Below are positions 1 through 64,000 of a stretch of 64,000 nt of DNA, piece after piece. The number at the start of each line of letters is the position of its first letter. Positions within the stretch are counted from its first letter, which is position 1. This stretch comes from Bacteroidota bacterium (GTDB lineage: Bacteria > Bacteroidota > Bacteroidia > Chitinophagales > Saprospiraceae): the NCBI GenBank assembly GCA_016124585.1, contig WGNL01000004.1:372001-436000 (forward strand). The letters run 5' to 3'. A program made the position numbers and the translations under genes. The notes beneath the pieces were generated by a model. That model searched no databases. It had not been told where the DNA came from and worked only from the letters and a program-made list of their open reading frames with translations.

Positions 1-663
1 ATCACCATGGCCAAGGCATTCATGGCTGCTAACCTAACAGAACTTACAGCCAACGACAATATGCCCGCCACTTTCCCGGATGATTTTGATGCTATTACCA
101 CCACTTTTACCAATGAGCGTACAGTGTTCATGAACCAGAAAGAAAGCGCTCTGGAAGGCACCACACTCAAGGACAAGTCTATCAGGGAACGGGAAGAGGA
201 GCTTTCCGTGATGCTGCTATTGGCCAAGAGCATTTTCGAAGACGAACCGGACAACCTCAAGAAATTCACTTTCACTGACCTTTTAAAAGAAGTGCGTGGA
301 ACCGATGCTGCCGGCCTCAAGGGCCTGATAACGGACGGTGCGACTGAAATGCCACTTCAAGGCGTTTTGGTGTCGAATGGTGTAGATACCGTCACCTCTG
401 GTTCAGATGGGAAATACTTCCTCGAAATGCCTTCTGGCAGCTACCGCATCAGCTTCAATCTCACGGGTTACCAAGAAGTTATTTTGGAAAACAGGCTAGT
501 GAAAGTGGGCATGAAAGGCAGGTATAATGCAGCACTACAACCTGTCCCAATGGCGGATGCAATTTCCGTTGCGGACAATGCCCCAACGCCCAACGATGTC
601 AGCACAGAAGCACCTCAATCGCAATCGGAATTAACGGAAGAAGACATGTCAGAAGGTGCTTGA
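1..663 (+). CDS. Carboxypeptidase regulatory-like domain protein, 5' partial
   Basis: The frame is open to the left edge, so the ATG at 7 may be internal and the gene may begin outside the window. The visible N-terminal part (about 1-100) is mostly helical, with an SIREREEEL stretch. Residues about 103-178 look like a carboxypeptidase regulatory-like (CarboxypepD_reg) beta-sandwich: a GLITDG start, GVLVSNG, SDGKYFLEMPSGSYRISF and a TGYQE segment. This fold is common in Bacteroidota as an accessory module and is not itself catalytic. The tail (180-218) is acidic and rich in Pro, Ser and Glu, so probably disordered. No signal peptide is visible, which fits a missing N-terminus. A 15-bp hairpin follows at 694-732. 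The exact role is unknown. Confidence 0.6.
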   Translation: MTMAKAFMAANLTELTANDNMPATFPDDFDAITTTFTNERTVFMNQKESALEGTTLKDKSIREREEELSVMLLLAKSIFEDEPDNLKKFTFTDLLKEVRGTDAAGLKGLITDGATEMPLQGVLVSNGVDTVTSGSDGKYFLEMPSGSYRISFNLTGYQEVILENRLVKVGMKGRYNAALQPVPMADAISVADNAPTPNDVSTEAPQSQSELTEEDMSEGA

Positions 664-693
664 CAGTTGGAGGCTTTAGCGGGTTTCTCAAGT

Positions 694-732
694 TTAGCAG
701 GTTTAATCCACAACTCAGATTAAACCTGCTAA
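694..732 (+). terminator. 15-bp perfect hairpin after the first gene
   Basis: TTAGCAGGTTTAATC (694-708) and GATTAAACCTGCTAA (718-732) are perfectly complementary around a 9-nt loop. It lies 31 bp after the stop at 663 and before the promoter of the next gene. There is no strong T-tract, so it may be a weak terminator or an mRNA-stabilising structure. Confidence 0.55.
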
Positions 733-760
733 GCCCATAATACCTTCGCATAAAATCCCC

Positions 761-768
761 TACATTTG
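761..768 (+). promoter_or_regulatory. -7 promoter element TACATTTG, giving a near-leaderless mRNA
   Basis: This is an exact match to the Bacteroidota -7 consensus TAnnTTTG and ends only 4 bp before the ATG at 773. With a start of transcription about 5-7 bp downstream, the mRNA would begin at or next to the start codon. No good -33 TTG is visible. Confidence 0.55.
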
Positions 769-772
769 CCCC

Positions 773-1651
773 ATGCCGCACCCGTTACCCACCAATGTAA
801 AACTAATCGAATGCCCCCGTGACGCCATGCAGGGGCTTAAGGAATTCATCCCAACTGAAACCAAGTCCGCCTATATCAATCAACTGCTGAAAGTTGGTTT
901 TGACACCCTCGATTTTGGGAGTTTTGTGTCACCCAAAGCCATTCCGCAGATGCGGGATACCGCTGAGGTTTTAGGCCAACTTGAACTTTCCAGAACTAAA
1001 ACTAAACTGCTTGCCATCGTCGCCAATCAGCGTGGGGCAGAGGATGCCTCACAGTTCCCCGAAATCAATTACCTAGGGTATCCATTTTCAATTTCTGAAA
1101 CCTTCCAAATCCGCAACACGAATGCCACCATTGAGGAATCCCTGCAACGGGTGGAGGAGATTCAGGCCATCTGTTTGCGCAGCAAAAAGGAGTTGGTAGT
1201 CTACATCAGCATGGGTTTTGGAAACCCGTATGGCGACCCCTGGAATGCCGAAACTGTGGTGAAATGGGTAGATAGGCTCACAGAAATGGGCATCAACATT
1301 TTACAGCTTTCCGATACTATCGGTGTCTCAAACCCTGCCAGCATCAAATATCTTTTCACAAATCTGATACCTTACTACCAGCCAAAAGGCATTGAAATAG
1401 GCGCTCACCTTCACACTGAACCGCACAACTGGAAAGAGAAAATTGAGGCAGCTTGGGAGAGTGGCTGCAGCCGTTTTGATGGAGCTATCAAGGGTTTTGG
1501 TGGTTGCCCAATGGCCAAGGATGACCTCACCGGCAATATGCCCACAGAGAACATGGTGCACTTTTTTAAAAACAGGGAAGTGGAAACGGGAGTGGATGAG
1601 GCGTTGTTCGAAACAGCAATGGGATTGGCCTTGAAAGTGTTTCCGCATTGA
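773..1651 (+). CDS. Hydroxymethylglutaryl-CoA lyase-like protein
   Basis: A 292-residue protein of the DRE-TIM/HMGL-like aldolase family. HMG-CoA lyase splits HMG-CoA into acetoacetate and acetyl-CoA at the end of leucine and ketone-body breakdown. Family marks: ECPRDAMQG near the N-terminus (the usual GPRDGLQ position, keeping Arg-Asp), GFDTLDFGSFVSPKAIPQM, the metal-binding HLH in GAHLHTEPHNW, and the GFGGCPMAKD segment carrying the active-site Cys. Length matches bacterial HMG-CoA lyases. The start is fixed by the -7 element just upstream. It stands alone rather than in a leucine-degradation operon. Another acyl-CoA lyase activity within the family cannot be ruled out. Confidence 0.85.
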   Translation: MPHPLPTNVKLIECPRDAMQGLKEFIPTETKSAYINQLLKVGFDTLDFGSFVSPKAIPQMRDTAEVLGQLELSRTKTKLLAIVANQRGAEDASQFPEINYLGYPFSISETFQIRNTNATIEESLQRVEEIQAICLRSKKELVVYISMGFGNPYGDPWNAETVVKWVDRLTEMGINILQLSDTIGVSNPASIKYLFTNLIPYYQPKGIEIGAHLHTEPHNWKEKIEAAWESGCSRFDGAIKGFGGCPMAKDDLTGNMPTENMVHFFKNREVETGVDEALFETAMGLALKVFPH

Positions 1652-1726
1652 TAAATTTGGTTATTTGGTTATTTTGTGCCCCCGGATAACAGTTTAGCAA
1701 TTCAACAAATCATCATATAAACACTC

Positions 1727-2200
1727 ATGGCACAACAAATCGATATTCTCCTTGATAAATATGGCGAAAGCCATCAAAATGCAGTCAACAAACTCATCCA
1801 TTGGGTTTGTGTTCCGAGCATCATGTTCAGCCTGTTTGGGCTGTTGTATTCCATTCCTTTTCTAACAGAGAGAAGCCTCTTCACCAACTGGGCCACTTAT
1901 GCCTTGGTGCTAGCCCTGGTTTATTATATGAGGCTGTCCGTGCCAATGTTTATTGGGTTTGTGCTCATTGGTGGTGCAATGGTTTATGGTGTAAATGCTA
2001 TCTACGAAGCAACCTATGGTGATGCTAAAATGCTAGCCCTTATTTCAGTTGTGATTTTTGCCGTGGCTTGGGTATTCCAGTTTGTGGGTCATAAAATCGA
2101 GGGGAAAAAGCCTTCTTTTCTGGAAGATTTACAGTTTTTACTGATAGGTCCAGCTTGGCTGCTGCATTTTATCTACGAGAAAATAGGGATTAAATATTAA
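1727..2200 (+). CDS. DUF962 / Mpo1-like membrane protein
   Basis: A 157-residue integral membrane protein with a short N-terminal helix followed by about four transmembrane segments (roughly 26-46, 54-72, 76-95, 103-122). The NKLIHWVCVP motif at residues 21-30 and the late GHKIEGKKPSF and LIGPAWLLHF segments are typical of DUF962, the family of yeast Mpo1/YGL010w, a 2-hydroxy fatty acid dioxygenase. The conserved His residues (HWVCVP, VGHKIEG) that could bind Fe(II) are present. Activity in bacteria is not established, so a lipid alpha-oxidation role is only an inference. It follows the lyase gene by 75 bp and could share its transcript. Confidence 0.75.
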   Translation: MAQQIDILLDKYGESHQNAVNKLIHWVCVPSIMFSLFGLLYSIPFLTERSLFTNWATYALVLALVYYMRLSVPMFIGFVLIGGAMVYGVNAIYEATYGDAKMLALISVVIFAVAWVFQFVGHKIEGKKPSFLEDLQFLLIGPAWLLHFIYEKIGIKY

Positions 2201-2283
2201 GTGGCTTTCTATTGGCACTTGGCTTTTACGATAGCATTTTAGCAGTTTCTGACTGCCAACTGCCCACTGTTAAACTGCCAGCT

Positions 2284-2868
2284 TTATCGCGTCTCCTTCA
2301 CGTCCGTTTCCCAGTATTCAGGGCGACGAACTTCGCCTCTTTCACCAATGTCTTCCCCGTGATAATTGCCAAAGCAGTCAAGGATATTTAGGAATAGGTC
2401 TTCCCGCTTCGCAATATATAGGTGGAAAAGCTGTAACACCTCCTGCATGGATGCACATTTTTTACCACTGCGCAGATCAATCACCCATTTGCCTTTCATG
2501 GCTTTAGCGTTCTTTTCGATGGGGCGGTTCACCCGTGTTTTAGGCATCAAAAATAAATCGAGCACACTGAAAAAATAATAGCCTCCAAGTAAGTTGTCCC
2601 GAACAACCATCCCAGAGTAAGGCCCGAATGCAAGAATTTTTCGGGCAGCTAGGTCGTCAATGATGAAAGTATGAGGCTCTTGCTCAGCAGTCAGTTTCCA
2701 ATTATATAGATTGTATTTCTGGCGTTTTTCTTTTGCATCAAAATAAAATGTCCAAGTCTCGTCGAGCCGAACACTGAAATCCAAGCGTTTGAAGGAGCTT
2801 GAATTGTCTTTGTATTCCAGCTTTTTTGATTGAAGAAAAGTCTTGATTTCTTGTTCGAAACTTTGCAT
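2284..2868 (-). CDS. Uncharacterised protein with a possible PD-(D/E)XK-like motif
   Basis: A 194-residue soluble protein that I do not recognise. The N-terminal third holds a polar helix, then RLDFSVRL and FYFDAKEKR. The order Asp30 ... Asp44-Ala-Lys46 between predicted beta strands resembles the D ... (D/E)xK core of PD-(D/E)XK nucleases, and YNLYNW follows directly. The middle contains a hydrophobic segment (LLGGYYFFSVLDLFLMP) and a WVIDLRS strand. It lies 33 bp downstream of the unknown gene ending at 2902 on the same strand and is probably cotranscribed with it. The nuclease idea rests on motif spacing only, with no catalytic evidence. No signal peptide is seen. Confidence 0.55.
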   Translation of the reverse strand: MQSFEQEIKTFLQSKKLEYKDNSSSFKRLDFSVRLDETWTFYFDAKEKRQKYNLYNWKLTAEQEPHTFIIDDLAARKILAFGPYSGMVVRDNLLGGYYFFSVLDLFLMPKTRVNRPIEKNAKAMKGKWVIDLRSGKKCASMQEVLQLFHLYIAKREDLFLNILDCFGNYHGEDIGERGEVRRPEYWETDVKETR

Positions 2869-2901
2869 TTTTTCAATGATTCATTGGTGAAAAGTGCGAT
2901 A

Positions 2902-3381
2902 TTATGCCAATTCTATCATTCGGCCATCGGGCAGCAACTCCAGCTCCCTGGCAGTGCTTTTGTCGGCATCATAGTCATTTTCTGAGCCTTCTGCCATTCC
3001 ACTGACCATATAAATGGTCATGTCTTCATCAATTCGGGCTACTGTCCGCACAATACTGACTCCATCGGAGACCGTCCCAGCGATCACTTGGCGGTCTATG
3101 AGTTTACCTGAATTTTCGAATGTCGCCAATACGTATTGGTAATTCAGCAGGCCAGCCTTCCAGTAGAGGATGGCATGTGCATCTTTAAGGCCCTCAATCC
3201 GAAAACCTGGAACGAATTCCGTCATTTCATCCACATCGGGCTCAATAGGCAATATGAAATCCTCCACTGCTTTGTGTGGCAGTGGCTCATTCTCGACACT
3301 GAATACAGAGGCATTTTCTTCTGTAATAGAAATGGGAAGTTTCTCCTCCGGGAATATTTGTAGAAATTGGTTAAATGTCAT
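2902..3381 (-). CDS. Uncharacterised 159-residue protein
   Basis: A soluble acidic protein of unknown function with no family I recognise. It begins MTFNQFLQIFPEEKLPI and has alternating short beta strands in the centre (HAILYWKAGLLNYQYVLATF, then KLIDRQVIAG), which suggests a mixed alpha/beta regulatory or immunity-like fold rather than an enzyme. It is the first gene of a probable two-gene minus-strand operon with the gene at 2284-2868. A -7 element at 3421-3428 gives a leader of about 34 nt. It is divergent from murB. Confidence 0.55.
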   Translation of the reverse strand: MTFNQFLQIFPEEKLPISITEENASVFSVENEPLPHKAVEDFILPIEPDVDEMTEFVPGFRIEGLKDAHAILYWKAGLLNYQYVLATFENSGKLIDRQVIAGTVSDGVSIVRTVARIDEDMTIYMVSGMAEGSENDYDADKSTARELELLPDGRMIELA

Positions 3382-3420
3382 TTTATATCAATTTTGACCA
3401 GCTATTGCCAGCAATTCCGG

Positions 3421-3428
3421 CAAATGTA
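3421..3428 (-). promoter_or_regulatory. -7 promoter element TACATTTG
   Basis: An exact TAnnTTTG match on the minus strand (reads TACATTTGCC), about 40 bp upstream of the start at 3381. It drives the two unknown genes and is back to back with the murB promoter at 3494-3501. Confidence 0.5.
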
Positions 3429-3493
3429 AGATGGTGCAGCGAAGGAAATCGGGATAGCTGGAAGAATCTTCGTCAAATTCTAAATGCCACGGG

Positions 3494-3501
3494 TATTTTT
3501 G
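3494..3501 (+). promoter_or_regulatory. -7 promoter element TATTTTTG for murB
   Basis: An exact -7 match ending 14 bp before the ATG at 3516. It implies a leader of about 9 nt and excludes the longer open frame starting at 3375. Confidence 0.5.
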
Positions 3502-3515
3502 CGAAAATCAATAGC

Positions 3516-4532
3516 ATGACTACTTTAGAAATCCATCGGGATTTTCCATTAAAAAAGTTGAATACGTTTGGCATAGCTGCCGTAGCAGAGGAACTTGCTA
3601 TCGTCAGAACTGCGGCTGCACTGCATGAGCTTATCTTTTTGAAGCGCCCAAAAGTTTGGGTGCTTGGCGGTGGAAGCAATGTATTGCTCACCAAAAACCT
3701 ACCCGGACTTACCATCAAAAATGAAATTGACGGAATTGAAGTCATGCTAGAGAATGAACAGGAGGTTTTGGTCAAAATCGGGGGTGGGGTAGTGTGGCAT
3801 AATTTGGTGGTTTGGGCGGTTGAACAAGGCTTGGGAGGCATCGAAAACCTTTCCCTGATTCCCGGAACAGTCGGTGCTGCTCCTATTCAAAACATTGGCG
3901 CCTATGGCGTTGAATTGAAGGACGTTTTTCACTCATTGGATGCTTATGATTTGGCCAGTGGCGAGGCAGTTACTTTTCATCATTCAGAGTGCCAATTCGG
4001 TTATCGGGACAGTATTTTTAAACGGGCTTTACAGGGCAGGTTTTGCATTGTAAACGTTTACCTGCACTTGAGAAAATCGCCAATTGTCAATACAGGTTAT
4101 GGCGATATTCAGCGGGTTTTGCAAAGCTGGGACATAACTGAACCCAATATTCAGGATGTCAGCAATGCCGTTATCCACATCCGTCAGAGCAAACTGCCTG
4201 ACCCGGCAGTGATTGGTAACGCAGGTAGTTTTTTCAAAAACCCTGAACTGGAAGCAAATGACTTTCAACGGTTCATCAGCAAATTTCCACTTGCACCTAA
4301 CTACCCACAATCCGATGGCAGGGTAAAAGTTCCAGCAGGCTGGCTCATTGAAAAAGCTGGTTGGAAGGGAAAGCGCTTTGGCGACGCAGGTTGCCACGCC
4401 AACCAAGCCTTGGTTTTGGAAAATTATGGAGATGCAAAAGGAGCAGAAATTTTGGAATTGGCCCACAAGATTCAAGCGTCAGTTCGGGAAGCATTTGGTA
4501 TTGAGATTACCCCAGAGGTGAATATCTGGTAA
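3516..4532 (+). CDS. murB: UDP-N-acetylmuramate dehydrogenase MurB
   Basis: A 338-residue FAD enzyme that reduces UDP-GlcNAc-enolpyruvate with NADPH to UDP-MurNAc, the second committed step of peptidoglycan precursor synthesis in the cytoplasm. Visible marks: NTFGI near the N-terminus, the FAD-binding VLGGGSNVLL loop, ENLSLIPGTVGAAPIQNIGAYG, and the C-terminal GNAGSFFKNP with the catalytic Ser. GWLIEKAGWKGKRFGDAGCHANQALVLEN then follows. The long insert between the last two motifs is that of E. coli-type (type I) MurB. The start at 3516 is preferred over 3375 because the conserved domain begins here and a promoter lies between them. A strong hairpin (4538-4570) follows. Confidence 0.95.
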   Translation: MTTLEIHRDFPLKKLNTFGIAAVAEELAIVRTAAALHELIFLKRPKVWVLGGGSNVLLTKNLPGLTIKNEIDGIEVMLENEQEVLVKIGGGVVWHNLVVWAVEQGLGGIENLSLIPGTVGAAPIQNIGAYGVELKDVFHSLDAYDLASGEAVTFHHSECQFGYRDSIFKRALQGRFCIVNVYLHLRKSPIVNTGYGDIQRVLQSWDITEPNIQDVSNAVIHIRQSKLPDPAVIGNAGSFFKNPELEANDFQRFISKFPLAPNYPQSDGRVKVPAGWLIEKAGWKGKRFGDAGCHANQALVLENYGDAKGAEILELAHKIQASVREAFGIEITPEVNIW

Positions 4533-4537
4533 AATTA

Positions 4538-4570
4538 AACTGCCCTGCTTTAGTCAAAAGCAGGGCAGTT
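4538..4570. terminator. Bidirectional hairpin between convergent genes
   Basis: AACTGCCCTGCTT (4538-4550) pairs perfectly with AAGCAGGGCAGTT (4558-4570), loop about 7 nt. It sits between the ends of murB and the lipoprotein gene at 4599. The T-rich tract is better on the minus side (TTTAATTTT). Confidence 0.75.
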
Positions 4571-4598
4571 AATTCAGCAAAATCAATGCAAGGAAGTG

Positions 4599-5189
4599 CT
4601 ATTCATTGGGAATGGGTTCAAGGTGGAACGTTACCTCCTCGCCAACTAGGTCCCATTTACCACTCCCCAAGTCTTTGATGTCAAATTCATTTTTGTCATC
4701 CTCATCTTCCCACAGGTAAAATTTGCCATGCTTTATCTCCCATGAATTGCCGGAACCAATTTGAATTTTTGACCGCTTTCCAAACATGACCGAACCATCT
4801 GGCCTGAAATCAGCCTTGAAACGTAGACCTTCCACAACACCTCTGCCCAGGTCAATGCCCATTTTCCCAAGGCTCTCCCCAAGCCCGGTCAAGCCCTGGG
4901 CCAATTCACCCATGCCCTCCACAAAATTTCCCACCGCATTGCCTAGATGGCTGTCCTTTCCCATTTCATCGTCTATATCTTCTTTTGCTTGTGCAATGTC
5001 TTCCTGTATTTCTTTTTTTGCTTGCGCAATTTCCTTTTCCATGTCTTTTTTAGCTTTTTCCATCTCCTTGTTTGCCTCTGGCAAATGGAGCGTAACTTGG
5101 TATTTTCCAGCAAATTCAGCCTTACGGGCTTCATCACTTTGGCAGGAAGCAAATAATAGGAGCAACAGGGCTATTGAAAGGTACTTCAT
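4599..5189 (-). CDS. Lipoprotein with charged coiled-coil segment
   Basis: A 196-residue exported lipoprotein. The signal peptide is MKYLSIALLLLLFASC with the lipobox Cys at residue 16, followed by QSDE. Residues about 40-75 are a highly charged Lys/Glu/Ala heptad-like helix (KKDMEKEIAQAKKEIQEDIAQA). A Gly-rich helical stretch follows with MGELAQGLTGLG. The C-terminal half is a small beta domain (VMFGKRSKIQIGSGNSWEI ... GKWDLVGEEVTFHLEP) resembling lipocalin-like or DUF4923-type sheets. The start is taken at the Met that begins the signal peptide; 95 residues of upstream open frame have no export signal and are ignored. Function is unknown, probably periplasm-facing membrane-anchored. Convergent with murB and divergent from metH. 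Confidence 0.7.
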   Translation of the reverse strand: MKYLSIALLLLLFASCQSDEARKAEFAGKYQVTLHLPEANKEMEKAKKDMEKEIAQAKKEIQEDIAQAKEDIDDEMGKDSHLGNAVGNFVEGMGELAQGLTGLGESLGKMGIDLGRGVVEGLRFKADFRPDGSVMFGKRSKIQIGSGNSWEIKHGKFYLWEDEDDKNEFDIKDLGSGKWDLVGEEVTFHLEPIPNE

Positions 5190-5365
5190 CATGAACGCTA
5201 TGAATTTAAGAAGGTGAAAGAATGCCGCAATTTGAGTTTCCACCATCATGAAGTCGTTTTTTATTCTGCAAAAACAAGGGAAAATTGGACAGAAATAGTT
5301 TTGATACAACTTGAAAAGTCCCAAGCATAGAAAACCACAAACGGGAATTTTTTGCCAAATGAACT

Positions 5366-5373
5366 TACCTTTG
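5366..5373 (+). promoter_or_regulatory. -7 promoter element TACCTTTG for metH
   Basis: An exact -7 match (TACCTTTGTGC) 80 bp upstream of the metH ATG, giving a leader of about 75 nt. I looked for a cobalamin or SAM riboswitch in the leader; it is too short for a cobalamin riboswitch and no SAM-type helices stand out. Confidence 0.5.
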
Positions 5374-5453
5374 TGCTTCCTAAGCAATTGGAACCGCCGT
5401 TGTAAAACAAAATCCTCCCTCAAATCATTTTTACAACTCAAAACAATGATAGC

Positions 5454-8400
5454 ATGAGTGTAACCTTGCAAGAAGCAATCAAAGACCGTATTCTCATATT
5501 AGATGGTGCGATGGGCACCATGATTCAGCGGTACAAGCTCAATGAGGGAGATTACCGAGGCGAGCGATTCGCCAATTGGCACCTGGACGTGAAGGGCAAC
5601 AACGATATGCTCAACATTACTAAGCCAGATGTAATCGAAGCTATCCATCGGGAGTATTTGGAGGCTGGTGCCGACATTATTGAAACGAACACTTTCAGCT
5701 CTACGGCAATTGCGATGGCCGATTACGATATGCAGGAATTTGCCTATGAGCTGAGTTTGGAAGGTGCCAAAATTGCACGTCGAGCAGCCGATGCTTTCAC
5801 TGCTCAGAATCCTGAAAAACCTCGATTTGTTGCTGGTGCAATTGGCCCGTTAAACAAATTGCTTTCCATGTCTCCAAATGTGAACGACCCAGGCTATCGT
5901 GCCGTCACTTTTGACGAGTGCATGAATGCCTACTACGACAATGCTCGTGGTCTGATGGATGGCGGTGTTGACCTACTTTTGATTGAAACCATAACTGATA
6001 CCCTAAATACAAAATCAGCGCTTTTTGCAATTGATAAATTGTTTGAAGAAAGGGGGGGGAAGCTACCTATCATGATTTCTGGCACAATTACCGATGCCAG
6101 CGGCCGAACGCTTTCTGGCCAAACTGTTGAGGCTTTTTGGATTTCGGTGAAACATGCCAAGCCTTTTTGCATTGGCTTGAACTGCGCCCTCGGCGCCAAG
6201 GAAATGCGGCCACATTTGGAGGATTTGGCAACAATTGCTGACTGTTATGTGCACGCCTACCCAAATGCAGGCCTGCCAAACGAAATGGGCGAATACGACC
6301 AAACGCCCCATGAAATGTGCCACTTCATCGAGGATTTTGTAGAAAGCAATTTTGTAAATATTGTGGGAGGATGTTGCGGTACTACGCCTGACCACATCCG
6401 GCACATGGCCGAGCATGTCAGCAACATGAAACCCCGACAAATTGCACCCAAACCGCATTTCACCATGTATGCGGGCATGGAGCCGCTCATCGTTCGGGAA
6501 AACATGAATTTCATTAATGTTGGTGAGCGCACGAACGTCACTGGCAGTCGCAAGTTTGCGAAGCTGATAAAGGAAGGCAACTACTCCGAGGCGCTTTCCG
6601 TTGCGCAGCAACAAGTGGAAGGTGGCGCTCAAATCATCGACGTGAACATGGACGAGGGCCTCCTCGATAGTGAAAAGGCAATGGTCACTTTCCTCAACCT
6701 CGTCATGGCTGAACCTGATATTGCGAAGCTGCCCATCATGATTGACAGCTCCAAATTCAGCGTTATTGAAGCTGGTTTGAAATGCGTACAGGGCAAATGC
6801 GTTGTGAATTCCATTTCTATGAAAGAAGGAGAGGCGGAGTTCATTCGACAAGCAAAATTGGTAAGACGCTATGGTGCTGCCGCAGTTGTGATGGCTTTCG
6901 ATGAACAAGGCCAAGCCGACACGATTGAAAGGAAAGTGGAAATTTGTGCAAGGGCTTACCAGATTCTCACGGAACAAGTTGGCTTCCCTCCAGAGGACAT
7001 TATTTTCGACCCAAACATTTTTGCGGTTGCAACGGGCATTGAAGAACACAATGAATACGCAAAGTATTATATCGAAGCTTGCCGACAAATCAAACAACGC
7101 TGTCCAGGAGTTAAAATCAGCGGCGGCGTGAGCAACCTTTCCTTTAGTTTCCGTGGAAATGACCGAGTTCGAGAGGCGATGCATTCTGCCTTTTTGTATC
7201 ACGCGATCCAAGCTGGGATGGACATGGGTATTGTGAATGCAGGCATGATGGAGATTTACGAAGAAATACCTAAAGACCTTTTGGTTTTGGTGGAAGATGT
7301 CATTTTCAATCGCCGACCTGATGCCACGGAACGACTAACCGATTTTGCCGAAAAAATAAAAGGGGAAAGTGGCGGCATGCAAATCCAAAAAGATTTGGAA
7401 TGGCGAAATGCCTCTGTTGAAAAAAGGCTGGAACATGCACTGGTAAAAGGGATAACAGATTTTATCGAAATAGATACGGAGGAAGCTAGGCAGAAATTTC
7501 CGCTGCCATTGTATGTCATTGAAGGCCCGCTCATGGATGGAATGAATGTAGTGGGTGACCTTTTTGGAGCAGGCAAAATGTTCCTGCCCCAAGTGGTCAA
7601 ATCAGCCAGGGTTATGAAAAAAGCCGTGGCTTACCTTACTCCATTTATCGAAGCAGAGAAAATGCGCTCTGGTGATACAAGTGCCAAAGGAAAAATCCTT
7701 TTAGCGACGGTGAAAGGCGATGTTCATGATATTGGAAAAAACATTGTCGGTGTCGTCCTTGGCTGTAATAATTATGACATCGTTGACCTAGGAGTAATGG
7801 TGCCCGCTGATAAGATTTTGGAAAACGCAATTGCAGAAAACGTTGATATGATTGGCTTAAGTGGCCTAATTACCCCCTCATTAGATGAAATGGTACATGT
7901 GGCAAAAGAAATGCAGCGACGTGGTTTTAACATGCCACTCCTGATTGGTGGAGCAACCACGTCAAAAACTCATACAGCTGTGAAAATTGAGCCACAATAT
8001 ACAAATGGTCCAGTTGTACACGTGCTTGATGCATCGCGTAGCGTAGCTGTGGCCTCTACACTGGCCTCATCGGATGAAAATGCGCGATCAAATTTTGTGA
8101 TTGATACCAAGAAGGAATACGCCACGATCAGGGAGCAACGTTTGAACAGGGCATCCTCAAAGAAATACCTAAGCATTAATGAAGCCAGGTCAAATCGACA
8201 TAAAATTAATTGGTCTGGATACGAGGTACCTAAACCTAATTTCTTGGGTGTAAAGGTCTTTGAAGATTACAGCATCGAGGAATTGAGCAATTATATAGAC
8301 TGGACTCCTTTTTTTGCAAGTTGGGAACTCCGAGGAAAATACCCTGCTATTTTGATGGATGAGACTGTCGGTGAGCTTTCCCGACAACTTTTCAATGACG

Positions 8401-9149
8401 CCCAATCCTTGCTTCGCCGGGTAATCGATGAAAAATGGCTAACTGCAAAAGCAGTAATTGGAATTTTCCCTGCAAATGAAATTGACAGAGACAGTGTTGA
8501 ATTGTACAGAGACGAGAGTAGGAGAGAAGTGCTAAAAACGCTACATTTTTTGCGGCAGCAAGTGGAAAAAACGGCTGGCCAAGCCAATGTTTCGCTTTCC
8601 GATTTTATTGCACCAAAAAAGTCAGGAAAGGCAGATTATTTAGGTGTTTTTGCTGTTTCCGCCGGCTTTGGAATTGATAAATGGGTACGGCACTTTGAAG
8701 AGAACCACGACGATTACAATGCAATTTTGTTGAAAGCAATAGCCGACCGCTTGGCTGAGGCATTTGCTGAGCGGATGCATGAGCGAGTACGAAAGGAATT
8801 TTGGGGGTACGATATTGATGAAGCGCTTGATAACCAATCGCTTATTGAAGAAAAATACCAAGGTATAAGGCCAGCGCCTGGCTATCCGGCATGTCCTGAG
8901 CATACAGAAAAACGGACACTCTGGGAGTTATTGGAAGTTGAGAAAAACACGGGTATTCAACTAACGGAAAGCTGTGCCATGTGGCCTGCTTCATCTGTTA
9001 GTGGCTGGTATTTCTCACACCCAGAAAGCAAATATTTTACGATTGGACAGATTTCAAAAGACCAAGTGGTGGACTATGCTTTAAGAAAAGGCATGACAAA
9101 TGAGCAGGCTGAAAGATGGTTGGCAAGCGTATTAAACTACGACATTTAG
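5454..9149 (+). CDS. metH: Cobalamin-dependent methionine synthase MetH
   Basis: Full-length 1231-residue MetH that moves the methyl group of methyl-tetrahydrofolate via B12 to homocysteine, forming methionine. Domains in order: the homocysteine-binding barrel (about 1-325) with zinc ligands Cys244 and Cys307-Cys308 ([10 protein letters not shown]); the pterin-binding domain (about 345-610, [22 protein letters not shown]); the B12 cap and binding domain with the lower-ligand His758 in GDVHDIGKN; and the C-terminal AdoMet reactivation domain (about 895-1231, [33 protein letters not shown]). All four modules are intact in one chain, as in E. coli, rather than split as in some Bacteroidota. The gene stands alone with its own promoter. 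Confidence 0.98.
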
Positions 9150-9158
9150 ATGTGAAAA

Positions 9159-9374
9159 TCACTCCCAGCGAAGATTTCGGCTGTTCTTGATGTAGCGTTT
9201 TACATTTAGCCAAAACGCAATAAAAAGGTAAATGATAATTGGCGAGCCAAGGGCAGCGAATGAAAGGTAAATAAAGTACATGCGGACACGGGCCGAGGCA
9301 AGCCCCATTTTGTCACCCAAATAGGAGCAAACACCGAAGGCTGAACGCTCCATTAAGTCTTTCACTGTCTTCAT
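9159..9374 (-). CDS. PspC domain membrane protein
   Basis: A 71-residue protein with the PspC fold: an N-terminal amphipathic stretch (MERSAFGVCSYLGDKMGL) and one hydrophobic segment (YLSFAALGSPIIIYLFIAFWL). PspC proteins are inner-membrane partners in envelope-stress responses. Start 9374 is preferred over 9407 because a near -7 element (TATTTTTA) with an upstream TTG at 18 bp lies between them. Convergent with metH, 9 bp apart. It is not beside other psp genes, but the ECF sigma factor gene lies just upstream on the same strand. Confidence 0.75.
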   Translation of the reverse strand: MKTVKDLMERSAFGVCSYLGDKMGLASARVRMYFIYLSFAALGSPIIIYLFIAFWLNVKRYIKNSRNLRWE

Positions 9375-9465
9375 GCCGTAAAAATAGTGGGTTAATCCAA
9401 AAAACAAGGCAGATGCTGGATATTAATCGAAGCACCTGCCTTTTTGTTTTCAGGATTTCTAAATT

Positions 9466-10047
9466 CTACTGCAACTGCACCTGCTTTTCTTCCATCAATT
9501 TACGGATATTGATGAGTGCATAGCGCATGCGACCAAGAGCAGTATTGATGCTCACCCTAGTCAATGCTGCAATTTCTTTAAAGCTCATATCGGCATAATG
9601 CCTAAGAATTACTACTTCTCTTTGCTCTGCTGGAAGCATGTCCACTAGGTGACGAATGCGGTCGTGCGTTTGGCTTCGCATGATAAGTTGTTCTGCATTC
9701 GGGTCCTGAGAACCGATGACATCAAAAATATCAAACGAATCGTTCATGTGAACATGAGGCCTACGTTTTCCTCTGCGGTGGTAATCTACACAGAGGTTGT
9801 ATGAAATTCGTAATGCCCATTGGCCAAACTTTCCTTCGTGGTTGTATTTTCCACTTCGAAGGGTGTTGACAATCTTAATGAAAACTTCTTGAAAGATGTC
9901 TTCGGCAAGCGTCTCATCTTTCACAAAGAGGTAGATGGACGTGTAGATTTTCTGTTGATAGCGGTCCAGTAATTCTTTGAATGATTTTTCATCACCTTCA
10001 AGGTACTGCGCGATCAGCTGGTGGTCATTTACTGGCATTACTTGCAT
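9466..10047 (-). CDS. ECF-type RNA polymerase sigma factor
   Basis: A 193-residue sigma-70 family factor. Region 2 spans about residues 18-90 (LLDRYQQKIYTSIYLFVKDETLAEDIFQEVFIKI, then GQWALRISYNLCVDYHRR). Region 4 is at about 130-185 with a clear helix-turn-helix (LPAEQREVVILRHYADMSFKEIAALTRVSINTALGRMRYAL). Region 3 is missing, as in ECF factors. No anti-sigma gene follows: the next minus-strand gene encodes a PspC-like protein after a 91-bp gap. It could act in envelope homeostasis, but its regulon is unknown. The start may be the Met at 10047 or the internal Met three residues on. Confidence 0.9.
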   Translation of the reverse strand: MQVMPVNDHQLIAQYLEGDEKSFKELLDRYQQKIYTSIYLFVKDETLAEDIFQEVFIKIVNTLRSGKYNHEGKFGQWALRISYNLCVDYHRRGKRRPHVHMNDSFDIFDVIGSQDPNAEQLIMRSQTHDRIRHLVDMLPAEQREVVILRHYADMSFKEIAALTRVSINTALGRMRYALINIRKLMEEKQVQLQ

Positions 10048-10446
10048 AACTAAATCAAAAGTTAGATTAGAAAAAACAGTTTACGATTTAGTGTAGAAGT
10101 TTATGCCGTATAGAAAATCTATTTAGTGGAAAGTTAAAAAATGATTTGTAATGTGCTAAAAGCAATAAAGACGCCAAATTAAGTCTTTTGTGGTAGAAAA
10201 ATAAAACTTTGGCGTTTTTAACAAAAAATTAAGCAGGATTGAATAATAAAACTGACAAATTATTCAACTGATAGTTGCAAAGAAAATTCGATATTCTCAT
10301 TTTGTCAAATTTAAAGTTCAAAATAATCCCCAAAAGGAAAAAAACTCAACTAATGAGTAGAATTCTTTTAAAGCTTCCCATAAGAACTTCTTAAATTCTA
10401 AATGAAATCAATTTCTGAAACCAAATCATGGAGGAAAACCTAAAGA
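10048..10446. other. Intergenic region between sigma factor and tpiA, with a 13-bp hairpin
   Basis: An AT-rich divergent spacer. It holds TAAAGACGCCAAA (10166-10178) facing TTTGGCGTTTTTA (10208-10220): a 13-bp stem with one G-U pair, a 29-nt loop and a T-run on the plus side. On the minus strand a near -7 sequence (TAACTTTTG, one base too long) lies just before the sigma gene. No open frame here looks coding. Confidence 0.4.
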
Positions 10447-10475
10447 TTGGAATCTGCCTTAGATTGCTACTTTTG
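10447..10475 (+). promoter_or_regulatory. Complete Bacteroidota promoter for tpiA
   Basis: TTG (10447-10449), an 18-bp spacer and TACTTTTG (10468-10475) match the -33/-7 consensus. Transcription would start near 10481, leaving a leader of about 28 nt before the ATG at 10509. This excludes the longer open frame beginning at 10428. Confidence 0.7.
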
Positions 10476-10508
10476 CAAAAAAGGAATTATCAAAACAAAA
10501 TCAAAAAC

Positions 10509-11273
10509 ATGAAAAGACAAAAAATAGTAGCTGGCAACTGGAAAATGAACCTTAATTTCCAAGAGGGAAGAGACCTTGCCAGCGAAATAATACGCTCAAT
10601 GGGCCCTACAGAGGTTCTAGCTATTCTTTGCCCACCATTTGTTCACCTCAACCACTTATCGGTATTGGCAAATGGGGTTTCGAATCTTGAAATTGGAGCC
10701 CAAAATTGCCACCAGGTCGCTTCTGGAGCCTATACTGGTGAAGTGTCAGCCAGTATGATTAAATCTGTAGGTGCCAATTTTGTAATCATCGGCCATTCTG
10801 AGCGTAGAGAATTTTTTAATGAGAGCGACAACTTGTTGGCGGAAAAGGTAAATGTGGTATTGCAAAATGATTTACGACCGATTTTTTGTTGTGGAGAGAA
10901 ATTGGATATCCGTGAGGCTGGAAGTCATGAAGCTTTAGTTGGAAGCCAATTGGAAAATGGCTTGTTCCATTTAGACAGCGAAGCTTTTTCTAAGGTTGTT
11001 ATTGCTTACGAGCCTGTATGGGCTATTGGTACGGGGAAAACTGCCTCACCAGCTCAGGCGCAAGAAATGCACCAATTTATTAGGAGCCTAATAGCAAAGA
11101 AATATGGTAGTGAAATAGCAGAGGCTACTACAATTTTGTATGGTGGAAGTTGCAAACCTGATAACGCCTCTGAGATTTTTAGCCAGCCGGATGTTGATGG
11201 CGGTTTGATTGGCGGAGCCTCTTTAAAAGCAAAGGATTTTGTTGCGATTCTGGGGAGTTTCCCTAAACAATGA
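10509..11273 (+). CDS. tpiA: Triosephosphate isomerase
   Basis: A 254-residue TIM-barrel enzyme interconverting dihydroxyacetone phosphate and glyceraldehyde-3-phosphate in glycolysis. All catalytic residues are present: Lys in VAGNWKMN, His in IIGHSERRE, and Glu in AYEPVWAIGTGKTAS (flexible loop 6). The phosphate-binding ILYGGSCKPDN and DGGLIGGASLKA follow. Length is normal. The start is chosen from the upstream promoter and from the canonical N-terminus MKRQKIVAGNWKMN. Confidence 0.97.
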   Translation: MKRQKIVAGNWKMNLNFQEGRDLASEIIRSMGPTEVLAILCPPFVHLNHLSVLANGVSNLEIGAQNCHQVASGAYTGEVSASMIKSVGANFVIIGHSERREFFNESDNLLAEKVNVVLQNDLRPIFCCGEKLDIREAGSHEALVGSQLENGLFHLDSEAFSKVVIAYEPVWAIGTGKTASPAQAQEMHQFIRSLIAKKYGSEIAEATTILYGGSCKPDNASEIFSQPDVDGGLIGGASLKAKDFVAILGSFPKQ

Positions 11274-11392
11274 CTAAAATGAATCTAATTTACAGAGCTT
11301 TTCTATTCTAAGTCTTTGCTTGCAAGTGATTTCTTAAACTTAGTTTCAAAAAGATAGGCTGTAATTCTAAGTTTTATCCAGCTTCACTGTAA

Positions 11393-13075
11393 TTACAGTT
11401 CATTTTGAGCCTTGAGGCGCCTAATAAATAGGGAAACATTCTTATTATATTTGGCGATCAATGTTGGACTTACATTACGATTGGTGGCAGTTTTCAAGAT
11501 CGTTTTGGCTCCTTGCAAATCATTCTCTTTCAATAAGTTGTCGACTTGGATTGCAATCAGTTCAGGGTTATTCCGGTCCATTTCTAGCCCTTTTGTTACC
11601 AATTGTTTAGTGATTGTATTACCCAGCTTGCTACTGGCTGTTGCAGCCTTGATAATGTCCTGCTTGCTAGCTTGACGTTGTTCAGCCTTTATTTTTGTTG
11701 GTTCTACGATTTTTTCCAATCGCTTGATTTCCACTTTAGTGGCCTTTAATGTTTCACGAATGGCAGGTTCCTTTTCTGGCTTTAATTTTATTACGGTCTC
11801 AAAATCTTTCTCCGCAGCATAAAGCTGTTCAGAATTCTTAAATGCAATTGCTCTAGTAAGCAACAAATCAGGGTCATCAGGTCTTTTATTTAGTGCCACG
11901 TTCAAATCTTCAATGGCACCTATATACTCCCCAGCCTCCATTTGAAGGTTTGCCCGATTGTTTCGCCCTAACCAATAGTTTTCATTCCAACTTAGACAAG
12001 TATCAAGTGCTACTTTGGCTTTTTCTTTTTCGTTTTTTGCGATGTAGTTGTCAGCCAAAATCATGTACTTAATTAAACTGGCAGTAGTGTCAGATACTTG
12101 TGCGGCGTTCATTGCTGTAATGGCACCATCCATATCACCATCCAACTGGGCTATCATTCCCAATAGCAGCTTCAAGGAATTTTCAAGGTCTTGAGTAAGT
12201 TCACCAGAAGATGCAATGATGGACAGAACATCTTCTGTAACTACCGTTTGCTCTCCTTCATCCTTGAAGCCTGTGGTTTGATTCATCTGAGTAAACGGAA
12301 TTTTGCCATCAATGTCTTTGCTGCCCAAGTACTTATAAAGTGTTTTGATAACGGTTTTGTCACCTTTCTCATCCAGAAGCCCCCAAATTACGATGGTTGC
12401 TTTGTTGTCTAGACCTCGCCTTGCTCCTTCCTCGAAACTTAAAGTTCTATCCGCATCGAACCCTTCACAAATTTCAAAGTCGGCATCTTTGAACGATTCA
12501 ATCCCTTTGCAGAATTCAGCCAATCTATCAATAACCAATCCCTCTGGCCTCGATTTACTTCCAGAAGGTCTGTAAAAAGGGATGATTAGAAAGTTTTTTG
12601 AAGTGGCATCTTTGAACGTTACAGTACACTCATTTTTTCCATTGGATGTTATTGGGGTAGAGGCTGGATTATTGCCAATTTTTTTTACTAAAATTAAGAC
12701 AGCTACAGTAAGCAAAATAAGTGGTACCCCAATAATCAGAAGCCATTTGTTGGTTTGTGAATTCGTTTTTCCCGAAATGTTTTCACTTAACAATCCAGCT
12801 GGGTTTGTTTCATCATTCTCAATAAAATCCAACAAATTGAACAAGCCCTTTCTTACTTGACCAAAACTCAATTCAGCATTTTCGAAACTGATGGTACGAG
12901 CAGATTGCTCAAGTTTCGTTTTCGAAAACAAAGACGAAATATGCAAAGCCTCCGTATAGAGCTTTTTGAAGGCAGGTTTGTCCACCAAAAAATCTTTAAT
13001 CAATTTAAGTGCTTGCTCGGTATTGCCTTCAGCAAGTAAATCCTTTGCGGATAGAAGCAATGTGAGTTTGTCCAT
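11393..13075 (-). CDS. Membrane TPR protein with N-terminal EAD11-like domain
   Basis: A 560-residue protein. Residues 1-88 form an all-helical unit: a LLAEGNTEQALKLIKDFL helix, KKLYTEALHISSLFSKTKL, then TISFENAEL and VRKGLFNLLDFIE. This order resembles effector-associated domain 11 (gain-of-helix pattern AEGxxxxAL ... Is(f/y)E ... I/VxxxLLxLID), a death-like adaptor domain of bacterial conflict systems. Residues 111-130 are one transmembrane helix (WLLIIGVPLILLTVAVLILV). A periplasmic or luminal alpha/beta region (about 150-260, FLIIPFYRP, ATIVIWGLLDEKGD) comes next, then several TPRs (about 315-450) and a helical tail. The alpha/beta region with VIWGLLDEKG recalls nucleotide- or protein-binding folds but I cannot name it. 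It may be a membrane-tethered sensor or scaffold. It is transcribed away from the PorV/PorQ gene. Confidence 0.6.
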   Translation of the reverse strand: MDKLTLLLSAKDLLAEGNTEQALKLIKDFLVDKPAFKKLYTEALHISSLFSKTKLEQSARTISFENAELSFGQVRKGLFNLLDFIENDETNPAGLLSENISGKTNSQTNKWLLIIGVPLILLTVAVLILVKKIGNNPASTPITSNGKNECTVTFKDATSKNFLIIPFYRPSGSKSRPEGLVIDRLAEFCKGIESFKDADFEICEGFDADRTLSFEEGARRGLDNKATIVIWGLLDEKGDKTVIKTLYKYLGSKDIDGKIPFTQMNQTTGFKDEGEQTVVTEDVLSIIASSGELTQDLENSLKLLLGMIAQLDGDMDGAITAMNAAQVSDTTASLIKYMILADNYIAKNEKEKAKVALDTCLSWNENYWLGRNNRANLQMEAGEYIGAIEDLNVALNKRPDDPDLLLTRAIAFKNSEQLYAAEKDFETVIKLKPEKEPAIRETLKATKVEIKRLEKIVEPTKIKAEQRQASKQDIIKAATASSKLGNTITKQLVTKGLEMDRNNPELIAIQVDNLLKENDLQGAKTILKTATNRNVSPTLIAKYNKNVSLFIRRLKAQNEL

Positions 13076-13166
13076 GTGGCGTTAGATTTGGAGCGAATTT
13101 AATGTAAAGCCCTGATTTGCGGTCGATTTGCTTTTCAAAGAAAGCGGAACGCTCATTTTTCTTGTG

Positions 13167-13174
13167 TAATTTTG
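13167..13174 (+). promoter_or_regulatory. -7 promoter element TAATTTTG
   Basis: An exact -7 match (TAATTTTGC) 77 bp before the ATG at 13252. The leader would be about 72 nt. Confidence 0.5.
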
Positions 13175-13251
13175 CAAAAACCTAATTTGGTTAGTTTCGT
13201 TAAACTGGCACTACAATGGCTAGCACTGCGTTTACTCAAAAAATGTATTGA

Positions 13252-14367
13252 ATGAAATTATTCTCGACCTTATTTGCTTCCTTGTTTTTTTTAATCAATA
13301 TGCTGGAAATCAACCAGTTACACGCTCAAAAGTATAGCAACGAGTTCTTGTCAATAGGAATTGGTGCGAGGGCGCAAGGGCTTGGAAATTCTGTTGTAGC
13401 TAGTATTGATGATGTAACGGCTGGTTATTGGAACCCAGCAGGTTTAGCTGCTATCAGTCCAGACAAAGGTTTGCAGATTGGGGCCATGCACTCTGAATGG
13501 TTTGCTGGAGTAGGCAAGTTTGACTATATCGGCCTGACGCTTCCTTTTGGCAATACAAATCGTAGGCTTGGGCTTTCACTAATTCGCTTTGGTATTGACG
13601 ACATACCAAACACACTGAGCCTTTACGAAGATGACGGCACGGTTAATTATGATAATATTGTTTCTTTTTCGGCTGCTGACTATGCTTTTCTGACCAGTTT
13701 TGCCCAACGGCTGAATTCAAAAGAAAACAGTGACTTGTTAGTAGGTGGTAATGTGAAAATTGTTAGACGAGTCATCGGGACTTTTGCAAACTCTTGGGGC
13801 TTTGGTGTTGACCTTGGGGCTCAATATCGTATCGGCAAATTAAGATTAGGCGCAACTGCTAGGGACATCACCACAACTTTCAATGCATGGCATGTAACTT
13901 TTACAGATAAAGAAAAAGATGTACTAATCAATACTGGCAATGATTTGCCAGACATCAATTCCGTTGAGATAACAAAACCACAAGTGTTGCTGGGGGGAGC
14001 TTACACATTTGCCTATAAAAAACTCAAGTTTACACCTGAGGTCAACTTGGTTGCAACAACAGATGGCAAGCGCAACACCTTGATTTCAGCTGACCCAATT
14101 AGCCTGGACCCAAGTGCGGGCATGGAGGTGAGCTATAACGATTTCTTGTTTTTACGTGCCGGCATTAGTCAATTCCAAAAGGAGCAAAATTTCGACGGGT
14201 CGGATTTTTTCACTTCAAGGCCAGCACTTGGGATAGGGTTGCAACTTTACAGCCTTAGAGTTGACTATGCATATACCAATCTAGGCGATTCTCAAAACAG
14301 ATACTCCCACGTAGTTTCCCTGCAACTTGATTTGAAACCAAAGAAAAAAACAGTTTCAGGCTTTTAA
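13252..14367 (+). CDS. PorV/PorQ family outer-membrane protein (type IX secretion)
   Basis: A 371-residue protein with an N-terminal signal peptide (MKLFSTLFASLFFLINML ... LHAQ) followed by the family opening FLSIGIGARAQGLGNSVVAS and DVTAGYWNPAGLA. The rest is beta-barrel strand pattern ending RYSHVVSLQLDLKP. In the T9SS, PorV shuttles cargo from the translocon to the attachment complex; PorV/PorQ relatives are often present in several copies. This copy lacks neighbouring por genes, so whether it is the PorV of this organism or a paralogue is open. It ends 4 bp inside the convergent gene at 14364. Confidence 0.85.
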   Translation: MKLFSTLFASLFFLINMLEINQLHAQKYSNEFLSIGIGARAQGLGNSVVASIDDVTAGYWNPAGLAAISPDKGLQIGAMHSEWFAGVGKFDYIGLTLPFGNTNRRLGLSLIRFGIDDIPNTLSLYEDDGTVNYDNIVSFSAADYAFLTSFAQRLNSKENSDLLVGGNVKIVRRVIGTFANSWGFGVDLGAQYRIGKLRLGATARDITTTFNAWHVTFTDKEKDVLINTGNDLPDINSVEITKPQVLLGGAYTFAYKKLKFTPEVNLVATTDGKRNTLISADPISLDPSAGMEVSYNDFLFLRAGISQFQKEQNFDGSDFFTSRPALGIGLQLYSLRVDYAYTNLGDSQNRYSHVVSLQLDLKPKKKTVSGF

Positions 14368-14732
14368 TCCCATAATCTTCGATGAAACCTCAATAGATGA
14401 TTCGGGGCATTTTCGTTGAAGATTTCCAAAACTAGCATTTTAGTTTTTCGTGGGTCATTCGGAAACAGTATTTTGATAGGGTTGTGCACATAACCGTTGT
14501 CTTCAAACATTAAAATCTGCCGGTTCCGGTTCGGTATTCTGAACATTTTTAGTTCCGCTGCATCTTTTGGAAGCGGCAATTCGCCAAATCCTTCCTCCTT
14601 CAAAAATTCACGAATCATAGCCAAGCAATGCTCCAAGGTTGCCCCTGCAAAGCAACATTGATAGCAGTATCCATCACTTGTACCACCTTGGTAGGATGAT
14701 TCAGATATTGGGAAATTTGCTCTTAAACTCAT
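14364..14732 (-). CDS. Uncharacterised 122-residue protein
   Basis: I do not recognise this small soluble protein. Visible: a GYCYQCCFAGATLEHCLAMI segment with three closely spaced Cys plus a fourth Cys, which could bind a metal; then KMFRIPNRNRQILMFEDNGYVHNPIKILFPNDP, a likely small beta domain. Start 14732 is chosen over 14762 because a full promoter lies at 14750-14780. Its 3' end overlaps the PorV/PorQ gene end by 4 bp. Confidence 0.55.
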   Translation of the reverse strand: MSLRANFPISESSYQGGTSDGYCYQCCFAGATLEHCLAMIREFLKEEGFGELPLPKDAAELKMFRIPNRNRQILMFEDNGYVHNPIKILFPNDPRKTKMLVLEIFNENAPNHLLRFHRRLWD

Positions 14733-14749
14733 TTTAATGAATCGAATTG

Positions 14750-14780
14750 CAAAACTATGCAAGCATTTTTAAAACAACAA
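14750..14780 (-). promoter_or_regulatory. Promoter TTG-N20-TAGTTTTG
   Basis: On the minus strand TTG (14778-14780; a second TTG at 14775-14777) precedes TAGTTTTG (14750-14757) by 20 or 17 bp. The leader would be about 12 nt to the start at 14732. Confidence 0.6.
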
Positions 14781-14909
14781 GTTTTAATTTAAAAAGCTAA
14801 TTAATAAACAAAAATTGTTTTTAAGGATTTTAAAAAAAAAATTGAGCAAGATATAGGCAAGCATCATAAACTATTGTAAATTAAGCCTTTAAAACAAAAT
14901 TTCCAGCTT

Positions 14910-15344
14910 ATGATGAACGAGAGAATTTCCACATTTATGACGCCAAATGTCGTCACAGTCCATCCAGATGACACACTTGAAGTAGTTAAAAAACTGCTTT
15001 TTGAAAAACATTTCCACCATCTCCCAGTAGTTGATTCAAATGGCAAGTTGAAGGGAATCATCACTTCTTGGGATTTGATTAAGTCTAACAAGCGCTTTGA
15101 GGAGTATGGCGATTATAAGGTCGCTGACTTAATGACCACCAACGTTGCCACGCTTGGCCCTAATGATTTACTTGGTGCTGCAGCAATGGTTTTTTTGAAA
15201 CACCTTTTCCATGGACTGCCTATTGTAGGAGATGATGGCACCCTGCTTGGGATTATCACAACTCATGACATTCTAAAGTATGAGTTTCAAAAAGAATACC
15301 CAGACGATGTATTTGTTAGGGATACCCACTGGGTTGAATCCTAA
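14910..15344 (+). CDS. Tandem CBS domain protein
   Basis: A 144-residue protein built of two CBS motifs (about 5-62 and 70-130). The repeats are clear: STFMTPNVVTVHPDDTLEVVKKLLFEKHFHHLPVVD followed by GKLKGIITSWDLIK, and DLMTTNVATLGPNDLLGAAAMVFLKHLFHGLPIV followed by GTLLGIITTHDILK. Such stand-alone Bateman modules bind adenosine nucleotides and act as energy sensors. The partner is not evident from the neighbours. It abuts the convergent EI24-like gene with no gap. Confidence 0.9.
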   Translation: MMNERISTFMTPNVVTVHPDDTLEVVKKLLFEKHFHHLPVVDSNGKLKGIITSWDLIKSNKRFEEYGDYKVADLMTTNVATLGPNDLLGAAAMVFLKHLFHGLPIVGDDGTLLGIITTHDILKYEFQKEYPDDVFVRDTHWVES

Positions 15345-16085
15345 TTAATGAAAGTCATTGATACGCTTGGTGGCTGCTATTGTGGCAGCCACCGTACTAA
15401 GCGGCAATGCAATAAGCAATCCAATTAATGTATAAAGCAAGAACATGAAAACTGTGCCATTGCCTATGGCGAGTAGCCTGTTTTTTTGCACAAATTTTAT
15501 ACTTTCCCGATAACGATAATGACGTTCAAGAGTAAAATCCAAATTGCCAAAACCAGCATAATAGGCTTGTACAATGAAAATTAGCACAATGGTAAATGGA
15601 GCAAAAATTGGTATCAGGCTTAACAATAAAAGAAGAAGTGTAGCTCCAATTTCCCTAATGATGTTGCGGATTGCAATTTTTAACCCTCTAAGCAAATCTG
15701 ATACAATATTCTGCATCGAATAATTTACACCTGTTTTCCTTCCAACTAATTGATTTTCAACTTTTTCTGATAATACACTCATGATTGGTGATGACACCAC
15801 CATTACCAATTGTTTAAATACTAACATACCAATCAAGAGTACCAAGATGCCGCCTAGAACTTGTGTCAATTGGGCCACTACATTTTTACCCCAATCCCAA
15901 ATCCATAGATTATCCAGAATGGCACCAATATTATCGGAAAGACCCCAAGCCAACATAAAAATGGAGATTCCCAACAAAACACTTAGTAGCCCAGGAAATA
16001 ATACAAATCTCCACAAACCATACTGATTAATGTGCTTGATGGCAGCGCCATAGGTCGAAATGCCTTCGAATAAATTCTTTAACAT
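15345..16085 (-). CDS. EI24 / CysZ-like membrane protein
   Basis: A 246-residue integral membrane protein of the EI24 family, whose bacterial member CysZ is a sulfate transporter. It opens with FEGISTYGAAIKHINQYGLWRFVLFPGLLSVLLG, the usual amphipathic entry followed by the first transmembrane helix. About five to six hydrophobic helices follow, with the family segment YYAGFGNLDFTLERHYRYRESIKFVQKNR before the last helices. Start 16085 is chosen over 16109 because a near -7 element (TACTTTCG, 16099-16106) lies between the two. No cys genes are close, so sulfate transport is only a family-level guess. Confidence 0.75.
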   Translation of the reverse strand: MLKNLFEGISTYGAAIKHINQYGLWRFVLFPGLLSVLLGISIFMLAWGLSDNIGAILDNLWIWDWGKNVVAQLTQVLGGILVLLIGMLVFKQLVMVVSSPIMSVLSEKVENQLVGRKTGVNYSMQNIVSDLLRGLKIAIRNIIREIGATLLLLLLSLIPIFAPFTIVLIFIVQAYYAGFGNLDFTLERHYRYRESIKFVQKNRLLAIGNGTVFMFLLYTLIGLLIALPLSTVAATIAATKRINDFH

Positions 16086-16167
16086 GCTTAGCTTTTTCCG
16101 AAAGTACAAATGCTGACAAAGACATCATCTGATTTTCTACAGAAATGTTTGAATGTTCGACTGAAAC

Positions 16168-16199
16168 AAAAAGAGGCAGCCATTTGGCTGCCTCTTTTT
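16168..16199. terminator. Intrinsic terminator hairpin
   Basis: AAAAAGAGGCAGCC (16168-16181) and GGCTGCCTCTTTTT (16186-16199) form a 14-bp stem with a 4-nt loop and A/T runs on both sides. It ends the minus-strand gene whose stop is at 16217 and can work in both directions. Confidence 0.9.
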
Positions 16200-16216
16200 C
16201 CAAAAATTGTTTCGTT

Positions 16217-17608
16217 TCAGCTCTCCGTCTTCTTTTTCCGGCGAGTCTTGAACATTTCTACTACTTCTTTTTCTTTCATGAAATTCAAATCAACAAAGGT
16301 CGTAGAAACGAATTTCTTGATGTCTTGATAATCCCTGCCACGTTTGTCTGTGTATTGGCGTAATGCACGTTTCACAAATCGCATCGAGAGCTCTTTGACA
16401 TCCTGGTTGAACTGTTGATTTGCGAAGATATTGATGTAAACAGTGTAGATTTTGGAGAGGTCAAATAGCTCATGATAGTCGGAAACTTCCAGGTTATTGA
16501 TAAGCCTAGCAAGGTAATGGTAGATGACCATCCGAACACATTCATTGATAAGCGATGTGCCTTCATGCCTGTTGTAAAAAGCTTTGACAGCCTCCATTGC
16601 TTCCTCTCGCATGTATCCAATGCTGTGCAAGGTATCCATCAGTGCGTAGTATTCAGTCAATTCATCATCAATTGATTTGTCTAGGATACTTGAAATTCGA
16701 GCATCGGCTTGAGCATTTAAATCTACTCGCCGGCTTTCGTGCATTTCAAGAATAAATGCCAACCAATGCTTACTAAAATCAGTATGCTTTTTACGAGTAG
16801 CATTGAAGTGCTTACGTAGGTGTTCAAAATCCTCGCCTTCTAGATCAAAGAAATTTGCATAAAAACCAAGAATTTGAAGATGCTCATCATGTCCTTGAAA
16901 TTCCTCGTTTCCAATCAAGGACTTCAAAAATGGCATCAGGCTTTTATTGTCCAATTTCTTTTCTTCCCGATAAATCAAAAAATCTTTCAAAGAAGACCAA
17001 AGCACCTTCAGCTCTCCCAATGTTTTTGGGAAATCTGCCGTCATGTAGTTGAAGTTGACGAATTGCTTTTTGTAAATGGCCAAACCCTGTTGACGACCTT
17101 CAGGTGAGTAGTATTTATCAAGTTTCTGGCTTTGAAGAAAATACCGAATGCGCTTGTTTTCGATAGGCGTAATCAAGTTTGTGATCCAAATATCACTGCT
17201 CAATGCAAAGCCCACCTGGATGCTTTGCCCTATCCGTTTTTTTAAAATTTCAAAATTTGGAGAATGGCAAATGGCCATCAAAACGTCTTTAAAATGGTCT
17301 TGAGGACGGGTGTACTTAAATTGTTTGTTGATTTCCCCTCGCAAGACCGAATAGCCAAGGACCCTAGGCAGAAACATTCCTTCAAAATGTTCACTCATCA
17401 ACATTTTATCCAATGAAACAATTTGAAGTGGATTTTCAGCCGCCACCTTATTATATAACAATTCGATTTTAGGCTCAAACCTGTCTTTCATCTGTTCAAA
17501 ATAGGATTCCTCTTCTTCGGAAAGATAATAGGCCAATTCATCTGATTCTTGAATTTCGGCTGCAATGGCTTCCAATTCAGCGACATAATTTTCGTCTAAT
17601 GGTAACAT
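16217..17608 (-). CDS. Large uncharacterised conserved-looking protein
   Basis: A 463-residue, mostly alpha-helical soluble protein that I do not recognise. There is no signal peptide or membrane segment. The N-terminus is very acidic (ELEAIAAEIQESDELAYYLSEEEESYFEQM) and the C-terminus very basic (MFKTRRKKKTES), a strongly polar layout. Regular helices throughout (for example LWSSLKDFLIYREEKKLD, WLAFILEMHESRRVDLNAQADA) suggest a helical-repeat scaffold. The start is set at the internal Met 17608, since the longer frame begins inside a hairpin. Its promoter (17697-17704) and a leader hairpin (17629-17662) suggest regulated expression. Confidence 0.65.
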   Translation of the reverse strand: MLPLDENYVAELEAIAAEIQESDELAYYLSEEEESYFEQMKDRFEPKIELLYNKVAAENPLQIVSLDKMLMSEHFEGMFLPRVLGYSVLRGEINKQFKYTRPQDHFKDVLMAICHSPNFEILKKRIGQSIQVGFALSSDIWITNLITPIENKRIRYFLQSQKLDKYYSPEGRQQGLAIYKKQFVNFNYMTADFPKTLGELKVLWSSLKDFLIYREEKKLDNKSLMPFLKSLIGNEEFQGHDEHLQILGFYANFFDLEGEDFEHLRKHFNATRKKHTDFSKHWLAFILEMHESRRVDLNAQADARISSILDKSIDDELTEYYALMDTLHSIGYMREEAMEAVKAFYNRHEGTSLINECVRMVIYHYLARLINNLEVSDYHELFDLSKIYTVYINIFANQQFNQDVKELSMRFVKRALRQYTDKRGRDYQDIKKFVSTTFVDLNFMKEKEVVEMFKTRRKKKTES

Positions 17609-17624
17609 AATATCCCAATATTTG

Positions 17625-17662
17625 AAAAGAACCTGGCTGAGCAATTAAGCTCGGCCAGGTTC
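17625..17662 (-). terminator. Terminator-like hairpin in the leader of the gene at 16217-17608
   Basis: GAACCTGGCTGAGC (17629-17642) and GCTCGGCCAGGTTC (17649-17662) pair over 14 bp (one wobble-type position) with a 6-nt loop, then UUUU on the minus strand. It lies after the -7 element at 17697-17704 and before the start at 17608. It can terminate the upstream NlpC/P60 transcript or attenuate the downstream one. Confidence 0.65.
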
Positions 17663-17696
17663 CTTATTAGATAATGATTTGCCCCAAAGGGTCGGG

Positions 17697-17704
17697 CAAA
17701 GATA
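17697..17704 (-). promoter_or_regulatory. -7 promoter element TATCTTTG
   Basis: An exact -7 match (TATCTTTGCCC on the minus strand) about 90 bp upstream of the start at 17608. The transcript would contain the hairpin at 17629-17662 in its leader. Confidence 0.5.
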
Positions 17705-17761
17705 GTATTCAAAACTTGAGACGCCCAAAGAAAAAATAGAATACTTTAAAGGCGGCTTGAT

Positions 17762-18964
17762 TTAATCCGACAATTTTTTGCTGGGTTGGTAGTACCGCAA
17801 ATCGGCTACCCTAACGACACCTTTTTTACCGATTTCGCCCAAAATCCGCTTGCTTCTCACAAAACTTGCCAATCGATATTCAACAAAACTTGAATCACCT
17901 CGAATCAAACTCTCAATTTTAACCCGATCGGACGCATGGATGATTTTTCCATCTCCAATATACATCGCCACATGTGTGATTTTTTCTTTTTTCTCAGGGG
18001 TGGCTTTGCGACCAAAAAACAAAAGGTCGCCTGGTTCGAGATTTTTGAGAGTTGCGGTGTCGGTATCAACATTTTCACCAACATTCACTTGCTGACTAGC
18101 GTCCCTTGGCAATTGTATACCGTTTAAAAAATAGGCCATCTTGGTGAAACCACTGCAATCCATCCCTTTTCCTGAGGTTCCTCCCCAGAGATAGGGCCTG
18201 CCCATCATTTGTTTTGCAGTTGCTACCAAATTATCAGCATTAGGTTGGCGGCTGGCGAGCCAGTCAGCTAAAGGCATGATTGTATTTTTTTTGATAAAAC
18301 CAGTCCGGCCATCTGGCATTCCAACTTTGTAAAACATGGATTGATTATCAATAATCTGCAATATATCGCCAGCTACGAGGTCGGTAACTTTTTGTGAGTT
18401 TTCGTCTGCTTTTTCATAGGCAAAATCAAAGTCTTGTGTTACAACTCCTCGCTCTGAATTCGACCAATTTTCAAGTTCGTTGGCGTTCATCAGTTGCAGG
18501 CCCCCATCATCCAGCCAGCCAAAATAATCGTCTGGGGATTGAACTAGGTAAAAATCGCCCTGCTTTTTCCAGGCACGAAGCGTAGCACCTAATAGGGCTT
18601 GTGTTGAAAGTTCTGCTGAATGCTGAGGTTGTGAGCGGAAATTACAAACTGAAACATTAACAACTCCGAAATTTTTGCCGTTAAGTTCTGCCGAAGGCAA
18701 CAAAACAAGACTGTCTTCAAAGGCAATTCCTGCTAATTTTAATTTATCAAAGAATGTTTTTTTTGCTTCTGGCAAATTGGTTTCTCCTATCAATTTTAAC
18801 AGTTCTCCATCAACGATGGTGTCAATTCGGAAAAGGGCAACCCGTTTATCAGGTGCGTATTCTTGACGTACTTCGTCGGCGATTTGGTAGGCTTGTTTTA
18901 GTTGATAATTTTGCTGACACCCAATCAGAATAATAGCAGATACAAAAAAAACATAGCGAGACAT
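17762..18964 (-). CDS. NlpC/P60 peptidase lipoprotein with SH3-like domains
   Basis: A 400-residue exported protein. The signal peptide MSRYVFFVSAIILIGC carries a lipobox Cys, so it is a lipoprotein. The middle has SH3-like segments (HSAELSTQALLGATLRAWKKQGDFYLVQSPDDYFGWLD, and a second with KVTDLVAGDILQII ... FYKVGMPDGRTGFI). The C-terminal NlpC/P60 domain (about 265-375) has the catalytic Cys in GMDCSGF and the His in ITHVAMYIGDGKIIHAS. Enzymes of this type cut gamma-D-Glu-diamino acid bonds in cell-wall peptides. Start 18964 is preferred; 18973 is possible and would give an almost leaderless mRNA from the -7 at 18981-18988. Divergent from the GT9 gene. Confidence 0.9.
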   Translation of the reverse strand: MSRYVFFVSAIILIGCQQNYQLKQAYQIADEVRQEYAPDKRVALFRIDTIVDGELLKLIGETNLPEAKKTFFDKLKLAGIAFEDSLVLLPSAELNGKNFGVVNVSVCNFRSQPQHSAELSTQALLGATLRAWKKQGDFYLVQSPDDYFGWLDDGGLQLMNANELENWSNSERGVVTQDFDFAYEKADENSQKVTDLVAGDILQIIDNQSMFYKVGMPDGRTGFIKKNTIMPLADWLASRQPNADNLVATAKQMMGRPYLWGGTSGKGMDCSGFTKMAYFLNGIQLPRDASQQVNVGENVDTDTATLKNLEPGDLLFFGRKATPEKKEKITHVAMYIGDGKIIHASDRVKIESLIRGDSSFVEYRLASFVRSKRILGEIGKKGVVRVADLRYYQPSKKLSD

Positions 18965-18980
18965 AGCAATCATTTTTTTA

Positions 18981-18988
18981 CAAAAGTA
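18981..18988 (-). promoter_or_regulatory. -7 promoter element TACTTTTG
   Basis: An exact -7 match 8 bp upstream of the first possible ATG (18973) of the NlpC/P60 gene. The leader is between 0 and 12 nt depending on the start codon. Confidence 0.5.
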
Positions 18989-18997
18989 TCAAGGAAG

Positions 18998-19996
18998 TTG
19001 GCTTCATTTAAAAAAATACTAATAATCCAAACTGCATTTATTGGTGATGTGGTACTTGCAACTGCAGTTGTTGAAAAGATGTCGGCATTTTTTCCCGAAG
19101 CAAAAATCGATTTCTTGCTGAGAAAGGGGAATGAAGGATTGCTTCAAAATCACCCACTTTTAGATGAAATTTTGATTTGGAATAAAAAGGAAAGCAAATA
19201 TTTGAATCTGGTAAAAATAGCATGGCGGGTAAAGCTTAAGGGGTATGATATTGTAATTAATCTTCAACGATTCTTTTCAACCGGAATAATCACTACTATT
19301 TCAGGTGCAAAAATTAGGGTATGTTTCGATAAAAACCCACTAGCCTTTTTTGCCACCCACACGGTTCCACATGAAATTGCGATTAATACTAACTCTATCC
19401 ATGAAGTTGAGAGAAATCTAAAATTAGTGGCACAATGGACTGATAGCCAATTTGTTAAGCCTAGGATTTACCCTTCAAAATTTGATTTCGAACAAGTTTT
19501 TTTTGGCAAAAGATATATCACAATTTCGCCTGCATCTGTTTGGTACACGAAGCAATTTCCAAAAGAAAAATGGCTTGAATTTATGGACAGGGTGGGGGAG
19601 TGCACTACCATTTTCTTGCTTGGAGGCCCTGCCGATGAACTACTTTGCAATGAATTGAAATCAGCAAGCAAACATCCAAAAACAATTGTAAAAGCTGGAA
19701 AATTAAGTTTCCTCGAATCTGCGGCACTGATGAAAAATGCAGTGATGAATTTTGTAAATGATTCAGCTCCACTTCATTTTGCATCGGCGACAGATGCTCC
19801 TGTTACAGCAGTTTTTTGTTCAACTATAAAATCATTCGGTTTTTGGCCCTTGTCTTCAAATTCCATTATCGTTGAAACTGCTGAAGAATTGCCGTGCAGA
19901 CCTTGCGGGCTTCATGGCAAAAAGAGCTGCCCCCAAGGTCATTTTCGTTGTGTAAAAATTGATGTTGAACGGTTATTGGAGAGATTGCCCGATTGA
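18998..19996 (+). CDS. Glycosyltransferase family 9 (heptosyltransferase-like)
   Basis: A 332-residue GT-B enzyme of family 9, which adds heptose or related sugars to the lipopolysaccharide core using ADP-heptose. Marks: KKILIIQTAFIGDVVLATAVVEKM at the N-terminus, ISPASVWYTKQFPKEKW in the middle, FLLGGPADELLCNEL, and the C-terminal donor site FVNDSAPLHFASATDAPVTAVFCSTI. A Cys-rich end (PCRPCGLHGKKSCPQGHFRC) is typical of the family. No ATG fits: the only one upstream (18902) lies inside the divergent gene, so TTG at 18998, directly before ASFKKIL, is the likely start. glpK follows after 59 bp. Confidence 0.85.
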   Translation: MASFKKILIIQTAFIGDVVLATAVVEKMSAFFPEAKIDFLLRKGNEGLLQNHPLLDEILIWNKKESKYLNLVKIAWRVKLKGYDIVINLQRFFSTGIITTISGAKIRVCFDKNPLAFFATHTVPHEIAINTNSIHEVERNLKLVAQWTDSQFVKPRIYPSKFDFEQVFFGKRYITISPASVWYTKQFPKEKWLEFMDRVGECTTIFLLGGPADELLCNELKSASKHPKTIVKAGKLSFLESAALMKNAVMNFVNDSAPLHFASATDAPVTAVFCSTIKSFGFWPLSSNSIIVETAEELPCRPCGLHGKKSCPQGHFRCVKIDVERLLERLPD

Positions 19997-20043
19997 ATTA
20001 CCTTCACCACAATTCGATTTTCCGCTATTGCAAACAAGATTAA

Positions 20044-21543
<1,500 letters not shown>

Positions 21544-21745
21544 TCAGTTGAATTACAATTTCTGGCGTTAAGAGATTTTTAACGTTTCATCAAAACCAAA
21601 TAAAAGTCAAAAATTCTTGAAACTGCCGTTACTTTTTTGATGTGAGACATTATTAGTAGAGCAATTAAATTGGTAGATTGTGTTTTTAAATGATATTTCA
21701 GAACAAAATCTTCCTATTCCTATTCTTAGAAATCGAAACTTGGCA

Positions 21746-21753
21746 TAAATTTG
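21746..21753 (+). promoter_or_regulatory. -7 promoter element TAAATTTG
   Basis: An exact -7 match (TAAATTTGCC), 58 bp before the ATG at 21811, giving a leader of about 52 nt. The stretch 21544-21745 upstream holds only a small CGTTAA/TTAACG hairpin (21566-21584). Confidence 0.5.
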
Positions 21754-21810
21754 CCAATCATTTCCATGAACAATCACAAATTCTGTAAGACTTTTAAATC
21801 CTAATTCGCA

Positions 21811-22197
21811 ATGCAGCTTAAATTTACTTTCCTTAGTTTGCTTTTTCTCGTTTTCACAATTAGTTCAGTATCTGCTCAAAGTTCAGCTTCTGTTGATTCA
21901 AAAAAACCTACCATTCTATCATCTGAAGAATTTTCAATAAGCTCTGATGAGTGGACATTTTACCTAGACAAAGACAATAAGGTCTATTATATTGATTTTG
22001 AATCAATTAGCATCAATTTGAATGATATCCGAGTTTTCAATCAAGAAGGAGAAATTGTGAAATCAGACAAACTTTGGGACTTGCCAGTAAATACAATTTA
22101 TGAACTTAATATTGGTGACCTTAAGCCTGGCAATTATAAAGTTGAGCTTCGTTCCTATACAGGTGTTATTGAAAAGGAAATCTCGCTTTCAGAATAA
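21811..22197 (+). CDS. Small exported protein of unknown function
   Basis: A 128-residue protein with a clear signal peptide (MQLKFTFLSLLFLVFTISSVSAQ). The mature part starts Ser/Lys-rich and then forms a short beta domain (WTFYLDKDNKVYYIDFESI, DIRVFNQEGEIVKSDKLWDLPVNTIYELNIGDLKPGNYKVELRSYTG). The end resembles the beta-sandwich of Bacteroidota secretion tails (NIGDLKPGNYKVEL recalls the xLxxGxYxxxL signature of T9SS sorting domains). It may be a minimal T9SS-type cargo or a DUF3244-like protein. A strong bidirectional terminator follows. Confidence 0.65.
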   Translation: MQLKFTFLSLLFLVFTISSVSAQSSASVDSKKPTILSSEEFSISSDEWTFYLDKDNKVYYIDFESISINLNDIRVFNQEGEIVKSDKLWDLPVNTIYELNIGDLKPGNYKVELRSYTGVIEKEISLSE

Positions 22198-22216
22198 TAT
22201 TCTGAATCACGTCAAT

Positions 22217-22250
22217 AAAAAAGCCAGTTGCAAAAACAACTGGCTTTTTT
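22217..22250. terminator. Bidirectional intrinsic terminator
   Basis: AAAAAAGCCAGTTG (22217-22230) and CAACTGGCTTTTTT (22237-22250) form a 14-bp stem with a 6-nt loop. It sits between the convergent genes ending at 22197 and 22282. Confidence 0.95.
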
Positions 22251-22281
22251 ATTGACCCACAATTGTTAAAATTTCGAAAAA

Positions 22282-23001
22282 CTAACCTTCGAAATGAAAT
22301 GACAAGGTGAAAGTCCTTGAAAGAATCTTGTCAATTATACTAGATTCTGGAAGGTTTTTATCAAAAATTAGAATGTTGTTAAAACCTTGCGAGAATTTAA
22401 TTTCGGGAGAAAAAATGAAATAGGGGAGAAACATTTGAACCCCTGCGCCTAATTCAAAAGCAAAATCGTTTGGAGCTATCTTTACCAAGGATTCTGCTTG
22501 CCTAGAGCGTGAATCACTGGCAACATCAAACGAATATTTTACGCCAGCTACCACAAAAAGTCGTGTATCGTGGAATGGGGCCGATTTATACCTAGCTTGA
22601 AAAGGCATTTCTACAAATACTGATTCGACACGGCGTGCGAATGGTTTTTTGTCTGCTCTAGTTGGCGCATAATTGATGTTTCGTTCACCAAACGAAAGCG
22701 TTGGCAAGAATCTAAAGTCGAAATTTTCCCCAATTTTAAGGTTTGTAACGATTCCAAGGTTAAATCCAGGCCCAGTCACTGATTCCACTGAGTTTATGCT
22801 GTCATTCAGGATGAAATCCCTGGATTGGTAAATCTTGAAATTTGATGAATTGTACCCAAGTGTGATTCCAAAATAATAAGGCTTTTGGTTGAAATCAAGG
22901 AAATTGTAATTCCCACGTGCTGTCTGGGCATTGATATTGAAAGAAGAAAACCATGATATTGCAAGGACTGCAACCAGTCTAGTCAAAGATTGAAATTTCA
23001 T
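22282..23001 (-). CDS. porT: PorT-like outer-membrane barrel protein (type IX secretion)
   Basis: A 239-residue protein with a signal peptide (MKFQSLTRLVAVLAISWFSSFNINAQ) and an eight-strand-like small beta barrel ending with an aromatic strand (TFTLSFHFEG). NFLDFNQKPYYFGITLGYNSSNF and GPGFNLGIVTNL are typical of the PorT family needed for T9SS function. It lies 14 bp after the menaquinone methyltransferase gene on the same strand, an arrangement that is conserved in many Bacteroidota and supports the PorT call. Start 23001 is chosen because the longer frame would overlap the upstream gene and delay the signal peptide. Confidence 0.8.
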   Translation of the reverse strand: MKFQSLTRLVAVLAISWFSSFNINAQTARGNYNFLDFNQKPYYFGITLGYNSSNFKIYQSRDFILNDSINSVESVTGPGFNLGIVTNLKIGENFDFRFLPTLSFGERNINYAPTRADKKPFARRVESVFVEMPFQARYKSAPFHDTRLFVVAGVKYSFDVASDSRSRQAESLVKIAPNDFAFELGAGVQMFLPYFIFSPEIKFSQGFNNILIFDKNLPESSIIDKILSRTFTLSFHFEG

Positions 23002-23015
23002 AAAATGGGATAAGA

Positions 23016-23750
23016 TTATTTTGTTGCGACATATAAAGTGCAAATGCCAAGCGTAAACTGCTTAGATTCCACCTTTTCGAAGCCCAATTGTTTGAGCAGA
23101 TTTACAAAACGCTTGCCATCTGGAAATGCTTGTACAGAATCGTATAAATAACTGTAAGCTTTGGGGTCTTTTGAGGTAATTCGACCAATAACTGGCAAAA
23201 AATTCTTAAAATAAAAATTATATAATTGCTTGAAAGGAAATAGTGTAGGCATTGAAAACTCTAAAATTGCGGCTCGTCCTTCAGGTTTTAGCACCCGATG
23301 CATTTCGGATATGCCTCTCTCCAAATTTTCAAAATTACGAACACCGAAGGCAACAGTTACAGCATCAAACGAATTACTTTCAAAGTTAATATTTTCACTA
23401 TCGCCTGAAAATAGCTCGATAGTAGGGGAGAGGTTGCGTTTCTGCAATTTGACCCTGCCAACATCCAACATTTCCTTTGAAATATCTATTCCGATTATTT
23501 TATCAGGGTTCAGTTGCTTGGCTGCTTCAATTGCAAGGTCGCCAGTTCCGGTGGCTACATCAAGTATAGTCTTTGGCTTCAAATCACGCAGCGCCATTAT
23601 TGTTTTTTTTCTCCAACTGATGTCAATGCCAAGTGAAAGGAAGTGATTCAGAAAATCATACCAAGGGGCAATGTTGTCGAACATCGTGGAGACTTGCGAC
23701 TTCTTACTTTCCTCTTCATTGTACGGTTTGATAGCTGGTGTCAATGCCAT
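23016..23750 (-). CDS. menG: Demethylmenaquinone / ubiquinone methyltransferase (UbiE/MenG)
   Basis: A 244-residue SAM-dependent methyltransferase that methylates demethylmenaquinone in the last step of menaquinone synthesis. Marks: VSTMFDNIAPWYDFLNHFLSLGIDISWRKK (UbiE opening), the SAM site ILDVATGTGDLAIEAAKQL, GIDISKEMLDVGRVK, and VAFGVRNFENLERGISEMHRVLKPEGRAAILEF. Aerobic Bacteroidota usually use menaquinone, so menG is the better name. First gene of an operon with porT. Confidence 0.93.
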   Translation of the reverse strand: MALTPAIKPYNEEESKKSQVSTMFDNIAPWYDFLNHFLSLGIDISWRKKTIMALRDLKPKTILDVATGTGDLAIEAAKQLNPDKIIGIDISKEMLDVGRVKLQKRNLSPTIELFSGDSENINFESNSFDAVTVAFGVRNFENLERGISEMHRVLKPEGRAAILEFSMPTLFPFKQLYNFYFKNFLPVIGRITSKDPKAYSYLYDSVQAFPDGKRFVNLLKQLGFEKVESKQFTLGICTLYVATK

Positions 23751-23764
23751 TTTTTTTAATTTGG

Positions 23765-23772
23765 CAAAAGTA
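23765..23772 (-). promoter_or_regulatory. -7 promoter element TACTTTTG for menG-porT
   Basis: An exact -7 match (TACTTTTGCC) 14 bp upstream of the menG start. The leader would be about 9 nt. Confidence 0.5.
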
Positions 23773-23851
23773 ACAAAACAAGAGGATTTAGGTTGCAGAC
23801 TAATAATCTTGAAAATTTATTTAACATAATATAGATTATAGGTGAAAAATT

Positions 23852-24922
23852 TTAAAACAAACTCAATTGTGGGTTACGCATTTTCTCAAACAAGTCAAGA
23901 TTGAATGTGTGCGTTTCTTTGCCCTCAAAAAACATCTTTCTCGCCAGAAGAACTTGCTGCCTGATTAGCTGTGCGAATTTTCCTTCTCCACGCATCCGTT
24001 CGTCAAACCGGCTATCGCCAAGTTGCCCACCATGCATTTCCTTTATCCGGCTTAAAATTTTTTCTGCTCGATTAGGCAAGTTTTTGTGAATCCAGTCTTC
24101 GAAAATTTTTCCAACATCTCCATTTAGCCGCACCACAGTGTAACCAAAACTTAGCGCTCCCAACCTCGAAGTGTATTCAGCTAATTTCAATATTTCATGG
24201 TCATTGAGCCCAGGAATAACTGGGGCAAACATTACAGAAACTGGAATTTTTCTAGAAGCTAATTTCTCGATTGCGTGTAACCTAGAATGAATACTTGAAG
24301 TACGGGGCTCAAGCCTACGTCTCAAATCTTCATTCAAACTAGTAACTGAGATTGCGACTTGAACTAGCCTGTCTTGCGCTAATTTTTCCAATAAATCTAG
24401 GTCACGTAATACTAAACTATTCTTTGTAATGATACTGACGGGATGTCGATAGCGCAGCATCACTCCAAGAATTTCTCTGGTAATTTCCATTTTTCTTTCA
24501 ATTGGCTGGTAGCAGTCAGTATTGCCAGAAAGCATAATAGGTGACACTTTCCATGTCGATGATTTTATTTTTTCTTCTACTAATTTTGCGGCATTTTGCT
24601 TGATTAGAATTTTGCTTTCAAAATCAGTCCCAGCACTGTAGCCCCAATAATTATGCGTGTTTCGGGCATAGCAATAAACACACCCGTGTTCACAGCCTTG
24701 GTATGGATTCACAGAATAATCCATAGGCAAATCAGTGCTTTTGACGTTGTTAATCATGGTTTTGGGAAATACCTTAATGTACTCGGTTCTGCTATTTTCG
24801 GGCTCCAGTTGCGGGATGTCCAATTCAGTTTCATAAGCCAATTTTTCAAATCGGTTGGAAGGGTTGAACTGTGCTCCCCTACCCTTTTTATAGGTTTCGT
24901 TTGGCGTTTCAAAATGTTCCAT
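23852..24922 (-). CDS. Radical SAM protein (spore photoproduct lyase-like, PA0069 type)
   Basis: A 356-residue radical SAM enzyme. The cluster-binding motif is in NPYQGCEHGCVYCYAR (CxxxCxYC at about residues 76-83), followed by a SAM-barrel pattern: KILIKQNAAKLVEEKI, MLSGNTDCYQPIERKMEITREIL, HPVSIITKNSLVLRDLDLLEKLA, VAISVTSLNEDLRRRLEPRTSS, and VMFAPVIPGLNDHEI. This is the Rv2578c/PA0069 subgroup related to SplB. Its substrate is not established; DNA repair is suggested by the SplB relationship only. It stands alone with a short-leader promoter. Confidence 0.88.
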   Translation of the reverse strand: MEHFETPNETYKKGRGAQFNPSNRFEKLAYETELDIPQLEPENSRTEYIKVFPKTMINNVKSTDLPMDYSVNPYQGCEHGCVYCYARNTHNYWGYSAGTDFESKILIKQNAAKLVEEKIKSSTWKVSPIMLSGNTDCYQPIERKMEITREILGVMLRYRHPVSIITKNSLVLRDLDLLEKLAQDRLVQVAISVTSLNEDLRRRLEPRTSSIHSRLHAIEKLASRKIPVSVMFAPVIPGLNDHEILKLAEYTSRLGALSFGYTVVRLNGDVGKIFEDWIHKNLPNRAEKILSRIKEMHGGQLGDSRFDERMRGEGKFAQLIRQQVLLARKMFFEGKETHTFNLDLFEKMRNPQLSLF

Positions 24923-24941
24923 TTATAAATTATTTGTTTTG

Positions 24942-24949
24942 CAAAATTA
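24942..24949 (-). promoter_or_regulatory. -7 promoter element TAATTTTG
   Basis: An exact -7 match (TAATTTTGC) 19 bp upstream of the radical SAM start. Confidence 0.5.
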
Positions 24950-25083
24950 TTTAATTTTCGCAAGAAATGAAATAATTTAAAACAATTATTTTTAAAATCA
25001 GCTCAACTTCGCTTGGTTGCTAATTACAAAGGACATCAGTTATTGTTTTTTAACAATATTTGCAGATTCAATTTCAAAATTTG

Positions 25084-26034
25084 ATGAACAACTGTTTCAT
25101 TTCCATAGTCGGAGTTATTGACCACAGAGAAGATTTGTTTCGTCTGCCTGTGTATCTGAACAATCTGTTCGGAGTGCTTCACGAACATTTTTCAGATTTT
25201 GAAATAATCCTAGTAAACAATACCAACGGGCTTCGACTAGATGATAAAATCGAAGCACTTGAGAGCTCTTTGAAGCAAAATATTTTTGTACTGAATCTTT
25301 CCTCCCCAGTAAATAAAAACCATGCAGTAGTTGCTGGGTTGGACCGGTCAAATGGCGACTACACTGTAATTTTTGAGTTCGATTTTTATCAAAAGCCTGC
25401 TATCATTCAAGCGTTGTTTGATGAAAGCAGCAAAGGCAATGACATAGTGTACTTGAGGGCAAAATCTCGTGAATCCAATCTTAGGTTTCGACTTTTTTAC
25501 AAGCTTTTTTATTGGATTTTAAGAAATTACTCGACACTTCAGGTTGACGACCGAGCCCACGACACCAGAATAATTTCAAGAAGGGCGCTAAACTCGCTTC
25601 TCAGGCTTCGAGAGAATTTACGGTACATGAAGGCTATTTATTCTATCGTTGGGTTTCGTACCACTAGTCTGGAAGTGGATGAACCTCTACAACATGATGG
25701 AAGTGGGTTTGGAGAAAAATTCAGCACATCTTTGGTCGCAATCACCTCATTCACCACCTTCCTTAGAGCACTTTTGCTCTGGATTTTTGTTGGTTCGCTT
25801 GGATTTCTCATTTTCATTATTGGCAATGCACTGAAGGTGAAAATGACCAATGTTGATTTCTTTGGAGACTATCATGATGCTGTGCCAGGCTGGACCTTTT
25901 TGGTCGTTTTAACATCCATCTTTTTTGCAATAACTTGCCTGATTCTTTATATCATGTCAATATATTTGTCCAATATTTATGAAGAAATCAAACACAGACC
26001 AATGTACATTATCGAGTCTGTGAAAAGGTTCTGA
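25084..26034 (+). CDS. Family 2 glycosyltransferase with C-terminal membrane segments
   Basis: A 316-residue GT2 enzyme of the dolichol-phosphate-sugar synthase/GtrB kind. The N-terminal GT-A domain is recognisable: FISIVGVIDHRE, FSDFEIILVNNTNG, NHAVVAGLDRSNGDYTVIFEFDFYQKPAII (the Asp of the donor site is in EFDF), and a late SIVGFRTTSLEVDEPLQHDGSGFG. Two transmembrane helices follow (about 222-248 and 268-296), placing it on the inner membrane. It probably transfers a sugar to a lipid carrier or surface glycan. Start 25084 is the first ATG of the domain; the TTG at 25060 is less likely. A partial -7 (TATTTGC) is at 25056-25062. Confidence 0.85.
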   Translation: MNNCFISIVGVIDHREDLFRLPVYLNNLFGVLHEHFSDFEIILVNNTNGLRLDDKIEALESSLKQNIFVLNLSSPVNKNHAVVAGLDRSNGDYTVIFEFDFYQKPAIIQALFDESSKGNDIVYLRAKSRESNLRFRLFYKLFYWILRNYSTLQVDDRAHDTRIISRRALNSLLRLRENLRYMKAIYSIVGFRTTSLEVDEPLQHDGSGFGEKFSTSLVAITSFTTFLRALLLWIFVGSLGFLIFIIGNALKVKMTNVDFFGDYHDAVPGWTFLVVLTSIFFAITCLILYIMSIYLSNIYEEIKHRPMYIIESVKRF

Positions 26035-26056
26035 TTCAAATTCTCAATCAAAAATT

Positions 26057-26434
26057 ATGAAACGTGTCATCGGAATTGGTGGTATTTTTTTCAAATGTAA
26101 AGACCAAGAATCAATGCGGGATTGGTATGCTAAGCATCTTGGAATTAACTCAGAGGCTTGGGGGGCTACTTTCCCCTGGCGACGTGCAGAGAATCCTGAG
26201 GAAGAAACATACACTGCTTGGAGCCCTTTTAAAGAAGATACCACCTATCTTAACCCAAGTCAACATGATTTTATGGTTAATTATCAAGTTGACGACCTGC
26301 ATGCTTTGTTTGAACAATTAAAGAATGAAGGGGTGACAATTGTGGGCGAGATTGACGAATCGGAATTTGGTAAATTTGGATGGATACTCGATCCAGAAGG
26401 GAGGAAAATTGAACTTTGGGAACCGCCAAAATGA
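26057..26434 (+). CDS. VOC (glyoxalase/dioxygenase superfamily) protein
   Basis: A 125-residue vicinal-oxygen-chelate fold protein. It shows the paired beta-alpha-beta-beta-beta modules: IGIGGIFFKCKDQESMRDWYAKHLGINSEAWG and DFMVNYQVDDLHALFEQLKNEGVTIVGEIDESEFGKFGWILDPEGRKIELWEPP. The DPEGRKIELWEP end is the usual C-terminal metal-site motif with Glu. The reaction is unknown; such small VOC proteins include glyoxalases and antibiotic-resistance proteins. It lies 22 bp after the GT2 gene and is probably cotranscribed. Confidence 0.88.
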   Translation: MKRVIGIGGIFFKCKDQESMRDWYAKHLGINSEAWGATFPWRRAENPEEETYTAWSPFKEDTTYLNPSQHDFMVNYQVDDLHALFEQLKNEGVTIVGEIDESEFGKFGWILDPEGRKIELWEPPK

Positions 26435-26470
26435 TATTTGATAATTTAAAGTAACATACTGTCTTAAAGA

Positions 26471-26503
26471 AAGCCGTTGACTCAATAGTCAACGGCTTTT
26501 TTA
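26471..26503 (+). terminator. Intrinsic terminator after the VOC gene
   Basis: AAGCCGTTGAC (26471-26481) and GTCAACGGCTT (26488-26498) form an 11-bp stem with a 6-nt loop, followed by a T-run to 26503. Confidence 0.93.
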
Positions 26504-26565
26504 TTTATTTCGAAAAAACTCTGGAAACTTTCGAACCATTTAAAGTTTCCTGTGTTTCGGAATGA

Positions 26566-26573
26566 TATTTTTG
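26566..26573 (+). promoter_or_regulatory. -7 promoter element TATTTTTG for the TetR-efflux operon
   Basis: An exact -7 match 27 bp before the TetR start at 26601; leader about 22 nt. A TetR operator palindrome is not obvious by eye here. Confidence 0.5.
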
Positions 26574-26600
26574 AATGAACTTGAAAACAGCATTTGATAA

Positions 26601-27212
26601 ATGGATATCAAAGAGGAAATATTAGCAAGGTCAGAGCAACTTTTCATGAGGCTTGGAATCAAAAGTGTAACCATGGACGATGTTTCTAAGGAGCTGGGCA
26701 TGTCCAAGAAAACCTTGTACCAGCATTTTGAAAATAAAGACAGGCTGGTTGAGGAGGTTATCAATACACACGTAGAACGTGACAAAGCTTGTACTGAAAA
26801 GATTACGGAAGCAGCCAAAGACGCATTAGATGAAATGCACAAGATGGGCGTTTTCCTGGCTTCTCATATTGAAATAATTTCACCAAGTACGCTTTTTGAC
26901 CTTCAGAAATATTATTTCAAAACTTGGGAAATGCTGATGAAAAAGCAGGATGAGCAAATCATCAATAGCATCATCAACAATATTCAAAATGGAATTTCTG
27001 AAGGTTATTATCGACCGGATGTAAATGCTACCGTTATTGCAAGAATCTATGCCAAATCTGCCTACATGATTGTAGAGGAAATAGCCAACCCCAACTCAAA
27101 ATTTTCGAGGAAAGAAATGATTTGGGAATTGCACAATTACCATGTCCATGCTATTGCCACTCCTAAAGGGCTTAAACTTTGGAAAAAATACAATGGCGAC
27201 TCTAAATATTGA
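26601..27212 (+). CDS. TetR/AcrR family regulator
   Basis: A 203-residue transcription factor. The N-terminal helix-turn-helix is textbook (LGIKSVTMDDVSKELGMSKKTLYQHFENKDRLVEEVI, residues about 18-55). The C-terminal ligand-binding half is helical and variable. The position directly upstream of a TolC/fusion protein/RND set, in the same direction, indicates that it represses this efflux system and is relieved by its substrates, as for AcrR and relatives. Confidence 0.93.
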   Translation: MDIKEEILARSEQLFMRLGIKSVTMDDVSKELGMSKKTLYQHFENKDRLVEEVINTHVERDKACTEKITEAAKDALDEMHKMGVFLASHIEIISPSTLFDLQKYYFKTWEMLMKKQDEQIINSIINNIQNGISEGYYRPDVNATVIARIYAKSAYMIVEEIANPNSKFSRKEMIWELHNYHVHAIATPKGLKLWKKYNGDSKY

Positions 27213-27278
27213 AACTAACAAACTGATAATCAGTGGTTTGAATTTAGAATTAACATTCAAAAAAAACTTGTGACCTTA

Positions 27279-28634
27279 ATGAAAAAAGTGAGTAATTACC
27301 CGAAATTGGTTGTTTTCTTCTTGCCCTTCCTCTGTTTTTCAGGGTTTGCGCAGCAGCCCATTGACTTGAAAACAGCCTTGAAATATGCCGTGGAACACCA
27401 TTCCAGCGTACAAAAAGCTAAAATTGATATTGCAAAAGGGGAGGAAATGGTGCGAGAATCTCTGAGCAGCGGGTTACCACAGATAAACGCCAGCAGTAGC
27501 ATTGTCAACAACTTGGCAGTTCGAACTAGTTTCGTGCCAGCTGAGTTTTTTGGTGGCCAACCCGGTGATTTTGCCAAAGTGCAGTTCGGTACAAATTGGA
27601 ATGCTTCTGCAGGAGTACAACTTGACCAAATGCTCTTCAACAAGACCTGGTTGCTTGGCGTAAGGGCCTCAAAGGAAGTGACTGATTTTTACAAATTGGT
27701 GCTGGACAAAAACAAGGACGAGGTGGTAGCTGATGTTGCCAAACTTTATTATCAAATCCAGCTAAGCAAAACGCAACGTGGTATATTGGATGCCAATATT
27801 TCCCAGATAAAAGGCTTGAAAACAGTGACGGAAAAGCAATTCCAGAATGGTTTTGCAAAGAAAATTGATGTCGACCGATTGATGGTTCAACAATCAAATC
27901 TTGAAACACAAATCGAAAACCTTGACCTGCAAATTGATCAAGCAGAACAGGCTTTGAAATTTGCGATGAACATGCCGTTGGAAACGGAAATCGTGCTGAC
28001 CGACACTATTTCCGAAAATATGTTTGAGTCAGTCAATGAAGCTATTGCACAGCCAAGCTATGGCTTAAAGCCTGATTTGCTGATACTGAAAAAACAGCAA
28101 GACCTGTATCAGTTGGACGTAGAGCGTTGGAAGGCAGGCTACTTCCCTACCCTTTCTTTTTTTGGAAGTTACACGTACGAGTGGCAAGCTAACAAGCTCA
28201 ACGAACTTTCAAATGGTAATTTTTGGACGGATTTTTCACAGATAGGAATTCGATTGAACGTCCCCATTTTCGATGGTTTTTTGAAAAAAAGCCGAGTTCA
28301 AACCGCTCAATTGAATATTCGTCAAACGGCTGAGGATTACAAATTTGCCAAGCTCGGTTTGCAACTCAACCACGAGGCTGCAATTACCTCGCTTAAATCA
28401 AATCAGAACACGTTGAAGAGCATTATTGCTACGCAAAAAGTGGCTGAGGATGTTTATCAGGTTGCGCAGAGTCGCTACAAAGAAGGACTTGCCCCCATCA
28501 CGGAGCTATTGGACGCAGAGACTTCCCTCCGACAAACTCAATCCAATTACATCACGGCATTAGCGCAAATCAAGCTTGCTGAAATTGACATACTCAGCGC
28601 CAATGGCTTGTTGCTCCGCATGATTGAAGAATAG
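27279..28634 (+). CDS. TolC family outer-membrane efflux protein
   Basis: A 451-residue outer-membrane channel protein. Signal peptide: MKKVSNYPKLVVFFLPFLCFSGFAQ. The mature protein has the duplicated OEP helical pattern, with PIDLKTALKYAVEHHSSVQKAK at the start and the repeat EDVYQVAQSRYKEGLAPITELLDAETSLRQTQSNYITALAQIKLAEIDILSANG at the end. It forms the trimeric exit duct of the RND pump encoded just downstream. The ATG at 27279 is preferred over the GTG at 27270. Confidence 0.93.
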   Translation: MKKVSNYPKLVVFFLPFLCFSGFAQQPIDLKTALKYAVEHHSSVQKAKIDIAKGEEMVRESLSSGLPQINASSSIVNNLAVRTSFVPAEFFGGQPGDFAKVQFGTNWNASAGVQLDQMLFNKTWLLGVRASKEVTDFYKLVLDKNKDEVVADVAKLYYQIQLSKTQRGILDANISQIKGLKTVTEKQFQNGFAKKIDVDRLMVQQSNLETQIENLDLQIDQAEQALKFAMNMPLETEIVLTDTISENMFESVNEAIAQPSYGLKPDLLILKKQQDLYQLDVERWKAGYFPTLSFFGSYTYEWQANKLNELSNGNFWTDFSQIGIRLNVPIFDGFLKKSRVQTAQLNIRQTAEDYKFAKLGLQLNHEAAITSLKSNQNTLKSIIATQKVAEDVYQVAQSRYKEGLAPITELLDAETSLRQTQSNYITALAQIKLAEIDILSANGLLLRMIEE

Positions 28635-28680
28635 CTCCCAAAAGAAATCAATAACCAACTCACAATCAATAATTTATAAA

Positions 28681-29748
28681 ATGAAACGATTCCTAAAATT
28701 GGCAATCTGGGCCATAGTTCTAGGTGGTTTAGGCTATTTCACCTACACTAAACTTGGTAAAAACAAGGCAACGCTTGAAGCTAATGCAAAACTTTCCCAA
28801 GAACGTAATACTGTGATTCCGGTTGTCACTGGTAAGGTGGAAATGGCTACGATGTCTGGCGATTTCAACGTGGTCGGCAATTTTGCTCCCTTCCAACAAG
28901 CGGCAGTGATGAGTGAAACCGCTGGAAAAATCGTTACCCTGAATTTTGAAAATGGCACAGTCGTACAAGCAGGTGCAACACTTGCCTCTGTCGATAATGA
29001 GCTTTTGAAAATTCAATTGGAGACTACTAAGACAAATTTAGCCAAAGCGGAAAATGACCTGAGCAGACTACAAAAACTGCTTGGTGAAGGTGGAGTGACC
29101 CAACAGCAAATTGATGATGCTAAACTCGGCATTGACAACTTGAAACAACAAATCAAGGGGACAGAAAAGCAGATTTCGATGAGCTATGTGAAGGCACCCA
29201 TCTCAGGTGTCGTCACCAATAAAATGGTGGAAAAAGGCTCACTCATTTCTCCTGCCATGCAGTTGGCTACCATCACAAATATTAGCCGATTGAAAATGCA
29301 AGTTTACTTAACCGAAGAGCAGGTTGTAACTGTAAAAAAAGGGCAACGCATCGCTCTACAAGCCGACCTTTTTCCTGACAAGAAATTTGAAGGCACTGTG
29401 ACTTTCATTGATGTAAATGCAGGAACTTCTCGAAGATATTTGGTGGAAATTGAAATTCTAAACCAAGGCGATACGCTCAAGGCTGGCATGACGGGCACTG
29501 TATTTTTCAAAGGTGGAGCCTCCCATCAGGTTCTTTCAGTTCCCCGTGAATCCATCGTAGGAAGCCTACAGGATGCAAAAGTTTATGTGGTGGAAAATGG
29601 TAAGGCAATTTTGAGGTCTGTAGTAGCAGGAAGTGTTTTTGACGAGCATGTTCAAGTAAAGGACGGCCTCAAAGAAGGAGAAACAATTGTCATTTCTGGT
29701 CAAATAAATCTTGAAGACGGCAAGGATATTAACATCGCAAGTGAGTAA
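28681..29748 (+). CDS. RND efflux periplasmic adaptor (membrane fusion protein)
   Basis: A 355-residue adaptor with one N-terminal membrane anchor (FLKLAIWAIVLGGLGYFTYTKLG), a lipoyl domain split around a helical hairpin (ETAGKIVTLNFENGTVVQAGATLASVD ... MSYVKAPISGVVTNKMVEKGSLISP), and beta-barrel and membrane-proximal domains (QVYLTEEQVVTVKKGQRIALQADLFPDKKFEGTVTFIDVN, GETIVISGQINLEDGKDI). It links the RND pump to the TolC protein. It is cotranscribed with both neighbours; the start is moved to 28681, where the anchor begins. Confidence 0.93.
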   Translation: MKRFLKLAIWAIVLGGLGYFTYTKLGKNKATLEANAKLSQERNTVIPVVTGKVEMATMSGDFNVVGNFAPFQQAAVMSETAGKIVTLNFENGTVVQAGATLASVDNELLKIQLETTKTNLAKAENDLSRLQKLLGEGGVTQQQIDDAKLGIDNLKQQIKGTEKQISMSYVKAPISGVVTNKMVEKGSLISPAMQLATITNISRLKMQVYLTEEQVVTVKKGQRIALQADLFPDKKFEGTVTFIDVNAGTSRRYLVEIEILNQGDTLKAGMTGTVFFKGGASHQVLSVPRESIVGSLQDAKVYVVENGKAILRSVVAGSVFDEHVQVKDGLKEGETIVISGQINLEDGKDINIASE

Positions 29749-29847
29749 TGCTGGTCAATAATTGATTGATTGTCAATTTGTTATCGTTTAATTTTTAATC
29801 GAGGCAATTCGACGGTACTGCATTCATTACTAAGTAACTTTCAACCT

Positions 29848-32800
29848 ATGTCAATTACCGAACTATCCATAAAAAGGCCCTCGTTCATTATTGTAATTTT
29901 CATCGTACTTACAATTCTGGGGGTTTTCAGTTATCAAAAACTGGCATACGAGCTTATCCCCAAGTTCAGCCAACCATTTGTTATTGTACAAACTTTGTAC
30001 CCTGGCGCCAATCCTTCCGAGGTTGAAAATTCCGTGACCAGAAAGATTGAGGATGCGGTGTCCAATATGGAAAACATCGTTTCCTTGCGAAGCACCTCTT
30101 TCGAAAGCCTGTCTTTTGTTTTTATCGAATTAAAATCTGGGACAAATATCGACTTGGCTCTACAAGAAGCACAACGAAAAATCAATGCCAGTGCGGGCCA
30201 ATTGCCCGAAAGCGCCGACCCACCATCTTTGACAAAGTTTTCGTCGGATGAATTCCCGATTTTAAGTTTGGGCATTACCACAAATGCCAATCCTGCTGAG
30301 TTCTATGACCTAGTGACCGACCGATTCAAACCTGCAATTTCAAGCGTGGAAGGTGTTGGTGAGGTCAGAATCATTGGCGGTCAAGAGCGTGAAATTCAGC
30401 TGAATATCAATCGTCAAAAGCTGGAAGCAAGGAACATGACCATTCTGCAAGTGGTGCAGGCAGTGAAACAGGCTAACCTTGATTTTCCGACAGGGAAAAT
30501 TGAAAACCAAAATGAGCAGATTATCATTAGGCTGGCTGGTAAGTTTCAAAATGTGGAAGACTTAAAGGAATTGGTGGTGGCAAATTCACCAACTACTGGC
30601 CTCCCTGTTAAACTTGGTGAAGTTGCTGAGGTGACAGATGGCCTTAAAGACATCGCCAGTATCAGCAGGGTTGATTCCAAGAATGCTATCGGTATTCAGG
30701 TTCTGAAAACTACTGATGCGAATGCAGTCTCTGTGGCAGAGGGAGTAATTACACAGCTCGAAAATCTAAAAAAACAATACAAAAACAAGGATTTCAATTA
30801 CGACATCGCAAACAACCAAACAGATTTTACAATTGAAGCGGTTGATGCAGTTACCCACGATTTGTTTCTGGCGATAGTCTTGGTGGCGGTAGTGATGTTA
30901 TTTTTCCTCCACTCCATCCGAAACGCTTTGATTGTCATGGTGGCCATTCCGACATCGCTGGTGGCTACCTTTATCATGATGTATGCTGCAGGGTTTACAC
31001 TGAACCTAATGACATTGTTAGCCATGTCACTTGTAATCGGTATTCTGGTTGATGACAGTATTGTTGTTTTGGAAAACATCTACCGATACATGGAGCACGG
31101 TGTGAAACGAAAACGTGCTTCATTGATAGGTCGGAATGAAATCGCCTTTACTGCACTTTCGATCACCTTGGTTGACGTGGTGGTCTTCGTGCCAATTGCA
31201 CTTACATCTGGCATAGTTGGAAACATTATGCGTTCGTTTGCGCTAGTTGTAACGTTCTCCACACTGATGTCTTTGTTTGTATCTTTTACCCTAACTCCCA
31301 TGTTGGCCAGCCGATTTTCCAAAGTTGAAAAATTCAATGAAAAGTCTATTTGGGGAATGATACTTAATGGATTTGAGGGAATTATTCATCGGGTGAACAA
31401 TTGGTATGCTCGGCTTTTGGGGCGTGTTCTAAGCCCTATAAAAATTCCCTATCGGCAAAATTATGTCAGAACTTTGGAGGCAAGGGAAGCAGCGGATGGT
31501 ATTCCACGCCGCAAGCATTTCAATGTTTATTTAACATCATTTCTGGTATTTGTCGGAATTGTTGTCTTGTTCGTTAGTTCTTTCAAACTCATTTCAAACG
31601 GTTACATCGGTACTGCCTTCATTCAACCTGGTGACCGTGGCGAATTCATCATGAAGTTGGAACTACCAAAAGATGCCACAATCCGGGAAACCAATCTTGC
31701 AACACAAAAAGCAGAAGCATTGCTGGAGAAAAAGAAGGAGGTAACCAAAGTTTTCTCAACTGTTGGACGAACCTCCGGCATTTTTGGAAGCCAGGCCCAT
31801 GCCAACATGACGGAGATGACTTTGAAGCTGGTTCCGTTAAAAGAAAGGCCAGGAATTAGCACTGAGGTTTACGCCCAACGAGTCAGGGATGAACTTGAAT
31901 TGCAGATGCCGGGCGTTAAGGTAACTACTGCACCTGTAAGTTTCTTGGGAGGAGCTGATGAAGACAAAATCCAGGTTTACGTCAGTGGTTCCGACAAAGA
32001 ACAGGTGATGGATTATGCCAATAAATTGCTGTCGGAAGTTAAGAAAATTGAAGGAACATTAGAAGCTAAGCTCTCCATTGAAGAAGGCAACCCAGAAATC
32101 AAAGTTTCTGTGGATAGGGAAAGAATGTCACAACTTGGCTTGACGATGGATATTGTTGGTGCCACAATGCAAACAGCATTTAATGGAAATACAGATGCAC
32201 AATTCCGTTACGGCTCTAAAGAATATGACATCAATGTAAAAATGGACGGGTTCAATCGTAACAGCATCGACGATATTGCAAACCTCAGTATGATAAACAA
32301 CCAAGGTCGGCTAATCTTGCTTAGCCAATTCGCAACAGTGGAGCAAACGACTGGACCAAACCAATTGGAGCGACTGAACAGACAGCCTTCTGTTATTTTA
32401 AAGTCTAAAACCCTAGGACGTCCAACCGGAGCGATTGGTGCAGAAATTAACAAATTGATTGATGAAACGATGAAACCCCCAGTTGGAATCAACATCATGT
32501 ACGAAGGCGATATGAAAAACCAAGCGGAAGGATTCAGCAGCCTTTTGTTGGCATTGTTCGCTGCGTTGACTTTTGTTTACCTGATTCTTGTAGCACTTTA
32601 CGACAGTTGGTCGTACCCACTGGTGGTGGGTTTTTCCATCTTGCCTGCAATTTCAGGTGCATTTTTGGCTATGGCACTAACATTGAGCGTGCTTGATATT
32701 TTCACAATGCTTGGCCTAATCATGATGTTGGGTCTGGTTGCAAAAAATGGTATCCTCCTTGTTGATTTTGCCTCGCATGCCAAGAAAGAAGGAATGAATA

Positions 32801-33138
32801 CTTTGGACGCACTTGTTGCGGCAGGGCGCACCCGTTTACGCCCAATTTTGATGACAACACTTTCCATGTCCATTGGCTTTTTACCCATCGCTTTGGCTAA
32901 AGGTGCGGGTTCAGAGTGGAAGAATGGATTGGCTTGGGCGCTTATTGGCGGCTTGACCAGTTCAATGGTGCTTACTTTGTTGATTGTGCCAGTTGTTTTT
33001 CAGTTTATAGAAGGGTTGAGAGCCCTTCTGGGTAAAGCGAGTAAATCGCTGGGAATAAAAAAAGAAGATGATGAAGGGGATGACTGGAACGGAGAAATTA
33101 CGGAGCCTCTCCTCTCAAAATCTTTAGAAACACATTAA
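29848..33138 (+). CDS. RND family efflux permease (HAE1-like)
   Basis: A 1096-residue inner-membrane proton-driven pump. It starts SITELSIKRPSFIIVIFIVLTILGVFSY (first helix) and shows TLYPGANPSEVENSVTRKIEDAVSNME, the pore-domain duplicates, and central helices including LAMSLVIGILVDDSIVVLENIYRYME. That segment carries the acidic proton-relay pair (DD). C-terminal helices with TMLGLIMMLGLVAKNGILLVDFA and RLRPILMTTLSMSIGFLPIALAKGAGSEW follow. Substrates are unknown; hydrophobic drugs, dyes or bile-type compounds are typical. Start 29848 is the first Met of the conserved domain. A bidirectional terminator follows at 33142-33175. Confidence 0.95.
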   Translation: MSITELSIKRPSFIIVIFIVLTILGVFSYQKLAYELIPKFSQPFVIVQTLYPGANPSEVENSVTRKIEDAVSNMENIVSLRSTSFESLSFVFIELKSGTNIDLALQEAQRKINASAGQLPESADPPSLTKFSSDEFPILSLGITTNANPAEFYDLVTDRFKPAISSVEGVGEVRIIGGQEREIQLNINRQKLEARNMTILQVVQAVKQANLDFPTGKIENQNEQIIIRLAGKFQNVEDLKELVVANSPTTGLPVKLGEVAEVTDGLKDIASISRVDSKNAIGIQVLKTTDANAVSVAEGVITQLENLKKQYKNKDFNYDIANNQTDFTIEAVDAVTHDLFLAIVLVAVVMLFFLHSIRNALIVMVAIPTSLVATFIMMYAAGFTLNLMTLLAMSLVIGILVDDSIVVLENIYRYMEHGVKRKRASLIGRNEIAFTALSITLVDVVVFVPIALTSGIVGNIMRSFALVVTFSTLMSLFVSFTLTPMLASRFSKVEKFNEKSIWGMILNGFEGIIHRVNNWYARLLGRVLSPIKIPYRQNYVRTLEAREAADGIPRRKHFNVYLTSFLVFVGIVVLFVSSFKLISNGYIGTAFIQPGDRGEFIMKLELPKDATIRETNLATQKAEALLEKKKEVTKVFSTVGRTSGIFGSQAHANMTEMTLKLVPLKERPGISTEVYAQRVRDELELQMPGVKVTTAPVSFLGGADEDKIQVYVSGSDKEQVMDYANKLLSEVKKIEGTLEAKLSIEEGNPEIKVSVDRERMSQLGLTMDIVGATMQTAFNGNTDAQFRYGSKEYDINVKMDGFNRNSIDDIANLSMINNQGRLILLSQFATVEQTTGPNQLERLNRQPSVILKSKTLGRPTGAIGAEINKLIDETMKPPVGINIMYEGDMKNQAEGFSSLLLALFAALTFVYLILVALYDSWSYPLVVGFSILPAISGAFLAMALTLSVLDIFTMLGLIMMLGLVAKNGILLVDFASHAKKEGMNTLDALVAAGRTRLRPILMTTLSMSIGFLPIALAKGAGSEWKNGLAWALIGGLTSSMVLTLLIVPVVFQFIEGLRALLGKASKSLGIKKEDDEGDDWNGEITEPLLSKSLETH

Positions 33139-33141
33139 TTG

Positions 33142-33175
33142 AAAAAGCTGAGTGGGAAATTCCACTCAGCTTTTT
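33142..33175. terminator. Bidirectional intrinsic terminator
   Basis: AAAAAGCTGAGTGG (33142-33155) and CCACTCAGCTTTTT (33162-33175), 14-bp stem and 6-nt loop, between the RND gene and the convergent gene at 33193. Confidence 0.95.
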
Positions 33176-33192
33176 TTATAATTTTTCGAACT

Positions 33193-33987
33193 TTAATTTT
33201 TTATGAAAACCCTTGTTTGCGATTTCCCTTTCAAATCAATTTTTGAAAAATATACCCCAGCTTTCAAATTGGAAATGTCCAATTTCAATGTATTCGATAC
33301 TCCCGATTGTAAAACCACTTGGCCATTTTCATCCAAAATTGTCACATTTCCTTTGCCTGGAATTTCAATCATTACAAAATCCTTGGTAGGGTTAGGATAA
33401 AAATGAAGGTCAAAATCCGCCAATTTGGAATCTATTGCTGATACAAAAGCTGGCATTACCACAGTTTTTGAACTTTTCAATGCATTATCCCCCGTATTCT
33501 GCCCATTTCCGTTTGCGCAAAGAGTCGCAAAATAAAAATGGATTGAATCACCAGGTACTTCGGCTGGAGCTTTCCACGTAAAAGTCCATGAAGTACTTCC
33601 ATTTGTTAAGTTGTGTGGACTAGATTGGCGAACGTATTGTCGCCCACCTGCATTGGCCAAGGAACAACCATTTCCTGCTGTCAAGGTGCCCAATTTTGTG
33701 TTTGTGTTGCTCAACACGGTTAGTTGGAACCCAGACCGAACAGCATTGCTTGTATTTGTCAAGGTCAGGGTGTAGGTTTGATTGGCCTGTACTGTATCAG
33801 GGATGCCGGTCAACTCAACCATGCCAGTGTAGCTACCTCCCGAATGGCAGCCTGAAGCTTGACAAGTCGTTTCCCCAGGGGCGCCCGTCCTCCCAGCAGG
33901 TGGATTGTTTGGGTCAAGTTTGTTAGAGGCTAAAAAGGAAAGGACTGTTGCAGGCAGCAACAAATAAGTAACAAGTTTCAATTTCAT
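33193..33987 (-). CDS. Secreted protein with CxxxxCH motif and T9SS sorting domain
   Basis: A 264-residue exported protein. After the signal peptide (MKLKLVTYLLLPATVLSFLA) comes TGAPGETTCQASGCHSGG, the opening of the choice-of-anchor V/Reeler-like group, with Cys42, Cys47 and His48 forming a CxxxxCH motif that resembles a c-type haem site. A beta-sandwich follows (YTLTLTNTSNAVRSGFQLTVL, STSWTFTWKAPAEVPGDSIHFYFATLCANGNG). The last 75 residues form a type A sorting domain (FDLHFYPNPTKDFVMIEIPGKG ... LKLDISNLKAGVYFSKIDLKGKSQTRVFIKN), so the protein should be exported and surface-attached by the T9SS. Haem binding is not proven. Confidence 0.85.
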   Translation of the reverse strand: MKLKLVTYLLLPATVLSFLASNKLDPNNPPAGRTGAPGETTCQASGCHSGGSYTGMVELTGIPDTVQANQTYTLTLTNTSNAVRSGFQLTVLSNTNTKLGTLTAGNGCSLANAGGRQYVRQSSPHNLTNGSTSWTFTWKAPAEVPGDSIHFYFATLCANGNGQNTGDNALKSSKTVVMPAFVSAIDSKLADFDLHFYPNPTKDFVMIEIPGKGNVTILDENGQVVLQSGVSNTLKLDISNLKAGVYFSKIDLKGKSQTRVFIKN

Positions 33988-34109
33988 AATTTTTGATTGA
34001 CTAGTAAGTGTAAAATTGACACAGGTGGTTTTTTGGGAAAAATGGTTGCAAACCTACAATCTTATTTTTGGGGGACTCAGATTCAATCAAATGAATTGTC
34101 GGCCAGATT

Positions 34110-34117
34110 TACCTTTG
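34110..34117 (+). promoter_or_regulatory. -7 promoter element TACCTTTG for sdaA
   Basis: An exact -7 match (TACCTTTGCGC), 26 bp before the ATG at 34144; leader about 21 nt. Confidence 0.5.
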
Positions 34118-34143
34118 CGCTCAATTTTTAAAAATATTGTTGC

Positions 34144-35550
34144 ATGGAGCGTATTAGTGTGTTTGATATCTTCAAAATCGGGGTTGGGCCATCAAGTTCT
34201 CATACCATGGGGCCCTGGATCGCCGCATTAAAGTTTTTGGATAAAATTGGAGAGGAAAAGGTGACTTCATTGCATGTTAAGCTTTATGGTTCCTTGGCAA
34301 AAACTGGCCGGGGACACGGCACAGACATTGCTGTGATGCTGGGCCTTTGCGGATACCACCCTACGACCATTGAAGTCGAAAAAATTGATGAGTACATTCA
34401 AGACGTATATTCCAGGCAACTGTTGCCGTTAAACGGTGGAGCTGAAATCCATTTTAACCCAATTGAAAACATTGCTTTCATATTTGAAAAACTGCCATTT
34501 CACCCAAATGCTATGACATTGGTGGCAGAATTCACAAATGGAACTGGTTTAGCAGAAACCTACTATTCAATTGGCGGTGGCTTCGTTGTTCAAGAAGGAA
34601 TGCAGATACCTTTGGGTCAATTGATTGAGTTGCCCTACCCTATCGATCGTGAAGCTGATATTCTCAGGTACGTTAGTCAGAGCGGTTTGAGCATATCGGA
34701 AATTGTATGGCAAAATGAATTAAGCTGGCGAAACGAGGATTACATCCGAACTGGGCTTCTTGATATTTGGAATACGATGTTAAAGTGTATATACAAAGGT
34801 TGTCATTCTGATGGCCAGTTGCCAGGAGGACTAAATGTACGCCGCAGAGCTCATGCTATCAATGCCAAATTACTAGATGGGGTTGAATATACAACTATGC
34901 GAGGCTGGATGAACACCATTCGCATCAGTGGGTCTTCTTTCGCAAATGTTACGAAATGGGTAAGCTGTTTTGCGTTGGCTGTAAACGAAGAAAATGCCTC
35001 GTTTGGAAGAGTTGTTACTGCTCCTACCAATGGAGCGGCTGGAGTAATTCCAGCTGTACTTATGTACTATTTATGTTTTTGTGAAAACAAGAAAGATGAC
35101 GACGTTGTGAAATTCCTCCTAACAGCAGGTGAAATTGGAAGTTTATTCAAAAAAGGTTCGACCATTTCAGCCGCAATGGGAGGCTGCCAAGCTGAAATTG
35201 GTGTTTCATCGGCCATGGCAGCCGCAGCTTTGACAGAATGCATGGGAGGAACTCCTGCACAAGCATTAATGGCAGCAGAAATTGCTATGGAACATCACCT
35301 TGGACTTACTTGCGACCCTGTCAATGGTTTAGTACAAATTCCCTGCATAGAACGTAATACTATGGGGGCGATGAAGGCAATCACAGCCTCACAAATTGCA
35401 CTTTCGAGTAATCCTGCGATGGCCAAAGTAACCTTGGATGGAGTAATTAAAACCATGTGGGAAACAGCCCAAGACATGAACGATAAGTATAAGGAAACCT
35501 CAGATGGAGGCTTGGCTCTAAACGTGTCTGTTCTTGTGCCAGAATGCTGA
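34144..35550 (+). CDS. sdaA: L-serine dehydratase, iron-sulfur, single chain
   Basis: A 468-residue enzyme deaminating L-serine to pyruvate and ammonia with a [4Fe-4S] cluster. The N-terminal beta domain starts [22 protein letters not shown], as in E. coli SdaA. The C-terminal alpha domain has [65 protein letters not shown], the Cys-containing cluster segments. Both domains are in one chain, unlike the split SdaAA/SdaAB of Firmicutes. It is flanked by a strong terminator. Confidence 0.96.
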
Positions 35551-35576
35551 CAAAAAAGTGGCAATCTACCCAAACT

Positions 35577-35609
35577 AAAAAGCCCGCCTTGATTCAAAGC
35601 GGGCTTTTT
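35577..35609. terminator. Bidirectional intrinsic terminator
   Basis: AAAAAGCCCGC (35577-35587) and GCGGGCTTTTT (35599-35609), 11-bp stem, 11-nt loop, between sdaA and the convergent OmpA gene. Confidence 0.95.
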
Positions 35610-35638
35610 AGCTATAATTCTGAGTATTAATTCACTGT

Positions 35639-37210
35639 TTAGTTTGGGCTAAGCGTGAATACAACCCGGCGATTCTTGCGGCGTCCGTCACTTGTGTTAT
35701 TGTCAGCGATTGGATCTGTAGGGCCATGTCCTTTAAAAGTCATAATGGCCTTGTTAACCCCTTTGCCAGCCAAATATTCATAACAAGTCTTAGCACGATT
35801 TTCAGAAAGCTGCTGGTTAGCAAAATCGTTACCACGGTTGTCAGTATAACCATCAATCTGCAATTTAAAACCAGGATAACGGCTCAATATCTCTGCAATT
35901 TGATCTAGTACTTTGATGGAAGATGGCAAAAGCTTAGCACTGCCAGTTTCAAATTGAACATTCCTCATTGCAAGGTCAAGAACAGCTTTATCTTCTGCCT
36001 TTATTTCAGGACAACCCTGATTGGAGGCCAAACCAGGTAGTGTTGGGCACTTATCCTTTGGATCCTCAACACCATCGTTATCTGTATCTGCACAGCCATT
36101 GAACTTGCGGATACCTGGGTCATTTGGACATGCATCTTCATTGTCTGCGATTCCATCATTATCTGTGTCTGGGCAACCTGCATGTTCTGCTGTTCCTGGA
36201 TCATTTGGGCACGCATCCTGTGCATCTGTGATACCATCACGGTCAGAGTCAGGGCAACCATTCATGGCAGGAATACCTGCTACTGTTGGACAGTTGTCTT
36301 CTTTGTCTATGATGTTATCACCATCTGTGTCAGGACAACCAGAAAAACGGCGAAGACCAGCATCGTCTGGGCAATCGTCAGCATTATCTGCAACACCATC
36401 GCCATCTCGGTCTGGGCAGCCATTCATGCGCTGCTCACCAGCGTCATTAGGGCAAGCATCTTCACGGTCAGCTATTCCATCGTTGTCAGTATCTGGGCAG
36501 CCACCTAAAGCCGCTGGACCAGCGATAGTTGGGCAAGCATCTTCTTCATCAGTTACTCCATCATCATCTGAATCCTTGTCACCAAAGGTGAAACCGACAG
36601 TCAAACCAGCAAAATTATACCAGTCATTTTCGTCAGTCTTAGAGCTTACGCCCTCCAATTCATCAGTGAAAGTTAACCTAGTTGCATACTCCAAGCTTAG
36701 GTATAATTTACTAGAAAGGTCATATCGCACACCAACTCCCAATGGGAGACTAAAATGAGTATTCCCGTAGTCAACATCACCATTTTTAGTCTTCGGGTCA
36801 CCTAAATTGACTCCAAGTCCACCGAGTAAATATGGTGAAAACGTCTTATTAAATGTGTTGCCATTGTAACGGCGTTTTCCGAGAAAATCATATTCCCCGA
36901 TAACTGCCAGTTCAATCAATGATTTTGAAAAACTCGCTGCCCTGTTTTCGTTACCTGGGTTGTCTTTATCGCTAGCTTCAAGCTTTCCATAAGTTAAGCT
37001 TCCACGGAGGCCAATGTTAGGAGTTGCTTGGTTTCTGACCATAATGCCAAATGCTGGCCCAGCATTTTCAAATAATGGATGGTCTTTTTCAACCAAATCT
37101 CCCCAGTAATTGGCCATGCCAACAAACAACCCACCGCCCCATTTTTGCTGAGCCGAGGTTAATAATGGTAGCAACGCAATAGTAGATAAAAGTAACCAAG
37201 CTTTTTTCAT
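35639..37210 (-). CDS. OmpA family protein with seven thrombospondin type 3 repeats
   Basis: A 523-residue outer-membrane protein. A signal peptide (MKKAWLLLSTIALLPLLTSAQ) is followed by an eight-strand barrel (about 22-205). Residues about 208-400 contain seven Asp-rich calcium-binding repeats of the type DTDNDGIADNEDACPNDPG. The C-terminal OmpA domain (about 405-523) binds peptidoglycan: FETGSAKLLPSSIKVLDQIAEIL, LQIDGYTDNRGNDFANQQLSENRAKTCYEYL, and SDGRRKNRRVVF. It links outer membrane and cell wall and is probably abundant. The gene has a full promoter at 37384-37413 and a leader near 170 nt. Confidence 0.95.
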   Translation of the reverse strand: MKKAWLLLSTIALLPLLTSAQQKWGGGLFVGMANYWGDLVEKDHPLFENAGPAFGIMVRNQATPNIGLRGSLTYGKLEASDKDNPGNENRAASFSKSLIELAVIGEYDFLGKRRYNGNTFNKTFSPYLLGGLGVNLGDPKTKNGDVDYGNTHFSLPLGVGVRYDLSSKLYLSLEYATRLTFTDELEGVSSKTDENDWYNFAGLTVGFTFGDKDSDDDGVTDEEDACPTIAGPAALGGCPDTDNDGIADREDACPNDAGEQRMNGCPDRDGDGVADNADDCPDDAGLRRFSGCPDTDGDNIIDKEDNCPTVAGIPAMNGCPDSDRDGITDAQDACPNDPGTAEHAGCPDTDNDGIADNEDACPNDPGIRKFNGCADTDNDGVEDPKDKCPTLPGLASNQGCPEIKAEDKAVLDLAMRNVQFETGSAKLLPSSIKVLDQIAEILSRYPGFKLQIDGYTDNRGNDFANQQLSENRAKTCYEYLAGKGVNKAIMTFKGHGPTDPIADNNTSDGRRKNRRVVFTLSPN

Positions 37211-37383
37211 GACAAAATTTTTTTCAGTTGGTTCGACAATGCCAATAGGAAGGGATGAAATCGCTACTGATAAAACGAACCTTTAGGTATTGAGAATTAA
37301 GGATTTACAGATTGTGAAGTATACACCTTTAAATCAAACAGAAGTGAAGTTTTCAATAGACAAATAGTTTTGTGTTTAGTCGG

Positions 37384-37413
37384 CAAAGGTAAAATTTTTT
37401 AGTTAATTCTCAA
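37384..37413 (-). promoter_or_regulatory. Complete Bacteroidota promoter for the OmpA gene
   Basis: On the minus strand TTG (37411-37413), a 19-bp spacer and TACCTTTG (37384-37391) match the -33/-7 consensus. Transcription near 37379 leaves a leader of about 168 nt, long for this window; long leaders are common on stable outer-membrane protein mRNAs. Confidence 0.7.
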
Positions 37414-37494
37414 TGCTCCCTTTAATGAATAATATAGTTTAATGTAAATTTAATCTGTCCCAAACGATTTTCAAACTCATCTGTTTACATTGCC

Positions 37495-37502
37495 TAGCTT
37501 TG
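37495..37502 (+). promoter_or_regulatory. -7 promoter element TAGCTTTG for hscA-bshC
   Basis: An exact -7 match (TAGCTTTGCAC) 47 bp before the start at 37550. The 37414-37494 segment between the divergent promoters is AT-rich with nothing else recognisable. Confidence 0.5.
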
Positions 37503-37549
37503 CACGATTGTCAATTTTGGCATAAAAAATTAACTTCATTTGATATTAG

Positions 37550-39403
37550 ATGGCTCGAATTTCCATTGATTTGAAAAACGGCGACTTGGCCAACCAAGCA
37601 AGTGAAACAATCATCGGTATTGATTTAGGAACTACCAATTCATTGGTAGCTTACGTAATAGAGGGAAAAGCTGTTGCTGTAAAAGACAATAAAAATAATA
37701 AGACTCTAGTGCCTTCAATTTTGCACTTAAAAGAAGAGAGTGGTTTTGTTGTGGGAGCAGAAGCGCATGAAATGTTGGTAACTGACCCTGCTAATACAAT
37801 TTATTCAGTCAAGCGCCTTTTAGGTAAATCTTACCACGACCTTGAATCGGTTCAAACAATTCTTGGGTATGAAGTGATAGACGATGGCAGCGAGAGCCTC
37901 GTTAAGATTAAGGTTAGAAATAAATTCTACACACCTACTGAGTTGTCAGCTGAAATTTTAAAAGCACTTAAAATAAGAGTTGAAGCTGAACTTGGCAGCA
38001 CCGTTTCCAAAGCTGTTATTACTGTTCCAGCCTATTTTAATGATGCCCAGCGGCAGGCTACTAGGGATGCCGGCAAGTTGGCTGGTTTGGATGTGCTACG
38101 TATCATCAACGAGCCTACCGCCGCAAGTCTTGCTTATGGTTTAGGTCAAAAAGACGAGCAAATTATCGCAGTTTATGACCTTGGTGGAGGAACCTTTGAC
38201 ATCTCCATTCTTCAAATCCAAGATGGCGTCTTCGAAGTTTTAGCAACAAATGGTGATACTTTCTTGGGAGGGGATGACTTTGACAGATTAATCGTAGATT
38301 TTTGGCGTAAAGAATATCAGCTATCTGATTCAAAAATATTTTCCGGAAAATCAGCTGGGCAAAGACTTCGGTTATTAGCTGAAAAAGCAAAAAAACATTT
38401 CTCTTCTGAGAATACTTTCCAATCAAATCTAGATGGAACTGAATTCATGCTGACAAAGCAACAATTTGAGCAGTTAATAACACCACTGGTTGACAAAACA
38501 ATTGATTGCTGTAGACAGGCACTTTCAGACGCAAAATTGGAAACTAAGGATATTCAGCATATTGTCATGGTTGGTGGTTCTACTCGTGTTGATTTTGTCA
38601 AACAGCGAGTTGGTGCTTTTTTCAAAAAAACAGTTTATGACAATATTGACCCAGATGAGGTTGTGGCATTGGGGGCAGCCATTCAAGCAGATATTTTAGC
38701 TGGCAATCAAAAAGATGTGCTTCTGTTAGATATCACTCCTCTTTCATTAGGAATTGAGACAATGGGCGGGTTGATGGATACAATAATACCTCGAAATACA
38801 AAGGTTCCAAGCAAAGCAGGTCGTCAATATACCACATCAATTGATGGGCAGAAAAATTTGAAGATAGCAGTGTTCCAGGGTGAAAGAGATTTGGTTACAA
38901 ATAATCGAAAACTAGGTGAGTTTGTTCTTCGAAACATTCCTCCTATGCCGGCAGGCTTGCCCAAGATTGAGGTCCAATTCATCATAAATGCGGATGGAAT
39001 TTTAAAAGTAAAAGCTAAAGAATTACGTTCTGGAACAGAACAGGCCATTGACATAAAACCCACCTACGGCATCAGTGAGGAAGACATGGGAAGAATGTTA
39101 CTTGACTCTATTCAAAATGCCTCAAGCGATATGGCTGCAAGAGCAATCTTGGAAGCCAAAAACGAAGCAAATCACATTTTGCTTTCAACAGATAAATTTC
39201 TTGAACAGAATGATTCAGTTTTATCAGATTTAGAAATTGAAGAAATTCGTTCACTACAATCCAACTTGAAATCTGCGTCTGATGGAAATGACAAAGACTT
39301 GATTAACAGTGCAATACAACAACTGAATGACTATTCAGCCCCTATTGCGCACAAAGTCATGGACCTAGTTATCCGCAAGGCAATGAAAGGTCAAAAAGTC
39401 TAA
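37550..39403 (+). CDS. hscA: Hsp70 chaperone, HscA type
   Basis: A 617-residue Hsp70. The ATPase domain begins [17 protein letters not shown] and has the standard [13 protein letters not shown] and [59 protein letters not shown] follows. The substrate domain has [31 protein letters not shown]. The length and the absence of the long charged DnaK tail fit HscA, which with IscU helps build Fe-S clusters. No iscU/hscB genes are adjacent; bshC is 18 bp downstream. A second DnaK-like role cannot be excluded. Confidence 0.85.
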
Positions 39404-39421
39404 TACCCATTATTAAGCAAT

Positions 39422-41011
39422 ATGAAGGTTTACAAAATTCCGTACTCTAAAATCCCCCTTTTTGCTAACCGTGATGTAAAGTATATCCTTGAGGAACCTG
39501 CCTTGCGGCCGTTTTACAAATATCCTGTAGATATTGAAGGTTTTGGTGATGCCATCAAAGACAAATGCAAAGAGGATATTGACAGGCATACCTTGGTTAA
39601 CACGCTAAAGTCACAACACGCTTATTTGGAATCCCATGAATCCGTTGACGCCAACATTGAAAAACTATCACTAAAAAACACATTTACTTTAGTAACAGCA
39701 CACCAGCCTTCACTTTTTACAGGCCCTCTTTTTTATATCTTCAAAATTGTTTCGGCTATCAATTTGGCTAAATCATTAACTGTTGCTTACCCTGACTACA
39801 ATTTTGTGCCGATTTTCATCTCTAGTGGAGAAGACCATGATTTTGAAGAAGTAAACCACCTTCATCTTTTTGGAAAAAAACTAGTTTGGGAGAGCGGAGA
39901 ATCAGGGCCGGTTGGTGAAATGAAAACCAATAGCTTAACTCAGGTTCTTGCCGATTTGAAAACTATATTAGGGGAATCGGAATCTGCTTTGCGATTATTT
40001 GAATTGATTGAAAAAATACACTCAAAGAATGAAAAGTACGCAGATGCTGCTTTTGAACTGGCGCACGAGCTTTTCAAAGAGGATGGGTTAGTTGTTTTGA
40101 ATACAAATGATGCTAACCTGAAACGGGTATTCGCACCAATTATTAAGGAGGAAATTTTAGAACAACCATCCCAATCACTTGTGAATCAAACAATTGAACA
40201 ACTTGGGAAGGTAGGATTTCCTGCCCAAGCTTCGCCAAGGGAAATCAATTTTTTCTACTTAGGTGATCAATTTAGAGAACGCATTGTGGAGGAAGATGGA
40301 ATTTTCAAAGTCCTGAACACGAAGTTGTCATTTTCGGCCAGTGAGATGGCAGCTGAAATCGATTTGTACCCCGAAAAATTTAGCCCAAATGTAGTTATGC
40401 GGCCAATCTACCAAGAGAAAATCTTGCCTAACTTAGCCTACATTGGTGGAGGTGGTGAACTGGCATATTGGTTAGAGCGAAAATCTCAATTCGAACATTT
40501 CAAACTGAACTTTCCTGTTTTGGTTCGAAGGAATTCAGCGATGTGGATTGATGCTGGCAGCGCCAAAAAAATAGAGAAACTCAATATTGGCATAGATGAT
40601 TTATGGACGGATACAAATGAATTGGTAAGAAAATACTTGAAGGAGAATGCTGAATTCGAATTCAGTCTGGCTGATGAAAAATTAGAACTCAAGGCAGCTT
40701 TTGAGACTATTGCTCAAAAAACTGAAAAGGTCGACCCAACTTTAGTCAAAACTGTTTGGGCTGAACATAGTAAAGCCGAAAAAAGCATTGAGCAATTGGA
40801 AGCACGTCTACTTAAAGCAGAAAAGCAAAAGCATGAAACTGCCATCCAGCAAATTCAAAATTTAAAGGAAAAACTCTTTCCAGGAGGTGGGCTCCAAGAG
40901 CGTTATGAAAATTTTATTCCCCTGTACCTTAAACATGGTATAGAGTTCAAAAAGGTTTTACTGGAAAATTTTGACCCTCTTGAAAAGCAGTTTGTATTAA
41001 TAGTCGAATAA
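39422..41011 (+). CDS. bshC: Bacillithiol biosynthesis cysteine-adding enzyme BshC
   Basis: A 529-residue protein of the BshC family, the putative ligase joining cysteine to GlcN-malate in the last step of bacillithiol synthesis. Family marks: VTAHQPSLFTGPLFYIFKIVSAINLAKSL (HQP motif), VPIFISSGEDHDFEEVNHLHLFGK, SAREMxF-like REINFFYLGDQFRERIV, VVMRPIYQEKILPNLAYIGGGGELAYWLERK, followed by a C-terminal coiled coil (AEHSKAEKSIEQLEARLLKAEKQKHETAIQQI). It overlaps no other gene and is cotranscribed with hscA. Confidence 0.95.
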   Translation: MKVYKIPYSKIPLFANRDVKYILEEPALRPFYKYPVDIEGFGDAIKDKCKEDIDRHTLVNTLKSQHAYLESHESVDANIEKLSLKNTFTLVTAHQPSLFTGPLFYIFKIVSAINLAKSLTVAYPDYNFVPIFISSGEDHDFEEVNHLHLFGKKLVWESGESGPVGEMKTNSLTQVLADLKTILGESESALRLFELIEKIHSKNEKYADAAFELAHELFKEDGLVVLNTNDANLKRVFAPIIKEEILEQPSQSLVNQTIEQLGKVGFPAQASPREINFFYLGDQFRERIVEEDGIFKVLNTKLSFSASEMAAEIDLYPEKFSPNVVMRPIYQEKILPNLAYIGGGGELAYWLERKSQFEHFKLNFPVLVRRNSAMWIDAGSAKKIEKLNIGIDDLWTDTNELVRKYLKENAEFEFSLADEKLELKAAFETIAQKTEKVDPTLVKTVWAEHSKAEKSIEQLEARLLKAEKQKHETAIQQIQNLKEKLFPGGGLQERYENFIPLYLKHGIEFKKVLLENFDPLEKQFVLIVE

Positions 41012-41023
41012 AATTGGCAAAGC

Positions 41024-41527
41024 TTAGTCGTCAACTGCTTCTTCTTTATTAATTGCTTGGAGTATGCCATTTTCATCGAGATACCCCTTGGTAAAAGCTT
41101 TCATTAATTTCTTGGCTTTTTCCATTCTAGATTCAGGAACATTGATTTCTCTAAGTACCAACACTGGAACTTCCCGAATCACATCAATTTCTTTTATCTT
41201 TTCAATGGGATTTTCAATCAGTTGCTGAATTTCGTTTTGAAGATTTTGGTTTTCAAGTCCCATTTTTTTCAATGCGTCATCATTCTCAAATGCCTGATTT
41301 TCATAGGATTCCGATATTTTTCTTAGGTTTTCAATCGTCAAATTTTTTGAGTCCAGTTCATCTTGCAGTTTGACGATTTCAATTTCTTTTTCTTTTAGAA
41401 ACTTATTTGTTTTTGATTTCTCAGCCATAAAATTAGCAAGGCGCAAACGAGAAATCGAAGCACAAAATAAAAAACCGAGCAAAGCAGACCCTGCCAATGC
41501 AATGAAAGCTAATAGTGGCTCGCCCAT
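41024..41527 (-). CDS. Membrane-anchored coiled-coil protein of unknown function
   Basis: A 167-residue protein with one N-terminal transmembrane helix (LLAFIALAGSALLGFLFCASI, residues about 4-24), a long coiled coil (about 35-110, FLKEKEIEIVKLQDELDSKNLTIENLRK), a basic linker and a short C-terminal helical region (MEKAKKLMKAFTKGYLDENG). It lies 78 bp after the OmpA-like gene at 41606 on the same strand; the two may form a small cell-envelope unit. Function unknown. Confidence 0.65.
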   Translation of the reverse strand: MGEPLLAFIALAGSALLGFLFCASISRLRLANFMAEKSKTNKFLKEKEIEIVKLQDELDSKNLTIENLRKISESYENQAFENDDALKKMGLENQNLQNEIQQLIENPIEKIKEIDVIREVPVLVLREINVPESRMEKAKKLMKAFTKGYLDENGILQAINKEEAVDD

Positions 41528-41605
41528 GTGTTGTGTAGTTTTTTCTAAGTATGTTTAATAAGGCTTGGCCTTGGGGTCTTTACTTTGATTTCCTCAATTA
41601 TTTTT

Positions 41606-42451
41606 CTATTTACTGCCGACCTGAATTGTAACAACCATTTCACTACTACTTTTAGCCATGGAAGGTTTGGTGATCACATCAATTTGTGCTCTCCGTACGC
41701 CATGGTCTACTAAATATCGGCGTACTGCCATTGCCCTCATTTCAGCCAAATTAATTCTCGATGATGCTGCTTCTTCTTCTGGCGCTGAATAACCACTGAG
41801 TGTTACAGATTTTTCACCATCCATTTTCAATTCATTTACCAAGTTTTTCAAAAAAGGTAAATGCTGTTTTTCAACCTTGTAGTCGCCATATTTGTAAAAA
41901 AATGAAGTGGTCTCAGGGTTCATTTTAGCTTTTACTGTACTTTCCTTAGTCTCATTAATTACCTGATTTTCAAAGCTTTGTTCTGAAAAATTAAAATAAA
42001 TCACACCCATTACTTTTCCTTCGCTTTCAAAAAGATTTTCCGCTTGCATTCCTTGGGTAAGGATTTGTTCGTCAGCAGCTCCACTCGATTTTAATAGCGA
42101 CTTTACGGCTTCTGCTCGCGCAAGGCCAAGGTTATCAAATGAACTTCCATTGACTTCAGAATCCTTGTAAATACCTGTGATTGCCAATTTAGAACCAGGC
42201 ATTTTGGAGAGTCGAAGTGAAATGGATTTTAGGACTGGAAGGAGGTTTTCGTCAATGATGGGAGTTGCTTCCGAATATTTGAAAAGGAATGGGTGCTGTA
42301 CTTCGTACTGCGAACTGTCAAATAATATGTTGATGGGAGTTTGGTTGGAAGTGGCTGATGTCGCTTGGTTCCCTTCCGAAAATATCCATGTCCAACCTGT
42401 TACCCAAATAAAACATGCTACCCCAGAAATGGATGGGAGTAGTTTGCTCAT
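41606..42451 (-). CDS. Membrane protein with two OmpA-like domains
   Basis: A 281-residue protein with an N-terminal hydrophobic anchor or signal (SKLLPSISGVACFIWVTGWTWIF). Two divergent OmpA-like modules follow: about 45-145 (PIIDENLLPVLKSISLRLSKMPGSKLAITGIYKDSEV ... LGLARAEAVKSLLKSSG) and about 180-281 (HLPFLKNLVNELKMDGEKSVTLSGYSAPEEEAASSRINLAEMRAMAVRRYLVDHGV). The second retains the Arg/Asn pattern of peptidoglycan-binding OmpA domains better than the first. Probably a periplasmic wall-binding protein; its partner may be the coiled-coil protein encoded downstream. Confidence 0.75.
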   Translation of the reverse strand: MSKLLPSISGVACFIWVTGWTWIFSEGNQATSATSNQTPINILFDSSQYEVQHPFLFKYSEATPIIDENLLPVLKSISLRLSKMPGSKLAITGIYKDSEVNGSSFDNLGLARAEAVKSLLKSSGAADEQILTQGMQAENLFESEGKVMGVIYFNFSEQSFENQVINETKESTVKAKMNPETTSFFYKYGDYKVEKQHLPFLKNLVNELKMDGEKSVTLSGYSAPEEEAASSRINLAEMRAMAVRRYLVDHGVRRAQIDVITKPSMAKSSSEMVVTIQVGSK

Positions 42452-42640
42452 AGTAAAGGGTTTTTAGTGTTCCACACTCTAATTAATTGTGGGCTAAAAT
42501 TAATATTTCCCCATAATTCTTACAAAGAAAGGTTGTGAGCTTTACCACTTATTCAAAAAAAATGCAAAGCAAAAACATGCAAGTCGTTTATTTCTAGTCA
42601 CTTACACTTTTTGCTTCGCAAAATATCGTTTCGAAAAAAT

Positions 42641-44272
42641 CTAGGATTCGCTCAGAAAAGGATACCTATAATCCGTTGGCGTCAGGAAGTTTTCCTTAAT
42701 TGCCCTCGGTGACACCCATCGCAACAAGTTCCACACAGAACCAGCTTTGTCATTGGTGCCGGATGCCCTTGCACCCCCAAATGGCTGTTGGCCAACTACT
42801 GCCCCAGTGGGTTTGTCATTGATGTAGAAATTGCCAGCCGCATGGCGCAATTTTTCATCAGCGATTTTAGTAGCGTACCTATCATTTGAAAGAATGGCAC
42901 CTGTCAGTGCGTAAGGCGAGGAACTGTCAACTAAATCCAAGGTTTTTTCAAAATCTTCAGGGTCATACACATATATAGTAAGGACAGGTCCGAAAATCTC
43001 CTCGCACATTGTTACATATTTAGGGTCTTCAGCAACAATTACCGTAGGTTCAATGAAATAGCCCTCCTTTTTGTCATAATTACCACCAGCGATGATTTCG
43101 ACTTTGTTATCATTTTTCGCATTGGCAATGTACGTGCTGATTTTGTCAAATGCTTTCTCATCAATTACAGCGTTGATGAAATTTGAGAAATCTTCCGGAG
43201 AGCCCATTTTCATGGTGGCAAGGTCATCAAGCAGATGTTTTTTTACATCCGACCAAAGATTGCTTGGGATATAGGCCCGAGAAGCTGCCGAACATTTTTG
43301 TCCCTGAAATTCAAAAGCGCCTCTGCCCAGCGCCACAGCAACCTGTTTTGCATTAGCAGAAGAATGAGCAATTACGAAATCTTTGCCTCCCGTTTCACCT
43401 ACAATCCTAGGGTAAGATTTGTAAATGGAAATATTGTTGCCAATTGTTTTCCAGAGGGTTTGGAAAACACCAGTACTTCCTGTAAAGTGAAGACCAGCAA
43501 AATCAGGGTGGCTAAATATTACGTCGCCAGCTGTTTTTCCATCAACATAAATTAGGTTAATGACGCCAGCAGGCAAGCCAGCTTCTTCTAAAATTTCCAT
43601 GATGACAGCAGCACTGTAAATCTGAGAATCGGCTGGTTTCCATACAACGGTATTGCCCATCAGCGCAGGTGCGCCAGGCAAATTTCCAGCGATGGAAGTA
43701 AAATTGAAAGGAGTCAATGCAAAAATAAACCCTTCCAAAGCCCGATATTCCATGCGGTTCCAGGTACCAGCTGGGCTTTCAGGTTGTTGGCTATAAATGT
43801 CAATCATGAACTGCACGTTAAAGCGCCAAAAATCGCATAGTTCTGCTACTGCATCAATTTCAGCCTGAAATGCATTTTTGGATTGAGCAAGCATTGTTGC
43901 TGCATTCATCTTGGCCCGGTATGGCCCCGCCAATAAATCAGCAGCTTTTAGGAAAATGGCTGCCCTATCTTGCCAAGGCATATTTTCCCACATTTTTTTG
44001 GCGTCTAATGCTGCATCAATTGCTTGATTTACCATTTTGGCGTCCGCCTTGCCATGCCAACCTAATGTTTGTTTCAATTCATGCGGTGGGTGCATTGAGA
44101 ATTTCCCATCCCCCATTATTTTTTTTCCGCCAATCGTCATCGGAACTTCTATGGGGTTTGATTTTAGGGATTTCAACATTGCTTTCAGTTGGGCTTTTTC
44201 TTGGGATCCGGGTGCGTAGGAAAGTACCGGTTCATTTTTGGCAACAGGCACTTTGAAGAAGGCATTCGACAT
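42641..44272 (-). CDS. pruA: L-glutamate gamma-semialdehyde dehydrogenase
   Basis: A 543-residue NAD-dependent aldehyde dehydrogenase that oxidises glutamate semialdehyde (from pyrroline-5-carboxylate) to glutamate in proline breakdown. Marks: FNFTSIAGNLPGAPALMGNTVVWKPADSQIYSA, LHFTGSTGVFQTLWK, VGETGGKDFVIAHSSA (general-base Glu), GRGAFEFQGQKCSAASRAYIP (catalytic Cys), CEEIFGPVLTIYVYDPEDF, and TGAVVGQQPFGGARASGTNDKAGS. The length and N-terminal extension are those of the stand-alone P5C dehydrogenase. No putA-like proline dehydrogenase is adjacent. Confidence 0.95.
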   Translation of the reverse strand: MSNAFFKVPVAKNEPVLSYAPGSQEKAQLKAMLKSLKSNPIEVPMTIGGKKIMGDGKFSMHPPHELKQTLGWHGKADAKMVNQAIDAALDAKKMWENMPWQDRAAIFLKAADLLAGPYRAKMNAATMLAQSKNAFQAEIDAVAELCDFWRFNVQFMIDIYSQQPESPAGTWNRMEYRALEGFIFALTPFNFTSIAGNLPGAPALMGNTVVWKPADSQIYSAAVIMEILEEAGLPAGVINLIYVDGKTAGDVIFSHPDFAGLHFTGSTGVFQTLWKTIGNNISIYKSYPRIVGETGGKDFVIAHSSANAKQVAVALGRGAFEFQGQKCSAASRAYIPSNLWSDVKKHLLDDLATMKMGSPEDFSNFINAVIDEKAFDKISTYIANAKNDNKVEIIAGGNYDKKEGYFIEPTVIVAEDPKYVTMCEEIFGPVLTIYVYDPEDFEKTLDLVDSSSPYALTGAILSNDRYATKIADEKLRHAAGNFYINDKPTGAVVGQQPFGGARASGTNDKAGSVWNLLRWVSPRAIKENFLTPTDYRYPFLSES

Positions 44273-44315
44273 AAATTTTAATTGATTTGGTGTAGGACTT
44301 GAATTTTTAAGGGCG

Positions 44316-44342
44316 CAAAATTAGCAAAAATGAAGGCATCAA
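44316..44342 (-). promoter_or_regulatory. Promoter for pruA (TTG-N16-TAATTTTG)
   Basis: On the minus strand TAATTTTG (44316-44323) is an exact -7 match with a TTG at 44340-44342, 16 bp upstream (slightly short spacer). Leader about 38 nt to the start at 44272. Confidence 0.55.
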
Positions 44343-44366
44343 GCGGAGTCCAAGCACCGTAAATCA

Positions 44367-45050
44367 TCAAAGAATTTCCATCAAGGCTTCCAATTTATGG
44401 ATTTGATAGGTAGGAAAATGTGCGGTAAGGTTGGCGGCTTCAAAAGGATTATACCAGCATGTGTCAACTCCAAAATTATTGCCCCCCTGAATATCTGAAT
44501 TCAAACTGTCGCCAACAACGATTACTTCGGTTTTATCAGGAACTCCCATTTTTTCATAGGTATATTCAAAAAAACCAAGATGCGGTTTTGAAACACCTAT
44601 TTCATCAGAAACCACCACCACATCAAAATAATGGTCCATTTTCGCTTGCGCAATTCTTGAGCGTTGCACTTCACGTAGACCATTGGTAATCAGGCCCATG
44701 CGGTATTTTTTCTGCTTTAAATTTTCAACCAAGTCAACTGCTCCTTCCAGCATAAAATGAGTTTTCGACAAAAGCTGGAGGTAATGTCTGTTCATTTCTA
44801 ACGGGTCACGGTACTCTCCAACAGCCTCCAAAAATCGTTCGAACCTGATTTTGCGAAGCTCCAAGGCATTTATTTCTTGCCTTTCGAAAGCTAACCATAC
44901 CTCATGGTTGATATTCTCGTAAATTTGAAAATTTGATTCTGTAACATCAATTTTGAAATCATTCAAGGTCTGGCCAAGTGCGTATCGGGCGCTGCGTTTG
45001 AAATCAAAAAGTGTGTCATCAGCATCGAAAAGAATCCAGTTGTAGCGCAT
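44367..45050 (-). CDS. HAD hydrolase, YjjG-type pyrimidine nucleotidase
   Basis: A 227-residue HAD phosphatase. Motif I is FDADDTLFDF, a helical cap follows (about 15-95), motif II is LITNGL, and motif IV is VIVVGDSLNSDIQGGNNFGVDTCWYNP. This is the YjjG/YfnB subgroup that removes phosphate from non-canonical pyrimidine nucleotides. Third gene of a probable coaD operon, 13 bp after the barrel protein gene. Confidence 0.88.
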   Translation of the reverse strand: MRYNWILFDADDTLFDFKRSARYALGQTLNDFKIDVTESNFQIYENINHEVWLAFERQEINALELRKIRFERFLEAVGEYRDPLEMNRHYLQLLSKTHFMLEGAVDLVENLKQKKYRMGLITNGLREVQRSRIAQAKMDHYFDVVVVSDEIGVSKPHLGFFEYTYEKMGVPDKTEVIVVGDSLNSDIQGGNNFGVDTCWYNPFEAANLTAHFPTYQIHKLEALMEIL

Positions 45051-45063
45051 TTATTTTAGCAAT

Positions 45064-45723
45064 TTATTGAAGAATACAATATCCAAGGCCAATTTCGATA
45101 CCATAGGATATATTATGTGCCTGTTTGTTTGAATACAGTTTCTGGTTTGGCCTTAAGCCTGACATCCCAATCCTAGAGGTTGTATTCACCTTTAGTGAGA
45201 TACGTTCGTCTAATGGAATTTCAGCACCAAATCCAAACAATATCGATTGTTCAAAGTTCCGAAAAGTAGGTTCTTCGTAAAAATCTATCAAAACCAAGTC
45301 ATCTGGGAATTCCACCTTTTGTCTGACTAAGTGGTTAATCTCAATGCCAAGCTGCATCAAAATTTTTGCATGTTTTCCGAATAGAAATTCAGTATAAATA
45401 GGGACTTGGTCATAAATCGTGTGCAATTTGTAATAGTATTTTGGGGAACCGGGGCCTAGGTATTGATATGTTAGTAGTTTTGTGTATCCTCTATTCCATC
45501 TTTCTAGCCCCAAACAAAACCTAATCCCATTTCTTGGCTCAAACGCCATTGCACCGCCAAAATGGAGCTTCGTTTTATACTCCCCTATTAGTTTTTTTGG
45601 AGAAGACTTGTAAAATATATTACTCCTGCTAATCCCAATTTTGGAGATTACATACACTTTTTGACTATAAACATGGAAGCAATAAAAAAAACATAAAATG
45701 AATGTAAAAACTAGCTTTTTCAT
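45064..45723 (-). CDS. Outer-membrane beta-barrel protein of unknown function
   Basis: A 219-residue protein with a signal peptide (MKKLVFTFILCFFYCFHVYSQ) and alternating strands typical of small outer-membrane barrels, ending with an aromatic residue pattern (ISYGIEIGLGYCILQ). It overlaps the end of coaD by 4 bp (ATGA), so it is translationally coupled. No specific family recognised. Confidence 0.7.
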   Translation of the reverse strand: MKKLVFTFILCFFYCFHVYSQKVYVISKIGISRSNIFYKSSPKKLIGEYKTKLHFGGAMAFEPRNGIRFCLGLERWNRGYTKLLTYQYLGPGSPKYYYKLHTIYDQVPIYTEFLFGKHAKILMQLGIEINHLVRQKVEFPDDLVLIDFYEEPTFRNFEQSILFGFGAEIPLDERISLKVNTTSRIGMSGLRPNQKLYSNKQAHNISYGIEIGLGYCILQ

Positions 45724-46199
45724 GAAGACCGCTTTGATTTGTTGTCAATGCTTATCTCAGCTGGGATAAATCGGCTTACATTTCCATTTCCCTTAATTAA
45801 CTCCCTGACAATCGTAGAACTGATATGAGAAAACTCAGGTAAACTAATTAAAAAAACCGTTTCTAAATCCTTGCCAACGATATGATTGAGCTGTGAAATG
45901 GTCTTTTCATAGTCAAAATCAGAAGCATTACGCAGTCCTCTTAACAGGAATTTTGCACCAATTTTGTTGCAATAATGTGCAGTTAAACCTTCGAACTGTG
46001 CAATTTCAACTTTTGGTTCATGCTGAAAAACAGCTTTTAACCACTCTAGCCTTGTGCTCAGATCAAAAAGGGTTTGCTTTTGTGAATTAATGCCAATGGC
46101 AACAATGATTTTATCGAAAAGTGGCAATGCTCTTTTGACCAAACTTACATGGCCAGTGGTGATTGGGTCAAACGACCCCGGGAAAACAGCTATTTTCAT
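45720..46199 (-). CDS. coaD: Pantetheine-phosphate adenylyltransferase
   Basis: A 159-residue enzyme transferring AMP to 4'-phosphopantetheine in coenzyme A synthesis. Motifs: MKIAVFPGSFDPITTGHVSLVKRAL (the TxGH nucleotide-binding site), LLRGLRNASDFDYEKTISQLNH and HISSTIVRELI. The longer frame upstream (from 46274) is not needed for the fold. First gene of an operon with the barrel protein and HAD hydrolase. It is divergent from pfkA, with a 78-bp gap between the starts. Confidence 0.96.
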   Translation of the reverse strand: MKIAVFPGSFDPITTGHVSLVKRALPLFDKIIVAIGINSQKQTLFDLSTRLEWLKAVFQHEPKVEIAQFEGLTAHYCNKIGAKFLLRGLRNASDFDYEKTISQLNHIVGKDLETVFLISLPEFSHISSTIVRELIKGNGNVSRFIPAEISIDNKSKRSS

Positions 46200-46277
46200 A
46201 TGAGATACTTGGCGTTTCTTTTTGTAAACGCAGTTTTTTATAGTTTGGCAGCGAAAATTAAACAGACTTTCCAATTT

Positions 46278-47372
46278 ATGAAAAAAATACTCCTAGCCAC
46301 TGGTGGTGGCGACTGCCCAGGCCTGAACGCCGTCATCCGTGCGATTGTAAAATCTGCGAAGAAACACGGCGGTTACGAAGTCTACGGCAGCATCGAAGCA
46401 TTTAATGGGGTCCTTAGCGACCCACTTCAAATCGTTAAGCTTACCCCAAAGAAAGTTGCAGGGATTCATGTTCGGGGTGGCACTATCATCAAAACTACTA
46501 ACAAAGGTAATCCACTTACCTACCCTACCCAATTGCCTGATGGAACTTGGACAACTCGAAATATTTGTGCGGATCTGACTAAGAAAATCCAAGATTTAGG
46601 TTTTGATGCCGTTGTGAATATTGGTGGCGATGGAAGCCAAAAGATTTCCCAAGTGCTTTTCGAACAAGGATTAAATATCATTGGAGTCCCAAAAACCATC
46701 GACAATGATTTGTCGGCAACTGACCTCACTTTTGGGTTTAGTACTGCAGTACAAATTGCTACTGACAGCTTTGACAAACTCGTGACTACTGCAGAAAGCC
46801 ACCACCGGGTAATGCTGATGGAGGTGATGGGCAGAGATGCTGGATGGATCGCCTTACATACAGCCATTGCAGGTGGGGCTGAAATTTGCTTGATTCCTGA
46901 AATCCAATATGATATAAAAAAGGTTGTTCAAAAAATTAACAAACGATACGAAAAGGGGAAAGGCTTTGTGAACATCGTCATTGCTGAGGGTGCAATGCCG
47001 TTGGATGGCAAAGCTTTTGGTGTGAAATCAAAGGATATCGGTGATGAGCATGTCAAACTCGGTGGTATCGCAAATTTTCTAAAACACCAGATTGAGGAAA
47101 GTGGATGTTCAGCGCAAGTGCGAACTACTGTTCTGGGCCATATCCAAAGGGGCGGAACACCGATAGCATTTGACAGAATTCTGGCGACTGCAATGGGAGT
47201 TAAAGCATTTGAATTAATCGAAACAAATGATTTTGGTAAAATGGTAACCTTTAGAAACAATGGAATTTCATGTGTTGACATCAAAGAAGCTATCAAAGCA
47301 CCAAAACTGTTGTCACTCGACCACTATCTAGTCAGAACGGCAAAATCTATTGGAGTTTCATTTGGGGATTAA
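46278..47372 (+). CDS. pfkA: 6-phosphofructokinase
   Basis: A 364-residue phosphofructokinase, the committing step of glycolysis. Motifs: LLATGGGDCPGLNAVIRAIV, GIHVRGGTI, VVNIGGDGSQKISQVL, GVPKTIDNDLSATDLTFGFSTAVQIATDSFDKL, EVMGRDAGWIALHTAIAGGAE, and VRTTVLGHIQRGGTPIAFDR. The Gly in GGDGS is that of ATP-using enzymes, while the Lys in PKTIDND is more often found in PPi-using or mixed (group III) enzymes, so ATP use is likely but not certain. Start 46278 is at the conserved N-terminus. pbpC follows 34 bp later. Confidence 0.93.
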   Translation: MKKILLATGGGDCPGLNAVIRAIVKSAKKHGGYEVYGSIEAFNGVLSDPLQIVKLTPKKVAGIHVRGGTIIKTTNKGNPLTYPTQLPDGTWTTRNICADLTKKIQDLGFDAVVNIGGDGSQKISQVLFEQGLNIIGVPKTIDNDLSATDLTFGFSTAVQIATDSFDKLVTTAESHHRVMLMEVMGRDAGWIALHTAIAGGAEICLIPEIQYDIKKVVQKINKRYEKGKGFVNIVIAEGAMPLDGKAFGVKSKDIGDEHVKLGGIANFLKHQIEESGCSAQVRTTVLGHIQRGGTPIAFDRILATAMGVKAFELIETNDFGKMVTFRNNGISCVDIKEAIKAPKLLSLDHYLVRTAKSIGVSFGD

Positions 47373-47406
47373 GCTAACTAATTGAAAACGAGCTAATTGC
47401 AAAGTC

Positions 47407-49815
47407 ATGAAGTTTGGTCAACAAAAGAAAAAGCTAATCGCATTTTTCAAGAAACACCGAATCAAGCTTTTGATTGCATTCACTGGGCTATTGCTTGCCT
47501 ATTGGTTTTGTTTGCCCAGTCCTCTTTTCAACGATCCAACCTGTATGGTTTTGGAAGCACGGGATGGCAGCTTACTGGGGGCTCGAATTTCAGCTGATGG
47601 CCAATGGCGCTTTCCACACATGGATACCATCCCCGCTAAGTTTCAAAAAGCAATTATTGAATTTGAAGATAGACGCTTTTTCTCACATCCAGGTTTTGAC
47701 CCATTGGCGTTTGTCAGGGCCATTCGCCAAAACTTAAAAAACGGCAGTGTGGTGAGTGGGGGTAGCACATTGTCGATGCAAGTAATCCGAATGGCACGGA
47801 AGGGAAAGTCAAGGACAATTTTTGAAAAAGTCATTGAGGTTATTTTAGCCACACGTCTCGAAATAAAGTATTCAAAACGTGAAATCATGGCTTTTTACGC
47901 CTCCAATGCTCCTTTTGGTGGGAACGTAGTTGGCTTGGATGCCGCAGCTTGGAGGTATTACGGCAAAAAGCCAGAAAATTTGTCTTGGGGGGAAGCTGCC
48001 ACTTTGGCAGTATTACCTAATAGCCCAGGCCTCATACATCCGGGCAGAAATCGAAACGCACTTTTTGAAAAAAGAAATCGTCTTTTGACACGGCTGTTTG
48101 AGTCAAAAATGATTGATGAAACGACATATCAGTTGGCAATTGAGGAGGTTTTGCCAGACAAACCTCACCCGCTTCCTCAACTAGCTCCACATTTATTGAA
48201 CCGCGCTTTCAGTGAAAATTTTAGAAAAGCTGGCAACCAGTTTACGAAGATTAAATCAACCATTGATCCCGCGCTACAACTCCGTCTAAATGAATTGGCC
48301 ATTCGGAAAAGTAATAACCTAAAAGGTAATGAGATTCATAATCTAGCAATTTTGGTTCTTGAAGTTGAGACTGGAAATGTGCTGGCCTATATTGGCAACG
48401 CACCTAACACTGGCCCTGAAAACGGCGAAGATGTGGATATTATCAAGGCACCTCGAAGCACTGGAAGTATCCTGAAGCCTTTTCTGTATTCAATGTTGCT
48501 GAATGAAGGCAAAATCTTGCCTTCCAGTTTGATTTCTGACATTCCAACGCAAATAAGCGGTTACAAACCTGAAAATTACTTAGAAACTTACGATGGTGTA
48601 GTTCCAGCAGATAAGGCCCTATCACGATCCTTAAATGTTCCATTTATTAAAATGTTGCAAGATTACTCGGTCGAAAAATTTCATTTCAATCTAAAGAAAC
48701 TAGGAATTACTACCCTAAATAAACCTGCTAAACATTATGGCTTAACATTGATACTTGGCGGCGCTGAGGCATCACTTTGGGATTTAACAAGCGCATACAG
48801 TGGAATGGCCAGAACCCTTGGTCATTTTTACCAAAACAATGGTATGTACCGTACTGATGAATTCAGGCCACCCAACTACTTGGAATACTCAAAAAAGACA
48901 TTTGACTTAAAATTTCTTAAACAAGCTCCCATGTTGTCAGCCGATGCAATTTGGTTCAGTTTTGAGGCAATGGAAGAAGTACAGCGCCCAACCACTCAAG
49001 GTGAGTGGGAACGTTTTGAGTCTAGTCGGAGGATTGCTTGGAAGACGGGAACAAGCTTTGGCTTCCGGGATGCTTGGGCCATTGGAATTTCACCAAAATA
49101 TGTAGTGGGTATATGGGCTGGTAATGCCGATGGTGAGGGCAGGCCAGGTTTGGTTGGGGTTTATGCCGCTGCACCGATTCTTTTTGACGTCTTCAACTTA
49201 TTGCCGCCATCCCGTTGGTTTGATGCACCTTATGACGCTATGAAAAAGCTTCAAGTTTGTAAACAAAGTGGTTATCCTGCCTTGGAGTATTGTGAAAAAG
49301 ATACAATCTACGTCAATGAAACGGGCTTAAATACACTACCCTGCCCTTTCCACCAAATTGTGCATCTTGATAAAACTAGGCAGTGGCAGGTCAATTCAAG
49401 TTGCGAAACTCCTTCCTCAATGTTGAATGCATCTTGGTTTATTTTGCCTCCTGTGGAGGAATATTACTTCAAAATGAGAAATCCAAGTTATTCACCCTTG
49501 CCACCATTCCGAAGAGATTGTGATTTGGAAGACGCCAAGTCTTCAGCTTTAATGCAGATGATTTACCCTAGAAAAGGTGCTAAAATTTATGTCCCAACGG
49601 ATTTGGATGGCAAATTAAGCAGGACAGTTTTCAAAATGGCGCATCGTAATCCTGAAACGCTAGTCTATTGGCATTTAGATAACGAATACATTGGGCAAAC
49701 GAAAACTTTCCATGAATTAGAATTGAATCCAACTTCAGGTAAACACAAACTTACTTTGGTAGACGAAAAAGGAAATAGGCTGGAACTTGAGTTTGAGGTG
49801 ATTGCTAAAAATTAG
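47407..49815 (+). CDS. pbpC: Penicillin-binding protein 1C (bifunctional peptidoglycan synthase)
   Basis: An 802-residue inner-membrane class A PBP. One N-terminal membrane helix (IKLLIAFTGLLLAYWFCL) precedes the transglycosylase (about 60-245, KFQKAIIEFEDRRFFSHPGFDPLAFVRAIRQN with the catalytic Glu, GGSTLSMQVIRMARK). The transpeptidase (about 300-590) has the active-site Ser in STGSILKPF, a SLN motif (RSLNVPFIK) and KTGTSFGFRDAWAIG. The C-terminal BiPBP_C beta domain (about 700-802) is typical for PBP1C. Cotranscribed with pfkA. An alpha-2-macroglobulin gene, often its partner, is not present here; the sRNA region follows. Confidence 0.95.
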   Translation: MKFGQQKKKLIAFFKKHRIKLLIAFTGLLLAYWFCLPSPLFNDPTCMVLEARDGSLLGARISADGQWRFPHMDTIPAKFQKAIIEFEDRRFFSHPGFDPLAFVRAIRQNLKNGSVVSGGSTLSMQVIRMARKGKSRTIFEKVIEVILATRLEIKYSKREIMAFYASNAPFGGNVVGLDAAAWRYYGKKPENLSWGEAATLAVLPNSPGLIHPGRNRNALFEKRNRLLTRLFESKMIDETTYQLAIEEVLPDKPHPLPQLAPHLLNRAFSENFRKAGNQFTKIKSTIDPALQLRLNELAIRKSNNLKGNEIHNLAILVLEVETGNVLAYIGNAPNTGPENGEDVDIIKAPRSTGSILKPFLYSMLLNEGKILPSSLISDIPTQISGYKPENYLETYDGVVPADKALSRSLNVPFIKMLQDYSVEKFHFNLKKLGITTLNKPAKHYGLTLILGGAEASLWDLTSAYSGMARTLGHFYQNNGMYRTDEFRPPNYLEYSKKTFDLKFLKQAPMLSADAIWFSFEAMEEVQRPTTQGEWERFESSRRIAWKTGTSFGFRDAWAIGISPKYVVGIWAGNADGEGRPGLVGVYAAAPILFDVFNLLPPSRWFDAPYDAMKKLQVCKQSGYPALEYCEKDTIYVNETGLNTLPCPFHQIVHLDKTRQWQVNSSCETPSSMLNASWFILPPVEEYYFKMRNPSYSPLPPFRRDCDLEDAKSSALMQMIYPRKGAKIYVPTDLDGKLSRTVFKMAHRNPETLVYWHLDNEYIGQTKTFHELELNPTSGKHKLTLVDEKGNRLELEFEVIAKN

Positions 49816-49817
49816 GC

Positions 49818-49890
49818 AAAAAAAAACTCCTACATCAAGGGAGGCTTAAGGCTGATGTAGGAGCACTAAACATACTATGAGAAAACTACA
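49818..49890 (-). ncRNA. Putative small RNA, copy 1
   Basis: Predicted RNA of about 70 nt on the minus strand. Its -7 element is CATCTTTG (49896-49903, one mismatch). The 5' end carries the box AGTTTTCTCATAGTATG (49871-49887) shared with copies 2 and 3. The 3' half is an 11-bp perfect hairpin (49827-49837 with 49853-49863) with a 15-nt loop (GCCUUAAGCCUCCCU), ending in nine U. Stem pairs differ from the other copies but stay paired. Two exact LytTR-like operator sites lie upstream. Antisense short frames (MRKL start on the plus strand) are not conserved beyond four residues. Nothing here is confirmed by expression data. Confidence 0.55.
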
Positions 49891-49895
49891 CAGTG

Positions 49896-49903
49896 CAAAG
49901 ATG
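49896..49903 (-). promoter_or_regulatory. -7 element CATCTTTG for small RNA copy 1
   Basis: One mismatch (C for T) from TAnnTTTG on the minus strand, at the position equivalent to the exact elements of copies 2 and 3. No -33 TTG, consistent with an activator-dependent promoter. Confidence 0.4.
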
Positions 49904-49937
49904 CAGTCGTTACATTCGAAATGAAAGCGCCAATTAC

Positions 49938-49986
49938 GGAACGGTCGGTTTTTTCAGGGAACGGTCGGTTTGGTTTAGGAAATGGT
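49938..49986 (-). promoter_or_regulatory. LytTR-like operator array upstream of small RNA copy 1
   Basis: GGAACGGTCGG occurs at 49938 and 49958 (minus strand CCGACCGTTCC), a 20-bp period, with a degenerate third site GGAAATGGT at 49978-49986. ACCGTT matches the first six positions of the LytTR/AlgR-type consensus [TA][AC][CA]GTTN[AG][TG]. The proximal site ends 34 bp from the -7 element, exactly as in copy 2. Confidence 0.55.
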
Positions 49987-50091
49987 AAATAGTAAAATAA
50001 AATTGAGTAGTTTTTGGTCTTCACAAACTTCAAAAGCGAGTATTAGGTAACTCATTTCCAGTAAGGAAAACATTTATTTATTTTTAACTTT

Positions 50092-50240
50092 TTATCTTTC
50101 TGGCACAGAATTGGAAAAGTATTTTAAAGAATCTTCAACCGCATTACCGAATAGTCAATCCAATAATATTCGGCACTTCCATTAACTTCACACAGCTCGA
50201 TAAAGTGGGCAATCTTTTCAACGATGTTGAATTTTTGAAA
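50092..50240 (-). pseudogene. Frameshifted gene remnant
   Basis: Reading the minus strand from 50240 gives a protein-like stretch FNIVEKIAHFIELCEVNGSA then EYYWIDYSV; after a 1-nt frame change near position 50150 it continues AVEDSLKYFSNSVPER and stops at 50092-50094. No ATG opens it and its upstream frame has a stop at once. The composition is coding-like, so I read it as a decayed gene end. I cannot name the family. Confidence 0.35.
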
Positions 50241-50271
50241 TTAACCTAAGATTACTTAGAGGTAAGTCTTA

Positions 50272-50339
50272 AAATAAAATTCCTACACCCCAGAAGGGAA
50301 AAGAGGTGTAGGAGAATTAAACATACTATGAGAAAACTT
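50272..50339 (-). ncRNA. Putative small RNA, copy 2
   Basis: Predicted RNA of about 68 nt on the minus strand, from an exact -7 element TACCTTTG (50345-50352). It begins with the shared box AGTTTTCTCATAGTATG (50322-50338) and ends in a hairpin: 50281-50289 with 50305-50313, plus a U-G closing pair at the loop, then UUUUAUUUU. The loop contains UUCCCUU, sharing UCCCU with the other copies. Compared with copy 1 a stem U-A pair is replaced by C-G. Three operator sites lie upstream at the same spacing as copy 1. A 13-codon frame begins inside at AUGUUU, see findings. Confidence 0.6.
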
Positions 50340-50344
50340 AAATT

Positions 50345-50352
50345 CAAAGGTA
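50345..50352 (-). promoter_or_regulatory. -7 element TACCTTTG for small RNA copy 2
   Basis: An exact -7 match on the minus strand, six bp before the conserved 5' box. There is no -33 TTG; the operator array takes its place. Confidence 0.55.
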
Positions 50353-50386
50353 CATTTTGTGGTTTTGGAAAAAAAGCTACATTTAC

Positions 50387-50435
50387 GCACTGGTCGATTT
50401 CATGAGGGAACGGTAGTAGATTTTGAGGGAACGGT
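50387..50435 (-). promoter_or_regulatory. LytTR-like operator array upstream of small RNA copy 2
   Basis: Three phased sites: degenerate GCACTGGTCG (50387-50396), GGAACGGT (50407-50414) and GGAACGGT (50428-50435), spaced 20 and 21 bp. The proximal site is 34 bp from the -7 element, as in copy 1. On the minus strand the sites read ACCGTTCC. Confidence 0.55.
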
Positions 50436-50476
50436 CGTTTTTCAACAATAAACGGGAAAAATATTCGATTTTAATC

Positions 50477-50484
50477 TATCTTTG
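50477..50484 (+). promoter_or_regulatory. Plus-strand -7 element TATCTTTG without an obvious gene
   Basis: An exact TAnnTTTG match followed by C, on the plus strand. It would transcribe the decayed fourth unit and copy 3 in antisense direction. No -33 TTG is visible, so it could be chance. Confidence 0.25.
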
Positions 50485-50506
50485 CGACTAATAAGTTAGG
50501 AATGAA

Positions 50507-50550
50507 TTAAGGCTGACGAAGCACTAAATAAAATTGAGAATCTACACACA
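50507..50550. repeat. Decayed fourth copy of the small RNA unit
   Basis: TTAAGGCTGA at 50507-50516 and AGCACTAAA at 50520-50528 match copy 1 (49846-49855 and 49862-49870), and TCTACACA after TTGAGAA matches its CTACACA. The hairpin arms and the T-tract are lost, so it should no longer terminate. Confidence 0.5.
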
Positions 50551-50566
50551 AAAGAACCGGCAAGGC

Positions 50567-50635
50567 AAAAAAAATTCCCGCACCTCAGGAGGGACATAAG
50601 GTGCAGGAAGATTAAACAAACATACTATGAGAAAA
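50567..50635 (-). ncRNA. Putative small RNA, copy 3
   Basis: Predicted RNA of about 69 nt on the minus strand from an exact -7 element TATATTTG (50641-50648). It has the shared box AGTTTTCTCATAGTATG (50621-50637), a 4-nt insertion after it, and an 11-bp hairpin (50575-50585 with 50599-50609) with one U-G wobble that pairs only in the minus-strand RNA. The loop is UAUGUCCCUCCUG and eight U follow. Stem positions 6, 9 and 11 differ from copy 1 with both partners changed. No operator array is recognisable upstream; only GGAA remains at 50683, the expected place, so it may be constitutive or decaying. Confidence 0.5.
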
Positions 50636-50640
50636 CTGGG

Positions 50641-50648
50641 CAAATATA
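50641..50648 (-). promoter_or_regulatory. -7 element TATATTTG for small RNA copy 3
   Basis: An exact -7 match on the minus strand, three bp before the conserved 5' box and 54 bp downstream of the kinase stop codon. Read-through from the kinase gene would also enter it. Confidence 0.45.
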
Positions 50649-50702
50649 TCCTTTATTTTTTTAATATTAAAGGATTGAACCCGGAATTCTATTGAATTTT
50701 CC

Positions 50703-52616
50703 TTATTTCATCTGTATTTCCATTATTGGGATTAGGATTTCGACTCTAGTCCCAAGAGCCTTGCCGGTTTCTTCATTAACTAAATCAAAGATTTCGACTG
50801 CATTTTGCTCCATGTTTTGATTCCTGAGAAGAATTTGGAGCCGTTCTTGGGTAATACGCGTACCCATTGATTTGTGATCCTTAAAATTTGGATTTTTGAG
50901 TTGCAATTCCCTTGCCTTCTTGCGTCCAATCCCATCATCTTCTACAATACAAAGTATTGTGTTTTCATCAAATAATTTAAAATCGATTTTTATGTTGCCT
51001 TTACGTTTCGATCGAATGCCATGTTCTATCGCATTTTCAACATAAGGCTGAATAATCATAGTTGGTACGCCGTAAATATCTTCTTCAATATCTTCGTCAA
51101 TGAAAAGTTCATATTTTAATTGATCTTCAAATCTCAAATTCATATTGATATCGAGGTAATTCCTTAGAAATTCAATTTCTTTTTCTAGCGAAATAACCTC
51201 CAATTCAGAATATTCAAGGCTCTGTCGCATTAAGTGAGCGAATTGAGCTAGATATTTTGCAGCTTGAGAATTGTCATTAGAAGTAATGTAGTTTTGAACT
51301 GAATTAAGAGCATTAAAAACAAAATGCGGGTTCATTTGAGCACGAAGTGCTTTTAGTTGCAAGCCTGCCGCTTGAAGTTTAAACATTTCTGCTTCTTTCT
51401 CTTTTCTTTCAGCAGCATATCTGATTTCAATTTCTTTAATTTGATTGTCTCTTTCTTCGAACATGAAGCGTTCAACCGCTTGGTTATAGAGTACTTGATA
51501 ATCGTAGGCGTTTTTGTAATCTAATTCTTTTGAATAAAGGTCAGCGATGTCTTTTAAAATACCTGTTGCTTGTCGATACTCCTGGCCTTTTTTTGCAAAT
51601 TCTAAAGCTTTGAAATAATGCTTTAGTGCTTTCTTGGCTTTTTGCTCTTCAAAAATCTTACCTCGCCACCATTCAATATTTGCTAGATTTTTTTCTTTTC
51701 TGTCTTTGAAAAGGGGGTAAGCTGTTGTGAATAGTTCCAAAGCCTCATTGTATTGTCGTTTATTCAAATAACAGTAACCAAGGTTTGCATATGCAATTGC
51801 CCTAGTTTGTTGATTTAGGTCATCAACAACTTTGATTGCTTTTTTAAAATAAAGGCTTGCATTCTCAAAATCCTGCATTGCCATGTATCCATTGCCTACA
51901 TTTAAGTAATGCCACGACAGTCTTGAGCGCATGCCTTTTTTTTCACAAAGTTCAACAACATTTAGATAGGCTTGAACGCTTCTATCAGGTTCATTCAGAA
52001 GGCCATAAATTGTACCTAGGCCGCTTTGTATCAATGTAAAAAAATGGTAGTCCTTTAAGTCAGCAACCGATGAGATATTTTCAATTTCAAGTTCACAATC
52101 TAAAAAAGCCTTAAGTGCTTTCGAATAATCTGAAAACTTTAAATGGAAAAAACCTTCCCTGCAAATGAGTCTAAGCTTAAGCCTGTTATCAGGAAATGTC
52201 TCCAAATATTTTGCAGCCTGATTTAGATAAAATCTAGCTCTGTCAGGCTGGTCAAGGTTTTGTAAGGTGCCAGCATAATCAATATATGTTTCAGCAAGTT
52301 GATTTACATCTCCTCTTTCACCTAGGATTTCGAGAGCAAGGCGAAAATGTATCTCAGATAGATTGAAGTTGTAAAGTTGGTTCTCAACTAGAGCCATGTT
52401 GAGATTGTAATTCAATGCAAAATCCGGTTGGTCATAATCTTGAAGGATTTGCAATATTTCCGATAAATATTTTTGGGCTTTTGAAATATCTGTAAATACC
52501 AACTGGGAAGCAAGTCTGTCCAAAGTGGTAAGCCTTTTTAGGCGTTCATCTATGAGGTGTAATGTGGATTCCAATTTCACGATATCCTCGTTGGCGTCAG
52601 GATAGGTCTGAATCAT
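50703..52616 (-). CDS. Cytoplasmic TPR sensor histidine kinase (LytS type)
   Basis: A 637-residue protein with no signal peptide and no membrane helix. Residues about 20-360 are tandem TPRs (for example LSWHYLNVGNGYMAMQDFENASLYFKKAIKVV and IAYANLGYCYLNKRQYNEALELFTTAYPLF). A coiled coil follows (about 375-425, EIRYAAERKEKEAEMFKLQA). The LytS-type kinase core has the phospho-acceptor His431 in QMNPHFVFNALNSVQNYI, the N-box PYVENAIEHGI and the G-box VEDDGIGRKKA. It should phosphorylate the LytTR regulator encoded nearby. TPR arrays of this sort bind peptides in other systems, so a soluble peptide signal is possible. The start at 52616 is chosen because the promoter at 52672 lies inside the longer frame. 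Confidence 0.88.
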   Translation of the reverse strand: MIQTYPDANEDIVKLESTLHLIDERLKRLTTLDRLASQLVFTDISKAQKYLSEILQILQDYDQPDFALNYNLNMALVENQLYNFNLSEIHFRLALEILGERGDVNQLAETYIDYAGTLQNLDQPDRARFYLNQAAKYLETFPDNRLKLRLICREGFFHLKFSDYSKALKAFLDCELEIENISSVADLKDYHFFTLIQSGLGTIYGLLNEPDRSVQAYLNVVELCEKKGMRSRLSWHYLNVGNGYMAMQDFENASLYFKKAIKVVDDLNQQTRAIAYANLGYCYLNKRQYNEALELFTTAYPLFKDRKEKNLANIEWWRGKIFEEQKAKKALKHYFKALEFAKKGQEYRQATGILKDIADLYSKELDYKNAYDYQVLYNQAVERFMFEERDNQIKEIEIRYAAERKEKEAEMFKLQAAGLQLKALRAQMNPHFVFNALNSVQNYITSNDNSQAAKYLAQFAHLMRQSLEYSELEVISLEKEIEFLRNYLDINMNLRFEDQLKYELFIDEDIEEDIYGVPTMIIQPYVENAIEHGIRSKRKGNIKIDFKLFDENTILCIVEDDGIGRKKARELQLKNPNFKDHKSMGTRITQERLQILLRNQNMEQNAVEIFDLVNEETGKALGTRVEILIPIMEIQMK

Positions 52617-52671
52617 GTTTATAGTGTTTCCAGTGAGTGCCTCAGAAAAAAGTAGATTTGTTTTTAATTTA

Positions 52672-52703
52672 CAAATATAAAAAAAGAGGCAGGGCATCTG
52701 CAA
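52672..52703 (-). promoter_or_regulatory. Promoter for the histidine kinase
   Basis: On the minus strand an exact -7 TATATTTG (52672-52679) with TTG (52701-52703) 21 bp upstream. The -7 overlaps the last T of the terminator for the small peptide gene. Leader about 50 nt. Confidence 0.55.
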
Positions 52704-52718
52704 TGCAGCCTCTTTTTT
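52679..52718 (-). terminator. Intrinsic terminator after the small peptide gene
   Basis: AAAAAAGAGGC (52680-52690) pairs with GCCTCTTTTTT (52708-52718), 11 bp with a 17-nt loop, followed by a seven-U tract on the minus strand. The kinase promoter starts where it ends. Confidence 0.8.
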
Positions 52719-52748
52719 AGCAAAACCAAATTATATTTCTGAAAAGCT

Positions 52749-52958
52749 TTATTGTGGCAAATCACCTAAGCAGGGACTTGGTCCAAAAAAGCCTGCAAAA
52801 AAACCCTTCTTCTTTTCAGTTACTTTTTCATTGCCCCCAATAAACTCATTCATCTCAACTTTCTTAATTTGATTGAGATCGTCTAATTCGAACAAGTTCT
52901 TCTTTTTTGTAGTCTTTCCCATAGCATCTAAGTTTTGAGTGAAAAATCCTAAGTTCAT
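52749..52958 (-). CDS. Small peptide precursor with double-glycine leader
   Basis: A 69-residue protein. Residues 1-42 look like a double-glycine leader: NLFELDDLNQIKKVEMNEFIGG, with the hydrophobic spacing (L..L...I....M..F.GG) of bacteriocin and Bacteroidota natural-product precursors (compare the GG-Bacteroidales group, TIGR04149). Cleavage after Gly42 would release a 27-residue peptide: a lysine-rich start (NEKVTEKKK), then GFFAGFFGPSPCLGDLPQ with one Cys. No C39-type peptidase-transporter or modifying enzyme is in the window. The gene has its own full promoter and terminator and sits between the kinase and response-regulator genes. An alternative start is Met13. It could also be an unprocessed regulatory protein. 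Confidence 0.6.
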   Translation of the reverse strand: MNLGFFTQNLDAMGKTTKKKNLFELDDLNQIKKVEMNEFIGGNEKVTEKKKGFFAGFFGPSPCLGDLPQ

Positions 52959-53007
52959 AGTGTCTCTCTCTTTTGCGAACAGTAAAAGTGTGTGCGTTCT
53001 CCGGATT

Positions 53008-53036
53008 CAAAGATAGCCACTTTTAAGTTTTCACAA
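53008..53036 (-). promoter_or_regulatory. Complete promoter for the peptide precursor
   Basis: On the minus strand TTG (53034-53036), an 18-bp spacer and TATCTTTG (53008-53015), a consensus Bacteroidota promoter. The leader is about 44 nt to the ATG at 52958. No ACCGTT operator array is seen beside it. Confidence 0.65.
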
Positions 53037-53166
53037 AACTTACTGCCTAAAATTATGGATAAACCAAGTCTTAAGATGTAGTTTTACTCAAAAACGCTAA
53101 TTTTTTCTCCAGTTTTCCTCCCACCAACACTAAAATCTGCTCTGTTTGTGTATGTGTAAGTTTTTG

Positions 53167-53967
53167 TTAAATTGCTTCTTCCAATCTTCTCATCTGCTCC
53201 ATGAATGCTGGCCGTCTACGTCTAGAGACTTCAATTTTTTTCCCATCCTCCATTACTAAATACCCCCCATCTCCTTTAATGAATTTCCTCATGTAGTTCA
53301 AGTTGATGACATGTCTCTTGTGAACTCTGTAGAAATTCAACATTTGCAACATGTCTTCATAGGCCTTGATTGTTTTTGAGGCAGTAATTCGGTCGCCATT
53401 TATCAAGTAAATATGAGTATAATTGTCCTCAGCCTCAAATCTGACAATGTCCTTGATATTTACAAAATAAATCCCATCTATTGCTGCGATGCTCATCTTT
53501 TCGAATGAGTTCGGGTTGCTTAAAGATTTGTTGAAAAGGTCAAGCCTTTCTTCAATTTTTTCTGCATGATGAACCCTGATTCTACTTACAGCCTGAGTGA
53601 GTTCATCTGGGTTAATTGGTTTCATAATATAACCAATCGAACTGTACTGGCAAGCACGGATGGCGTGTTCATTGAATGCTGTAATAAATATCACCTCAAA
53701 ATCTACAGGGTGCATCTCATCCAAAAACTGGAAAATCAAACCATCGGGTAGGTTAATATCTAAAAAAGCTACATCGGGTCTAAAATCAGTTTCGTCAAAC
53801 AAGTCAAGCGCTTCTTCAATATTTAAAGCGTCAGCAATGACTTCTACCTCAGGGCAATGGCTTGCCAAAAGGTTTTTGAGATTATTCAAGCTTTTGATTT
53901 CGTCTTCGACGATTAACGCTTTGATCACGGGAATCGGTTTGTTAATTTCTAAAACATTTATGGGCAT
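53167..53967 (-). CDS. LytTR family response regulator
   Basis: A 266-residue transcription factor. The receiver domain (about 15-130) has the acidic pair (EDE, 21-23), the phospho-acceptor Asp70 in VAFLDINLPDG, the Thr in FITAFNEHAIRAC and the Lys in IGYIMKPINP. The C-terminal LytTR domain (about 160-262) has IRFEAEDNYTHIYL-type strands (here VRFEAEDNYTHIYLINGDRITASKTIKAYEDML) and FYRVHKRHVINLNYMRKFIKGDGGYLVMEDGKKIEVSRRRR. LytTR proteins bind direct repeats about 21 bp apart. It is expected to be the partner of the TPR kinase. Start 53967 follows the promoter at 54004-54011. Confidence 0.93.
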   Translation of the reverse strand: MPINVLEINKPIPVIKALIVEDEIKSLNNLKNLLASHCPEVEVIADALNIEEALDLFDETDFRPDVAFLDINLPDGLIFQFLDEMHPVDFEVIFITAFNEHAIRACQYSSIGYIMKPINPDELTQAVSRIRVHHAEKIEERLDLFNKSLSNPNSFEKMSIAAIDGIYFVNIKDIVRFEAEDNYTHIYLINGDRITASKTIKAYEDMLQMLNFYRVHKRHVINLNYMRKFIKGDGGYLVMEDGKKIEVSRRRRPAFMEQMRRLEEAI

Positions 53968-54003
53968 ACTAGACCTTTCAATGCATAAATACTCAATCTG
54001 ATG

Positions 54004-54011
54004 CAAAAATA
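54004..54011 (-). promoter_or_regulatory. -7 promoter element TATTTTTG for the LytTR regulator
   Basis: An exact -7 match (TATTTTTGC) 37 bp upstream of the start at 53967; it overlaps the longer frame beginning at 54006. Confidence 0.5.
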
Positions 54012-54172
54012 CATCTCCTTCTTAAGAATATAAAACCAAAACACTATAAAATCCACTTTCAAATCACGTAGTTACGCTTTATAAAAAAACGTTTTTCCAA
54101 TCTAGACCTCCTCAGAGGGTTTACAGAATTATTATTTTTAAATTTATTGAAAAAAAATTAAAACAAGCTTTC

Positions 54173-54976
54173 CTATTTCCGCTTTTTTGCCATTTGGATG
54201 GCTTCCTCATAGCTAATTTTAGGGAAAACATCCAATTTGCCATCAACAGTCGCATCAAAAATTTGGCGACCATCTTTTTGATAAAAATAGTTCGCTAAAT
54301 GATAGGACACTTCAGAGCCATAGACATCCGCAAGCTGCCACTGTTGTCCCTTAAAATAGTCTGGATGGAAATGGTTCTCATCATCGCCCTTGTAAATCTG
54401 CGTCTCATGGGATTGTCCAGCCTGCTTAAAACTGTGGTCAACTCCTATCAGAAATACGCGCTGAAAACCCATGTAATAGGCAAGTTGAAGCGATACAAAT
54501 GTTACAGTATTTCCTTCGCATATTGGTTGGGAAATGTCTTCATAAAAACTCCATAAATTCAATGTGTGGAGTCTGTGTATGTGTGAAAGCTCTTTCACTA
54601 CGCCTTTTGCAGCTGTGTAGGAAAGAAAAACTGGGCAGTTCATAGCCTCAATTTGCTTTGCACTTTGTTCAATTACCAATTGATTGACAGAAACCAAATA
54701 GCTAAGGTCCAATTCCACCTTTTCAAAAATTAGGAATATTTTGTTTTGTCCAAAACTGTTATAATCATTTAGTTTGGATAAATCCATGTTTTTGAGAGAC
54801 GGGCCATTGCCAATGATAAAGCAGTCTTCCCCCTGGTGCTTATCCTTAAAATGCTTTAATTGATTTGCAAACTTTCGTCGCCAACGAAAATAATCCTTGG
54901 CTTCCTCCAGCTTTTTCGCAACCCCATCCTTTTCCAGCAGATTTAATCCAAATAAAGCTCCTTGTGGTCTTGCCAT
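54173..54976 (-). CDS. DUF115 / MptE-like protein
   Basis: A 267-residue soluble protein with the DUF115 core: EDCFIIGNGPSLKNMDLSKLNDYNSFGQNKIFLIF (IIGNGPSL is the nucleotide-sugar or nucleotide loop), LSYLVSVNQLVIEQSAKQIEAM, and LAYYMGFQRVFLIGVDHSF. Relatives include MptE-type pterin diphosphokinases, motility-accessory glycosyltransferases and sialyltransferases. In this operon with two dehydrogenases a role in surface-glycan building is more plausible than pterin metabolism. Confidence 0.7.
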   Translation of the reverse strand: MARPQGALFGLNLLEKDGVAKKLEEAKDYFRWRRKFANQLKHFKDKHQGEDCFIIGNGPSLKNMDLSKLNDYNSFGQNKIFLIFEKVELDLSYLVSVNQLVIEQSAKQIEAMNCPVFLSYTAAKGVVKELSHIHRLHTLNLWSFYEDISQPICEGNTVTFVSLQLAYYMGFQRVFLIGVDHSFKQAGQSHETQIYKGDDENHFHPDYFKGQQWQLADVYGSEVSYHLANYFYQKDGRQIFDATVDGKLDVFPKISYEEAIQMAKKRK

Positions 54977-55029
54977 TTTTACATTTTTATGAAAAACTTG
55001 TTCGTAGATATTTAAAGAATAGGTAATTG

Positions 55030-55761
55030 CTACAAATCTTTTAAAACAGAACTTATTCCGCCGTCCAGTAAAAAGTTGGCACCATGCACAAAACCTGTAT
55101 TTTGTGAAGCAAGAAATAAGGCCAATTTTGCTACGTCATTTGGATAGCCAATTCGTTGTACAGGATGTATCTTACGCAACTCGTCAATAGCAGATTCATT
55201 ATCATTGAACCCAGCCCGCAACATCTCAGTTTCGATAGCTGCAGGGCTAATTGAGTTGACTCTGACACGGCCGGCTAAGTCAACTGCCATTGCTTTTGTC
55301 AATCCCACTAAAGCACTTTTTGAAGTTGCATAGCTGATGAATTCTGGCTTTGTAAGTTGTTGATGAATACTTGCAATGTTGATGATGCTGCCATTACTTT
55401 CTTCCAATCTGGCCAAAAAAATCTTACTCAAAAGCATGGGGCCGGTCAAGTTAACATTCAATGTTTCTTGCCAATCTTCTAATTTAATGTTTTCTAGTTT
55501 GTCAAGTCGCTGCACAGCTGCATTGTTCACCAAAACATCCAATTTAGGCATGACTTCATCAAAAATCTGGGTGAACTTAATGCGATAACTGGCATCTCGG
55601 ACAAATTGGTGGATGTCGAACCTTAAAAAACGGTCGCAGTGGCCATTGAAATCCTCCCGCATGTCCACCCCGAAAACGTAATAGCCGCTGTCCCTAAATG
55701 CCTTTGCCAAAGCCGATCCAATTCCCCCTAACACACCAGTAATAAATACATTTTTTGCCAT
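55030..55761 (-). CDS. Short-chain dehydrogenase/reductase
   Basis: A 243-residue classical SDR. The cofactor site FITGVLGGIGSALAKAF, the NNAA motif (LVNNAAVQ), the catalytic Ser/Tyr/Lys (SIHQQ ... FISYATSKSALVGLTKAM) and SPAAIETEM are in the standard order. The substrate is unknown. The start at 55761 gives the usual short N-terminus and a 10-bp gap from the preceding gene; 55779 would overlap it. Confidence 0.9.
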   Translation of the reverse strand: MAKNVFITGVLGGIGSALAKAFRDSGYYVFGVDMREDFNGHCDRFLRFDIHQFVRDASYRIKFTQIFDEVMPKLDVLVNNAAVQRLDKLENIKLEDWQETLNVNLTGPMLLSKIFLARLEESNGSIINIASIHQQLTKPEFISYATSKSALVGLTKAMAVDLAGRVRVNSISPAAIETEMLRAGFNDNESAIDELRKIHPVQRIGYPNDVAKLALFLASQNTGFVHGANFLLDGGISSVLKDL

Positions 55762-55771
55762 AATTCCTAAT

Positions 55772-56707
55772 TCATTCAATATTTAAAAATCCAAAAAGCA
55801 GCTTCATGGCTTGGTTGCTTGCCCGGCGAACTGCGTCAATCGTGTTCGATCCATTGTGCGTTCCAAAAATGCAACGGTCAAATTCACGAAGTGGGGAATC
55901 TGACGGCAGGGGCTCATTTTCAAATACATCCAAAGCGGCACTATGTATCTTTCCATCAGATAGCCCTGAAATCAAAGCATTTTCGTCAATCACACCTCCT
56001 CTTGATACATTAATTATTCGTACGCCATCCTTCATCAAGGAAATAGAATCAACGTTAATTAAATGTCTGGTTTCAGGGGTCAAAGCGCATGTCACTACCA
56101 CAAAATCGGCCTTTTCAACTTCAGTTGGAAAGGAGTAAAAACGATAACGCATTTCATCTTCGTCTGTGCGACTCGCAAATGGGTCATAAACATTAATTTC
56201 CAATCCAAAAGCATTTAACATTCGGGCAGTTGACTTCCCAATATCCCCGAAGCCAATCAGCGCTACTGTTTTGTTCATCAAGGAAATACCTGCTGGTTTG
56301 GGCCACTCCCCTTTTCTTACACCTCTGTCAATGAAAAAGGTTTGCCTAGCCAATCCAATAACATAGTGTGCGGCCAAACTTCCAACTTCCTCACCGAACA
56401 TCAAAGGTGTATTCATGATTGGGATGCCCAATGCTTTGCAAGCATTAAAATCTACATTGTCCACTCCAACTCCCCATTTAACGGCTGCTTTCAAATTACC
56501 ATCTTTGCCTGCTTTAAAAACTTTTTCGGTGGCTGGGTCATCGCCGATAATCCAACCATCTACCTTGGGTAATATGGCAATTAGTTCCTCTTCTGTCAGG
56601 GTCTGAACAACATTTGGGGTGACTAATTCGACTCCTTTTTCTTCGAAAACAGGCCTGAACTCGTCAATTAGACGGAGCATCGGCGGGCAGGTTATTAATA
56701 CTTTCAA
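55772..56707 (-). CDS. D-isomer 2-hydroxyacid dehydrogenase
   Basis: A 311-residue NAD-dependent dehydrogenase of the D-3-phosphoglycerate dehydrogenase family. Nucleotide site: VALIGFGDIGKSTARMLNAFGLEINVYDP. Catalytic Arg (RIINVSRGGVIDE), Glu (AALDVFENEPLP) and His (IFGTHNGSN) are present. No ACT domain follows, so it is probably not SerA itself. The start codon is TTG at 56707 by the open frame. It begins a three-gene operon with the SDR and DUF115 genes. Confidence 0.88.
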   Translation of the reverse strand: MKVLITCPPMLRLIDEFRPVFEEKGVELVTPNVVQTLTEEELIAILPKVDGWIIGDDPATEKVFKAGKDGNLKAAVKWGVGVDNVDFNACKALGIPIMNTPLMFGEEVGSLAAHYVIGLARQTFFIDRGVRKGEWPKPAGISLMNKTVALIGFGDIGKSTARMLNAFGLEINVYDPFASRTDEDEMRYRFYSFPTEVEKADFVVVTCALTPETRHLINVDSISLMKDGVRIINVSRGGVIDENALISGLSDGKIHSAALDVFENEPLPSDSPLREFDRCIFGTHNGSNTIDAVRRASNQAMKLLFGFLNIE

Positions 56708-57030
56708 GTAATTTATGATTTTGAAAATGATAAAATGGATTGCAAAATTGATGGATTATTTTCTTTTATGGATGAAAAAAAACATTTCAATAAAGTCAAT
56801 TTAAGAATTCAGGAAGTATTCATTAATTTCGCTGTCCATTTTTAGCCGTTATTGAGAAAACATTAAACCCTGTTCATACCTTCCCATTCAATAGCTCAAA
56901 ACTTAGGTATAAAATTTTCATTCATTTTGGATGGACAATTAATATCCAATTAGGTGCGTTCACTGTAACTGTCAGAATTTCAACTACTTAAGTACTTTTA
57001 ATGTAACGGACATACTGCTTTCGGAAGAAA
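56708..57030. other. Divergent intergenic region without recognised features
   Basis: AT-rich spacer between the divergent dehydrogenase and TPR-CHAT genes. A near -7 (CAATTTTG, minus strand, 56743-56750) could serve the operon at 56707. I see no exact -7 element for the CHAT gene, no hairpin and no coding frame. Confidence 0.4.
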
Positions 57031-60000
57031 ATGAAACTAACGCTTACCACCCTGACTTTTATTTTGATGTACAACTTGCTGTCTGCACAAGGCAACGAGC
57101 TTGCATTAGCCAGAAAGTACGAGACAGTGGCAGACAGTTTCAGTAAGATTCCTGTAAACGCCAAAGCCATACTTTACCGCAAAAAAGCCTTGAATATTTA
57201 CCAAAATCAAAGGCCGTTACAATTTGATAAAATTGCAGCAAGCTTTCGCAGTATTGGTATCTACTATCGCCGGGAAGGCAATTTTGAGCAAGGTGAATTT
57301 AACCTTAAACGCTCTGTAGAAGTAGCGGAAAAACATCTCGAACCAAACCATCCGGAGCTAGCCAAAGCATATAACAGTTACGGAATTTATCTTTTGACAA
57401 CTGGGAAGTATAGGCAAGCACTGGTCTATCTGCACAAAAGCCTTGAGATTAATCAGCGCATGAACTTACCTGGGGTAGCAGACAATCTTAACAACATTGG
57501 AATTGTTTATGAAAACATGGGTGATTATGACGCTGCATTTAATCACTACCACCAGGCAATGCGCTACAATATCAAACAGCTTGGTCTTTTCAATATTGCC
57601 ACCGCCAACAACTACATCAATTTAGGCACAGCTTGTTTGAGGTTGGATAGATACAATGAGGCTCAATCCTTTTTTGATACCACTTTATTGGTTTACAACA
57701 AGCTTTTACCAAAAGACCATCCTGAATTTGCAGCCCTTTATAACAATCTGGGAGCAGTTGCAAATACACGTGGGGATTACAGAACAGCAATTGTCAATTT
57801 TGAAAAAGCTTTAAAAATTACTGAAAAAAACCTCGGTGTAAACCACCCTGACGTAGCGAATATTTATGCCAATACTGGGATTCTTTTGCTGGACAAAGGC
57901 GACATCAACAAGGCGTTGGCATTTTTTCAAAAAGCGTATGACATCAGACTTCGTTTTTTTGGGCAAAACAACCATCTAGTTGCTCGTACTTGCAATTACC
58001 TTGGCGATTGTTATCTCCAGAAAAAGGATTTTGACAAAACATACGAATGGTATAACAAGGCAATCCTCGTTTTTGAAAAACTACCAGCTGGTGACCCCGC
58101 CGACATTGCCGAATACAAAAACGACCTAGGCTTCTATTTTGAAAAAATGGGCAATTTCCAGTCAGCCCTACAATTTTACAATGAAGCCATGTATGTGGTT
58201 CGGAAAAACCAAGGCAAACAAGACCTCGATATTGCCAACTCTTTGGCTAGGATTGGAAATTTATTCCTACTTAAATCCAACCATGAATCCGCTAAAGGGC
58301 ATTTTAACCAAGCTTTACAGATTACCAAGCATTTTCTTGGGAAAAAGCATCCAGATGTCGCCCAAATTTATGGGAAACTTGCAATGGCAAGCGTTGAAGA
58401 CCCAACCTTGTCTTTGACTTACTGTGATTCAGCAATGCAGTCACTTGGCTACACCAAAGCCAATGAATTTAGTTTTGACAAGATTGGCTCACCATTGGTT
58501 CTACTCGATATTTTACAGCAAAAAGGTGAGTTGTTGTTTGGGTTTTACAAAGAAAATAAATCACGGAAATGGCTAGACGAGGCTGATAGTTGCTACGCAA
58601 CCGCTATGCAACTTATTGATTTTGTGAAAGTTACCTTAGAAGAACCAGGCTCTCGGCAAACGTTGCTGGATAATTATTTCCTGATTTACGAAAATGCCAT
58701 TGCAATAAAATGCGAGCTGAAAAATATTAGCAATGACACAAAATATTGGCATGAGGCATTTGAAATTTCAGAGCGGAGCAATGCTACCCTACTTTTGGAG
58801 GCACTTCAGTCCGTGCATGCAGGCCGTTTCTCAGAGATTCCTGATAGTTTGCTCGACATGGAACGTAAGTCTAAAATTGATTTAGCTTTTTTAGAAAAAC
58901 AAGTTTTTGAGGAACAACTTAGAGGTGAAGATGCTAGCCAAATTCGACTAGCAAACTTGAACGACCAGATTTTCAACCTTCAACAAAAGTACACCCGGTT
59001 GATGGCTGCTATCAGAAAGGATTATCCGAAGTATTTTACCTTGAAATATGCCCCAGAAATTGTGACTGTACCCGAAATTCAACAAAAATTGCTGTTGGCA
59101 GGGCAAAATATGGTTGGCTATTTTGTTGGTGAAGACAAGATTTTTGCATTTGTAATCAATGAACAGGATTTTGAAGTAGTCACAATTGACAAGGATGTTC
59201 CTTTGGAGTCGTGGGTGGAGGAATTCAGGAATAGCATTTACCAGTTTAACCCAGCCGGAAAAGAAGTAGCGTTTTTAAATCAAAAATATTCTAACCTTGG
59301 GTTTGAGCTTTATCAGTTGATTTTCGAGCCAATTAAATCAAAACTCTCTGGCAATCAGGTAGTTATTCTTCCAGGTGGTGTTTTAGGTTACCTGCCTTTT
59401 GATGCCTTGTTGGCAACAGCCCCGGAGGACGATGGGAATTTTGATACCCATGATTACCTAATTAAACACTACCAGTTTAGCTATAGTTATTCGGCTTCTT
59501 TGCACAAAGAGATGGTAAATAGGAGCGTTGGTTGGAAGCAAGGGGGCTTTGTCGGGTTCGCCCCATCCTATGGCGGCGATTCCTTGAATTTGCGCAGCAA
59601 CGACCCATGGAGGGCAGTGTTAGGAAATCTCAAATTCAATGAGCCTGAAGTCATTAACATTCAAAAAATAATGGGTGGCAGGGCATTTTTGGATTCGACT
59701 GCCACGGAGCGGAATTTTTTGAATGAGGCTCCCAAAGCGGGCATCCTGCATTTGGCGGTACACGCCAAATCTAATGATGAACACGGAGAATATTCCTATT
59801 TGGCTTTCTACCAAACAGCCGATTCCATTGAAAATGAACTTGTATTTGTCAAGGACCTCTACTCGATGAGGATCAAAGCTGCATTGGTGGTGTTGAGCGC
59901 ATGCGAAACGGGCATTGGTGAGTTACAGCGTGGGGAGGGTATTGTGAGTTTAGCGCGTGGTTTTTCGTATGCGGGTGCTGCAAGTATAGTTACTACGCTT

Positions 60001-60357
60001 TGGAGTATTGATGATTTTGCTTCGTCCGAAATCATGGCACTTTTTTACCAGAATCTCAAAGCTGGTGAATCGAAAGACGCTGCCTTACGCAAGGCAAAAT
60101 TGACATTTCTAGGTAGAAGAAAAGGCTCAAATGCAGCACATCCACTTTACTGGGCCGCATTTATCCCTGTAGGGGATATGTCTCCAATCAAGAATGGGAT
60201 ACCCCTAGCTTGGGCTTGGATTGGACTCTTCTTTCTTGGCTTTGTAGCATTTTATTTTTTGTACAGAAAACAAAAAAAAGCCAAGCTCACAGCTTCACAA
60301 ATTTCACAACATACAATTGATGCCCATCCAAGATTTCAACGAAATATATACCCTTAG
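57031..60357 (+). CDS. TPR-CHAT protein with C-terminal membrane helix
   Basis: A 1108-residue protein. A signal peptide-like start (MKLTLTTLTFILMYNLLSAQ) precedes about ten TPRs (about 75-480, with repeats like LNNIGIVYENMGDYDAAFNHYHQAM and LGAVANTRGDYRTAIVNFEKAL). The C-terminal CHAT domain (about 770-1055) is a caspase-like peptidase fold with His911 in ILHLAVHAKS and Cys958 in VLSACETGIGELQRGEGIVSLARGF. Then HPLYWAAFIPVGD and a late transmembrane helix (LAWAWIGLFFLGFVAFYFLYRK) follow. Both catalytic residues are present. The signal sequence and C-terminal anchor suggest a periplasmic or membrane-bound protein, unlike cytoplasmic CHATs of CRISPR or gasdermin systems. Its end overlaps the convergent gene by 71 bp. 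Confidence 0.88.
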   Translation: MKLTLTTLTFILMYNLLSAQGNELALARKYETVADSFSKIPVNAKAILYRKKALNIYQNQRPLQFDKIAASFRSIGIYYRREGNFEQGEFNLKRSVEVAEKHLEPNHPELAKAYNSYGIYLLTTGKYRQALVYLHKSLEINQRMNLPGVADNLNNIGIVYENMGDYDAAFNHYHQAMRYNIKQLGLFNIATANNYINLGTACLRLDRYNEAQSFFDTTLLVYNKLLPKDHPEFAALYNNLGAVANTRGDYRTAIVNFEKALKITEKNLGVNHPDVANIYANTGILLLDKGDINKALAFFQKAYDIRLRFFGQNNHLVARTCNYLGDCYLQKKDFDKTYEWYNKAILVFEKLPAGDPADIAEYKNDLGFYFEKMGNFQSALQFYNEAMYVVRKNQGKQDLDIANSLARIGNLFLLKSNHESAKGHFNQALQITKHFLGKKHPDVAQIYGKLAMASVEDPTLSLTYCDSAMQSLGYTKANEFSFDKIGSPLVLLDILQQKGELLFGFYKENKSRKWLDEADSCYATAMQLIDFVKVTLEEPGSRQTLLDNYFLIYENAIAIKCELKNISNDTKYWHEAFEISERSNATLLLEALQSVHAGRFSEIPDSLLDMERKSKIDLAFLEKQVFEEQLRGEDASQIRLANLNDQIFNLQQKYTRLMAAIRKDYPKYFTLKYAPEIVTVPEIQQKLLLAGQNMVGYFVGEDKIFAFVINEQDFEVVTIDKDVPLESWVEEFRNSIYQFNPAGKEVAFLNQKYSNLGFELYQLIFEPIKSKLSGNQVVILPGGVLGYLPFDALLATAPEDDGNFDTHDYLIKHYQFSYSYSASLHKEMVNRSVGWKQGGFVGFAPSYGGDSLNLRSNDPWRAVLGNLKFNEPEVINIQKIMGGRAFLDSTATERNFLNEAPKAGILHLAVHAKSNDEHGEYSYLAFYQTADSIENELVFVKDLYSMRIKAALVVLSACETGIGELQRGEGIVSLARGFSYAGAASIVTTLWSIDDFASSEIMALFYQNLKAGESKDAALRKAKLTFLGRRKGSNAAHPLYWAAFIPVGDMSPIKNGIPLAWAWIGLFFLGFVAFYFLYRKQKKAKLTASQISQHTIDAHPRFQRNIYP

Positions 60358-62863
60358 TAAGCTCACCAACTGAAAACTCAAGAGTATCTCCTTGGAATTC
60401 AGTTGATTGCAAAATTGTTCCATTCGTGTTTCTCAATTGAAAATTTCTATCATGAAGTCCTCTCCTTGATTTTAGTAGTATTGTCGCCCTTGAAGTTGCT
60501 GGATTCGGGTAAATCAAAGCTACCCTACCCTGCCCTTTCTCACTTACTCCTGAAGGTCCAATTAATACCTCATGCATGATGGAGCTTCCGCAGAAAACAT
60601 TGTTCACGGTCAGTACAACATCGTACAAACCAGCAACTGAATATTCATGTATTGGGTTTGCCAACTGGCTAGAATTGCCGTCTCCAAAATCCCAAAAATA
60701 GCTGGTTCCACCTACACTTTGGTTATCAAAGAAAACGGTGTAGCCTTGAGTAGTAAAACTGAAATTCCCAGATGGCGTTGGATTTACCAGCACGAAATCC
60801 GAAATAGAACTTGTATCGCTACCCAACATATTTGAAACAATCAAGGTCACAGGGTATTGTCCTGGTTGGTTGTAGATAACTGATGGGTTTTCGGCGGTTG
60901 AAATATTAGGGGCTCCTCCTGAAAACTGCCACAGGAAACTGTTGAGGTTATTCCCAGTTGATTGGTTTTGAAATTGCACAGTCACAGGTGAGCATCCTGA
61001 TGATACATCCGCAGAAAATTGAGCAACTGGCAAAGCGCTTGGGTCTGTGATTGATAAAAAATATACAAACTCATCCTCTCCGCATGGCCCGGTTGAAGTT
61101 AAGGTTATTTCGTAATCTCCGAAGTCATTAAAATGGTGCGATGGGCTAGTTTCCAGGCTAATATTTCCATCTCCAAAATCCCATAAGTAATTAGTTGCTT
61201 CAGTTGAGGTATTTTGGAACAGAAAATCGCTGTTACCGAAAGCGGTTACCGAAAACGATGAAGAAGGTAATCCAGAAACATTGAGCATTGCACTTTCAGA
61301 GAACAAGGAAGTTAGGCAAGGGCTTGAAATTTGGCATCGAAAAAGATAGCCATCCATTGTTAATTCTGAATCATGTATTGTCAGTACTTTGGTGAGCTCA
61401 CCTGAATAATTTGGGCCAGGCGGGATATTTTGCCAGCCACTTCCAGTATTGACTTGCCACTGAAATACAAGATTGTTGCCCTCCACTTCGACGAGAAGGT
61501 TTGTTGAATCACCTTCGCAAAGTGCGACAGACAATGGCTGTTCAACAATTTGAACTGGTACAACTTCACTCTCAGCAATTGCCAAATAATTTAGATAAGA
61601 CTGTAGCCCCGTTTCACCGGGCATTGCCCCATTTGACTGGCCATTACATTGACTTGAAACTGTATTGTTTACTCCAGGCTGACCACCCAAAAGATTAATT
61701 TGTGTGAAAGCACCTGCATTAGTGATCAGCAGACCACCACTTCCACCACCACCAGTTCCGTCACATCTGTCAGCATTATTATTTACGTTTCCTCCATCAC
61801 CTCCCTTCGCTTCAATTGATAAGCTGCCAACTATCGAATTGGATTTTATCAGAATGCTTCCCCCAGCGCCACCTCCGCCAGCACCATCTCCATGAGCAAG
61901 GCTTGCATTTTCACCATTGGCTGAGATGGAGAATCCATTTCCAAAAATTATCTTTGCCAATACGATAGCAATTCCACCACCATTTGCACCTGACGAACCA
62001 GCACCCGTGTCATCAAAATGTCCTGCACCGCCGCCGCCGCCCATGAAAATTCGTTCTGGATCATTTGGGCATGATTTGCCTCCCAAACCGGGGTAATCAC
62101 CGTCACATCCAAATCCGCCAACGGATTCTTTACCTCCAATGCCACCATTCGAAACATTACCACCACCTCCACCGCCACTGTTGTGGTCATTTCCGCCGCC
62201 GCCGCCATTTGCCTGGGCCCCTCTTCCGTGCTCTTTGTTTAAAATGAAATCTGAGACTCCTTCCCCTTTTGGCGAACCTCTCCAATTGTTGATGGGATAA
62301 AAATAAGCGTCTGCATTGGTCAAAAAATTACAGTCACTTACTACTTCCAATTTTTGTGCACCTCTAAAACCTTTTCCACTTACATTGATGGAAGCTTGAA
62401 GTTGAAGTGTATCGGAATCGAAAACGAGTACACCTCCTGTTACGCCATCCCATGCTTTCGCCTGGACCTCTCCTGTCACTGACACACTATTATAATAAGG
62501 TATTGTGACCAATTGTAGTTTGGAGGTAGGGTTATAGTCGTTCAGCAATTCAAATTTCAAAAACACGTCATTTCCAACAACTGAAAGCACTTCGTTAATT
62601 TCGTAAGACCCAGCACTACCCAAGTCTTCAATATTTCCGAAACTGCTTGAATTGGATGAATTGATGGTGGCTCCTCCCATTTGAATCAATAGTACTTTAG
62701 AACTGGGAGCAAACAAAGTAGCATCAGTCACAGTCAATTTTGCCTCGCAAGGTTCGATGCCTATGACTTTTGAATATTCGTTGATGACTCCAGCTATCTG
62801 TATTTGTGCAAAAAGCTGGGAAGAAAGGCAGGTGAATACAATTGCCCAGTAAGAAGTGTGCAT
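60287..62863 (-). CDS. Large secreted PKD-domain protein with glycine-rich region and T9SS tail
   Basis: An 858-residue surface or secreted protein. A signal peptide (MHTSYWAIVFTCLSSQLFAQ) is followed by a beta-rich N-terminus and a strongly glycine-rich region (about 215-400, blocks such as GGGGGNDHNSGGGGGG). An Ig-like segment comes next (about 435-525), then three PKD domains (about 530-605, 608-690, 692-765) with WDFGDGN signatures. A type A sorting domain ends the chain (about 780-858, ALIYPNPATSRATILLKSRRG ... LEFSVGELTKGIYFVEILDGHQLYVVKFVKL). It should be exported by the T9SS and anchored to the surface, likely acting in adhesion or a matrix. Its last 71 bp overlap the TPR-CHAT gene end. 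Confidence 0.88.
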   Translation of the reverse strand: MHTSYWAIVFTCLSSQLFAQIQIAGVINEYSKVIGIEPCEAKLTVTDATLFAPSSKVLLIQMGGATINSSNSSSFGNIEDLGSAGSYEINEVLSVVGNDVFLKFELLNDYNPTSKLQLVTIPYYNSVSVTGEVQAKAWDGVTGGVLVFDSDTLQLQASINVSGKGFRGAQKLEVVSDCNFLTNADAYFYPINNWRGSPKGEGVSDFILNKEHGRGAQANGGGGGNDHNSGGGGGGNVSNGGIGGKESVGGFGCDGDYPGLGGKSCPNDPERIFMGGGGGAGHFDDTGAGSSGANGGGIAIVLAKIIFGNGFSISANGENASLAHGDGAGGGGAGGSILIKSNSIVGSLSIEAKGGDGGNVNNNADRCDGTGGGGSGGLLITNAGAFTQINLLGGQPGVNNTVSSQCNGQSNGAMPGETGLQSYLNYLAIAESEVVPVQIVEQPLSVALCEGDSTNLLVEVEGNNLVFQWQVNTGSGWQNIPPGPNYSGELTKVLTIHDSELTMDGYLFRCQISSPCLTSLFSESAMLNVSGLPSSSFSVTAFGNSDFLFQNTSTEATNYLWDFGDGNISLETSPSHHFNDFGDYEITLTSTGPCGEDEFVYFLSITDPSALPVAQFSADVSSGCSPVTVQFQNQSTGNNLNSFLWQFSGGAPNISTAENPSVIYNQPGQYPVTLIVSNMLGSDTSSISDFVLVNPTPSGNFSFTTQGYTVFFDNQSVGGTSYFWDFGDGNSSQLANPIHEYSVAGLYDVVLTVNNVFCGSSIMHEVLIGPSGVSEKGQGRVALIYPNPATSRATILLKSRRGLHDRNFQLRNTNGTILQSTEFQGDTLEFSVGELTKGIYFVEILDGHQLYVVKFVKL

Positions 62864-62991
62864 CGGTGTATTGGTTTAGAATGAAGAGGAGTTCTCAAAG
62901 TGGAGCGCAATTTAAGCCCACTGAACGCATCGATTCAAACCATTAGCAGAATAAATTTAGGAATAATTAAGAATTACAAATTAAAACAACC

Positions 62992-62999
62992 TACTTTTG
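62992..62999 (+). promoter_or_regulatory. -7 promoter element TACTTTTG for rpsP
   Basis: An exact -7 match (TACTTTTGC) 141 bp before the rpsP start. The leader of about 136 nt contains the palindrome ACTCAAATTTGAG-like (CTCAAATTTGAG, 63082-63093). Ribosomal protein leaders often carry autoregulatory sites, but no family is recognised. Confidence 0.5.
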
Positions 63000-63140
63000 C
63001 GCCCGCTTAAGCCCACCGCCTGCGAGTCAGAGTAAGTGGGGATGGTGAAATCGAGGATTTTTATGAGCTGTGAAATGAAATCTCAAATTTGAGTTTTCGC
63101 CAGCAACTTTTAAAAGCCTCATTATCAAACATTTAAAAAA

Positions 63141-63710
63141 ATGGCAGTTAAAATTAGATTGCAAAGAAAAGGAAAAAAACAAAAGCCTTTTTACCACATC
63201 GTCATTGCTGACGCAAGAGCCCCAAGGGATGGCCGTTTCATCGAGAAAATTGGCACCTACAACCCATTGACGCAACCTGCTACAATTGAACTTGACCGTG
63301 ACAAAGCATTTGAATGGCTTGGAAAAGGTGCCCAACCTACTGAGACCGTTAGAGCCATGCTTCGTTTTAAAGGTGTTTTCTATCGCAAGCATGTGATGCG
63401 TGGTGTAGAAAAAGGTGCCTACACAGAAGAAGTTGCCATGGAAAAATACAATGATTATGTGGCAGCTAAAGATGCAAAAACTGCGGCACGTGCAGAAAAG
63501 ATTTCTGCAGAGAAAGCGGCTTTCCGTGCTAAAGTTGCTGGCTTAGACATCAAAGTAGCAGCCAAAAAGGAAGTACCTAAAGTAGAGGTAGCACCTGCTG
63601 CGCCTGCTGTTGAGGATGCTCCCGCTGCTGTAGCACCAGTTGAAGAAGAAGTAGTAGCAGTTGTTGCTGAAGAAGCTACTCCTGAAGCAGTTGCTCAGGA
63701 AGAAGAATAA
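63141..63710 (+). CDS. rpsP: 30S ribosomal protein bS16 with long acidic-alanine tail
   Basis: A 189-residue bS16. The conserved core (1-80) starts [42 protein letters not shown] and ends [18 protein letters not shown]. Beyond residue 110 lies an extension made of Ala, Glu, Lys and Val/Pro repeats ([39 protein letters not shown]). Such tails are usual in Bacteroidota S16 but absent in E. coli (82 residues). The downstream rimM-trmD-rplS genes of many bacteria do not follow here. Confidence 0.96.
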
Positions 63711-63732
63711 ATATCCTAGAATTCTGATTTGA

Positions 63733-63765
63733 AAAAGCCCGGAAGTACTGCACTTTCGGGCTTTT
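63733..63765. terminator. Bidirectional intrinsic terminator
   Basis: AAAAGCCCGGAAGT (63733-63746) and ACTTTCGGGCTTTT (63752-63765), one mismatch, 5-nt loop, between rpsP and the convergent partial gene. Confidence 0.9.
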
Positions 63766-63774
63766 GTTTTTGTC

Positions 63775-64000
63775 TTATTTCAATATACCAGCTATCCCTG
63801 GCGGTTTTATCAGTTTGCCGATTTCGATTGCCATTTGCAATATCTTTTTGGGATCTTCTGTCTCAATAATCTGTGTTTTTTTCAAGATGAAGTCCAAATA
63901 ATGTCGAGCTTCTTGGGTATCAAACTGCATCGTGTACTCAAAATACAAGCCTAAATCTTCGATTGGCATACAATGCGTGAAGACGAATTTTTCACGCCAA
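63775..64000 (-). CDS. C-terminal part of an unknown protein, cut by the window edge
   Basis: The minus-strand frame runs from the right edge (64000) to the stop at 63775 with no interruption: WREKFVFTHCMPIEDLGLYF, then a helical stretch and the end LIKPPGIAGILK. The Met at 63969 is internal to this open frame, so the gene probably starts beyond the window. I do not recognise the family; it looks soluble and helical. Confidence 0.55.
   Translation of the reverse strand, partial: WREKFVFTHCMPIEDLGLYFEYTMQFDTQEARHYLDFILKKTQIIETEDPKKILQMAIEIGKLIKPPGIAGILK

Follow-up and report, generated by a model that had tools for sequence, protein, structure and literature searches.

What is encoded in the gap between a histidine kinase gene and a penicillin-binding-protein gene in this member of the Bacteroidota, and is it controlled by the LytTR response regulator gene nearby? 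Three similar units lie in this gap, all on the minus strand. The preliminary description read them as a covarying family of small RNA (sRNA) genes and took their C-rich loops to be the functional centre. We analysed the window, meaning the whole stretch of 64,000 nucleotides, alongside the rest of the source genome and related genomes. The features discussed below are listed in Table 1.

Table 1. Positions of the features of the locus within the window.
Feature	Positions	Strand	Details
Penicillin-binding-protein gene	47407-49815	plus	
Unit 1 (type C), sRNA gene	49818-49887	minus	box 49871-49887; hairpin 49827-49863; T-run 49818-49826; model match E 1.5e-9
-7-like element, unit 1	49896-49903	minus	CATCTTTG, degenerate
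Three tandem repeats upstream of unit 1	49933-49986	minus	13-mers 49974-49986, 49953-49965 and 49933-49945; 20-21 nt apart
Unit 2 (type B), sRNA gene	50274-50338	minus	box 50322-50338; hairpin about 50281-50314; T-rich tail; model match E 6.6e-10
-7 element, unit 2	50345-50352	minus	TACCTTTG, exact TAnnTTTG
Four tandem repeats upstream of unit 2	50382-50456	minus	13-mers 50444-50456, 50423-50435, 50402-50414 and 50382-50394
Unit 3 (type A), sRNA gene	50566-50637	minus	box 50621-50637; hairpin about 50577-50608; T-run; model match E 8.8e-13
-7 element, unit 3	50641-50648	minus	TATATTTG, exact TAnnTTTG
A+T-rich inverted repeat	50641-50680		overlaps the unit-3 promoter
TPR histidine kinase gene	50703-52703	minus	PF06580 6e-22; TPR_12 1.5e-15; start probably nearer 52616 (MIQTYPD)
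69-aa ORF, leader ending GG, putative secreted peptide	52749-52958	minus	position conserved between regulator and kinase
LytTR response regulator gene	53167-54006	minus	PF04397 1.7e-18; PF00072 1.1e-14; start codon uncertain

Each unit opens with the 17-nt box AGTTTTCTCATAGTATG, identical at all three places just as had been claimed, and continues into one stem and a T-run. The 3' terminator hairpins of the preliminary description are borne out by folding of the minus strand, which gives z-scores of -3.54, -3.96 and -4.74 for units 1, 2 and 3; the shuffled sequences that fold as well number 0, 0 and 1 of 200, respectively. The minus strand has the lower fold energy throughout (-17.6 compared with -16.9 for the plus strand in unit 1, -18.5 with -14.0 in unit 2 and -20.5 with -13.3 in unit 3), with unit 1 as an exception in that its z-score is better on the plus strand (-4.09). 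Inspection by eye confirms that the stems keep pairing while both partners change and that all three loops contain UCCCU. The common -7 element stood only in part. Measured against the consensus TAnnTTTG, which appears in an excerpt from PMC9723704, it is exact in units 2 and 3 and degenerate in unit 1. Around the unit-3 promoter, the letters of the inverted repeat vary among relatives while its arms seem, by eye, still to be complementary.

Coding readings of the units were rejected. The box ends in ATG, yet the frames downstream differ (12 aa in unit 1 and MFV-stop in unit 3, by eye), and the reverse complement of the box leads into short, dissimilar ORFs in four copies outside the units (L008, L053, L070 and L076). 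Known RNA families were also rejected: an Rfam search of the window gave no match at the gathering score among 4227 families and nine sub-threshold matches, the best at 27.2 and 24.0 bits. The match of 24.0 bits, to RF01719 (Pseudomon-1/ErsA) on unit 1, compares with a gathering score of 50 and is taken as chance.

The covariance-model search proposed in the preliminary description places the units in a family of wider range. In the 6.6-Mb source genome, the strong matches of the model (R1) are four units with E values of 9e-13 to 1e-8, and the next match has an E value of 0.16. The fourth unit lies 3' of hemD on contig 23; the genome therefore has short sibling units of conserved structure, three in the window and one elsewhere. 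Of 396 genomes from the order, 54 have an R1 match, every one of them in the window's genus or family, and among 61 genomes of that family (one per genus) a match is present in 38 at E<=0.01, 29 of these at E<1e-5. The family is Saprospiraceae, judging by the named genome records that contain the 19-mer. Among the 80 stretches listed of 118, these records mostly have Saprospiraceae or Bacteroidetes titles and include Phaeodactylibacter luteus, P. xiamenensis and Lewinella; other titles among the same 80 are Chitinophagales (at least two), Thalassovita (at least one) and Bacteroidales (at least one).

Pairing is kept in these relatives. The alignment holds 37 of 53 distinct units, hand-picked so as to omit near-duplicates, one long-loop copy and several type-D rows. 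Changes on both sides are found in 11 of the 12 stem pairs, 86.8% of stem cells are paired as against 35-49% when partners are slid, and the covariation score reaches 0.420, where shuffling gives 0.210 on average. The weakest covariation measure, further pair types, is equalled in 11 of 500 shuffles. Chance is excluded because of the gap in E value behind the four strong genome matches and because of the difference in stem pairing. The units are thus a real RNA family, absent from Rfam and of a known kind, and the claim of a covarying family beside a locus with a PF04397 regulator is upheld; the covariation is strong enough for an RNA-family entry. The letters of the box occur in no paper of the open-licence literature searched, and a loose query of that literature for Saprospiraceae and small RNA, which says little, returned no match with the family name among those listed.

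Units for wider comparison were collected in two sets. A search at up to three mismatches gave 73 box-like places, of which 60 were retained (at most one mismatch, plus one two-mismatch copy in L046) and assigned by their letters to types A to D. L053, L070, L076 and L077 were dropped from the 60; the last, with its hairpin and T-run, may be a real unit. A further 71 places were selected for a hairpin and T-run, so that these are built into the set; 69 have at most one mismatch and were left untyped, and 68 of those have enough upstream sequence for analysis.

The 16-nt core of the box is exact in 123 of the 129 collected units, a constancy that is partly selected because the box also served as a search key. 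The C-rich loop is common without being universal: CCC is present in the loops of 92 of 117 non-D units compared with 3 of 12 type-D units, and several units besides type D do not have it. The earlier view of the loop as functional centre is less well supported. A strict TAnnTTTG lies within 20 nt in 29 of 60 units (only 2 of 14 in type C and 3 of 12 in type D), and in these 29 its distance from the box ranges from 4 to 14 nt, so the box is not a promoter element of fixed spacing. It is likely part of the RNA itself. Being complementary to a start-codon context, the box is likelier than the loop to be the main pairing element, with the loop as a possible second contact. Two divergent units were also seen. 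In L074, at about 5970-6050, a type-D unit has its box repeated in inverted form beyond the hairpin, giving one long stem of box and hairpin, and in L138, at 6411 on the minus strand, a unit has the diverged box AAATTCTCATAGTATG, yet a strong repeat pair (score 39) lies upstream.

Four observations go beyond the preliminary description: the fourth unit, the peptide ORF, the complementarity of the box to a start-codon context, and the tandem repeats that precede units 1 and 2. In form, the latter are direct repeats that precede a promoter at intervals of about two helical turns, and the best copies at units 1 and 2 read ACCGTTCCCT. Spacing at unit 2 is again 20-21 nt, with the first and last repeats degenerate. 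When the window was scanned, the repeats scored 38.5 and 34.1 at unit 1 and 44.0, 21.7 and 20.7 at unit 2, and 0 of 200 shuffles were as good in either case, both units being in the training set; repeat pairs scoring above 12 occur in the window only at these two units. All 25 type-B and type-C units with enough upstream sequence beat their own 200 shuffles, although these units trained the matrix. Outside the training set, L041, L044 and both L045 units each gave 0 of 200 shuffles as good. Repeats are present in 42 of 68 units of other genera, where they are equalled by at most 2 of 200 own shuffles (26 fall below this level), and occur only at -73 to -80 and -95 to -101. Scores above 10 in other genera number 17 with a spacing of 20-22 nt versus 1, 0, 1 and 2 with four wrong spacings. 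The type-A units of the genus show a weak signal in just 2 of 13 cases (1 and 5 of 200 shuffles as good), and none of the 12 type-D units shows one.

The repeats resemble, in core and place, two kinds of known site: the AlgR sites, which read CCGTTCGTC and CCGTTTGTC in an excerpt from PMC4064291, and the promoter-proximal repeats of AgrA, which an excerpt from PMC4227749 centres near -60. Judged from sequence, the evidence for LytTR-type control is good, and the adjacent LytTR regulator probably activates units 1 and 2. The source genome has six exact matches to the repeat pattern, compared with none for the pattern reversed; two are at units and four elsewhere. One off-unit match lies inside an ORF that is glycosyltransferase-like by eye and looks like chance. 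Three strong off-unit pairs (contigs 4, 13 and 44; L087, L088 and L090) precede leaders of about 330 nt, and L088 and L090 resemble copies of one element. Across 25 genomes, the repeat pattern has matches in 15, with three control matches.

The surroundings of the units are conserved in part. Within the genus, the A-B-C cluster lies between the kinase and penicillin-binding-protein genes wherever contigs allow, and among 40 further loci a kinase match is present in 17, the other 23 having no match nearby and some of them being cut by contig ends. Of 29 loci, 28 have a small ORF with a leader ending in GG between the regulator and kinase genes (14 of 15 in the first set and all 14 further ones). 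The exception is L041, where the gap between the two genes is 18 nt; L042 stands outside this count, as its regulator and kinase were found only opposite to the called ORF strand. The core of the peptide ORF mostly ends in PQ. Its leader resembles in form that of TIGR04149, a family of rSAM-modified RiPP leaders, against which the window's ORF reaches 10.9 bits over residues 15-43, below the NCBIfam cut-off of 25, and its relative in L064 has no match. The kinase, counted from MIQ, has no strongly hydrophobic stretch, its best 19-residue hydropathy mean being 0.72. The 69-aa ORF could possibly encode a signal peptide, which would then be exported and sensed. An excerpt from PMC8895600 places Fus, Nis, Cia and Qse proteins in Bacteroidetes, and the text of that paper mentions neither sRNA nor double-glycine.

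What the RNAs might act on is suggested by the complement of the box, which reads CAUACU-AUG-AGA-AAA-C, a start-codon context. At up to three mismatches in 19 letters, the source genome has 11 such places, namely the four units and seven others, and a backwards control has seven. The best start-codon match among the seven others belongs to an ArsR-type regulator gene (PF01022, 2.1e-9). Here the box complement falls exactly on the start codon, and the predicted duplex energy of -20.4 is reached by 0 of 200 shuffled boxes. Among 524 background genes, two pair equally well (at least one of them fetched for matching the box), so the match in the source genome alone is not rare.

The ArsR-type start region was compared in 55 of the 61 genomes, those with a full start aligned (G018, G019, G225, G276, G377 and G420 are out). 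The first test set 28 strong carriers of the RNAs against 26 other genomes and gave median pairing energies of -18.45 and -10.5, respectively. The second set 29 against 26, G240 having moved to the carriers because its weak match is a unit beside the kinase and regulator; pairing at or below -14 kcal/mol was found in 28 of the 29 carriers versus 3 of the 26 non-carriers. Carrier G021 is without the ArsR-type match. The coding sequence (MRKQ) dictates some of the pairing. Of 29 carriers, 13 have the non-coding AACAT directly 5' of the start, as do one of 26 non-carriers and 12 of 524 other genes. Because the poorly resolved tree shows only four changes of carrier status and the paired test can use two pairs, the correlation is not significant by phylogeny. 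Exact matches to ACATANNATGAGAAARC outside the units number seven in the 61 genomes. Two are the ArsR-type gene; the other five start ORFs of 444, 449, 366, 10 and 412 aa that by eye belong to no common family. The box complement GTTTTCTCATAGACTGTTT of several genus members was rejected, as it overlaps the end of an ORF and makes a poor start. Codons AAGAAGGG, able to pair with the type-B loop, occur in 13 of 29 carriers versus 1 of 26 non-carriers, an enrichment that G+C content may explain. We tentatively name the ArsR-type regulator mRNA as a target of the box, at somewhat less than an even chance.

A second, related RNA family was observed in tandem copies, each with an AATTGG-like lead, the box GTGTTCTCATAGTGTG, a hairpin with a CTGCCCC-like stem and a T-run. 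It is found in the source genome on contig 5 (at 238520, 238742 and about 238817) and contig 12 (at 44571; L422), and also in L408 (up to four tandem copies), L412 and L417. The core TTCTCATAGTRTG, which precedes the terminator hairpin, is common to this family and the units, and the flank is different. Eight genomes with weak R1 matches only have a version with the box GTGTTCTCATAGTGTGTTC, divergent from a DNA primase gene (L358-L361 and L363-L366); this neighbour was identified by Pfam in three of the eight and by eye in five.

The best reading of the locus, to which we give about an even chance, is that LytTR-controlled sibling sRNAs act at start codons. The units would be transcribed as trans-acting sibling sRNAs of about 65-75 nt, each starting at or near the nearly invariant single-stranded box GUUUUCUCAUAGUAUG and ending in a terminator hairpin whose loop is often C-rich. 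The adjacent response regulator would activate units 1 and 2 by binding the tandem repeats about 50-100 nt upstream, and unit 3, which has no repeats in this genus, would be expressed by other means. In the proposed mode of action, the box would pair over start codons like CAUAnU-AUG-AGA-AAR-C and silence the mRNA, with that of the ArsR-type regulator as the leading candidate. Both kinase and regulator would probably react, directly or indirectly, to the peptide whose ORF lies between their genes.

The same siblings under the same control could use their parts differently, the box binding a protein such as an RNA chaperone or nuclease and the C-rich loops pairing with mRNA. This alternative arises mainly because the core TTCTCATAGTRTG recurs in the second family beside another flank, which suits a common protein site; the prevalence of CCC in non-D loops and the excess of AAGAAGGG codons in carriers also favour it. 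However, the C-rich loop is missing from type-D and several other units, the codon difference may track G+C content, and the box complement lies exactly on the start codon of the best candidate target. We consider a protein-bound box unlikely. The identity of the regulator can be questioned separately. If the repeats bound another LytTR-type regulator, the real sRNAs would have only history in common with the kinase-regulator pair. The repeats are kept in L044 and L045, where neither kinase nor regulator was found nearby, four exact sites of the source genome lie away from units, and, because no repeat pair above 12 occurs in the window outside the units, nothing suggests that the pair is autoregulated. 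Such a purely historical link is nevertheless quite unlikely in our judgement, as the units adjoin the pair in many genera while other genes vary.

We regard it as very improbable that the units are terminators or 3'-end elements with no action in trans, unit 3 ending the kinase mRNA and type D ending the hemD mRNA. The arrangement itself would allow it: unit 3 begins 66 nt past the kinase stop codon, and the type-D units lie 3' of hemD in 12 of 12 cases. But an invariant 16-nt box is more than a terminator needs, no same-strand gene precedes units 1 and 2, which have upstream repeats of their own, and the -7 elements of units 2 and 3 are exact. The favoured reading, of LytTR-controlled siblings acting at start codons, can also be extended to an agr-like peptide circuit in these Gram-negative Saprospiraceae. 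A double-glycine-leader peptide would then signal through a TPR kinase with no membrane stretch and the LytTR regulator to the sibling sRNAs, whose box would shut mRNAs, the ArsR-type one included, at their start codons, and the second RNA family with the same core would form a parallel branch. This extension is possible, though less likely than not.

Several known systems combine sRNAs with signalling in similar ways. The Qrr sRNAs of Vibrio are redundant, have one conserved pairing region in common, form the output of a signalling relay and include one copy beside a regulator gene; they are under sigma-54/LuxO control and depend on Hfq. Unlike Qrr, the units described here have LytTR-like repeats and no evidence of sigma-54. 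The AgrA-RNAIII system of Staphylococcus aureus has a peptide signal, and its RNAIII is a single long RNA. The present locus differs in its several short siblings and in a kinase that has TPR repeats and no membrane stretch that we could see. In likeness to it, AgrA is a LytTR regulator that binds direct repeats near -60 (excerpt from PMC4227749), and the RNAIII gene downstream of them carries UCCC motifs (excerpt from PMC4132741). The latter excerpt also describes LhrC1-5 of Listeria monocytogenes, LisRK-dependent RNAs that likewise unite several siblings, one two-component system and UCCC motifs. They belong to a different phylum and regulator class, the comparison is one of descriptions rather than sequences, and the box has no counterpart in the excerpt's description of LhrC1-5.

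Overall, the locus brings together, for one RNA family of the Bacteroidota, the regulator, the common seed and a candidate target. Should the box work in the proposed way, its seed would be set against a start codon and the two codons after it, and sequence would then allow targets to be predicted. The peptide ORF linked to the locus points to signalling between cells in Saprospiraceae.
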